The position numbers and the translations under genes were made by a program. This document shows, piece after piece, positions 1 through 33,299 of a stretch of DNA of 33,299 nucleotides (positions are counted from its first letter, which is position 1; every line of letters starts with the position of its first letter). This DNA is from Candidatus Sulfopaludibacter sp. SbA3 (GTDB lineage Bacteria; Acidobacteriota; Terriglobia; Bryobacterales; Bryobacteraceae), in the NCBI GenBank assembly GCA_945861625.1, contig CAMAVI010000037.1, forward strand, positions 1 through 33,299, given 5' to 3'. Below the pieces are notes generated by a model. The model saw only the letters and a program-made list of their open reading frames with translations, searched no databases and was not told the DNA's origin.

Positions 1-31
1 TCCGGGCGTGCGTGCTTTCCACCATCTTCAT
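1..31 (-). CDS. possible 5' end of an off-window gene
   Basis: On the minus strand an ATG at position 31 opens a frame that runs off the left edge (about ten codons, MKMVESTHAR). It is preceded by a G-rich GGGGAG stretch that could act as a ribosome binding site. Too little is visible to name it, and the start could be a different upstream codon. Confidence 0.25.
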   Translation of the reverse strand, partial: MKMVESTHAR

Positions 32-110
32 CTCCCCCAACTCCCCTCGCGTCAAAAACACTGCCTCAATTTCCCGTTACGTCCCCCTCATGCCCCGCGC
101 CACTGCCTTC

Positions 111-123
111 CTTGACCGTCAAG
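111..123. repeat. short perfect palindrome CTTGAC-C-GTCAAG
   Basis: Six-base arms (111-116 and 118-123) flank a single C. It lies in the intergenic region between the possible leftward gene and the rightward propeller gene, so it could be an operator. No second copy or matching regulator was seen nearby. Confidence 0.3.
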
Positions 124-144
124 CCAGCCCTTACCGACGGATTA

Positions 145-174
145 GGGGAACGCCACCCCGGGGAACGCCACCCC
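145..174. repeat. tandem 15-bp direct repeat GGGGAACGCCACCCC
   Basis: Two exact, abutting copies (145-159 and 160-174). Each copy starts with GGGG and ends with CCCC, so the joint forms a CCCCGGGG palindrome. It lies about 60 bp upstream of the beta-propeller start. It may be a small intergenic repeat unit or part of a regulatory hairpin. Confidence 0.7.
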
Positions 175-235
175 GGCTTGACTTTGCCCGCGCTTGGCGG
201 TAGCCTTGAAAAACGTTGAGGAGCGCTTGATAAAT

Positions 236-1228
236 ATGACACTTAAGCCACTTGGAATTCTGATCCTCGCTCTGCCTCTGGCGGCAGCGACGGTTCGCAT
301 CATCCAGACGAATAGCGCCGGCGACGATGTATCGATCATCGACCCGGTGACCAACAAAGTAGTCGGCAAGATCACCGGTATTGAGGTGAACCACGGCGCG
401 GCGGTCGCCCCCGATGGCAGCCGTTACTACATCAGCAATGAAGCCGAGAGCACGCTGGATGTCGTGGATGGAAAGACCTTCAAGGTCATCAAGAGCATAC
501 CGCTCAGCGACCACCCCAACAACCTGGGGATCAGCAAGGATGGCAAGCGCGTGTATATCGCCATCGCCAGAGGAGCGGGCGCGGTGGATGTCATCGACAC
601 CGCCTCCATGGAGCGGGTCAAGAGCATCGCGGTGAAGGGCCCTCAGCACAACACCTACGTTACGCCGGACGGCAAGTTCGTCGTCAGCGGCTCCGTTCGG
701 TCCAAGGTGCTGACCGTGATCGACCAGAAGACCGAGGAGATCGTATGGACTCTCGAATTGGACAAGGGTGTCCGTCCGATGACGTTCGTTACCAATCCCG
801 ATGGCAGCACGAAATGGATCCTGGTCCAGGTTTCCGACTTTCACGGGTTCGAGGTCATCGATTTCGCAACCCACAAGGAAGTCAATCGGATTAAGCTCCC
901 GGACACGCCCGCCGGAAAAGTTGCCATCCACGAAGGCGGCAATATCTCTCACGGCATGGCGGTCACTTCCGATGGCAAGACCTTGGTGGTCAACAGCACG
1001 CTGAACAGCTCGCTATACATGTTCTCACTGCCCGATCTGAAGCTTATCGGCGCCGCCGATGTAGGCGTGGCCCCGGACTGGGTGACGCTGACGCCGGACG
1101 GCAAGCGCGCCTACGTGGCCAACGCGGGCCAGAACTCTGTATCCGTGATTGACATCGCAACCAGAAAAGAAATCACGCGCATCCCCGTGGGTGAGGTTCC
1201 CAAGCGGAACATCACCGCGGTTTACTAA
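236..1228 (+). CDS. exported YVTN-type beta-propeller protein
   Basis: About 330 residues. The frame is open from a TTG at 194, but the ATG at 236 is preferred: it follows GAGGAG (218-223) and begins a clear signal peptide (MTLKPLGILILALPLAAA). The mature part is a string of about 40-residue repeats of the type 'V-DG-TFKVIKSIPLSDHPN-LGIS-DGKRVYIA', the hallmark of YVTN/YncE-like seven-bladed propellers. These are extracytoplasmic proteins of mostly unknown ligand; some sit beside PQQ or quinoprotein enzymes. No catalytic residues can be assigned. It appears to be a single-gene transcript, with a strong hairpin immediately downstream and the next gene 159 bp away. The family assignment is firm; the function is unknown. 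Confidence 0.85.
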   Translation: MTLKPLGILILALPLAAATVRIIQTNSAGDDVSIIDPVTNKVVGKITGIEVNHGAAVAPDGSRYYISNEAESTLDVVDGKTFKVIKSIPLSDHPNNLGISKDGKRVYIAIARGAGAVDVIDTASMERVKSIAVKGPQHNTYVTPDGKFVVSGSVRSKVLTVIDQKTEEIVWTLELDKGVRPMTFVTNPDGSTKWILVQVSDFHGFEVIDFATHKEVNRIKLPDTPAGKVAIHEGGNISHGMAVTSDGKTLVVNSTLNSSLYMFSLPDLKLIGAADVGVAPDWVTLTPDGKRAYVANAGQNSVSVIDIATRKEITRIPVGEVPKRNITAVY

Positions 1229-1253
1229 ACGCGCGGGTACAGTAGGCGTCCTC

Positions 1254-1305
1254 ATGGCCGCCAGGGATGCCGGGTAGTTCCGGTGCTCCTGGCGGCCATT
1301 TACTT
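1254..1305 (+). terminator. intrinsic-type terminator hairpin after the propeller gene
   Basis: Perfect 12-bp stem: ATGGCCGCCAGG (1254-1265) pairs with CCTGGCGGCCAT (1288-1299), and the loop can pair further internally. TTTACTTT follows on the plus strand. It lies 25 bp after the stop codon. The T-tract is imperfect, so termination efficiency is uncertain. Confidence 0.7.
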
Positions 1306-1387
1306 TGTGGCGGCGATAGCGCCTGGAATCGCTCCAGTTGATGTTCAACTTTCGGCTCAAACACGGTCAACCCTGTGGGGGCGCTGA

Positions 1388-1933
1388 ATGGCTAAGGCTT
1401 GGGAGCGCGAATATCCGCGGGACCGTTTCAATGAAGAGCACTATAACCTTCTCGTGCGGAGAGCCGGTGCTTTATCTTCCGGGGATTTCATCCTCCTTGG
1501 CGGATGGAAAGACAGAGCAGGGACGGACAAGCAATGGCGCTTCAACGTGGCGAGTGTTGCCTATCCTGCGTGGATAGACGCCTCCCGAGAACTACCCGAT
1601 ATCCGCGTAGAGCAATTATCAGTGGAAAGATTTCTGAGGGAATGGGCGGATCATCGGTATCCAGATACATCCTCGCGTAGTGGCGACGGCAAGAAGCGTT
1701 TCGGCTTATCGCGCGCTACGACTCTCTTGCACTTCATGTCCGCCGGAGCATTTCCGATCTACGATAGCCGTGTCAGGAGAGCGGTCAAGCGGCTCTGCAA
1801 CGAAGGTGCGCCCGATAACGTGGACTGGTACCGCAAGTCCTACATTCCGATCTTCCACGACCTACTGACGGCTTGCAGTGCCTCCGCAAGGCACCTCGAC
1901 AAGGCGCTATTTGGATACGGCTACCGGCCTTGA
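1388..1933 (+). CDS. conserved hypothetical protein, 181 aa
   Basis: The protein is soluble and has no signal peptide. It contains blocks that look conserved: 'FILLGGWKDRAG' near residue 35, and a C-terminal segment 'SRATTLLHFMSAGAFPIYDSRV' (shown only as a landmark at residues ~112-135). An FPIYDSRV-type helix is reminiscent of helical DNA-glycosylase-like (HhH) proteins, but no GPD loop is clear, so I do not assign a function. The ATG at 1388 follows GGGGGCGCTGA, a weak ribosome binding site. Its stop lies only 17 bp from the convergent stop of the RIFT-barrel gene. Codon use is less GC-extreme than its neighbours, which may mean a separate origin. Confidence 0.6.
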   Translation: MAKAWEREYPRDRFNEEHYNLLVRRAGALSSGDFILLGGWKDRAGTDKQWRFNVASVAYPAWIDASRELPDIRVEQLSVERFLREWADHRYPDTSSRSGDGKKRFGLSRATTLLHFMSAGAFPIYDSRVRRAVKRLCNEGAPDNVDWYRKSYIPIFHDLLTACSASARHLDKALFGYGYRP

Positions 1934-1950
1934 CTGGACTTGGAATTTTC

Positions 1951-3168
1951 TCAGTTGCGCGGGGCCTTGAGTCCGCTGGCCGCGTACTGCGCTTTATCCC
2001 ACTCCGCCACCAGCGGGGCCAGGCCGGCCGACGGGCTGGTGGCCGCGCCGATGTGCACCGGGGTGCGCACGAAGTGCTCGTATACGGTCAGTTGATGCTT
2101 GGTCGCGGGCTGCGCCGGAGCGTAGCGGAACGAGGTCTGCCCATCTCCGCCCAAGCTGAACTTGTAGGTTCCCGGTTGCCGCGCCGCTTCGTCCACGAAC
2201 ATCGCGACGGCTTCGGTACCCGCCTGCAAATGTACCCAGGAGACGGGCGCGCTGCGGTCCATGGTTTCGTAGGACTCCTCTTTGCCCTTGACGCCGAGGC
2301 TAACGCTCCAATCGGCAGTCCCGTTCGCCCGCACGGTCTGCGTCATGGTCACCTGCTCTTGCGCGTTCTGTAATTGGCCGTAGGTCCAGCGCGCGGTCCC
2401 AAAGTCCCAAACCCAGGGGAACGGGCCCATGTTGACCGGCGTGTGGAAGGAAAGCTCGCGCACGCGCTTGGCGGGGTCTTCGACGGTTGCGGCGAACTTG
2501 GCCCAGGCCTTGCTGTTGGGCATGCCGATCTCGATCGTGTAAGGGACGCTGTACTGCGCGTCGAGGGCAATCTTCCCCGTGTAGCGCAGCAGCACGTACA
2601 GCGGGCCGCGTTTGACGATCTCCACCTTGGGCGGCTCGGAAATTTCGTGCGAAGCCCCCGCCGCATCCGTAACCGCGATGCCGTTCATCCCCGTGGCGAT
2701 TTCCTCGTTCCGGTATTTGACCGACAGCACCAGCGGTTTGCCGCTCTTGCTGTAGCGCCAGCTTCCCACTTGAATGGATGCCGCATCCTCGCTCACCGGC
2801 AGCGGCCGCGGCGAGGGCATGGCCTTCACATCGGGTCCGTATTCCAGACGGAAGTTCTGCGTCTCCTTCGGCCCCACCGTGACAGCAATGTCCACGGCGA
2901 GCCACTGCACCGAACCATCCGGCCAACGCGACTCCACCGTGCACTCCACGGGCACTTCTTTGTCGTTCAAAAGCAGCCGCGCATTCGCGGGATTCGCCAG
3001 CGCGCCTTTGGGGAACGGAACACGCGTATTGACCGGAAAACCAAAGCGCCGGATCCCGGCTGTTTCTTTAATAGCGACGTTGACGCTCTTGGCCGTTTGC
3101 GCTGGGAGTCCAGCGCAGACCAGAAGCAGCAGTGACGCAACCGTGCAAAGTTGCCGCGACAGGATCAT
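1951..3168 (-). CDS. exported PcRGLX/YetA-like RIFT-barrel domain protein
   Basis: 405 residues with a signal peptide (MILSRQLCTVASLLLLVCAGLPAQ). The N-terminal region 'FPVNTRVPFPKGAL' followed by 'RWPDGSVQWLAVD' and 'FRLEYG' is the characteristic opening of the RIFT-barrel domain at the N-terminus of exo-rhamnogalacturonan lyase (PcRGLX)/YetA-type proteins. Full-length members of that family are usually about twice as long and carry a downstream (alpha/alpha)6 catalytic region. Here only the N-terminal domain plus about 250 residues remain, so polysaccharide lyase activity should not be assumed. It is the last gene of the molybdenum-hydroxylase operon, 11 bp after the 138-aa gene. Its stop nearly meets the convergent hypothetical gene. 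Confidence 0.75.
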   Translation of the reverse strand: MILSRQLCTVASLLLLVCAGLPAQTAKSVNVAIKETAGIRRFGFPVNTRVPFPKGALANPANARLLLNDKEVPVECTVESRWPDGSVQWLAVDIAVTVGPKETQNFRLEYGPDVKAMPSPRPLPVSEDAASIQVGSWRYSKSGKPLVLSVKYRNEEIATGMNGIAVTDAAGASHEISEPPKVEIVKRGPLYVLLRYTGKIALDAQYSVPYTIEIGMPNSKAWAKFAATVEDPAKRVRELSFHTPVNMGPFPWVWDFGTARWTYGQLQNAQEQVTMTQTVRANGTADWSVSLGVKGKEESYETMDRSAPVSWVHLQAGTEAVAMFVDEAARQPGTYKFSLGGDGQTSFRYAPAQPATKHQLTVYEHFVRTPVHIGAATSPSAGLAPLVAEWDKAQYAASGLKAPRN

Positions 3169-3179
3169 GAGGAAACCGC

Positions 3180-3596
3180 CTAACTGGCCGTAGCCGGCTT
3201 GCTGGCGTTATGCAGCTTCAGGATCTCATCGATCAGAAAGAGATCGGTCAGCAGGGCGCGCAGGTGAATCGAGGCGTTCAAATTGTCGATCAACTGGGAA
3301 CTGATGGCGGGTTGCGCCAGCACCAATTCAACGGCAGCCTGCGAATCTTTGGCATCGCGATCCAGCACGCCCAGAAACGCCATGTAGGGCGCGACAGGAG
3401 TGAGACCTTCCTGTTTTACCGCCGCCGCGTAGGCGTCCGCCAGATCCCCGAGCGCGCGCAACGCCCCCTCCAAAAAGCCGCGGACTTGCGCGCCTTTCCC
3501 TTCGCCTGCCTCCGTAGTGAGCCCTTGCGCCGCGTAGGCGAGCATGAACTCGTAGCATTCCTCGATCGCGTTACAGCGGTCTTCCAGAGTTTTCAT
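3180..3596 (-). CDS. unknown helical protein in the Mo-hydroxylase operon, 138 aa
   Basis: No signal peptide, membrane segment or recognisable motif. The sequence is Ala/Leu-rich and predicted to be all-helical, perhaps a four-helix bundle (e.g. 'CYEFMLAYAAQGL', 'LEGALRALGDLADAYAAAV', 'LRALLTDLFLIDEILKLH'). It lies 22 bp after the cytochrome b gene and 11 bp before the RIFT-barrel gene on the same strand, so it is almost certainly co-transcribed. A cytoplasmic maturation or assembly factor for the exported molybdoenzyme is possible, by analogy with XdhC/PaoD or TorD-type helpers, but there is no sequence similarity to either. The ATG at 3596 has only a weak ribosome binding site. Confidence 0.65.
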   Translation of the reverse strand: MKTLEDRCNAIEECYEFMLAYAAQGLTTEAGEGKGAQVRGFLEGALRALGDLADAYAAAVKQEGLTPVAPYMAFLGVLDRDAKDSQAAVELVLAQPAISSQLIDNLNASIHLRALLTDLFLIDEILKLHNASKPATAS

Positions 3597-3618
3597 GGTG
3601 TCGAGAGCGGAATCCCGC

Positions 3619-4440
3619 CTATTTGGAAGACTCCGTGACCACCCACCGCTTCGGATCGTGATGCTCCAGGAAGTGTTCCCGGTCGATCGAGCCGAAGACC
3701 ATGGACTTGGTCATCGCGAACTTCTCCGGCCGGATGGCGAAGTAGACGTGAGCCATGATCAAAGCGATCAAGCCGACGCCCGCCAGCCCGTGCAGCACGT
3801 ACATCCAACCCCAGGTCATGTCTCCAAATAGATACGGATTACGGGTAAAAAATGGGGTGCTCACGCGGAACATCATGAAGAAGCCAGTGATGGTCACGCT
3901 GAGGCCGGTCAACACGATGATCATGTGGTACATCTTGTTTTCCATCGGGTACTTGGCGAACTTCCTCGGCGCCGGCACCGCTTCTCCCCGCGCCCGCAGC
4001 AGTCTCCGCTTGGCGTCTTCGATATCGGTTTTGTCAGGCCAGATGGCCCACGGATCCAGGAAGAAATTGGCGTGGATAAGATGAAACAGGATGGAGGCGG
4101 TCAGCACCAGCCCGGCCATCCAGTGATACGTCACCCACGCAAAAGGAAAGCCCACTTTGGGCAGGAATGCGGTGAACAGCAGCGTAAACATCGCCGCGGC
4201 CATGACCCAGTGAAACAGGCGCGAGACCAGGGAATGCCGGGCGATCTTCTCGGGTACCTTGGCGGCGAGCTCCGGGGGTGTAACTTCGAACTCTTCCGGC
4301 TTAGCCATGAACTTGACGTAAATGGCATGACCAATCAGGAACGCGAGACCCGCAATTCCACACACCCAAATCAGGGTGAACGAAATGTGGATCGGGACAT
4401 CCTGGCCCCACGGGCTTCGCGCAAATTCTATGATTTCCAA
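3619..4440 (-). CDS. membrane cytochrome b subunit (FdnI/HyaC-like, b561 fold)
   Basis: 273 residues. An N-terminal membrane segment (about 17-43) is followed by a cytoplasmic-type linker, then a four-helix cytochrome b domain. Candidate haem-ligand histidines lie in 'RLFHW' (H77), 'TYHWMAG', 'LFHLIHANFF' and 'VLHGLAG...AHVYFAIRP'. This is the architecture of formate dehydrogenase gamma and Ni/Fe-hydrogenase cytochrome b subunits, which pass electrons from a periplasmic enzyme to the quinone pool. Its start overlaps the end of the FAD-subunit gene by 13 bp, which suggests translational coupling. Context therefore assigns it as the membrane anchor and electron acceptor of the molybdenum hydroxylase, not of a formate dehydrogenase; no formate dehydrogenase catalytic gene is present. 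Confidence 0.85.
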   Translation of the reverse strand: MEIIEFARSPWGQDVPIHISFTLIWVCGIAGLAFLIGHAIYVKFMAKPEEFEVTPPELAAKVPEKIARHSLVSRLFHWVMAAAMFTLLFTAFLPKVGFPFAWVTYHWMAGLVLTASILFHLIHANFFLDPWAIWPDKTDIEDAKRRLLRARGEAVPAPRKFAKYPMENKMYHMIIVLTGLSVTITGFFMMFRVSTPFFTRNPYLFGDMTWGWMYVLHGLAGVGLIALIMAHVYFAIRPEKFAMTKSMVFGSIDREHFLEHHDPKRWVVTESSK

Positions 4441-5444
4441 GCTGCCTCCTGAACGCCGCCTATGGCCCGCTTCACCAGGTTTCTCAGCAACGGAATTTTG
4501 TATGCATTGAAACGCAGCGCGACGGCGCCCTGGATGGCGATCTTACCCGCCATCTCGCCGGTGGCTGCGTCGGCCGGTTTGCCGATGACCGCGCTTTCGA
4601 CCGCCGTCAGGCGTAGTGGACGCGCCGCGACGCCATTGACCGCAATCCGGATCTGGTCGATCTTGCCGCCGGAAACCTTCATCGCCGCGGCTACATTGAC
4701 CAGCGGGAAGTCCCAAACCTGGCGATCGCGGATTTTTTCGAAATAGAATTTTGCGCCACCCCAGGTTCCCGGAATGCGGATCGCCGTCAGCAATTCGTTC
4801 GGCTTTAACACCGTCATGCGCATGATGTTGATGTCCGGGCCCACAAAGTAGTCCTGGGCATTTACCACGCGCTCGCCGCCGGGGCCGCGGATGACCATCT
4901 GCGCATCCAGGGCGATCAAGGCCGGAGCCGAATCGGAAGGATTCACCGCCACGCAGCGGTCCGCGTCCAGAATGGCGTGTTCGCGGTTTATGGCCGTCGG
5001 CGTATCGGCAAAACAGATGTTGCCGCCCGCGCGATAGCACTTCCACCCGCTGCGGTAATACCAGCAGCGGGTGTCCTGGGAGACATTGCCGCCAATGGTT
5101 CCCTGATTGCGGATCTGCGGCGAGGCCGCCAGTTCGGCGCCCTCGGCCAACAGGCTGAAGTGCTCCTTCACCAGCGGATGACGCACCACTTCGGTGAGCG
5201 TCGTCATCGCGCCGATTTCCAGGCCGCCGTTGACTTCCTTGATCCCGCGCAATCCGCTGGCCTGGCTCATGTCGACGACGACCTTGGGCCGCTTAATGCG
5301 GTCTTTCAACCAGTCGAAACTATCCAGTCCGCCCGCCAGCACCCAGGCATCGGAGCCATATTTCGCCAGCAGAGCCAGCGCATCGTCCGTGGTGGCCGGC
5401 TGAAACAGTTCAAATGCCGGCATTACATCGCGAATCACAGCCAT
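4428..5444 (-). CDS. molybdenum hydroxylase FAD-binding subunit with 4Fe-4S Cys set
   Basis: 338 residues from the ATG at 5444, which follows TAGGAGAACCAG (good ribosome binding site). The upstream extension of the frame is Arg-rich antisense sequence and is rejected. It is an FAD-binding subunit of the xanthine dehydrogenase/CO dehydrogenase medium-chain family: 'WVLAGGLDSFDWLKD' for the first FAD loop and 'IRNQGTIGGNVSQ' for the second. Four cysteines (C127, C136, C144, C164) lie at the positions that bind an extra [4Fe-4S] cluster in PaoB/YagS and in 4-hydroxybenzoyl-CoA reductase beta subunits, so this is the PaoB-like branch. The C-terminal CO_deh_flav_C domain spans about 215-325. It starts 11 bp after the Mo-subunit stop. 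Confidence 0.85.
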   Translation of the reverse strand: MAVIRDVMPAFELFQPATTDDALALLAKYGSDAWVLAGGLDSFDWLKDRIKRPKVVVDMSQASGLRGIKEVNGGLEIGAMTTLTEVVRHPLVKEHFSLLAEGAELAASPQIRNQGTIGGNVSQDTRCWYYRSGWKCYRAGGNICFADTPTAINREHAILDADRCVAVNPSDSAPALIALDAQMVIRGPGGERVVNAQDYFVGPDINIMRMTVLKPNELLTAIRIPGTWGGAKFYFEKIRDRQVWDFPLVNVAAAMKVSGGKIDQIRIAVNGVAARPLRLTAVESAVIGKPADAATGEMAGKIAIQGAVALRFNAYKIPLLRNLVKRAIGGVQEAAWKS

Positions 5445-5455
5445 ATCTGGTTCTC

Positions 5456-7975
5456 CTATATATGAGCGGTCAACGGTTCGTCGCCCGGCTTGCCTGTCTC
5501 GAGCGCCATCAGGATAATATCCGCGGTTACCGGTGCGCGCCGGTAGATTTGCTCTCCCAGAGCGTCCGCGAGAGCATTCAACACCGCGCTGGCGCCGGCG
5601 CCCACGGGAGGCTCGCCGATGCCGCGCGCGCCGACCGGGGTTTCCGGATCGGGAATATCCACCGCGGCCCATTTGAAGTTACTGACGGGCACATCCAGAA
5701 TCGTAGGCGGCCGGTTCTGATAGAAACGCTTGGCCAGCGGAGCGCCGTAGTGCTGGTCATAGACCCACTTCTGCGCCAAAGCATGTCCCCAACCGAGCGA
5801 CGTGCGCCCGAACATCTGCCCGCCAAACGCGCGCGGATGGATGACGGTTCCGACGTCAGCCACACCAACGTAATCCGTGATACGATACGTGCCGGTTTCC
5901 AGGTCGACTTCTACTTCGGCAAATCCGGCAACGTAGGAATTGGAGATACCGTCGCGCTTGTACTTGTCTTTCGCGACAGCCAGCAATCCCTGTCCCGCCA
6001 GCGCCGTGGCGGACGCCTTGGTCATTTTGGCGATTTCCGGCGGCAACTCGTGGCCGTCATACTTACCGCCTAGCTTGATCGCGCGCTGCGCGGCCTGGGC
6101 CAGGCTCATCCCGGCGCCGCCGCCCTTGCGGTAGACCCGCTCGCCGCCGACTTCGTAGTCCTCCGGCTTGCCGCCGAGGTCCATGGCCGCGATTTCCTGC
6201 AGTTTTAGCTTGGCATCCATGGAAACGGCATGGGCCGCGCGGGTCATGGCGTGAATGGTCTGGCTTCCGCCCGACGGACAGCTCCAAGGCAGATGCTTGG
6301 CCGTGCTGCCCCAGGTAATTTCCAATCTCTCCCACGGCACGCCGAGCACTTCCGCCACCACGCGCTGGCAGTCGATCATCGCCTCGGTACCCAGATTGCC
6401 GATGCCGGTCTGCACGTAGATCTTGCCGTCCGGCTTGATGACGAACAAGCCGTCAAAGCCGATCGACCCGGCGGAATAGGCGCTGACCGCGACGCCAATG
6501 CCGCGCGCCTTGGTTCCGCTCTTCTTGGTCTGGTTCTTCCGCTCATTCCAGCGGAACAGCTCCGCGCCTTTGTCGAGCGCTTCGGGAACGAACGCGCTGG
6601 TAACGTGATCCCGCTTGCCCTTGATCGCGGGTCCAATGCCGGCTTTGCCCGAGGGCGCGTTAATACGCCGGATGGCAACTTGATCCAGACCCAACTTGCG
6701 CGCCGCGTTGGAAAGCAGCGGCTCCATGATCATGACACCCTGCGCGCCGCCGGGCTGGCTTTGCGGGCCGCGCGGGGGCGTATTGGTAATCACGTTGATA
6801 CCGCGCCAGCGCATGTTCTCGGGCGTGTAGCACAGGGAAACGATACGGCCGGAGGCGTTCGCGTCGCCCTGCGGTCCGTAAGGTCCGCCGTCGCAAACCA
6901 CGAACATATCCAGCGCGACAATCCGGCCATCCTTGGTGAAGCCGGCCTTCATGCGGCCGTGCAGACCCGGACGCGCGCGCCCCAGGAAGTGCTCTTCTTC
7001 CCGGCTGATGCGCAGCATGACCGGAGCGTTGACTTTCTTAGACAACAGCGCCGGCACCGTCAGAATAATACCGCTGGTCACCTTGCTGCCAAAACCGCCG
7101 CCGGTGTATTCGCTGATCACCACGACATTGGTGGTATCCATACTCATCCAGCGCGCAATCGCCGGTACGGTTTGCGCCGTGCTTTGCGTCGAGCAGTGCA
7201 CGAACAGCTTTCCGTTCTGCCAATATGCCATCGCCGTGCGGGTCTCCAGCGTTTGGTCGCTGGTGTTCGGCGTGACGAACGTCTCGTCCATCACCAGATC
7301 CGCTTTCTTGAAGCCGGCGTCGATGTCCCCGTAGGACCACTCCATCGACGGCTTGCTCACGGGCAGCTTGCCTTGCTTGTACTCGGCGTACTCGGCGTCC
7401 GTCCACTTGAATTCCTTGACATCGGGCAGCAGCGGACCCGCCGGCCGTTCGCCCGGCTTGGGCGGCGCGGGCGGAGGCACCACCCACACGTTCCCCTCAT
7501 TCCTGGTATTCGGACCACCGGGCGACAACGTCACCAGCGGATCGACCGCGAAAGGAAGCCGCTCGAAATCGATCTCAATCAGCTCAATCGCGGCGGCGGC
7601 GGTCTCCTCATCCACGGCCGCGACGGCCAGGATGGGCTCGCCTTGATACAGAGGCTCATTGGTGAGCCCGCGCTCGGCCCGCGGATCCGGCGGAATCATC
7701 ACGCCGTCGTCGGTGATGAAGGCGGCGGGAGGCGGCAGCTCATCGGCCGTCAGTATCCCCTTCACGCCCGGCAGGGCCAGCGCCTTGGATGCATCGATCC
7801 GCTTGACCCGCGCGTGCGGCATGGGGCTCAGCAGCAGCTTACAGAACAGCATGCCCTCGGCGCGGAAATCCTCGGCGTACTTGGACTTGCCAGTGACCTT
7901 CGCCACCATGTCCGGCGTGGTGTAGTTCTTGCCGATAAACCGGTAGTTGGGAACGTTGACCTTGTTGGTTGGCAT
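5456..7975 (-). CDS. molybdenum hydroxylase large (molybdopterin) subunit
   Basis: 839 residues, xanthine dehydrogenase family. The 'a/b hammerhead' domain is N-terminal (about 25-150, starting 'VTGKSKYAEDF'). The molybdopterin-binding part contains 'EYTGGGFGSKV' (Mo-pterin loop), 'TGIGNLGTEAMIDCQRVVAE' and the C-terminal 'GARGIGEPPVGAG' with the conserved catalytic Glu (E788). The usual loop with Arg that contacts purines in true xanthine dehydrogenase (YRGAGRPE-like) is replaced by 'PPRGPQSQPGGAQG', so purine oxidation is unlikely. Substrate is unknown; an aldehyde or aromatic/heterocyclic compound is the family-level guess. There is no signal peptide of its own; export would be by hitch-hiking on the Tat signal of the FeS subunit. 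It starts 3 bp after the FeS gene stop. Confidence 0.9.
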   Translation of the reverse strand: MPTNKVNVPNYRFIGKNYTTPDMVAKVTGKSKYAEDFRAEGMLFCKLLLSPMPHARVKRIDASKALALPGVKGILTADELPPPAAFITDDGVMIPPDPRAERGLTNEPLYQGEPILAVAAVDEETAAAAIELIEIDFERLPFAVDPLVTLSPGGPNTRNEGNVWVVPPPAPPKPGERPAGPLLPDVKEFKWTDAEYAEYKQGKLPVSKPSMEWSYGDIDAGFKKADLVMDETFVTPNTSDQTLETRTAMAYWQNGKLFVHCSTQSTAQTVPAIARWMSMDTTNVVVISEYTGGGFGSKVTSGIILTVPALLSKKVNAPVMLRISREEEHFLGRARPGLHGRMKAGFTKDGRIVALDMFVVCDGGPYGPQGDANASGRIVSLCYTPENMRWRGINVITNTPPRGPQSQPGGAQGVMIMEPLLSNAARKLGLDQVAIRRINAPSGKAGIGPAIKGKRDHVTSAFVPEALDKGAELFRWNERKNQTKKSGTKARGIGVAVSAYSAGSIGFDGLFVIKPDGKIYVQTGIGNLGTEAMIDCQRVVAEVLGVPWERLEITWGSTAKHLPWSCPSGGSQTIHAMTRAAHAVSMDAKLKLQEIAAMDLGGKPEDYEVGGERVYRKGGGAGMSLAQAAQRAIKLGGKYDGHELPPEIAKMTKASATALAGQGLLAVAKDKYKRDGISNSYVAGFAEVEVDLETGTYRITDYVGVADVGTVIHPRAFGGQMFGRTSLGWGHALAQKWVYDQHYGAPLAKRFYQNRPPTILDVPVSNFKWAAVDIPDPETPVGARGIGEPPVGAGASAVLNALADALGEQIYRRAPVTADIILMALETGKPGDEPLTAHI

Positions 7976-7978
7976 GGC

Positions 7979-8608
7979 TTAGGCCCTCCGCATATTCTCT
8001 GCGCCTTTGAGTAGCGCAGTCAGGATCTTGTCATAGTCCTGGCAACGGCACAGATTGCCGGAAATACCGTGCGCCAGCTCCGTCCGCGTGGGCTTCGGGT
8101 TGACCTTGAGGAACCCGACGGCGGACATAATGAAACCCGACATGCAGAAAGCGCATTGGAAACCCTGCTCTTCGACGACGCCCTGCTGCATCGGATGCAG
8201 CTTCCCATCGGCGCTCGCCAGGCCTTCAATCGAAACCACCTTCCTGGCGCGCACCGACTGCGTCAGCACGGAGCAGGAATAGTGCGGCACATCGTCGATG
8301 AGCACGGTGCAAGCGCCGCATTCCGCGCGGTCACAACCCAGCTTGGTGCCGGTGAGGCCCAGCTTGTAGCGCAAGGTGGTGGCCAGCGTTTCCTGTTTCA
8401 TCACGTCGACGCGCCGCTGTTGCCCGTTGACGGTGATGGTCACCAGGCGCTCCACGGACCCGGCAGCCGAGGGCTGCTGCGCGCGCACGCCCGAGGCGCG
8501 GAACAGGTAACCGGCGGAGGATACCGCGCCGGCGGCGATGACACCCTTGATCAGGTCTCGCCTCGAAAGTGTCTTGGTAGTTTCTTCCGGATTTTTCATT
8601 TCTGCCAT
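7979..8608 (-). CDS. Tat-exported 2[2Fe-2S] subunit of molybdenum hydroxylase
   Basis: 209 residues from the ATG at 8608, which follows AGAGGTGA by 7 bp. A longer frame to 8656 lacks such support. The N-terminus has the twin-arginine motif SRRDLIKG (15-22) and a hydrophobic stretch to about residue 44. The plant-type ferredoxin domain holds C92, C97, C100 and C112. The C-terminal four-helix [2Fe-2S] domain holds C152, C155, C187 and C189 (CAFC...CRC). A Tat signal on this subunit is as in periplasmic PaoA, so the whole complex should be periplasmic. It is the first gene of the six-gene operon ending at 1951. Confidence 0.92.
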   Translation of the reverse strand: MAEMKNPEETTKTLSRRDLIKGVIAAGAVSSAGYLFRASGVRAQQPSAAGSVERLVTITVNGQQRRVDVMKQETLATTLRYKLGLTGTKLGCDRAECGACTVLIDDVPHYSCSVLTQSVRARKVVSIEGLASADGKLHPMQQGVVEEQGFQCAFCMSGFIMSAVGFLKVNPKPTRTELAHGISGNLCRCQDYDKILTALLKGAENMRRA

Positions 8609-8669
8609 TTCTGGGTCACCTCTTCTGCGCGGCACGTGCCTTCTGCCGGACGCCAAACGAGCGCCTGTA

Positions 8670-8698
8670 AGTATACCTACTTTTGGCCATAAAGGGAA
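8670..8698 (-). promoter_or_regulatory. weak candidate promoter for the Mo-hydroxylase operon
   Basis: On the minus strand a good -10 (TATACT, 8670-8675) lies 17 bp downstream of a poor -35 (TTCCCT, 8693-8698). This would give a leader of about 55 nt before the FeS subunit ATG. The -35 is weak, so activation or another sigma factor may be involved. Confidence 0.35.
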
Positions 8699-8750
8699 GG
8701 CCTAAGTGACTAGAGAAACCTGGCTGACCCTAAGGATCAATCCAGAAAAT

Positions 8751-8784
8751 AGAAAGGCCCGGTCCGGGAGGTCCCGGCCGGGCC
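8751..8784 (-). terminator. terminator of the TonB-receptor gene
   Basis: GC-rich hairpin between 8756-8769 and 8772-8784 (GGCCCGG-CCGGGA against its complement, one bulged T at 8763). On the minus strand it is followed by TTTCT. It starts 24 bp after the receptor stop codon and would insulate the downstream Mo-hydroxylase operon. Confidence 0.75.
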
Positions 8785-8807
8785 AAACTACTTGATCCAG
8801 AAGGCTG

Positions 8808-11800
8808 TTAGAACACCAACCGCATACCAACCTGAATCTGACGCGACGTGTTGGTCGTGAACGTTCCGAAGAAGCCCGTATTCGTCGCCGCCTGCGTGGT
8901 GAAAGCGCCGGTGTTGTCGAAAACCGTCTGCAACTGGGGCTGGATATTCACGTTGTTCAAGACGTTGAACATTTCGACGCGCAACTGGGCCGCGAGTTTC
9001 TCGCCAAAGAATTTCATGTTCTTAAACATCGAGAAATCCAGGTTGTTGAAGACCCGCTGGCGGAGGGTATTTCTTCCCAGGTTCCCCAACTGGCCGCGTT
9101 CCGGGAACTTGATGCAGCTCAGGTTCAGCGTCACATTGAGGTCGCCGGTGGCGAAGTTCGGGGTACTGCAGTTGGGCCCAAGAGCAAACATCGGCCGCTC
9201 CGACGAGTTGATACCGGCAACCTGGCTGTTGCCGCTGAAGGACCGGGGACCGGCCAGCTTTAGGCTGTAGGGTCCGCCGCTCTGCCGCGTGTAGATTCCG
9301 CCGATCGCCCATCCACCCAGGATCGCGTTGCCAATCTTGTTGGATTTCACCTGCGCAAACATCGGGATATCGTATTGATAGTTGAACACCAGGTTGTGCC
9401 CCAGGTTGAAGTCGGAAACACCGCGCTGAATTTTGTCGTTGAAAGCCCAGCCGGCGCCGGAACTATTGGCCGATTCCCCGCCTTCCGAGAAGGCGTTGGA
9501 GCCGGCATCGATGCTCTTCTGGAAAGTATACGCGATCTGATAGGACAAGCCCTTAGTAGGCCGCTGCGTAAAGTTAACCTGCAGCGCGTGGTAGATACTG
9601 TGTCCATTCCACTCCGTGGAGCGGATACTGCCCCAAGTCGGATTCAACTTAAAAACATTGGTCGGGGGATTCGTGCCAGGGGGGATCGGGAACCGGTAGC
9701 TGTTGGCAGCCGTATCGAATGTTGCCAAGTGGCCCGGCACTTGGTCGATGTCTTCAATCGGACGCACCAGACGAACGCCGCTGGCGCCGACATAGCCTAC
9801 CGTCAATGCCGTGCTCCCGGTGAGCTGACGCTGAATACTGAAGTTCCACTGCCCCTTATAGGTACGGCCGGGATCGAATTCCACGTGCGCCACACCGATG
9901 GACGACGGTCCCATCGCCGCCAGAATCCTATTGGGGAACGCGTTGGCCAGCACCGTCCGGTCGGATACCTGCCCTCCGAAGAAATACGGGAACGACCGCG
10001 TAAGGCGGCCCTGGAAGTTGTGCGTCAGGGTGAGGATGTCGTAGATACCGGCACTACCGCGGATGGAGGTTTTGCCGTCCTTGAACGGATCCCAGGCAAA
10101 GCCGAGACGCGGCGCGAAGTTCTTGCGCGAAGGATTGTTGAAATAGGGGTCGCCCAGTACCGGGGCTGCGAAAGTGGTGGCACCCACTGCCGGGGCCCGG
10201 TCATAAATGTTGCGGAGGTTAGCAACCCTGCCGTATACGTCCGTGACCGGAGTTCCGGTTTCATAGCGCAGGCCCATGTTGATAGTCAGATTCGGCAGGA
10301 CCTTGAAGTCGTCCTGAAAATATCCCTGGAAGACCGACATCCGCATACCGGTGGTGGGATCGGCGCCAGGGAAGTCAGATGTATATTGGAACGGCTGTCC
10401 CGTCAATATGTCCCTGATTGACGTGAACGTAAAAGCACCATTGGGGCCGCCGCCGTTGAACAGATTGTGTTGAATCCGCTGGAAGCCGAAACCCATGCGG
10501 ATATTGTGCCGGCCGCGATTCCAGGAAAGGTCGTTGTAGAACTGCGGCGTCGTGTAACCAGCCGTATTGGCGCCGCTGTTGCCCAGTCCCGCGCCGATTC
10601 CGCTAAAGGCCGCCGGCAGACAGGTGCACAGCAACGAACCCATCGTTTTACCCGGCAGGAAGCCGAGCGAAAGATCGGTAAGCTCTGGAATTCTAGCGCA
10701 ACAATCCATGGCCGAAGTCGCCAGAGTGCGGCTGAAGCCGAGACGGGTGTTATTGATCACGGAGGGGCTGAATATGTGCTGCAAATTCAAGGCCAGGTTG
10801 TGGCGGCGCGAAGGCGAGGCCGCATTCTTGATGTTGAAGTCATCCGGCACGGTAACATCGGTGAGATCGTAATTGTACGTACCGCTCAATGTCGTGCTCG
10901 AAGAGAAGTAGTGGTCCATCTTGGCCACATAATAGTTCTCATGACCCGCCCGCGGCGCGCCGTAGTTGAACTTACCGGTGTCGCCTCGGATCTCACCATT
11001 GGGCAAAGGGTAAACGTTCAGAATACGCCGGATATAGGGGTGGAGCTGAACCGTGCCGGACGTGAGGATCCCCTGCCGGGCGTTGGGCGACAGCGTATCG
11101 ATGGCTACGGTCAAGCCCTTGACTTCGCGCAGCGTCTCGTAGTTGCCGAAAAAGAAGGTCTTATCCTTCTTAACCGCGCCGCCCAGGTACCCGCCCAATT
11201 GATGGCGCCGGAAGCCGGGAAGCCGTTCCTGTCCTTTGGCTGGGTCCGTTTTGTCGAAAAAGTTCCGGGCGTCCAGGGCGCTATTGCGGTGGAAGTAGTA
11301 GCCACCACCGTGATACTCATTGGTGCCCGACTTAGTGATGGCGTTGACCACGCCGGCGCCGCTCATGCCGTACTCCGCGGAGAAGCCGTTGGTCAGCACG
11401 GAAAATTCACGGATCGCATCCACACCCATATTCACGCGCAGCGTGCTGCCCGGGCCGGCGTTGGCGTAGTCATTGACCAGAATTCCGTCAATGCGGAAAG
11501 CATTCTCGGTCACGCGGCCGCCGGAAATCGACATCGCCGTTCCGTTGCCGCGTTGGCCGTGGCGCGCGTCGAGCTGATTCTGGCCCGTGTTAAAGCTGGT
11601 GCCCGGCTGCAACAGCGCCAGCTGGAGCCAGTCGCGGCCGTTCAGCGGAAGCTCGCGGATGGTGGTCGCGCTTACGAAGCCGCCCAGCGTGGAGCTGGAA
11701 ACGTCCACCTGCGAGATTTCGCCGGTCACTTCGACTTTTTCCGTAACCGCGCCCACGACGAGCGAGAACTGCAACGCCGACTCGCCGCCGACGGTCACGC

Positions 11801-12101
11801 CAACGCCCGTGCGCACTTCGGTCTTGAAACCCTGCGCCGTGGCACTTACTTCATAGGTGCCCGCCGGTAGGCTGGCGAGGCGGTAGTTACCCGAGGAATC
11901 GGTCGTCGCCGTGCGCGTCACGCCTGTCTCCGCGCTCTTGGCCGTCACTGCCGCATTGGCGACAGAGGCGCCCTGCTGGTCCTGCACGATTCCCAAAATC
12001 GTTCCGGCAGTGGTCTGCGCGTGCAACCCCATTGACGCCACGCACAACATAACCACCAAAGCCAAACTGGATAATACCCGACGAAAACAAGTGTTGCTCA
12101 T
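8808..12101 (-). CDS. Oar-like TonB-dependent outer-membrane receptor with carboxypeptidase-regulatory domain
   Basis: 1097 residues from the ATG at 12101 (preceded by AAGGGGAAGC); a start six codons earlier is possible. Signal peptide ends near 'MGLHAQ'. Residues about 30-115 are a carboxypeptidase regulatory-like beta-sandwich ('GTILGIVQDQQGASVANAAV', 'GNYRLASLPAGTYEVSA'). A plug domain follows ('TTIRELPLNGRDWLQL', 'RIDGILVNDYA', 'VVNAITKSGTNEYHG'). The rest is a long beta-barrel ending in 'IQVGMRLVF' with the C-terminal Phe expected of outer-membrane proteins. Acidobacteriota carry dozens of these as presumed polymer or peptide uptake receptors; substrate cannot be read from sequence. It is monocistronic, with its own promoter and terminator. 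Confidence 0.92.
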   Translation of the reverse strand: MSNTCFRRVLSSLALVVMLCVASMGLHAQTTAGTILGIVQDQQGASVANAAVTAKSAETGVTRTATTDSSGNYRLASLPAGTYEVSATAQGFKTEVRTGVGVTVGGESALQFSLVVGAVTEKVEVTGEISQVDVSSSTLGGFVSATTIRELPLNGRDWLQLALLQPGTSFNTGQNQLDARHGQRGNGTAMSISGGRVTENAFRIDGILVNDYANAGPGSTLRVNMGVDAIREFSVLTNGFSAEYGMSGAGVVNAITKSGTNEYHGGGYYFHRNSALDARNFFDKTDPAKGQERLPGFRRHQLGGYLGGAVKKDKTFFFGNYETLREVKGLTVAIDTLSPNARQGILTSGTVQLHPYIRRILNVYPLPNGEIRGDTGKFNYGAPRAGHENYYVAKMDHYFSSSTTLSGTYNYDLTDVTVPDDFNIKNAASPSRRHNLALNLQHIFSPSVINNTRLGFSRTLATSAMDCCARIPELTDLSLGFLPGKTMGSLLCTCLPAAFSGIGAGLGNSGANTAGYTTPQFYNDLSWNRGRHNIRMGFGFQRIQHNLFNGGGPNGAFTFTSIRDILTGQPFQYTSDFPGADPTTGMRMSVFQGYFQDDFKVLPNLTINMGLRYETGTPVTDVYGRVANLRNIYDRAPAVGATTFAAPVLGDPYFNNPSRKNFAPRLGFAWDPFKDGKTSIRGSAGIYDILTLTHNFQGRLTRSFPYFFGGQVSDRTVLANAFPNRILAAMGPSSIGVAHVEFDPGRTYKGQWNFSIQRQLTGSTALTVGYVGASGVRLVRPIEDIDQVPGHLATFDTAANSYRFPIPPGTNPPTNVFKLNPTWGSIRSTEWNGHSIYHALQVNFTQRPTKGLSYQIAYTFQKSIDAGSNAFSEGGESANSSGAGWAFNDKIQRGVSDFNLGHNLVFNYQYDIPMFAQVKSNKIGNAILGGWAIGGIYTRQSGGPYSLKLAGPRSFSGNSQVAGINSSERPMFALGPNCSTPNFATGDLNVTLNLSCIKFPERGQLGNLGRNTLRQRVFNNLDFSMFKNMKFFGEKLAAQLRVEMFNVLNNVNIQPQLQTVFDNTGAFTTQAATNTGFFGTFTTNTSRQIQVGMRLVF

Positions 12102-12155
12102 GCTTCCCCTTTGTTGCATAGGCGTAATTCGACAGACCCCGCCCGCTAGTCTCGG

Positions 12156-12184
12156 ATTACATCACAAGGTCATCGAATTGTCAA
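12156..12184 (-). promoter_or_regulatory. sigma70-type promoter of the TonB receptor
   Basis: On the minus strand TTGACA (12184-12179) is followed after exactly 17 bp by TGTAAT (12161-12156). Transcription would begin near 12149, leaving a leader of about 48 nt before the ATG at 12101. Confidence 0.7.
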
Positions 12185-12286
12185 TAACTGCGGCGAGCTA
12201 ACAACTGATTCAAAAAAGTGGATTTATGCCTATGAAATAGTGTAGAATTCCAGCGCGGGTGTCTTCCTCCGAGCGCCCGCTGGAAC

Positions 12287-12312
12287 GGGAGTGTGGCTTC
12301 GGCCGCGCTCCC
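12287..12312 (+). other. stable cUUCGg tetraloop hairpin between M23 peptidase and receptor genes
   Basis: GGGAGTGTGGC (12287-12297), loop TTCG, then GCCGCGCTCCC (12302-12312): eleven consecutive pairs as plus-strand RNA, two of them G-U. On the minus strand those two become A-C mismatches, so the structure is optimised for a plus-strand transcript although both flanking genes are on the minus strand. It lacks a T-tract. Confidence 0.5.
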
Positions 12313-12343
12313 CTCTTCCGAATTCCGCCAGCCAAGCCAACGG

Positions 12344-13804
12344 CTAGGGAACAATGATTCCGCCGTCGGGGTATTGAGCGACTGCGCTGCCTCTTCCATG
12401 CGCCGCCGCCGGCGCGAGCAAGCGCATCGCCAGGCGCTCCTGATCGTCGGCGGAAAGCAGCCAGAACTCAGGTTCCCGCGAATCGTCGAACGGGTCGAAG
12501 TAGATCCCGTTCTTACGGGCCTCAAAGTGGAGATGCGGTGCGGTGGAATGTCCGGTGGAGCCAACCAGACCGATGATCTGACCGCGGGACACGGCAACCC
12601 CGGATTTCATGCCTCTTGGAATCACGGATAGATGAGCGTAGTAGGTCTGGTAGCCCCGGCCGTGGTCCAGAATGATCAGCTTGCCGAAGCCACCCCTCCA
12701 CCCGGCAAATGCGACGGTCGCGTCACCGATGGCATGTACGTCGGTTCCCTTGGCCGCCGACATGTCCACACCCAGATGGTAGCCGCCCACCGGAAGGCTG
12801 CGGAGCTTCCCTTTAACATTCTTCTCACCCGTTCCCTGCTTGCCGCCGGACACCGCTTGGCGTATGGTCCGCGTGCGCGGCCCAACCCCTCGCGATTGGT
12901 AGCGATATTTCACCGGCGACTGCCACAGAATACGCTCATAGACGACGCCGTCCATACCAATCAGGACGCCCGGTCCAGCCGGCCGCTCCACCCACCAGGC
13001 TCCGTCCAGCCGGGTTCCCGATAGGGACTCCAAAATCTCGATGGACTCCAGATGCTCCGGCGGGGGAGACGCATCGTCTTCCGAGCCGCCACCGCGGTCG
13101 TCGCTATTAGGAACAACGTCGCGCTCCAGGACAACGCGGGCCGTATACCAATCGTTCCCCTGCGCCAGCTTGGCGATCATGCGGGGAACCAGAGTATCCA
13201 GTTGCCAGCGGATGTTCGGCGGGATGGAGGACAGTACCTGCTGGGGAGGCTCATTCATGTCCCGCGCGGGTATGGTGAGCACGCGTCGCGACGTCTCGGG
13301 GCAATCGCAGGCGCCCGGCGTCGCCACCACGCCATCCGCATTCTTGTGAATTGCCACGGCCGGCGGTTGACCCGCTGCCGGCTCCGTGCGTTGAAAGGTA
13401 GCGGAGGCGGCGCCGCCTTCCCCACCGGTTGCCGCCATATAAGGGACACATTCGCTCTGGGGTTCACTCTGGCGCTGCGGCAGCACATCCAGATCCGTCA
13501 ACAGGGATCCCAACTGCGTCTCCTCGATGGCGAGCTTGGCGGCCAGCCCGGGGACACCCGATGAGTCCAGGCAGCCTTGCCATACGGAGGCGGCTTCCGT
13601 CACTTCCGGCAGGTCCGCCGGCGGACGCGCCGGAAGCGTGGCCATTTTTCCGTTCTTTTTACGGGTTGCCTTGACCTTCTTGGGCTTCTTCTCCGAGACC
13701 GCGGCTGGCTTTGCATTCTTGGCAGCCGCATGGAGGTGGTTCGCGGGCGCCGCGAACAGAACCAGCGCAATCCCGGCGAGGACCGACCTAGCCCGCACGC
13801 ACAT
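12344..13804 (-). CDS. exported M23 (LytM) family metallopeptidase
   Basis: 486 residues. The N-terminal signal peptide (MCVRARSVLAGIALVLFAAPA) is followed by a Lys-rich linker and about 300 residues of unassigned sequence with a probable second domain. The C-terminal LytM domain (about 335-450) has zinc ligands H343 and D347 in 'HLGVD' and H426 in 'HLHFE', with H391 (YYAHLS) and H424 as catalytic/transition-state residues, so it should be an active peptidoglycan endopeptidase or a cell-wall remodelling enzyme. Start choice: the ATG at 13804 is only 1 nt from GGAG, whereas a GTG two codons inside (13798) has a 7-nt spacing and may be the true start. Single gene; the tRNA-Val lies upstream on the same strand. 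Confidence 0.9.
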   Translation of the reverse strand: MCVRARSVLAGIALVLFAAPANHLHAAAKNAKPAAVSEKKPKKVKATRKKNGKMATLPARPPADLPEVTEAASVWQGCLDSSGVPGLAAKLAIEETQLGSLLTDLDVLPQRQSEPQSECVPYMAATGGEGGAASATFQRTEPAAGQPPAVAIHKNADGVVATPGACDCPETSRRVLTIPARDMNEPPQQVLSSIPPNIRWQLDTLVPRMIAKLAQGNDWYTARVVLERDVVPNSDDRGGGSEDDASPPPEHLESIEILESLSGTRLDGAWWVERPAGPGVLIGMDGVVYERILWQSPVKYRYQSRGVGPRTRTIRQAVSGGKQGTGEKNVKGKLRSLPVGGYHLGVDMSAAKGTDVHAIGDATVAFAGWRGGFGKLIILDHGRGYQTYYAHLSVIPRGMKSGVAVSRGQIIGLVGSTGHSTAPHLHFEARKNGIYFDPFDDSREPEFWLLSADDQERLAMRLLAPAAAHGRGSAVAQYPDGGIIVP

Positions 13805-13901
13805 ACTCCGGACGTTGTCTCATCAGGCGAATCTTTTTAGTGTACATCGGCGGGGCACCGGACTCGTAGGCCTGTGTCGACGGTACTTCTCGATCGGGAT
13901 A

Positions 13902-13978
13902 TGGTGGGCTCGACAGAACTCGAATCTGTGACCTCCTGCGTGTCAAGCAGGCGCTCTAACCAACTGAGCTACGAGCCC
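13902..13978 (-). tRNA. tRNA-Val (GAC)
   Basis: Read on the minus strand: acceptor GGGCTCG/CGAGCCC, D-arm with AGTTGGTTA loop, anticodon stem CCTGC/GCAGG with loop TTGACAC giving anticodon GAC, five-base variable region, T-arm ACAGA/TCTGT with TTCGAGT loop, discriminator A and an encoded CCA (13902-13904). All stems pair and the length is 77 nt including CCA. The anticodon reads GUC/GUU. Confidence 0.97.
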
Positions 13979-14048
13979 GGAAAGACCTTCACTATATCAC
14001 GCACTCTCACGTGCGCAAAATTTTCATACGCGGTAAACTGGTAGTTTC

Positions 14049-15155
14049 ATGTCCAATTTGAACCCTCCGCGCCGCCTTCTATTCGGTCCGGGGCCGTCGC
14101 AGGTGGCCCCTCGCGTTTACGAGGCCATGACCAAGTCCATCGTCGGGCACCTCGATCCGTTCTTTTTCGAGGTCTACGAGGACGTCCGCACCGGACTGCG
14201 CGCGGTCTTCGGCACGCAAAACTCGTTCGTGCAGGTGATCTCCGGCACCGGCAGCGCGGGCATGGAAGCGTCGGTCGCCAATTTCGTCGGGCCGGGCCAG
14301 AAGCTCGCGGTCTTCGTGGGCGGCTTTTTCGCCGGCCGCATCGCCGAAATGGGCGAGCGCCACGGCGCCACCGTCGTCCGCTTCGACATGCCCCTGGGCG
14401 AAGCCGCCACGGAAACCCAGGCAACCGAATTCTTGAACAGAGAACGCCCCGACGTGGTGGCGTTTGTACACGCCGAAACGTCCACCGGCGTTCTGCAGGA
14501 TCCACTGGCGATCACGCGCCCGGCCCATGCGATTGGCGCGCTGACCATCTCCGATTGCGTGACCTCCATCGGCGCTCTGCCCATCAATGTAAATGCAGCC
14601 GGCATTGACGTTGCCTTCGGCTGCACGCAAAAGGGCCTCAGTTGCCCGCCGGGCCTGTCTCCGATCACGCTTTCCGACGCCGCCGTGGAGCATCTGCGCG
14701 CGCGCACCAAGCCCTCTTCGGTCTGGTACATGGACCTGAAGCTGCTGCTCGAATATTACGAAGGCGCGCACCGTTATCACCACACCGCGCCCATCACATC
14801 GTTCTACGCGCTGCGCGAAGGTCTGGCGCTGGTCTGCGAAGAGGGCGTGCAGAACCGCTTCGACCGCCACGTTAGGATGCACCAGGAATTCGTGCGCCGT
14901 ATCGAGGCCGCCGGCTTCCGCATGTTCGTCACCGATCCGGCCCGCCGTATCACCACCATCAACGCGATTCATGTGCCCGACGGGGTCGATCCCGTGAAGA
15001 GCCGCAAAGCTCTCGTCGACAAATACGGCATCGACATCGGCGGAGGCTACGCGTCGCTCGCCAACAAGATCTTCCGCGTCGGCCTGATGGGTCCGCTGGC
15101 GACCATGGAAAACGTCGACATGCTGGTCGATGCCATGGTTGAGTGCATCCAATAG
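14049..15155 (+). CDS. class V PLP-dependent aminotransferase (alanine-glyoxylate/serine-pyruvate type)
   Basis: 368 residues. The opening 'LLFGPGPSQVAPRVYEAM' and 'GHLDPFFFEVYEDVR' are typical of the small-chain AGXT/SgaA family. PLP Lys is K195 in 'GCTQKGLSCPPGL', with the ring-nitrogen Asp D169 in 'ISDCVTSIGA'. Members interconvert alanine or serine with glyoxylate or pyruvate; some act on phosphonates, so the exact substrate pair is open. There is only a weak ribosome binding site (GGTAG) before the ATG. It is upstream of smc but separated by 186 bp, so probably not co-transcribed. Confidence 0.88.
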   Translation: MSNLNPPRRLLFGPGPSQVAPRVYEAMTKSIVGHLDPFFFEVYEDVRTGLRAVFGTQNSFVQVISGTGSAGMEASVANFVGPGQKLAVFVGGFFAGRIAEMGERHGATVVRFDMPLGEAATETQATEFLNRERPDVVAFVHAETSTGVLQDPLAITRPAHAIGALTISDCVTSIGALPINVNAAGIDVAFGCTQKGLSCPPGLSPITLSDAAVEHLRARTKPSSVWYMDLKLLLEYYEGAHRYHHTAPITSFYALREGLALVCEEGVQNRFDRHVRMHQEFVRRIEAAGFRMFVTDPARRITTINAIHVPDGVDPVKSRKALVDKYGIDIGGGYASLANKIFRVGLMGPLATMENVDMLVDAMVECIQ

Positions 15156-15276
15156 GGCTAAAGCTCCGGATCTAAACGACTACCCAGAGTGCGGCCTGGC
15201 GAAGGCGAATACCACAATATATAGGGGATCAGCCAGAAATACCCCAAGGTACAGTACTCTTCCTGCTTTACTTTGC

Positions 15277-15282
15277 TAAAAT
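15277..15282 (+). promoter_or_regulatory. candidate -10 element for smc
   Basis: TAAAAT lies in an AT-rich stretch about 60 bp upstream of the smc start. No good -35 lies at 16-18 bp spacing, so this is weak evidence. Confidence 0.25.
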
Positions 15283-15341
15283 TTCAGTTTAGGATGGTTT
15301 GTCCCCCCCGAGACGCGTCTCTATATTTGGAGGGCTAGGTT

Positions 15342-18300
15342 TTGCTCAAGCTCAAGCGCGTTGACATCCAAGGTTTCAAGTCGTTTTACGACCGCACGGA
15401 AATGCGGTTCCACGGCTCCGGCGTTGCCGCGATCGTGGGTCCGAACGGGTGCGGCAAGTCCAACCTGAGCGACGCCATCAGTTGGGTCCTGGGTGAGCAG
15501 AGCGCCAAGAGCCTGCGCGGCTCCCGCATGGAAGACGTCATCTTCGCCGGCACGCGCGAGCGTAAGCCCCTGGGTCTAGCGCAAGTCACGCTGACCATGA
15601 CCGATCCCGAAGCCCACCGTGAACACAAGTTGCACGAGGCCGGCGTGTTAAACGGGACGAACGGAAGCAACGGCCACCAGGCAAACGGGAATGGCCACGG
15701 CTCTAATACGCACCCCAGGCCCTCCGACGTCACCATCACGCGCCGCCTGTACCGGTCCGGCGAAAGCGAATATCTCATTGATGGTAAGACGGCGCGCTTG
15801 CGCGACATTCAGGATCTGTTCATGGGCACGGGTCTGGGTCCGGAGAGCTACGCCATCATCGAGCAGGGCCGCATCGGACAGATTCTTTCGAACAAGCCCG
15901 CCGACCGCCGGTCGATCATCGAAGAAGCGGCCGGCATCGGGAGATACAAGAGCCGCAAACGTCTGGCGGAATCGAAACTGGAAAGCGCCAAGCAGAACCT
16001 GGCCCGTGTGTTCGACATCCTGGAAGAAGTCGGCCGGCAGGCCAACTCTCTGAAGCGCCAGGCTTCCAAGGCCAAGCGCTATGAAGAACTGCGCGCGGAA
16101 ATGCTCAACCACCTGCGGCAGGCCGTCGCGGGCCGCTTCCGGTTGCTGGAGAGCGAAGCCGCTAAGCTGGCGCTGGACCTGGGCCAGGCACAGACCAACT
16201 TCCAAATGCTCACGGCCGAAGTGCAGACCAAAGAGCAGGAGTACACGCGCACGCAGGAATCCTGCTATCAGGTGGAAGCGTCGCTGACGGAAGCGCGCGC
16301 CCGCGTGGCCGAGTTGAACCTGGAATCCGAGCGCACCCGCGGCCGCCTGGAATTACAGGCCCGCCAGATCGGTGCGCTGGAAGAGCGCATGGCCGCCGGC
16401 GACAACGAAACCAGGGAAATGGACGAACGGCACCAGCGTGAAGCCGCCGAGTTGGCCGCGCATCAAGAGACCATCGCGGCCATCGAGCGCGATGTCCTCG
16501 CAGCCCGCCAAAAGCTCGACGCGAAAGCCCAGGAGCGCGACGCGCTGCAGGTTCGCTTGCGCGAGCGGGAGTACTCGCTCGAAGCCGCGCGTCAGGCGGT
16601 GCTGCGGCTTATGAATGAGGCTTCGTCGCTGCGCAACCAGCTTGCGCAGGCCGACGAGTATCTGGCCTCCATGGAACGTGACGCGGCGCGCGCCCGCAAG
16701 GAAGAAGAAGGCGCGACGACCGATCTCGCCCAACTGGAGCAGAGCAAAGCCGAACTTTCCGTGCGTTTATCCGCCCGCCAGCTCGAACTCGAATCCCTGA
16801 CCGACCGCCGCCGGCGCGTCGAAGACGACTTAAAGCAACGGCGCGAGCGTATTGTCGAATCGCGCCAGGAACTGAATACCCTCCGCGACGCGCTGTCCAA
16901 GCAGAAAGCGCGCAAGGAATCGCTGGAAGGCATTCTGTCGCATCGCGCCTACACCACGGAATCCGTGAAGCATCTGTTCCAGCAGCACGCCGAGGGTTTC
17001 CGGCCGCTAGGCGTGCTGGCGGATTTCGTCGAAGTCACCAATCCCGAGTGGGAACGTGCCTGCGAAGAATTCCTGCACGAAGAGCTCGAGTATGTTGTCG
17101 TCGACGGCTGGAAGGACGCCGAGCGCGGCGTGGAAGTGCTGCGCGCGGAATCCGACGGGCGCGCGACATTCCTGGTGCACGCCGCCCCCGATACCACCGC
17201 CCACGTGCCGGAGCTTTCCCTGGAGCCTTCCGTTACCGGCAAGCTGCGCGATGCGTTGCGGCTGACCAATGGATTTGCCGCCGCGCCGCAAGGGTTCCTG
17301 CCGCGTCTGGCGCGCTGCTTCCTGGTCAACGACCGCGACGCCGCCGCGCGTCTGGCCGAATCGCATCCCGATTGCTATTTCCTGCTGCCCGATGGCGCGA
17401 GCTACCATGGCCGCACCGTAACCGGAGGCAAGAAATCTTCGGGCGGTCCCTTGGCGCTCAAGCGCGAACTGCGCGAATTGACGGCGCAGGTGGATATCCG
17501 CAACCGCGCGGCCGATGAACGAACCGCCGCGTTGGAGCAACTGGAGCGCGAGGCGGCGCTTCTGACCGAGGAATTGGAGCAAGTGCGCGCCCTGCAACAG
17601 GCGCGGGAAAAAGACGCTCTAGCGATGGACCACGAGCAGCGCAAACTCGCCGAGGAATACGCTCGCGCGGGTTCGCGTCTCTCCGCCGCCCGCCTGGAAC
17701 TGGAACGCCTCGCCCGGCAGGATCAGCAGGCCCGCGCGCAACGCGAAGCCAATCAGGCGTTGGTCGCCGATAAAGAACAAGCCCGCTTCGAGCAAGAAAA
17801 ACTGGTGGAAGTCGCGCGCGGCGAATTCGACGGCTTGCAGGCGCAGGTCCACGCGATCGGCGAGACTTACTCCGTGCTGCGCGCCGAGCTGGCGGGCCTC
17901 GAAGAACGAGCCCGCTCGGAAAAAACGGCGGCGAGCCGCTTGGAAGCCCAGCTTCAGCAACTCACAGCCCGCCGGGAACAGCTCGCCCGTGAGATGGAGC
18001 GCATGGGCGTGGAGCGCGCCCGCTTGCTCGCCGATAACATCGAACTCGATCAGCGCGCCCAGCAGCTTCAGGAACACACGGCGGAAGCCACGGGACGGGT
18101 CGAGTTGCTCACCGCGCAGGAGACCGGCGGCCGCGAAGCCCTGGCCGCGCTCGATGAAGCGCTGAAGACCTTGCGCGTGGACGCGCAGGCGGCGCAGGAG
18201 CAGCGTTCGCAGATCGAAGTGGAACTCGTGCGCAAGCAAGCCGAGCTCAAGTATCTCGACGAGACCAGCCACAAGGAGCTCAGTGCCGCGGCGAGCGAGA

Positions 18301-19055
18301 TCGCGGCCCTGCTGGAGAGCCAAGCGGCCGAGAATCCAACGCAGGACAGCGGGCCCGGAGTGGAAGACTCCGAGCAGCGCTACCAGGAAGTGCGCGCGCG
18401 CATTGAGGCGCTGGGGCCGGTGAATCCGCAAGCCCTCGAAGAGTATCAGGAAGCGCAGCAGCGTTACGAATTCCTGAATACGCAAAGGCAGGACTTGCTC
18501 GACTCGATTCGTGACACCGAGAAAGCCATTCAGGAACTCGACACAGAATCCCGCAAGCGCTTCAAGGAAGCCTTTGAGAACATCAACACGAACTTCAAGG
18601 AGATGTTCCAAACCTTGTTCGGCGGCGGCGTGGGTGAAATGCGCCTGACCGACGAAAGCAACCTCGCCGAAAGCGGCATCGATATCATGGCGTCGCCTCC
18701 GGGCAAGCGCCTGCAGCATATCGCGCTGCTATCTGGAGGCGAGAAGTCGCTCACCGCGATGGCGCTGCTGATGGCCATCTTCCGTTACACGCCGAGCCCG
18801 TTCTGTATTCTGGACGAAGTGGACGCGCCTCTCGATGAGTCCAATATTCAACGGCTCACGCGTTTGATCAAGGAGATGTCGCACGACACGCAGTTCATCG
18901 TGATCACGCACGCCAAGCGCACGATGGAAGCGGCGCAATCGCTCTACGGCGTGACCATGCAGGAACCCGGCGTCTCGAAACTGGTGAGCGTGAAATTCGA
19001 TCCGCTGCCCGCCGCCGCGCCGCCTGCGATGGCCACGGCGATGGCCACGGTCTAG
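15342..19055 (+). CDS. smc: chromosome partition protein SMC
   Basis: 1237 residues. The start is TTG at 15342, fixed by GGAGGG (15329-15334) at 7-bp spacing and by the canonical N-terminus 'LKRVDIQGFKSFYDRT'. Walker A is GPNGCGKS (33-40). Long coiled coils span about 170-510 and 690-1030, with a hinge at about 530-690 ('YTTESVKHLFQQH' onward). The ABC signature LSGGEKS is near residue 1130 and Walker B 'FCILDEVDAPLDE' near 1153. It forms the bacterial condensin with ScpA/ScpB; those genes are not in the window. Oddities: an Asn/Gly/His-rich insert at about residues 101-127 in the head domain before the conserved 'ITRRLYRSGESEYLIDGK', and a repeated AMATAMAT tail from a 12-bp duplication. Its stop overlaps the convergent gene. 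Confidence 0.97.
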   Translation: MLKLKRVDIQGFKSFYDRTEMRFHGSGVAAIVGPNGCGKSNLSDAISWVLGEQSAKSLRGSRMEDVIFAGTRERKPLGLAQVTLTMTDPEAHREHKLHEAGVLNGTNGSNGHQANGNGHGSNTHPRPSDVTITRRLYRSGESEYLIDGKTARLRDIQDLFMGTGLGPESYAIIEQGRIGQILSNKPADRRSIIEEAAGIGRYKSRKRLAESKLESAKQNLARVFDILEEVGRQANSLKRQASKAKRYEELRAEMLNHLRQAVAGRFRLLESEAAKLALDLGQAQTNFQMLTAEVQTKEQEYTRTQESCYQVEASLTEARARVAELNLESERTRGRLELQARQIGALEERMAAGDNETREMDERHQREAAELAAHQETIAAIERDVLAARQKLDAKAQERDALQVRLREREYSLEAARQAVLRLMNEASSLRNQLAQADEYLASMERDAARARKEEEGATTDLAQLEQSKAELSVRLSARQLELESLTDRRRRVEDDLKQRRERIVESRQELNTLRDALSKQKARKESLEGILSHRAYTTESVKHLFQQHAEGFRPLGVLADFVEVTNPEWERACEEFLHEELEYVVVDGWKDAERGVEVLRAESDGRATFLVHAAPDTTAHVPELSLEPSVTGKLRDALRLTNGFAAAPQGFLPRLARCFLVNDRDAAARLAESHPDCYFLLPDGASYHGRTVTGGKKSSGGPLALKRELRELTAQVDIRNRAADERTAALEQLEREAALLTEELEQVRALQQAREKDALAMDHEQRKLAEEYARAGSRLSAARLELERLARQDQQARAQREANQALVADKEQARFEQEKLVEVARGEFDGLQAQVHAIGETYSVLRAELAGLEERARSEKTAASRLEAQLQQLTARREQLAREMERMGVERARLLADNIELDQRAQQLQEHTAEATGRVELLTAQETGGREALAALDEALKTLRVDAQAAQEQRSQIEVELVRKQAELKYLDETSHKELSAAASEIAALLESQAAENPTQDSGPGVEDSEQRYQEVRARIEALGPVNPQALEEYQEAQQRYEFLNTQRQDLLDSIRDTEKAIQELDTESRKRFKEAFENINTNFKEMFQTLFGGGVGEMRLTDESNLAESGIDIMASPPGKRLQHIALLSGGEKSLTAMALLMAIFRYTPSPFCILDEVDAPLDESNIQRLTRLIKEMSHDTQFIVITHAKRTMEAAQSLYGVTMQEPGVSKLVSVKFDPLPAAAPPAMATAMATV
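19026..19049 (+). repeat. 12-bp tandem repeat in the smc 3' end
   Basis: GCGATGGCCACG occurs twice in a row (19026-19037 and 19038-19049), encoding AMATAMAT. In frame, it extends the tail of SMC beyond the conserved head domain. Confidence 0.8.
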
Positions 19056-19858
19056 TGCGTTAAGTCGTAAACCCAGTAATTCACCGCGATCCGGTAGGCA
19101 AGGCCCGCGAAGCGTTCGTCGTAGCGCGGGTCGTCGGACCATTCCCAGGCGTCGCCCAAGTCCATGTTGTGGCAGATGGCGACCATGAGGCGGCCCTTGT
19201 CGTCATAAATGCCGCGCCAATTCGCCTGGTAGCCGTCGCGCTGGTAGGTGCGGCCGGTGTACAAATACTGCGCGCCGGGCACTTGAAAGCGCGACTCCAG
19301 ATCGTAAATCGCATGGAAACTCGGGTCGTTGTTGTCGATGTCGACGATCTCCCGGTCCGGGAATACCTTACTGATGCCGGCAACGAAGTTTTCCCACTCC
19401 TGCGAGCCGTGGAAGTCGTCCACCATCAGGAATCCGCCACGCAGCAGGTAGTCGCGCAACTGGCGGGCCTGCCCGTCCGGCAAACGCCAGTAGCCGACTT
19501 CAACAGCATACATCCCCGGCCAGTTGAAGGCGTCGTCGGTGTCATCCAGATCCACCACCTGTTCGACGGACCGCGTATCGATGCGGGTCAGGCGGCGGAT
19601 GCCTTGCAGCAGATGGCGGTCCGAGCGTGGATAGTCGGTGGTCCAGTTGTAGTCTCCGCCGCGGTAACCCATCGTGAACAGTCCGGGGACGCGCAGGCGG
19701 GCGCGCGTCCATTCCGCGGGACGGTTCCAATCCGGCGGCAGCGGAAAGTTACGATACTCGCGCCCCGGATATTCGCGGAACGGGCGTTGAGCGTAAAGGA
19801 CACCAAGAGCGCCGGCGGAAACAACGATCAGCGCAATGGCAATCGCGCGGCGAAGCAC
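19052..19858 (-). CDS. exported DUF4159 domain protein
   Basis: 268 residues. GTG start at 19858 directly abuts the TAG of the preceding 616-aa gene, so translation is probably coupled. An N-terminal hydrophobic segment (MLRRAIAIALIVVSAGALGVLYAQ) indicates export or anchoring. DUF4159 hallmarks are visible: 'MYAVEVGYWRLPD...QLRDYLLRGGFLMVDDFHG', 'WENFVAGISKVFPDREIVDI', 'FHAIYDLE' and a C-terminal 'DERFAGLAYRIAVNYWVYDLTH'. DUF4159 has a glutamine-amidotransferase-like fold without known activity and in other phyla often sits with MoxR ATPases and Bat-type proteins, which agrees with the MoxR gene here. Its stop and that of smc share the palindrome CTAG (19052-19055). Confidence 0.88.
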   Translation of the reverse strand: MLRRAIAIALIVVSAGALGVLYAQRPFREYPGREYRNFPLPPDWNRPAEWTRARLRVPGLFTMGYRGGDYNWTTDYPRSDRHLLQGIRRLTRIDTRSVEQVVDLDDTDDAFNWPGMYAVEVGYWRLPDGQARQLRDYLLRGGFLMVDDFHGSQEWENFVAGISKVFPDREIVDIDNNDPSFHAIYDLESRFQVPGAQYLYTGRTYQRDGYQANWRGIYDDKGRLMVAICHNMDLGDAWEWSDDPRYDERFAGLAYRIAVNYWVYDLTH

Positions 19859-21709
19859 CTACCAAATATACTCCTTCGCCTCCGCGCGCCGGGCGTAACT
19901 GTCCAGCACGTGCACCACGCGCAGCTTCTTGACCTTGGCAGGCGATAGCTGACCGATCGGGACATACAGAATCTTGCGGTTCAGATGCGCGGCAATGGAA
20001 CGGAAAATCGAACGAGGCGGCTTGGCAGCGACGTACACCACGAAACGCTCAACCGAGTAATCCAGCGCGGCCATGAGCAGGCGCTCCGGCTTGGATTCGG
20101 CGAATTCGTAGTCGGGATCCGACCACACGTCGTACATGCGCCGCGGAGGCAGCGTCATCAGCAGGCCCCCGTATTCGGCACGACCGATGCCCGGCCCCAC
20201 GATGTTGTCGAACGGATGCGTTGAGTAATACGCCATGTCCGACTCGTTCTGGTGTTCACCCAGCCACGTTGTCAGGTACGTGTAGCGGTCGTCGCGGTCT
20301 TCATCGAAGATGATGACGACGGCACCCACTTCCCCGGCCAGCCGGTCCGCCTTGCGCACGAAAATTTTGCGCCGGTGCCAGTTGCGGATGGTCTCGCGAA
20401 TGTCGATGCCATCCAAGATCGAAGTGGTGAAGGGCTCCACCCGCACGCGCTCATCGGAGAGCAGCGCCTTGGCTTTCTGCTTGACGAAGCGCCCGTATTC
20501 TTCGATCACCAGGTCTTCCGGCGGATACGAACAAATCGCTTCGCCGGTGGTCTGCCGCGCCCACTCTCCCGGAGCTTTTTCCTTCTTGCGCGGCTTCAGG
20601 CCCGTGGGCATCAGACGCTGTTTCGCGCGCGGCAGCCGCCGCCGGATGCGCAAGCGCTTGGTGTTGATCCAGATTTCGCCGGCACTCAGGCGGACGGTAT
20701 CCAGATCCGACTTTTCCTGCTGCGCCAGATACCGGTTGGCCATCTGCCACACTTCCCAGCCGAAGTTGTCGTCCACAACGGAGCGCGCGGCAACGGCCAG
20801 ATCGTAAACGCTGGCGACCAGCTCGCCACTGATGTGCGCGAGATTTCGCGTGTAGCGCGCGATCATGCGCCGCTGCCAGTGCGCCATCTTTTCACCCGTC
20901 GACTGCGTGTACTTGCCTTCCGCCTCGCGCATCAGTTCCAACTGGACGCGGGGCTTGTCAAGCACTTTATCGTCGGCGGACCCGAAGCTCATGCCGAGCC
21001 GGAAGAATTCGTAGCGCTCCTGCAGATACGGATACTCGACGGTGATCTCCGAAAGGCACTCGGGGTGCGGATTGACCAGCTCCGGCTCATAGCGCTTTCC
21101 GCCCTCCGGCGCGGACTGTGGAGCCTCCATTGCGTCCAGCAGCGGATCCAGCATATTGAGCGCCACCACGGCCACCACGCTCGCTCCCGGATCGGCGCCC
21201 TGCAGCTTCCAGGCCATGGCGGAAGCATGGGCGGTCACTTCCTCGGTGCGCATCTGCGGGTAGACGCGGTAAGCCTCGATGTACGGCTCAGGACCGATCC
21301 GACGGACCGCGTAGGTGTCCGGGTACGTATCCGGCAAGTGCGGGCGATCGGCCGAATCCGGTTCCAGGAAAATCACCTGCGCCCCGATTTCCGCCGCGGT
21401 CCGCAGCGCTTCCACAAAGGGATCGCAAGGCTCCACGGGAACGTAGATCGCCCGTTCATCGGCGTCTTTGCCGCCGGCAGCCGCTGCTTCGTGATACAGA
21501 ATGACTGTGATTTCCGGAAGCCGCGCGAGCGCCCGCTGGTAGGCCCGTTCAAGAAAACCGGGAAGTTCCACGGCAACCACCCGCGGCCGCGACGCAAGAA
21601 GAAGCTTGCGCAGTTCCAGCGCGAACTCCAGCTTGCCCGGCACTACCGGGAAGTAGTGGATATGACCGCGCCGCAAGCCGCCGGATTTCAGTTCAGCTTC
21701 GAGCGACAT
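19859..21709 (-). CDS. unrecognised 616-aa protein between MoxR and DUF4159 (possible remote DUF5682/ChaN-like N-terminus)
   Basis: The ATG at 21709 is chosen because it follows GAAGAGG at 9-bp spacing; the frame also has a TTG 7 codons earlier. No signal peptide or membrane segment, so cytoplasmic. Residues about 15-125 look like an alpha/beta sheet: 'HIHYFPVVPGKLEFALEL', 'RPRVVAVELPG', 'ITVILYHEA', 'AIYVPVEPCDPFVEALRTA', 'GAQVIFLEPDS'. That order of strands resembles DUF5682/TraB-ChaN-type proteins, which also sit beside MoxR ATPases, but similarity is faint and I treat it as a hypothesis. The middle (about 240-330) is helical; about 351-385 is strongly basic ('KRLRIRRRLPRAKQRL'); about 460-610 is a second alpha/beta region ('VGAVVIIFDEDRDDRYTYL'). 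It overlaps the MoxR gene by 17 bp. Confidence 0.75.
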   Translation of the reverse strand: MSLEAELKSGGLRRGHIHYFPVVPGKLEFALELRKLLLASRPRVVAVELPGFLERAYQRALARLPEITVILYHEAAAAGGKDADERAIYVPVEPCDPFVEALRTAAEIGAQVIFLEPDSADRPHLPDTYPDTYAVRRIGPEPYIEAYRVYPQMRTEEVTAHASAMAWKLQGADPGASVVAVVALNMLDPLLDAMEAPQSAPEGGKRYEPELVNPHPECLSEITVEYPYLQERYEFFRLGMSFGSADDKVLDKPRVQLELMREAEGKYTQSTGEKMAHWQRRMIARYTRNLAHISGELVASVYDLAVAARSVVDDNFGWEVWQMANRYLAQQEKSDLDTVRLSAGEIWINTKRLRIRRRLPRAKQRLMPTGLKPRKKEKAPGEWARQTTGEAICSYPPEDLVIEEYGRFVKQKAKALLSDERVRVEPFTTSILDGIDIRETIRNWHRRKIFVRKADRLAGEVGAVVIIFDEDRDDRYTYLTTWLGEHQNESDMAYYSTHPFDNIVGPGIGRAEYGGLLMTLPPRRMYDVWSDPDYEFAESKPERLLMAALDYSVERFVVYVAAKPPRSIFRSIAAHLNRKILYVPIGQLSPAKVKKLRVVHVLDSYARRAEAKEYIW

Positions 21710-22529
21710 AGCGCAGGGCCTCTTCGCCAAGCGTTTGTGTAATCGCGGTCCGTAGAATCTCCTGGCGGTTGGCGGCGAACCCGCGCTCCGCGTAGCTCTG
21801 TTCCAGCTTCATGGTGAACCGCGCGATATTGATGCCGTCGCGCGCGGTGTAGCGTTCGTCGGCCGCGTGCGCCTGCTGCAGGAAATCGGTCACGTAATTG
21901 AGAATGTGCTCGTCGCCGAAGGGCAGATTCTCGCGTAGAATCGCGAACTCTTCGTGGCGCTCCGGAAAATCGATCAGGATCATCGGCTGCAGCCGCGAAT
22001 GGATGTACTCGGGCAGATCGAACGTGCTGGCGTCATCGTTCATGGTGGCAACGACGCGGAACAGCGGATGCGCCTTGATCTTGATGCCGGCCACGATGGA
22101 CTCCACGTATCTGCGGTTGTCCAGCAGGGGAGCCAGACTGGCCCAGCTTTTTTCGCTCATGCGGTTGCCCTCATCCAGGATGACGATTCCCCCGCGCAAC
22201 ATGGCGGTCACCAGAGGCGACGCCACGTAGCGCAGGCGCGCCTCACCCTCAATCACCGGCGTGACGAGAAGGTCTTCGGGCCGTGTATCGACCGTTGCCT
22301 GCATGATATAGACCTCACGGTCCAGACGCTTCGCCGCCGCATAGGCTAGCGTGGTCTTGCCCACGCCCGGCTTGCCCAGCAGCCGCGGGTTCATGGGCAC
22401 GTCCCGCGAGTCGATCACCAGCCAGGCGGCCAGCAACTGCCGCATAACTTCTTCCTGCCCCACCCAGGTGACGGACAACTCGTCCGGGTGCGCCAAGTGC
22501 AGGGCCACGCCATCGATTTCAACAACCAT
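21693..22529 (-). CDS. MoxR-type AAA+ ATPase
   Basis: 278 residues, a single AAA+ module. Walker A GKPGVGKTT (52-60), Walker B IVILDEGNRM with D119/E120, sensor 1 Asn N164 in 'VVATMNDD', and an arginine-finger candidate R179 in 'YIHSRLQPMI'. The 'TRPEDLLVTPVIEGEARLRYVASPLVTAM' stretch is the MoxR helix-2 insert region. MoxR ATPases act as chaperones that insert cofactors or remodel partner proteins, usually VWA-domain proteins; no VWA gene is in this window. The first gene of a three-gene operon (MoxR, 616-aa protein, DUF4159), with overlaps of 17 bp and 0 bp. The ATG at 22529 has only a weak GAG-type ribosome binding site. Confidence 0.9.
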   Translation of the reverse strand: MVVEIDGVALHLAHPDELSVTWVGQEEVMRQLLAAWLVIDSRDVPMNPRLLGKPGVGKTTLAYAAAKRLDREVYIMQATVDTRPEDLLVTPVIEGEARLRYVASPLVTAMLRGGIVILDEGNRMSEKSWASLAPLLDNRRYVESIVAGIKIKAHPLFRVVATMNDDASTFDLPEYIHSRLQPMILIDFPERHEEFAILRENLPFGDEHILNYVTDFLQQAHAADERYTARDGINIARFTMKLEQSYAERGFAANRQEILRTAITQTLGEEALRYVARS

Positions 22530-22679
22530 ACTGTCTCAAATGTAGCAGAGGAGGCCATCCATGCCGCATCGTAATCTTAAGCGGTTGACTCGATCCGAAG
22601 CCCGGTCCGCGCGGGCGTGCACGAGCAGCTACGGCGAGTCCGCGGCCGGCGAGCGCTCATCGCGGCGAATCCCAGCCGT

Positions 22680-23294
22680 TCACACGGTGCGGTCGAAGGT
22701 GAAGGTACCAAGGGTTTGCTTCAGCACGTCGGCGAAATTGGCCCCGCTCTCCGACCATACCCGGCGGCTCTCCAGATCGAGTACGCGCTCCAGGTCGCTG
22801 ACCAGCCGAAGCAGGCTCTTCAGGTTCGACTGCCCCATGCGCAGGCTCCCCTCGAGTCCGGGAACGGGCAGGAAGCGTGTATCCGGACCAAACTCGATCC
22901 GCAGATGGTCGTCCTGGCCGTTTTCAGATGCGTCGTTTTCAAAATCCACTCCGTAACCGCAAAGCGTCACGGGAGCAGGCTGCAGCTTCCATTCGCTGCC
23001 GTCATACTGCCAGAGATCCCAGAACGTATCGACTTCGCAGGCGCAATCGGACTGCAGCAACTCACCCGCCGCGCTCAAGATGTCCGCACATATGCCTGCC
23101 GCATCCCCGCTCACCGGAAACTCACGCTCCATCAAGGTCGGCTCACTCAGCGCAACGGCGTAGACGCGCAGCACTGGGCCACGCTTGGCGAGCCTGGAAA
23201 ACGGAAACGCACCCAATAATTTACTGAACTGGAGCAACGTGCTGGCCGGAGTGGCCTCCTGCAAGCGGCACGAAAAATATAGACGGTCAGTCAC
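22680..23294 (-). CDS. hypothetical protein, 204 aa
   Basis: No signal peptide or known motif. It is acidic, with a plausible alpha/beta pattern: 'LYFSCRLQEATPASTLLQFSKLLGAFPFSRL', 'VLRVYAVALSEPTL', 'CACEVDTFWDLWQYDGSEWKL', 'VTLCGYGVDFEND', 'LRIEFGPDTRFLPVPG'. The GTG start at 23294 is 23 bp from the divergent YkgJ-type gene, so the two may share a regulatory region. It is upstream of the MoxR operon on the same strand, but a 150-bp gap (22530-22679) separates them, and I do not claim co-transcription. Confidence 0.65.
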   Translation of the reverse strand: MTDRLYFSCRLQEATPASTLLQFSKLLGAFPFSRLAKRGPVLRVYAVALSEPTLMEREFPVSGDAAGICADILSAAGELLQSDCACEVDTFWDLWQYDGSEWKLQPAPVTLCGYGVDFENDASENGQDDHLRIEFGPDTRFLPVPGLEGSLRMGQSNLKSLLRLVSDLERVLDLESRRVWSESGANFADVLKQTLGTFTFDRTV

Positions 23295-23317
23295 GCTGTG
23301 ATTGTAACCTGGAAGAG

Positions 23318-23839
23318 GTGATTACCGACTTAGTTCAAATCAGGCGTCTCGGAGAGAAGAAGCGCGACGAAAACCTGAAGTTCCGCAGGTATCTGAAGTC
23401 GCATACGTTTGTGGAGCGCCAGTTCCGCAAGGCGGCCGAGGAGGTGCAGGATCAGATCGATTGCCGCCAGTGCGGCGAGTGCTGCCGCGTGACCGATGTG
23501 CAGATCGCGGAACGGGACGTGGAGAAACTGGCTCACTTCCTGGGGATGCCGGAGAAGAAATTTGTTGAAAAGCACACGGCTGTCGACGAGGACGGGGAAA
23601 TGATCTTGCGGAGGAACCCGCCTTCCGGGGACTCCAAAGGCGGCTGTGAATTTCTGGAGGGAAATGAATGTACGGTCTACGAGGCCCGGCCCGGCAACTG
23701 CGAACGTTTCCCTCACCTTCTGCGAGGTAGCGGGTCATTGGAGGCAAAAATGTGGGCCCACGTGGACCGCGCTACCTACTGCCCCATCGTCTACAACTGG
23801 ATGGAACAGGTGAAGGGTTTAACTAAATTCCGCGGTTAG
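23318..23839 (+). CDS. YkgJ-family Cys-cluster (zinc/iron-binding) protein
   Basis: 173 residues from a GTG at 23318. A CxxCxxCC motif (C49, C52, C55, C56: 'CRQCGECCR') is followed by C110, C118, C128 ('CTVYEARPGNCERFP') and C155, the full YkgJ set predicted to bind a metal cluster. Function of the family is not settled. The start is doubtful: the purine-rich GGAAGAGG overlaps the GTG and there is no other start before residue 76. The stop overlaps the convergent Spy-like gene by 4 bp (TTAG). Confidence 0.85.
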   Translation: MITDLVQIRRLGEKKRDENLKFRRYLKSHTFVERQFRKAAEEVQDQIDCRQCGECCRVTDVQIAERDVEKLAHFLGMPEKKFVEKHTAVDEDGEMILRRNPPSGDSKGGCEFLEGNECTVYEARPGNCERFPHLLRGSGSLEAKMWAHVDRATYCPIVYNWMEQVKGLTKFRG

Positions 23840-24342
23840 CGAGGAGGGCCGCCGCCCCGCGGACCACGAGGTCCATGTCCAGCCCCGCCCGGACCGCCAG
23901 GTCCACCGGGTCCGCCGCCGCCCGCCAGCATGTTGATCGCGTCTCCAATTTTCGTTTTCTGATCCGCCGTCAAAATGGCGTAAATTTGCGCCGCTTGATT
24001 GGCGCGGATGGTTTCAATTTGGCCCTGCGTCGCCGACAATGCCGTCACCGCGGCTGGAACGCCGCTATTCGCCTTGATCGCGTCCACGACGGCTTCGCGC
24101 TGCGTCTTCAAGGTGTCGCGCAACGTCGACAGATTATTGATGTCGGCGCTGAGAATATTGGTGACCTGGGATTGCTGATCCGTGGTGAGCGTCAAAAAAT
24201 GGCCCATCCTCTTCACGTGTTTTTCGATCATCTCCTGCGGCGTCGGAGGAAACCCATCTTCGGCTTGAAAACGCGTCCGGGGAGGCTGCGCCAATAGAGA
24301 CGTGGCCATGGTGACGGCCATCACAACTAGTCGTAACTTCAT
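23836..24342 (-). CDS. exported Spy/CpxP-like protein with Gly-Pro-rich tail
   Basis: 168 residues from the ATG at 24342; the longer frame to 24420 lacks support. Signal peptide MKLRLVVMAVTMATSLLA. The mature protein is helical and contains two LTxxQ-type motifs: 'FLTLTTDQQSQVTNIL' and 'IYAILTADQKTKIGDAIN'. This is the mark of Spy/CpxP periplasmic chaperone-like proteins. The last about 30 residues are a Gly/Pro/Arg-rich tail ('GGGGPGGPGGPGGAGHG') not found in E. coli Spy. It is downstream of the broken ligD fragment by 52 bp on the same strand. Confidence 0.75.
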   Translation of the reverse strand: MKLRLVVMAVTMATSLLAQPPRTRFQAEDGFPPTPQEMIEKHVKRMGHFLTLTTDQQSQVTNILSADINNLSTLRDTLKTQREAVVDAIKANSGVPAAVTALSATQGQIETIRANQAAQIYAILTADQKTKIGDAINMLAGGGGPGGPGGPGGAGHGPRGPRGGGPPR

Positions 24343-24394
24343 ATTCGTTTGTAGAACTCCTTCACCTCTATAGACGCTAGGATACCCCGGAAGT

Positions 24395-24820
24395 TTACAC
24401 CTTGCCCGCCAGTTTCTCAATCGCTCCCTCCAGGCACTGGGGCCGCTTCAGGACGCCGGCGAACAGGTCCCCCACACGGTCGAAGCGGGCCAGGGCGCTT
24501 CCCAGATGAAACTGCTCCGGACGCAGGCGGGGCGTGACCTCGCTCCAGGCCATCGGCGTGGCCACGAGAGCCCCCGGGTACGCCCGCAACACGTAAGGCG
24601 CGGAAATGGTCTTGCCCTCCGCAATCTGCTGCCAATCAAAGTAAACTTTCCCATTTTCCCGTCGCGAGACGGCCCGCGGAGCCGTGAACAGATCCGGACG
24701 CTCAGCCGCTCCCAGGGTCGCGAGCGCCTCCGCGAAAGCCCGCACTTGCGCATAAGTATAGACAGGTTCGAGCGGCACGAAGATGTGCATGCCATCGCCG
24801 CCGGTGGTCTTGGGAAAACT
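24395..24820 (-). pseudogene. ligD: C-terminal fragment of LigD polymerase (NHEJ) domain
   Basis: About 141 residues remain in frame to the TAG-type end at 24395. The stretch starts 'SFPKTTGGDGMHIFVPL' (motif II of the LigD archaeo-eukaryotic-primase polymerase, with the conserved His) and continues 'KVYFDWQQIAEG' (motif III Asp), 'APYVLRAYPGALVATPM' and a family-typical end. Motif I (the DxD carboxylates) and everything N-terminal are absent. Upstream of 24820 the same frame runs into antisense of the ku fragment, not LigD. It therefore cannot be an active polymerase. Read with the ku remnant, this is the left half of a deletion scar. Confidence 0.85.
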
Positions 24821-25187
24821 TCTGCGCCCCGGCCAGAAGGGCATCGTCCTCCACACCATGTTCTTTAGCAATGAAGTGCGCAAGACCGACGAGTTCCACG
24901 CCGATCTCAGCCTGGTGAAAGAAAAAGAACTCGCGCTTGCCGAAAGTCTGATCGAGGCGCTGGCCACCGCCTTCGAGCCCGAAAAATACAAAGACGAATA
25001 CCGCGAAAACTTGCTGCGCAGGATCGAGGCCAAGAAAGCGGGCGATGTGGTGGTGGCGACGCCAGAACCGCATCACGAAAAAGTGGTCGACATCATGGAG
25101 GCCCTCAAGGCCAGTCTCGCTGTCGCGCGGAAGCCGGCGGCGTCGGCAACTTCAACAAAACCCGTCAAGCGCAAGGCATGGGGCTAG
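24819..25187 (+). pseudogene. ku: C-terminal fragment of Ku (NHEJ end-binding protein)
   Basis: About 122 residues in frame from 24819: 'LLRPGQKGIVLHTMFFSNEVR' region (quoted as landmark), then 'LVKEKELALAESLIEALATAF', 'EPEKYKDEYRENLLRRIEAK' and a Lys/Ala-rich tail ending 'KPVKRKAWG'. This is the C-terminal arm and tail of bacterial Ku. The N-terminal alpha/beta and the beta-barrel core that encircle DNA (about 150 residues) are missing. Left of 24819 the frame is antisense of ligD. A start at 24783 would give a chimeric product that should not bind DNA ends. Confidence 0.85.
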
Positions 25188-25215
25188 AAAGCAGCGCACG
25201 CACTCGTGGGTGCCC

Positions 25216-25235
25216 CGTCGCGGCCCTTCGCGACG
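25216..25235. terminator. hairpin between the ku remnant and the cupin gene
   Basis: CGTCGCG (25216-25222) pairs with CGCGACG (25229-25235) around a six-base loop. It sits between the two convergent stop codons (25187 and 25247) and could act on both strands. There is no T-tract, so it may be only a weak terminator. Confidence 0.4.
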
Positions 25236-25246
25236 CGCGTGCCGGC

Positions 25247-25753
25247 CTATTCGAAAAGTTCCACGTTAAAAGCGACCCACGGCTTGGCAGGAATGTCCTT
25301 GAACCAGTGCATGACCCCGGCCGGAATCACGATAATGCTGCCTTTATCCAACTTAAAGGTTTGACCGCCTTCGACGGTCTGGCCAACATATTTCGAGGCC
25401 TGTCCGGCTTCGACCACCGGTCCCGCAGTCTTACCGCCCGTCACCATGGTGGCGGTTCCTTCCAGCACATAGAAGATATGGGACTTGGCCTTGTGGATTT
25501 CAGGATCCTGGCTGCGCTCCTTACGGCGCGTAGTCACTTTGTAGGTTCCGCCCTTGAACTTGGATTCCAGAATCTCTCCCAGTAGCCCGTTCGTACTGGT
25601 GTTCGGAGCCTTCGGATCGATCCCGTAAGAGTTCTTCACCTGATCGGCGCTGTAGAAGTACACCTTCTTGTCCACCGCTTTATCCAAAGCGCTCACGGGC
25701 AGCAGCGCTACCGACAACAACATCACTCCCGCTACTTTCGCCATCACTCGCAT
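25247..25753 (-). CDS. exported cupin-domain protein
   Basis: 168 residues from the ATG at 25753, which follows GGGGAGG at 10-bp spacing. Signal peptide MRVMAKVAGVMLLSVALLPVSA. The double-stranded beta-helix carries 'PEIHKAKSHIFYVLEGTATMV' (two His) and 'SIIVIPAGVMHWFKDI' (third His), as in a metal-binding cupin. It might be a periplasmic oxygenase or isomerase or a binding protein; substrate unknown. The last gene of the exported four-gene set, 72 bp after the secreted conserved protein. Confidence 0.85.
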   Translation of the reverse strand: MRVMAKVAGVMLLSVALLPVSALDKAVDKKVYFYSADQVKNSYGIDPKAPNTSTNGLLGEILESKFKGGTYKVTTRRKERSQDPEIHKAKSHIFYVLEGTATMVTGGKTAGPVVEAGQASKYVGQTVEGGQTFKLDKGSIIVIPAGVMHWFKDIPAKPWVAFNVELFE

Positions 25754-25825
25754 TGCGCAGTTTCCTCCCCTTTTTACTCGATTCCGGGCTCTCGTACTCT
25801 CCGGCTTCACTATTTACCGTCTCCC

Positions 25826-26599
25826 TTACTTGCCGACCATGTGCTGCGTGTCCTTCTCGTTCTCGCAGAACCAGTCGAGCAGGTCGGTGTCGGGCATATA
25901 GGCCCACGGGATCTTAACGGTCCACGGCTTCGTATAAGTCTTGGGATCGTCGATCGTGATCTCCACTTGCATGTGTCCGAAGTCCGGCCGCCGGAAGCGC
26001 TCGATCACATGCAGCACATCGCTGTGCGGGTGGCCTCCGTCGTCGAGCCACGTCTTTTCATGGAGACCAACGGTGTCCACCACGAGTGTGTCACCCTCCC
26101 ACTTGCCCGCCGAGTAGCCGAACCACGCCGGATCGCGCTTCTCCGGCAGCGCCCGCCCATCGGTGAAAATCTGGCGGAACGTGTGATAGCTCTCAAACAT
26201 GAGAATCATCAGGTCCGGCGATTGCACCACCTTCTTGGGGTTGTGGTGCGCATCGAAATCCGTCACGCTATGCGGCAGGCAGGTTCCCGACGGCCGGTCT
26301 TTTCCGTGGTTCTCCACGCGCTCCTTGTAGACCGCCGCCGCCCACGGCAGCATGGGCACCTCGACTCCGTCGGCCGCCAGGTTCTCCAGATATTTCGTGC
26401 TGAACCCGGGAGCGCTCCAGATCCCCGAGAAATCGGGCTTGCCGTTGGCCATCCGCGGCGTGGACCCCGCCAAATTCACCTTCCCGTCCTTGTTGCGCGG
26501 AGCGCCCTTGGTGGGCTGGTCATACCACTGCGCCGCCACTGGCAAGGCGCGGAACACCAGCGCGGAAGTTAAAGCAATAACATGTACGCAGCGGCGCAT
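25826..26599 (-). CDS. secreted conserved protein of an Acidobacteria-expanded family
   Basis: 257 residues with signal peptide (MRRCVHVIALTSALVFRALPVAAQ). The segments 'NGKPDFSGIWSAPG', 'FTDGRALPEKRDPAWFGYSAGKWEGDTLVVDTVGL', 'GHPHSDVLHVIERFRRPDFGHM' and 'TIDDPKTYTKPWTV' are, from memory, very common in Acidobacteriota genomes as a large paralogous secreted family next to PQQ enzymes. I know of no assigned biochemical function. It starts 26 bp after the PQQ dehydrogenase stop and is likely co-transcribed. Confidence 0.75.
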   Translation of the reverse strand: MRRCVHVIALTSALVFRALPVAAQWYDQPTKGAPRNKDGKVNLAGSTPRMANGKPDFSGIWSAPGFSTKYLENLAADGVEVPMLPWAAAVYKERVENHGKDRPSGTCLPHSVTDFDAHHNPKKVVQSPDLMILMFESYHTFRQIFTDGRALPEKRDPAWFGYSAGKWEGDTLVVDTVGLHEKTWLDDGGHPHSDVLHVIERFRRPDFGHMQVEITIDDPKTYTKPWTVKIPWAYMPDTDLLDWFCENEKDTQHMVGK

Positions 26600-26625
26600 A
26601 GATTTTCCTCAGTGTGATCTATCGC

Positions 26626-28398
26626 CTACTTCGGCAGCGCGAACACGTAGATGGCATTGTTACCGCTGACGCTGTCCGCTTCGGGCGTAAGGCTCAAGCC
26701 TGTATTGGCGATCGGGCCGCCACCGGCGGCGACTGCGATGTATTGGCGGCCATTGATGGAATACGCCACGGCGGCTCCGACGACCTGCGAAGGCAGCCGC
26801 GTCTCCCATACGACCTGACCCTTATCGGCGTCCAGCGCGCGCAGATAACGGTCGATCCCGCCGTTGAACAGCAGCCCGCTTCCCGTGGCCAGGACCGGAG
26901 AATAGTTGGTCACACGCGTCTCCCAGGTCCATAGCGTCTTGCCGGTCTCCACCGAAATCGCGTCGATACGCCCGACCTTATCCTTGCCGGGCGGGAATTT
27001 AGCGACGTTATTTGTGTTGTAGGCGTACTGCGGCGAGACGTTGCGGTCCGTGCGCGCCGTCGTGTCTATACACAGATTCGATAACGGAATGTACATCACG
27101 TTTGTTTTCGGGCTGTACGCGCCTTGCGGCCAGTCGCGGCCTCCGTTGTAAGTCGGGCAAATGCTATAGGTCTTGTTGACCTCCTTGAGCACCACGTCCT
27201 CGTTTACCGTGACCAGTCCCTTCTGGTCGATCTTCGCAACCAGGTTCTGCTGCGTGGTCGCCTTGGCCCACAGGAACTCGCCGGTGGCGGCGTCGAAGCT
27301 CCAGGCGATTCCGGTCTTGCACGGCACGCCGGTCAGCGTCTTGCGCGGCCCGCGGCGCGCGTTCGGGTTCATCGCAAGAAAATCGGTGGCGCTGGGATTC
27401 ACCGGCGTGTTGATGATCATCATTTCGAACGTGCATTCCTGATCCCAGTTATCGCGCGGCAGTACCTGGTGCTTCCAGACCACTTGGCCGGTCTTGGGCC
27501 GCACCGCGAAGCGCGTGTTGGTGCCGGCCATCGTCGCGCCGGGCATCCCGCGCTGGGCCTCGGAGGCGGGTCCGACGCCGGTCGAGCCGTAGTACACCAT
27601 GTCGAGTTCGGGATCGTAGGTAATCTGGCCCCACACGCCGGTCATCCAGCGCTTCTCGTACGGAGACCCGGCCCATGTCTCATCGCCGGGTTGGCCGGGG
27701 CGCGGAATCATCTCATTGCGCCACAGCTCGCGGCCGGTCTTGGCGTCGTGGCCGGTGACATAGCAGGCCTCGGCCGAATACTGGCATGTGCTGCCCGCGA
27801 TGACGACACCGCTCGCAACAATGGGTCCCGTGGAATTACTGACCAGCGGGGCGCCGCCGCGATTCGTTTTCCACGCCACCTCGCCGGTGCGTGCGTCGAG
27901 CGAAACCAGCTGATTGTCCCAGCTCACCATATATACGCGGTCATCGAAGAGCGCGATGCTGCGCTTGCGCTGGCCCAGAGCGTTGCGGAAGCCAGTGACC
28001 TCCGGCGCCTGGTGCCGGTATTCCCAGATGAGGTCTCCGGTGGCCGCGTCGATCGCCTGCACCGTGTCGCCCGGATGCCCGATATACATCACGCCGTTGT
28101 AAACCAGCGGAGTGGACTCGTTGGTGCCGGCGTCCATGCTGCGCGACCAGACCAGTTGCAGATTCTTGACGTTGGTCTTGTTGATCTGGTCGAGTGCGCT
28201 GTAACCCCAAGCCTGATAATTGCCGCGATGGATGACCCAGTCGGAAGGCTTGGGGGCCTTAATGGCCTGTTCGGTCAATGGAATGAAGTTCCGCACCACG
28301 CCCGGCGGCCTCGTCGCGGGCGTCTGAGCTTGACTCATCATGGCCAGGCCGCCGAGCAGCGCGGTCATTCGGAAAACTTTCTTCATCGGTTGTCTCAT
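26626..28398 (-). CDS. exported PQQ-dependent dehydrogenase (quinoprotein alcohol/aldehyde type)
   Basis: 590 residues from the ATG at 28398 (GGGAG at 6-bp spacing). Signal peptide ends near 'MSQAQTPA'. Eight-bladed quinoprotein propeller with repeated 'DAATGDLIWEYRH', 'DARTGEVAWKT', 'DAKTGRELWRN', 'RPKTGQVVWKH', 'SVETGKTLWTWE' tryptophan-docking motifs. 'PGQPGDETWAG' and 'VLPRDNWDQECTFE' correspond to PQQ-site segments; the second holds the expected catalytic Asp. No C-terminal cytochrome c domain, so an external electron acceptor is needed and is not in the window. No pqq biosynthesis genes are seen here. Substrate unknown. 74 bp after the VOC gene and 26 bp before the secreted conserved protein. 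Confidence 0.88.
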   Translation of the reverse strand: MRQPMKKVFRMTALLGGLAMMSQAQTPATRPPGVVRNFIPLTEQAIKAPKPSDWVIHRGNYQAWGYSALDQINKTNVKNLQLVWSRSMDAGTNESTPLVYNGVMYIGHPGDTVQAIDAATGDLIWEYRHQAPEVTGFRNALGQRKRSIALFDDRVYMVSWDNQLVSLDARTGEVAWKTNRGGAPLVSNSTGPIVASGVVIAGSTCQYSAEACYVTGHDAKTGRELWRNEMIPRPGQPGDETWAGSPYEKRWMTGVWGQITYDPELDMVYYGSTGVGPASEAQRGMPGATMAGTNTRFAVRPKTGQVVWKHQVLPRDNWDQECTFEMMIINTPVNPSATDFLAMNPNARRGPRKTLTGVPCKTGIAWSFDAATGEFLWAKATTQQNLVAKIDQKGLVTVNEDVVLKEVNKTYSICPTYNGGRDWPQGAYSPKTNVMYIPLSNLCIDTTARTDRNVSPQYAYNTNNVAKFPPGKDKVGRIDAISVETGKTLWTWETRVTNYSPVLATGSGLLFNGGIDRYLRALDADKGQVVWETRLPSQVVGAAVAYSINGRQYIAVAAGGGPIANTGLSLTPEADSVSGNNAIYVFALPK

Positions 28399-28472
28399 GG
28401 CAATCTCCCTTGGGTTTTCATGCCAGCCGCGGGAAACCCGAAGTCCGTTCCCGCGGCCGACTTTAGGTCTCG

Positions 28473-29285
28473 CTAGTTACGCGCCTGCGCCGTCATGGGA
28501 GCGCGCTGGACGATCTCAATGCGTGTGCCCCAGGCATCGGTGATATAGGTGACGGTATTGCCGCCCTGAGCGGCGCGCGGCGCCTCGTCGAGTTTGATCC
28601 CTTCCGCTTGAATCTTCTTCACGAAGACCGTGAGATCCTTCACGTCGAAACCGATATGGTCGAGCACGCGCCCCAACGTGGGAGCCTGCTTGCTGTCGGC
28701 CTTGGCGAAGCGGATCTGCACGCCGGGGATATCCACCACCGGTGCGTTGTTGCGCATGCCAATCTTGCCGCCGAAGGTCTTCGCATACCAGGCCTGCGCC
28801 TTGGGAATTTCCGCCTCCGCCACGGCGATATGGACATGCTCATTGCGGATCGCCATGCCTTGCGCCTTGTCTTGCAGGATTTCCATGCGCAAGCCGTCCG
28901 GTGTTTCCACAAAAGCCTGGTCCAGCCGGCCCTTGCCGCCCGGCAGCACTTTCACGCCCGCCGCTTTCCATTCCGCCACGCGCTTTTGCACATCGTCAAC
29001 GATGAAGCCGACATGGTTCACCACCGAGCCCTGGCTGCCGCCGTCCCCGGCCTTCCCGCTCCTGGCGGATAGGTTGACGTAAACCCCGGGGAACATGACC
29101 TGCCCGGTGCTGAGCAGCTTGCCGCCCATGCCCACAAAGATTTTCTTGTTCGCTTCCACGTCTTTCGACGCCAGATGCAAGTGACCCATGGTCACTCCGG
29201 CGGCGTTGAACGCAGCCGGCTGCGCAACCGCGATACCCGCCGTCAGCGCCGAAGCCACCAATAAAGCTACGAAATGTTTTCTCAC
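28473..29285 (-). CDS. exported double-domain VOC (glyoxalase-fold) protein
   Basis: 270 residues with a signal peptide (MRKHFVALLVASALTAGIAVAQ). GTG start at 29285 is backed by GGGAGG at 5-bp spacing. Two VOC repeats: about 30-140 ('MGHLHLASKDVEANKKIFV', 'VNHVGFIVDDV', 'DGLRMEILQDK') and about 148-262 ('NEHVHIAVAEAEIPKAQAWY', 'LDHIGFDVKDL', 'WGTRIEIVQR'). The His/Glu residues of the VOC metal site are present in both. Exported VOC proteins are unusual because most glyoxalase/dioxygenase relatives are cytoplasmic. First gene of the exported four-gene set. Confidence 0.87.
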   Translation of the reverse strand: MRKHFVALLVASALTAGIAVAQPAAFNAAGVTMGHLHLASKDVEANKKIFVGMGGKLLSTGQVMFPGVYVNLSARSGKAGDGGSQGSVVNHVGFIVDDVQKRVAEWKAAGVKVLPGGKGRLDQAFVETPDGLRMEILQDKAQGMAIRNEHVHIAVAEAEIPKAQAWYAKTFGGKIGMRNNAPVVDIPGVQIRFAKADSKQAPTLGRVLDHIGFDVKDLTVFVKKIQAEGIKLDEAPRAAQGGNTVTYITDAWGTRIEIVQRAPMTAQARN

Positions 29286-29596
29286 GGATGCCTCCCTATT
29301 GGGCTGGATTCAAAGCGCGTCCGGCCCGCAACTAAAATATCACGTGCGTAACCCGAGAGGGACCGCTGTCCGCTGCGCGGCAGGCGAAGCATTTGGATTC
29401 GATGGAGGACTAAGCCGTCCAAGTGGTTGCGTTCATGCGCCAACGGTAGGCCACGTCGAACACATGACACGGAAAGTCGATCGCCATGGTGACGTTATCG
29501 GGAAGTCGTTTCCAGGTTCGCCGTAATTCAGGCTCAGCCGCGAGGATCGCTCTACGCTGCGCGACAAGGCGCGACCTGCGTCTGATACCGTGAGTC
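29286..29596. other. 311-bp intergenic region upstream of the VOC operon
   Basis: Holds the upstream control region of the leftward VOC operon and of the rightward DUF5063 gene. I see no clear promoter; a minus-strand AT-rich patch near 29330-29342 (TGATATTTTAG) could be a -10. One small minus-strand frame is listed separately. Confidence 0.4.
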
Positions 29597-29598
29597 AT
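29410..29598 (-). CDS. possible small protein, 62 aa
   Basis: The C-terminal half reads like real protein ('LRRTWKRLPDNVTMAIDF' and 'HVFDVAYRWRMNATTW'). ATG at 29598 overlaps the ATG of the divergent DUF5063 gene (CATG at 29596-29599). It has no known family, and the ribosome binding site is unclear. It may be a remnant of a longer gene. Confidence 0.3.
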   Translation of the reverse strand: MTHGIRRRSRLVAQRRAILAAEPELRRTWKRLPDNVTMAIDFPCHVFDVAYRWRMNATTWTA

Positions 29599-30124
29599 GA
29601 ATGATCCGACAAGCTTGTTTACTGCGCAAGCCAGCGATTACTGCTCGTTGATCGAAGACGGCCCGGCCCCCAATTCTTGGATATTTGCTCAAGCGTGCTT
29701 GATGCAGTTGCTTCTCCTGTATCAACTGGCATTGCAGCTGCCTGAAGCAGGGCCCGCGAGTGATGACTTGCTTCCGCGCATCGAGCACGAGGCCTGGAAT
29801 TTGGTCCGGGAGAACATTGCGAAAAGGCTAGCGCGGGACTACTATTGGGCAGTGTTTGAACCTCTGGAGCAGGAGTTGCCTGACGCGCTTGTTGGGTCAC
29901 TCTCTGATGATCTCGCTGATATTTGGCGAGACCTCAAACCCGGACTAGCCCTGATAGACATTGGAACGAAAAATTCGCCGAACGACATTGTTTGGGAGTG
30001 GCGCCTTTCCTTTGAGACACATTGGGGAACTCACGCTGTCGGTGCTATATCCGCCCTGCACGCTCTCTGCTTTGGTAGTTATGCGGACGTAAGCCGACCT
30101 ACGCTTGCGCCTCCTGGCCGGTAG
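29597..30124 (+). CDS. DUF5063 domain protein
   Basis: 175 residues, cytoplasmic. The C-terminal block 'DIVWEWRLSFETHWGTHAVGAISALHAL' is the hallmark of DUF5063, and the helical N-terminal part ('CSLIEDGPAPNSWIFAQACLMQLLLLYQLAL') fits the family. Function unknown. ATG at 29597 shares the CATG with a divergent small frame. First gene of the accessory patch that runs to the IS element; no operon link to the next gene (over 240 bp away). Confidence 0.8.
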   Translation: MNDPTSLFTAQASDYCSLIEDGPAPNSWIFAQACLMQLLLLYQLALQLPEAGPASDDLLPRIEHEAWNLVRENIAKRLARDYYWAVFEPLEQELPDALVGSLSDDLADIWRDLKPGLALIDIGTKNSPNDIVWEWRLSFETHWGTHAVGAISALHALCFGSYADVSRPTLAPPGR

Positions 30125-30218
30125 GCGCTTGTTTCCGGAAGATGCGCCGTAGTCCAGAGCTCTCCCTTCTGTGAAGCGTCGGTAGCGCTGGCGTCCAGAT
30201 AGATCTACCCTAACGCCA

Positions 30219-30291
30219 ATTGCGACCGCGATCTCCGGCTCGTGGCGACCGGTAGTACGGGCCTCCGCCGGGTTCCAGTCGCAATCGCGAC
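30219..30291. repeat. short inverted repeats in the DUF5063-HEPN gap
   Basis: ATTGCGAC (30219-30226) and GTCGCAAT (30278-30285) are an 8-bp inverted repeat. The second arm itself forms a small hairpin GTCGC-AATC-GCGAC (30278-30291). The surrounding 246 bp (30125-30370) hold no convincing gene; this could be promoter structure or decay. Confidence 0.35.
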
Positions 30292-30370
30292 TAAACATGG
30301 GTTGGCGCTATGGAGCATCTCGGGACCCTTTGCCCAGTCCTGGTCCCGCAGACTCTGGCAGTATGGGTTC

Positions 30371-31406
30371 GTGACGGAACTTCTCTCCAATCTAGATCCA
30401 AGGGCCTATCGCGCACGCTTGCGCTTTCGGATTCAGAAGAAACTCAATATCGACGACGCCAAGCGGACACTCGCAATTGCTGGCCGCGATGTTGTACTCT
30501 CCGGCCCCGAAGACTCAAAGCCGATCAAAGAGTGTGAATGGCTCGTCCTGAACACTCGAGGGTTTTCTTCGGAAGGGGAGGCTCGCGATTTCGGGCACAA
30601 GCTGCGCGTCGCGCTCGAAGTATCCTCGGGTCGCCAATCGTCTCGGGGTTGATCCCGGGCGTGACCTTTCAACGTCCGGCATCAGCCAGAGCGTCCGCGA
30701 AGCAGTGAAGAACCAACATGGAATCGCCCTGCGAGACAATGTACACGGCCTCGATGTGTTCGTGGACGATCCAAATACGAAAATTGTGACCATCGAGGGC
30801 CGTGGTTCGGTACTGGCGAGCGCAAATGACTTCCTGGCCGGGCTTGCCGAACTCCATGCCACGGCCGTAACTATGCCGCAGCGAGCGGCCGATGTCGTCC
30901 TGCTCTTGAATTTTGCACTGATGCGGCCCGAACCCGTGGCGCAGATCATTTTCGCCGTGTCGGCCGTCGAAATGCTCGGACAGGGCGAGACCTGGTCCGA
31001 GGATCAGAAGCGCGTGGTACGCGACCTAGCAAATGCGGCAGTGCAGTCGTCGATCGGCACAGAGGAGGAACGCCGTGAAGTGTCCGATGCGGTACTCAAG
31101 AGTCTGCATCGCCTTTCGCTCCGCCAAGGCGTGTTTCGGCTGCTTGATCGGCTAGGCCTCGCTCACCTGAAGAAGCCTTGGGACGCGCTCTACGATGAGC
31201 GCAGCACGCTCGTACACGGTCTCGCGCCGAAGCCCGGTATGGACTACAGCGACCTTGCGCGGCGCACCGTGAACTTGTGCGGTCAGATTCTGCTGAAGGC
31301 TGTAGCCGCGGAACTGCCGGGCGCGGACAAGCACGCGAGCAAGATGTATCCGATCGAAGGCTCGACGCCGATGGATGGGAATGGACGTTCCTCACCCGTC
31401 CTTTAA
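30371..31406 (+). pseudogene. frameshifted HEPN-domain (Apea-like) protein
   Basis: Two overlapping frames together make one protein of about 344 residues. Frame A (from a GTG near 30371, uncertain) reads 'LRFRIQKKLNIDDAKRTLAI...GHKLRVALEVSS' and stops at 30652. Frame B reads on as 'RVANRLGVDPGRDLSTSG', 'NQHGIALRDNVHGLDVFVDD' and continues to 31406. The switch is a +1 shift in the CCTCGGGTCGCC stretch (30624-30635). The C-terminal part has the HEPN ribonuclease-type motif RxxxxH in 'YDERSTLVHGLAP' and a helical bundle 'PEPVAQIIFAVSAVEML'. HEPN proteins are often toxins or defence RNases. The shift could be mutation, sequencing error or, less likely, programmed. Confidence 0.65.
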
Positions 31407-31689
31407 CATGCTAGGAAGAGAAGAGGGACCCTCCCGACTGGGCATCGAAATCCTACCGAACTTGAGCGGTTCAGTAAGGAAACGAGCGTCAACCGAAATT
31501 AGATCGCGATTAACGGCATGCTCAACCGCGATCCTACCAGCGGCCAATTCTCTGGTACGGCGGAGGTCCTGGTTCTAGTTTACGGTTGCTATCGCGACTT
31601 CACGGGTTCTATTCATCCACGCCGATTGTAGCGACTGACTGATCCCATGGTGGTTCTTCCGGATTATCCTGTTCTAAACTTGAGTAGAC
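31407..31689. other. 283-bp gap between the HEPN-like and SDH-like genes
   Basis: No convincing gene. It contains an inverted repeat: GATCGCG (31502-31508) and CGCGATC (31527-31533) around an 18-bp loop. Confidence 0.4.
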
Positions 31690-32930
31690 ATGAGCATTTA
31701 CAGCGACTACCTGGGGCAACCGCTTGCGGCCGATTTCGACAAGCTTACTGCTGAGCGGAAACTGCAACTGCGCCGTATTTCGGCGCTCCGGGGCGGCCGG
31801 GATGTCTTTGTTTACGCCGCTGATATGAACAAGGAGACGCCACTCGCGGCGATCGGCTATAGCGACATCCTTCCAATAACTGACCTTGTCTCGACTCTCA
31901 AGAGCTCTGCGATCGACATCATTCTCGAAACGCCCGGCGGTTCCGGCGAAGTCGCTGATGATGTCGTCAGATTCCTGCGTGGAAAGTATTCCGACATCGG
32001 TGTCATTGTTCCGGGCTGGGCGAAGAGCGCCGGAACAATTATCGCCATGTCTGCCGATGAGATTCTTATGGGACCTGGCTCAGCGCTGGGCCCCATCGAC
32101 GCGCAAATGGCATGGCAAGGTAAGCGGTTCTCAGCAGACGCGCTCTTGGAGGGCTTTGAAAAAATCAAGAAGGAGGTCGCAGATACCGGTATTTTGAATA
32201 AGGCCTACATCCCGATCCTCCAGGGTATATCCCCGGTATATCCCCCGGGGAGCTCCAAAGCGCTGACAACGCCCTGAAATTTGCAAAGAAACTGGTAGCG
32301 GATTGGCTCGCACAGTACAAGTTCAGAACTTGGACGAACCACTCGAGCACAAAACAACTTGTTACCGAAGAGGAGAAGAAGGCCCGCGCCCAGGAGGTGG
32401 CTGATCAACTCTGCGATCATCGATCGTGGCTCACGCACGGAAGGTCGATCAAGCTAACCGATCTCGCGAAGATGCGGCTTGTCGTATGTGATTATTCTCA
32501 GACGCCAGAACTGGCGGACGCAATTGGGCGGTATTTTGCACTGCTGCAAATGTCGTTTGCCACGAACTTGTACAAGATCTATGAAACGGCAGATTCGCAG
32601 ATTTACAAGTTCCTGGCTCCGCAGGTTCCGCCGCCTCAGCAGCTTTTGGCGCAGCAAATGCCGGGGGCTGAGGTGGTGCTTTTTGATCTGCAATGCAATC
32701 GGTGCAAGGCTATGGCGAAGGTACAGGCGAACCTCGGTAGCCCGAAACCCATCCAACCCGGGTGCGTCGCTTTCCCCGGAAACAACAAACTAGCCTGCCC
32801 GAGTTGCGGGATCGAGCACGACCTGACAGACGCGCGGCGACAACTTGAAGCGCAGGCTAGGAAGCCCTGTGGTTTAATTGGAAAGGCTCCCAATGGATAC
32901 CGATCACACTACGTTCACGATTGTCTTTGA
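31690..32930 (+). pseudogene. SDH-type ClpP-fold serine protease with C-terminal zinc ribbon, broken by an 11-bp duplication
   Basis: Frame A (31690-32277) is a ClpP/crotonase-fold SDH_sah ('serine dehydrogenase proteinase') N-terminus: 'IDIILETPGGSGEVADDVV' (oxyanion loop PGGSG, 82-86), 'GWAKSAGTIIAMSADEI' (nucleophile S113), 'GPGSALGPIDAQ' (D137). After 'PILQG' it goes out of frame. Frame B continues with 'ALKFAKKLVADWLAQYKF', a C-terminal CxxC pair near 32694-32705 and another near 32800-32811 (zinc-ribbon-like), to a stop at 32930. Removing one copy of the duplicated 11-mer at 32224-32245 restores a single frame of about 409 residues. Members lie in membranes or defence-type contexts; here the gene is likely inactive. 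Confidence 0.75.
32224..32245 (+). repeat. 11-bp tandem duplication GGTATATCCCC x2
   Basis: Exact copies at 32224-32234 and 32235-32245. The length is not a multiple of three, so it shifts the SDH protease gene by two bases and produces a stop at 32277. With one copy the peptide reads 'QGISPGELQSADNAL', which joins both halves smoothly. Confidence 0.9.
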
Positions 32931-33081
32931 CAAAGTGCAGGAGAGCACTGGAGACCTCGCAGCCATGGCACTTCTCGCGGGTCTCGAGGCTGATCACGAA
33001 GAGTTTGATGAGATCGCCGAACTTCGTCGGCTTGTGCTTGAGATCACAGAACCTGATCCTGTTTCCTATACAACCGTTTAG
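32893..33081 (+). CDS. small acidic protein, 62 aa
   Basis: Begins MDTDHTTFTIVFDKVQ and is rich in Asp/Glu ('LEADHEEFDEIAELRRLVLE'). ATG at 32893 follows AAAGG at 8-bp spacing and overlaps the end of the SDH-type gene by 38 bp, so the two may be coupled. Unknown family; no motif. It could be an accessory to the protease gene. Confidence 0.5.
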   Translation: MDTDHTTFTIVFDKVQESTGDLAAMALLAGLEADHEEFDEIAELRRLVLEITEPDPVSYTTV

Positions 33082-33153
33082 GGGTCGGCTTCCGATCGGC
33101 CCCTCCCTCGGGATCACACCTGCTACCTGTTTCGAAATAGATCCTGATAAACG

Positions 33154-33299
33154 TGTAGCGCACCCGGTTCTTTGGACACAACATTGTTCACGCTGCTATC
33201 GCCTGGAAGTGCTCGCGCCGGGCCTGGGCCGGTGAGCGGTAACCCAGCTTTGCCATCAACCATTGCTGGTTGTACTTTCTGATGAAATCGCCCACCGCT
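33154..33299 (-). mobile_element. end of an IS3-family (IS150-group) insertion sequence, partial
   Basis: The terminal sequence TGTAGCGCACCC-GGTTCTTTGGACA starting at 33154 resembles the IS150-group inverted repeat (IS150 itself starts TGTACTGCACCC). The transposase stop follows 34 bp inside. This is the transposase-3' end; the element continues past the window. Confidence 0.75.
33188..33299 (-). CDS. IS3-family transposase (C-terminal part, runs off the window)
   Basis: The minus-strand frame ends at a TGA (33188-33190). Visible residues 'AVGDFIRKYNQQWLMAKLGY' then 'RSPAQARREHFQAIAA' are the C-terminus of an rve-domain IS3/IS150 OrfB: the 'YN--WL---LGYRSPAQAR' signature follows the third catalytic residue. 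The catalytic DDE residues lie outside the window, so activity cannot be judged. Confidence 0.85.
   Translation of the reverse strand, partial: AVGDFIRKYNQQWLMAKLGYRSPAQARREHFQAIAA

Follow-up and report, generated by a model that had tools for sequence, protein, structure and literature searches.

A MoxR ATPase co-inherited with a partner protein lacking a detectable VWA domain in Acidobacteriota

Described MoxR systems and the layout of the window locus

The MoxR ATPases that have been studied work mostly with VWA partners. MoxR ATPases are counted among the least studied AAA+ proteins; NorQ reaches its client through a separate adaptor, NorD, which is laid out as an N-terminal domain, a disordered region and a VWA domain, and cNOR needs NorQD (PMC9976466). 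In E. coli, yehL-yehM-yehP-yehQ code for a MoxR ATPase, a DUF5682 protein, a VWA protein and a SWIM protein, respectively, and YehM is annotated as uncharacterised. MoxR-based conflict systems, including ternary MoxR-vWA-VMAP systems, have also been described; the main text of that description makes no mention of TraB, Tiki, YehM, YehL or EreA (PMC7159879).

The locus analysed here lies in a 33,299-nucleotide stretch of DNA from Candidatus Sulfopaludibacter sp. SbA3, the whole of which we refer to as the window, and comprises genes for a MoxR ATPase, a partner protein and a DUF4159 protein, all on the minus strand (Table 1). Like yehL-yehM, the window pair consists of a MoxR ATPase followed by a protein with TraB/DUF5682-type and helical domains; it differs from yehLMPQ in that neither a VWA nor a SWIM gene was seen alongside it, in that the C-terminus of the partner is unmatched in DUF5682, and in that its MoxR is not a member of the YehL clade. 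Like NorQ/NorD, it combines a MoxR ATPase, here predicted to form a ring, with one dedicated partner made up of an N-terminal part, a flexible linker and a C-terminal domain (PMC9976466), whereas, unlike NorD, the window partner has no VWA match and lacks the MIDAS motif (DxSxS/T). A MoxR-centred cassette is shared with the MoxR-vWA-VMAP systems (PMC7159879), but no vWA, VMAP or effector is visible in the window pair.

Table 1. Features of the MoxR-partner locus, in window positions
Feature	Position	Strand	Remarks
MoxR-type AAA+ ATPase, 278 aa, ATG start	21693..22529	-	Pfam AAA_5, 1e-20
17-bp overlap between the MoxR and partner genes	21693..21709	-	same overlap possible in 43/98 relatives
Partner protein, 616 aa, ATG start	19859..21709	-	co-inherited with MoxR
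TraB/DUF5682-type alpha/beta domain, partner residues 12-225	21035..21676	-	from hhalign, Foldseek and residue counts
Helical domain, partner residues 226-346	20672..21034	-	aligned to DUF5682; boundaries are our own
Basic linker, partner residues 347-391	20537..20671	-	15 Lys/Arg and 3 Asp/Glu in 45 residues
C-terminal alpha/beta domain, partner residues 392-616	19862..20536	-	without recognised relative; best conserved part
DUF4159 protein, 268 aa, GTG start	19052..19858	-	Pfam DUF4159, 1.4e-37

Rechecking of the coordinates bore out the three adjoining genes of the initial annotation together with both of their junctions, that is, the overlap between the MoxR and partner genes and the TAG stop of the partner directly followed by the GTG start of the DUF4159 gene, with 0 bp between them. 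Of the 98 relatives in which the two genes share a strand (two genomes entered twice), 43 have a start codon exactly 17 bp inside the MoxR gene, and close coupling of MoxR and partner is therefore a recurrent feature.

Besides AAA_5, the window MoxR matches AAA_3 in Pfam (1.8e-10), and the ATPase and sensor motifs of the pair MoxRs, which we take to be Walker A, Walker B, sensor 1 and a putative Arg finger/sensor 2, are conserved (108 aligned rows). Midasin came first among the solved relatives of the window ATPase, with NorQ and CbbQ among those after it, and the protein is presumably a protein-remodelling ATPase. The pair MoxRs form one clade, separate from the YehL clade (support 99/98 and 100/100, respectively), in a tree that carries long-branch warnings.

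Co-inheritance and distribution of the pair

Counting genomes, which are not independent because of shared descent, we found the partner in 24 of 396 Acidobacteriota genomes (22 of these with profile A1) and the pair-MoxR clade in 23, every one of them among the 24 partner carriers; in the odd genome, G311, the contig carrying the partner is 4566 bp long and breaks off 306 bp upstream of the gene. The window's family, made up of environmental Acidobacteria, carries the partner in 139 of its 150 genomes; 133 of these have a single match, and in 6 the gene is split into two pieces. When 129 of the 150 were searched for MoxR, 117 had both genes, 8 had neither and 4 had only one (the partner alone in three, a MoxR fragment alone in one), and in all four the lone gene sits at a contig end. 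Two further partner-less genomes of the family are also missing MoxR. Both genes are kept even where they do not adjoin, as in three genomes (in one of them 2.2 kb apart) and in another eight, and MoxRs at only 36-41% identity (two each in G274 and G064) have a downstream partner with the same type of N-terminus. We conclude that MoxR and partner are inherited together. The initial annotation suggested that the MoxR ATPase has a partner of its own without a VWA domain; this is supported, the pair being conserved in many genomes. A co-inherited pair carried by 139 of the 150 genomes of a single family offers a defined two-protein system for asking what the partner contributes. Outside the window's family, where 21 of the 24 carriers among the 396 Acidobacteriota genomes fall, the pair is patchy, and beyond Acidobacteriota one copy was seen, on a plasmid of Neochlamydia (Chlamydiota).

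Domain architecture of the partner

A faint likeness of the partner's N-terminus to DUF5682 had been noted at the outset, rightly: residues 1-347 aligned with DUF5682 profile A3, of which YehM is the first row, at an hhalign probability of 98.2 (E 3.5e-14). Residues 13-199 aligned with the TraB/PrgY/gumN family (PF01963; hhalign 97.1, E 7.6e-11), and the best Foldseek match of the partner was a TraB-family chain, at a probability of 0.94 but with a weak E of 0.032 and a TM-score of 0.17. The curated DUF5682 model (PF18934) was matched by 3 of 17 partner-family members (best 3.4e-6) and not by the window partner, and one relative passes its cut-off only once in-frame neighbours are added. Judged from these alignments, the N-terminal half of the partner is related to both DUF5682 and TraB, and profile comparison links DUF5682, and with it E. 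coli YehM, to the TraB superfamily. In contrast to TraB/PrgY/gumN, the domain is fused to the helical and C-terminal domains, and the two signature His are missing in the window's family group. Specifically, they are replaced by Pro24 and Met186 in the window partner, which retains Glu48; inside the family group His is missing at position 24 in 81 of 82 partners and at position 186 in all 82, whereas all 21 partners outside the group have His at both places. In lineages that retain both His, the TraB-like domain probably contains an enzyme or metal site; it has probably lost this site in the window's family group, where its role is probably structural.

The very basic linker reported in the initial annotation proved real, and mean pLDDT is 49-67 over residues 361-400. 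The C-terminal half that follows is the best conserved portion of the partner, though it has no recognised family or fold relative. Here, 21 chosen residues are identical in 102 of 103 partners, and the invariant residues include Cys393, Asp433, Asp436, Glu439, Glu485, Glu489, Asp491 and His600. An AF2 model of the domain reached a pLDDT of 84.9 and a pTM of 0.78; its comparison with PDB folds gave nothing at E <= 0.001 (best 0.53), and the best E of the partner profile against PDB was 0.44 for the whole protein and 0.74 for the C-terminal part. The window partner had no match in Pfam, NCBIfam, PADLOC or PHROGs, in agreement with the earlier description of a middle protein without a recognised motif. 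Weak matches of single relatives to a precorrin methyltransferase (0.00083), Cas11 (0.0069), a PHROG (0.023), NrfE (0.029) and PhoR (0.053) were set aside as chance, and the possibility that the domain is a piece of DUF5682 was rejected (profile A8 against A3, probability 0.1). A strongly conserved domain without a recognised fold is a target for structure solution.

We also considered that the C-terminal domain is a hidden VWA domain, but found no support for this: comparison with YehP gave an hhalign probability of only 13, and the window partner has no MIDAS motif. DxSxS is present in 3 of 87 relatives. Pfam gave no VWA match for the seven neighbouring proteins of the window, and other genes contain a MIDAS-like motif in 4 of 95 loci, two of which (L044 and L112) look convincing, with gene calls that are crude.

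Proposed role of the pair and alternative readings

Our working hypothesis, to which we assign a probability of about 50%, is that the pair is a two-gene, VWA-less MoxR machine with the partner as its dedicated adaptor. By analogy with known relatives, MoxR would form an ATP-driven ring, and the adaptor would consist of the TraB/DUF5682-type and helical domains, the flexible basic linker and the C-terminal alpha/beta domain. Because the layout of the partner resembles that of NorD, we infer that the C-terminal domain may take the place of the VWA domain, docking on or in the ring; as no VWA relationship is detectable, it is the layout that points to this VWA-like role. The C-terminal domain might, in addition, carry a client-facing or catalytic site, and docking together with such a site would explain its strong conservation. 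The presence of the pair in most genomes of the window's family, once in each, suggests a housekeeping role, for example in the maturation of a protein or cofactor. More tentatively, and with the odds against it, we propose that the pair stands for a new class of MoxR machine, one whose undescribed C-terminal fold is covalently linked to a TraB/DUF5682-type domain, itself decayed in a single bacterial family, replaces the VWA protein and carries out a previously unrecognised housekeeping step of maturation or hydrolysis in Acidobacteriota.

Instead of an adaptor, the partner could be the client, i.e. a protein with a C-terminal enzyme whose active site would lie among the invariant residues named above and would need MoxR-driven opening or metal loading in the way that cNOR needs NorQD. 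That each MoxR has one fixed partner, that both are lost jointly, and that the invariant C-terminal residues are enzyme-like would suit this possibility, as would the finding that no third gene group occurs in more than 15 of 95 loci: the commonest other groups, in 15 and 11 loci, are large families by look and occupy varying places. Genes resembling cobA/hemD, hemC and hemA by look (6, 5 and 6 loci) and SMC genes (5 loci) were not taken as functional neighbours. However, NorQ has a separate adaptor for its client (PMC9976466) and the PDB fold search found no known enzyme fold for the C-terminal domain, and we regard a client role as possible, with the odds against it. A MoxR-type biological conflict (anti-phage) system is unlikely. 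Such systems are on record (PMC7159879), the pair is patchy outside the window's family, one copy is plasmid-borne in Neochlamydia, and two IMG/VR contigs have the partner near phage-type genes; yet the presence of the gene in nearly all genomes of the window's family, almost always as a single match, counts against such a system, no effector was seen, and PADLOC gave no convincing match (none for the window partner, one of 17 relatives at 0.0069). A search of 50,697 phage records for the partner gave no match, and a phage origin was rejected, both IMG/VR contigs looking like provirus edges.

The initial annotation had further proposed a three-gene signalling or assembly unit in which an exported DUF4159 protein acts with MoxR and the partner, and this we consider very improbable. 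In 79 loci, 900 bp or more of sequence follows the partner; a tblastn search of these, using the window's DUF4159 protein as query, found DUF4159 after the partner in two and not in the other 77; besides the window, only the close relatives L028 and L038 have DUF4159 there, and in these the 0-bp junction is kept, whereas in L030 and L032, whose partners are 78-79% identical, an SMC gene directly follows the partner and DUF4159 is absent. Conservation of gene order thus holds for MoxR-partner, which is widely kept, and fails for DUF4159 as the third gene. We conclude that the conserved unit consists of two genes, MoxR and the 616-residue partner, and that DUF4159 is a local neighbour. The window's DUF4159 protein has an N-terminus that looks signal-peptide-like, and its genome has ten DUF4159 genes, i.e. 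nine besides this one. What would favour joint action, apart from the junction kept in three loci, is that one of these other genes (L206) heads a same-strand row that also includes a DUF58 gene and a gene for a further MoxR-type ATPase.

Conservation of the pair

The genes for MoxR, the adjacent 616-aa protein (the partner) and a DUF4159 protein are consecutive on the minus strand of the window, and the coordinates, lengths, 17-bp MoxR/partner overlap and directly abutting partner/DUF4159 junction (TAG followed by GTG) of the initial annotation were all exact on re-checking. At 19052-19055, the DUF4159 and SMC genes meet end to end with a 4-bp overlap; in two related loci (L030, L032), DUF4159 is missing and SMC is the next gene after the partner.

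Genes in the window at and near the MoxR/partner pair
Feature	Coordinates	Strand	Recognition
MoxR gene	22529-21693	-	recognised by Pfam
Partner, 616 aa	21709-19859	-	unrecognised; zero matches in Pfam, NCBIfam or PADLOC scans
DUF4159 protein gene	19858-19052	-	recognised by Pfam
SMC gene	15342-19055	+	SMC_N 6.7e-67
tRNA-Val (gac)	13902-13978	-	

A scan of the genome collection for the partner matched 160 stretches, 151 of them encoding relatives, and the best 80 of the 151 were retained. Titles of these best 80 name Acidobacteriota groups (Bryobacterales, Bryobacteraceae, Terriglobia etc.) save two, L034 (Bordetella parapertussis) and L063 (Acidimicrobiia), which are likely mislabelled MAGs, as their locus sequence resembles Acidobacteriota relatives. 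Adding 23 other loci gave a set of 103, in which two genomes are counted twice (L034/L122, L036/L121). The same MoxR is encoded on the partner's strand in 98 of the 103 loci, including one in which it is 2.2 kb off (L113), and in 43 of the 98 a start codon is found exactly 17 bp within the MoxR gene. Among the five loci without MoxR, one stretch begins within the partner gene (L069), one is at a contig end (L151, genome G311), two are from genomes with a pair-type MoxR elsewhere (L116 in G063, L117 in G267), and one (L107) matches the partner's place in G502, whose MoxR is on another contig. Flanking genes vary on both sides, and every gene group besides the pair is confined to 15 or fewer of 95 loci. 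Using tblastn with the window's DUF4159 copy on the 79 loci whose sequence continues for 900 bp or more downstream of the partner, we found DUF4159 after the partner in two (L028, L038), the window being the third case. Of the conserved three-gene order suggested initially, the MoxR/partner part stands while DUF4159 as the third gene does not. The window's genome has ten DUF4159 genes, and at its locus L206 DUF4159 heads a same-strand row with a GATase1-like/VWA-type protein, an AAA_3 MoxR and a DUF58 protein. We also note that G219 has two copies of the pair (L111, L112) and that a TPR-repeat gene follows both divergent pairs of G274 (L197, 4776-5741; L198, 6977-7960), possibly as an extra component in that lineage.

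Co-inheritance of MoxR and partner

The partner was present in 139 of 150 genomes of the window's family (101/109 of good quality), with one match per genome in 133 and a gene split in two pieces in six. MoxR, sought in 129 of the 150, was present in 118; both genes occurred in 117/129, neither in eight (G411, G426, G457, G458, G464, G478, G500, G503), the partner only in three (G443, G485, G489) and a MoxR fragment only in one (G462), counts that are not independent trials because genomes of a genus share losses and gains through common ancestry. Each of the four discordant genomes has its one detected gene at a contig end. MoxR was also absent when sought in two partner-less genomes beyond the 129 (G526, G542). 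The genes lie apart yet are both kept in G063, G267, G238 (2.2 kb), G402, G473, G507, G529, G403, G474, G488 and G502; in G403, 2.8 Mb of a single 6.7-Mb contig separate them.

Across the phylum, three draws of 396 Acidobacteriota genomes with identical handles were treated as one set. The partner profile A1 found a full-length partner in 22/396 genomes, and its five further matches comprised one divergent partner (G274) and N-terminal-only matches, namely a DUF5682 protein (L156) and a TraB protein (L158) according to Pfam and two that look TraB-like (L155, L157). Profile A9, built with rows from G064 and G274, the two genomes added over A1, found the partner in 24/396. The MoxR clade (E <= 1e-25) was present in 23/396, every one among these 24. 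The sole partner carrier without MoxR is G311, where the partner lies on a 4566-bp contig ending 306 bp upstream of it, and a pair-type MoxR sought elsewhere in this 91% complete genome was not found. L156 (407-3294), from a same-class relative, contains MoxR and a true DUF5682 gene (PF18934, 3.2e-174); therefore, the phylum has systems of both kinds.

The ATPase motifs of MoxR are intact. A 37-member ATPase tree, which carries a long-branch warning, places the pair MoxRs, with the divergent G274 and G064 copies among them, in one clade (99/98) separate from the YehL/DUF5682-associated clade (100/100) and also from a DUF58-linked MoxR, RavA and two paralogues from the window's genus. Other MoxRs of the window's genome found with the window MoxR as query are 30-31% identical.

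The two halves of the partner

In hhalign comparisons, partner profile A2 matched the DUF5682 profile A3 (seven proteins including E. coli YehM) over residues 1-347 (probability 98.2, E 3.5e-14) and the TraB profile A4 over residues 13-199 (97.1, E 7.6e-11), and DUF5682 matched TraB (93.8). As single sequences, 3/17 partners matched DUF5682 (best 3.4e-6) and 2/17 TraB (best 0.23). An AF2 model of the partner (mean pLDDT 84.1, pTM 0.60) had as its top Foldseek match 7w5z_E, described in excerpts of PMC10060162 as a member of the TraB family in Tetrahymena complex IV, with a probability of 0.94, yet E 0.032 and TM 0.17; the other listed matches mostly look unrelated. We conclude that the N-terminal domain is of the TraB/DUF5682 type; taken by itself, the structural evidence for this would be weak. 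A His, Glu, His signature at corresponding positions is common to TraB and DUF5682 proteins, and we take its residues to be the putative catalytic ones of the superfamily. Among the 103 aligned partners, His is present at positions 24 and 186 in 21/21 outside the window's family group and in 1/82 and 0/82, respectively, inside it, membership being assigned from record title and genome family or, in the case of viral contig L179, from resemblance. All 87 A1 rows retain Glu48, which is lost in two of 16 later rows (L179, L214). Judged from this alignment, the signature of the domain has decayed in the window's family group. Tiki proteins of the same superfamily are metalloproteases (excerpts of PMC12329661).

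The C-terminal half is the best conserved part of the partner. In this domain, the 21 outside members average 52.6% identity to the window vs 30.6% in the TraB-like domain, and 47/225 vs 9/216 columns are at least 98% identical. A chosen set of 21 C-terminal residues is identical in 102/103 partners; because these were picked from invariant A1 columns, identity is guaranteed in the 87 A1 rows and the real test is the 16 added rows, 15 of which keep all 21. Residues 392-616 had no counterpart in DUF5682, no relative in a profile search of the PDB (best E 0.74) and no match in a fold search (best E 0.53) with a fair model (pLDDT 84.9, pTM 0.78).

Proposed role and mobility

MoxR ATPases assemble into rings whose presumed function is client remodelling, and NorD, the adaptor of NorQ, has a disordered region between its N-terminal domain and a VWA domain, a finger of which was modelled in the NorQ pore (excerpts of PMC9976466). 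The partner is built in this order too; unlike in NorD, its C-terminal domain is unrelated to VWA, and a MIDAS motif sought in the partner was absent. Because of this combination, we propose that the partner may be an adaptor of MoxR in which the C-terminal domain would stand in for VWA. Close behind in likelihood is the reading in which the C-terminal domain would be an enzyme that undergoes maturation. That most genomes of one family have a single copy of the partner favours a housekeeping role over defence. In the literature searched, with most subscription papers outside its scope, we found no mention of DUF5682 by name, of MoxR, TraB and vWA together, or of MoxR operons in Acidobacteria, a silence that is not proof of absence; YehL and YehM do occur together in two papers, with one mention each.

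On plasmid pS13 of Neochlamydia sp. S13 (Chlamydiota; L161, 7135-9848), MoxR adjoins the partner, annotated as AAA family ATPase and hypothetical protein, and therefore the pair can move. The partner also occurs on two IMG/VR viral contigs, L179 (368-4583, with MoxR), where an integrase gene is next (PHROG 7.8e-43), and L180 (89-3730), with a tail-protein gene downstream (1.5e-13); both are probably host flanks of proviruses.
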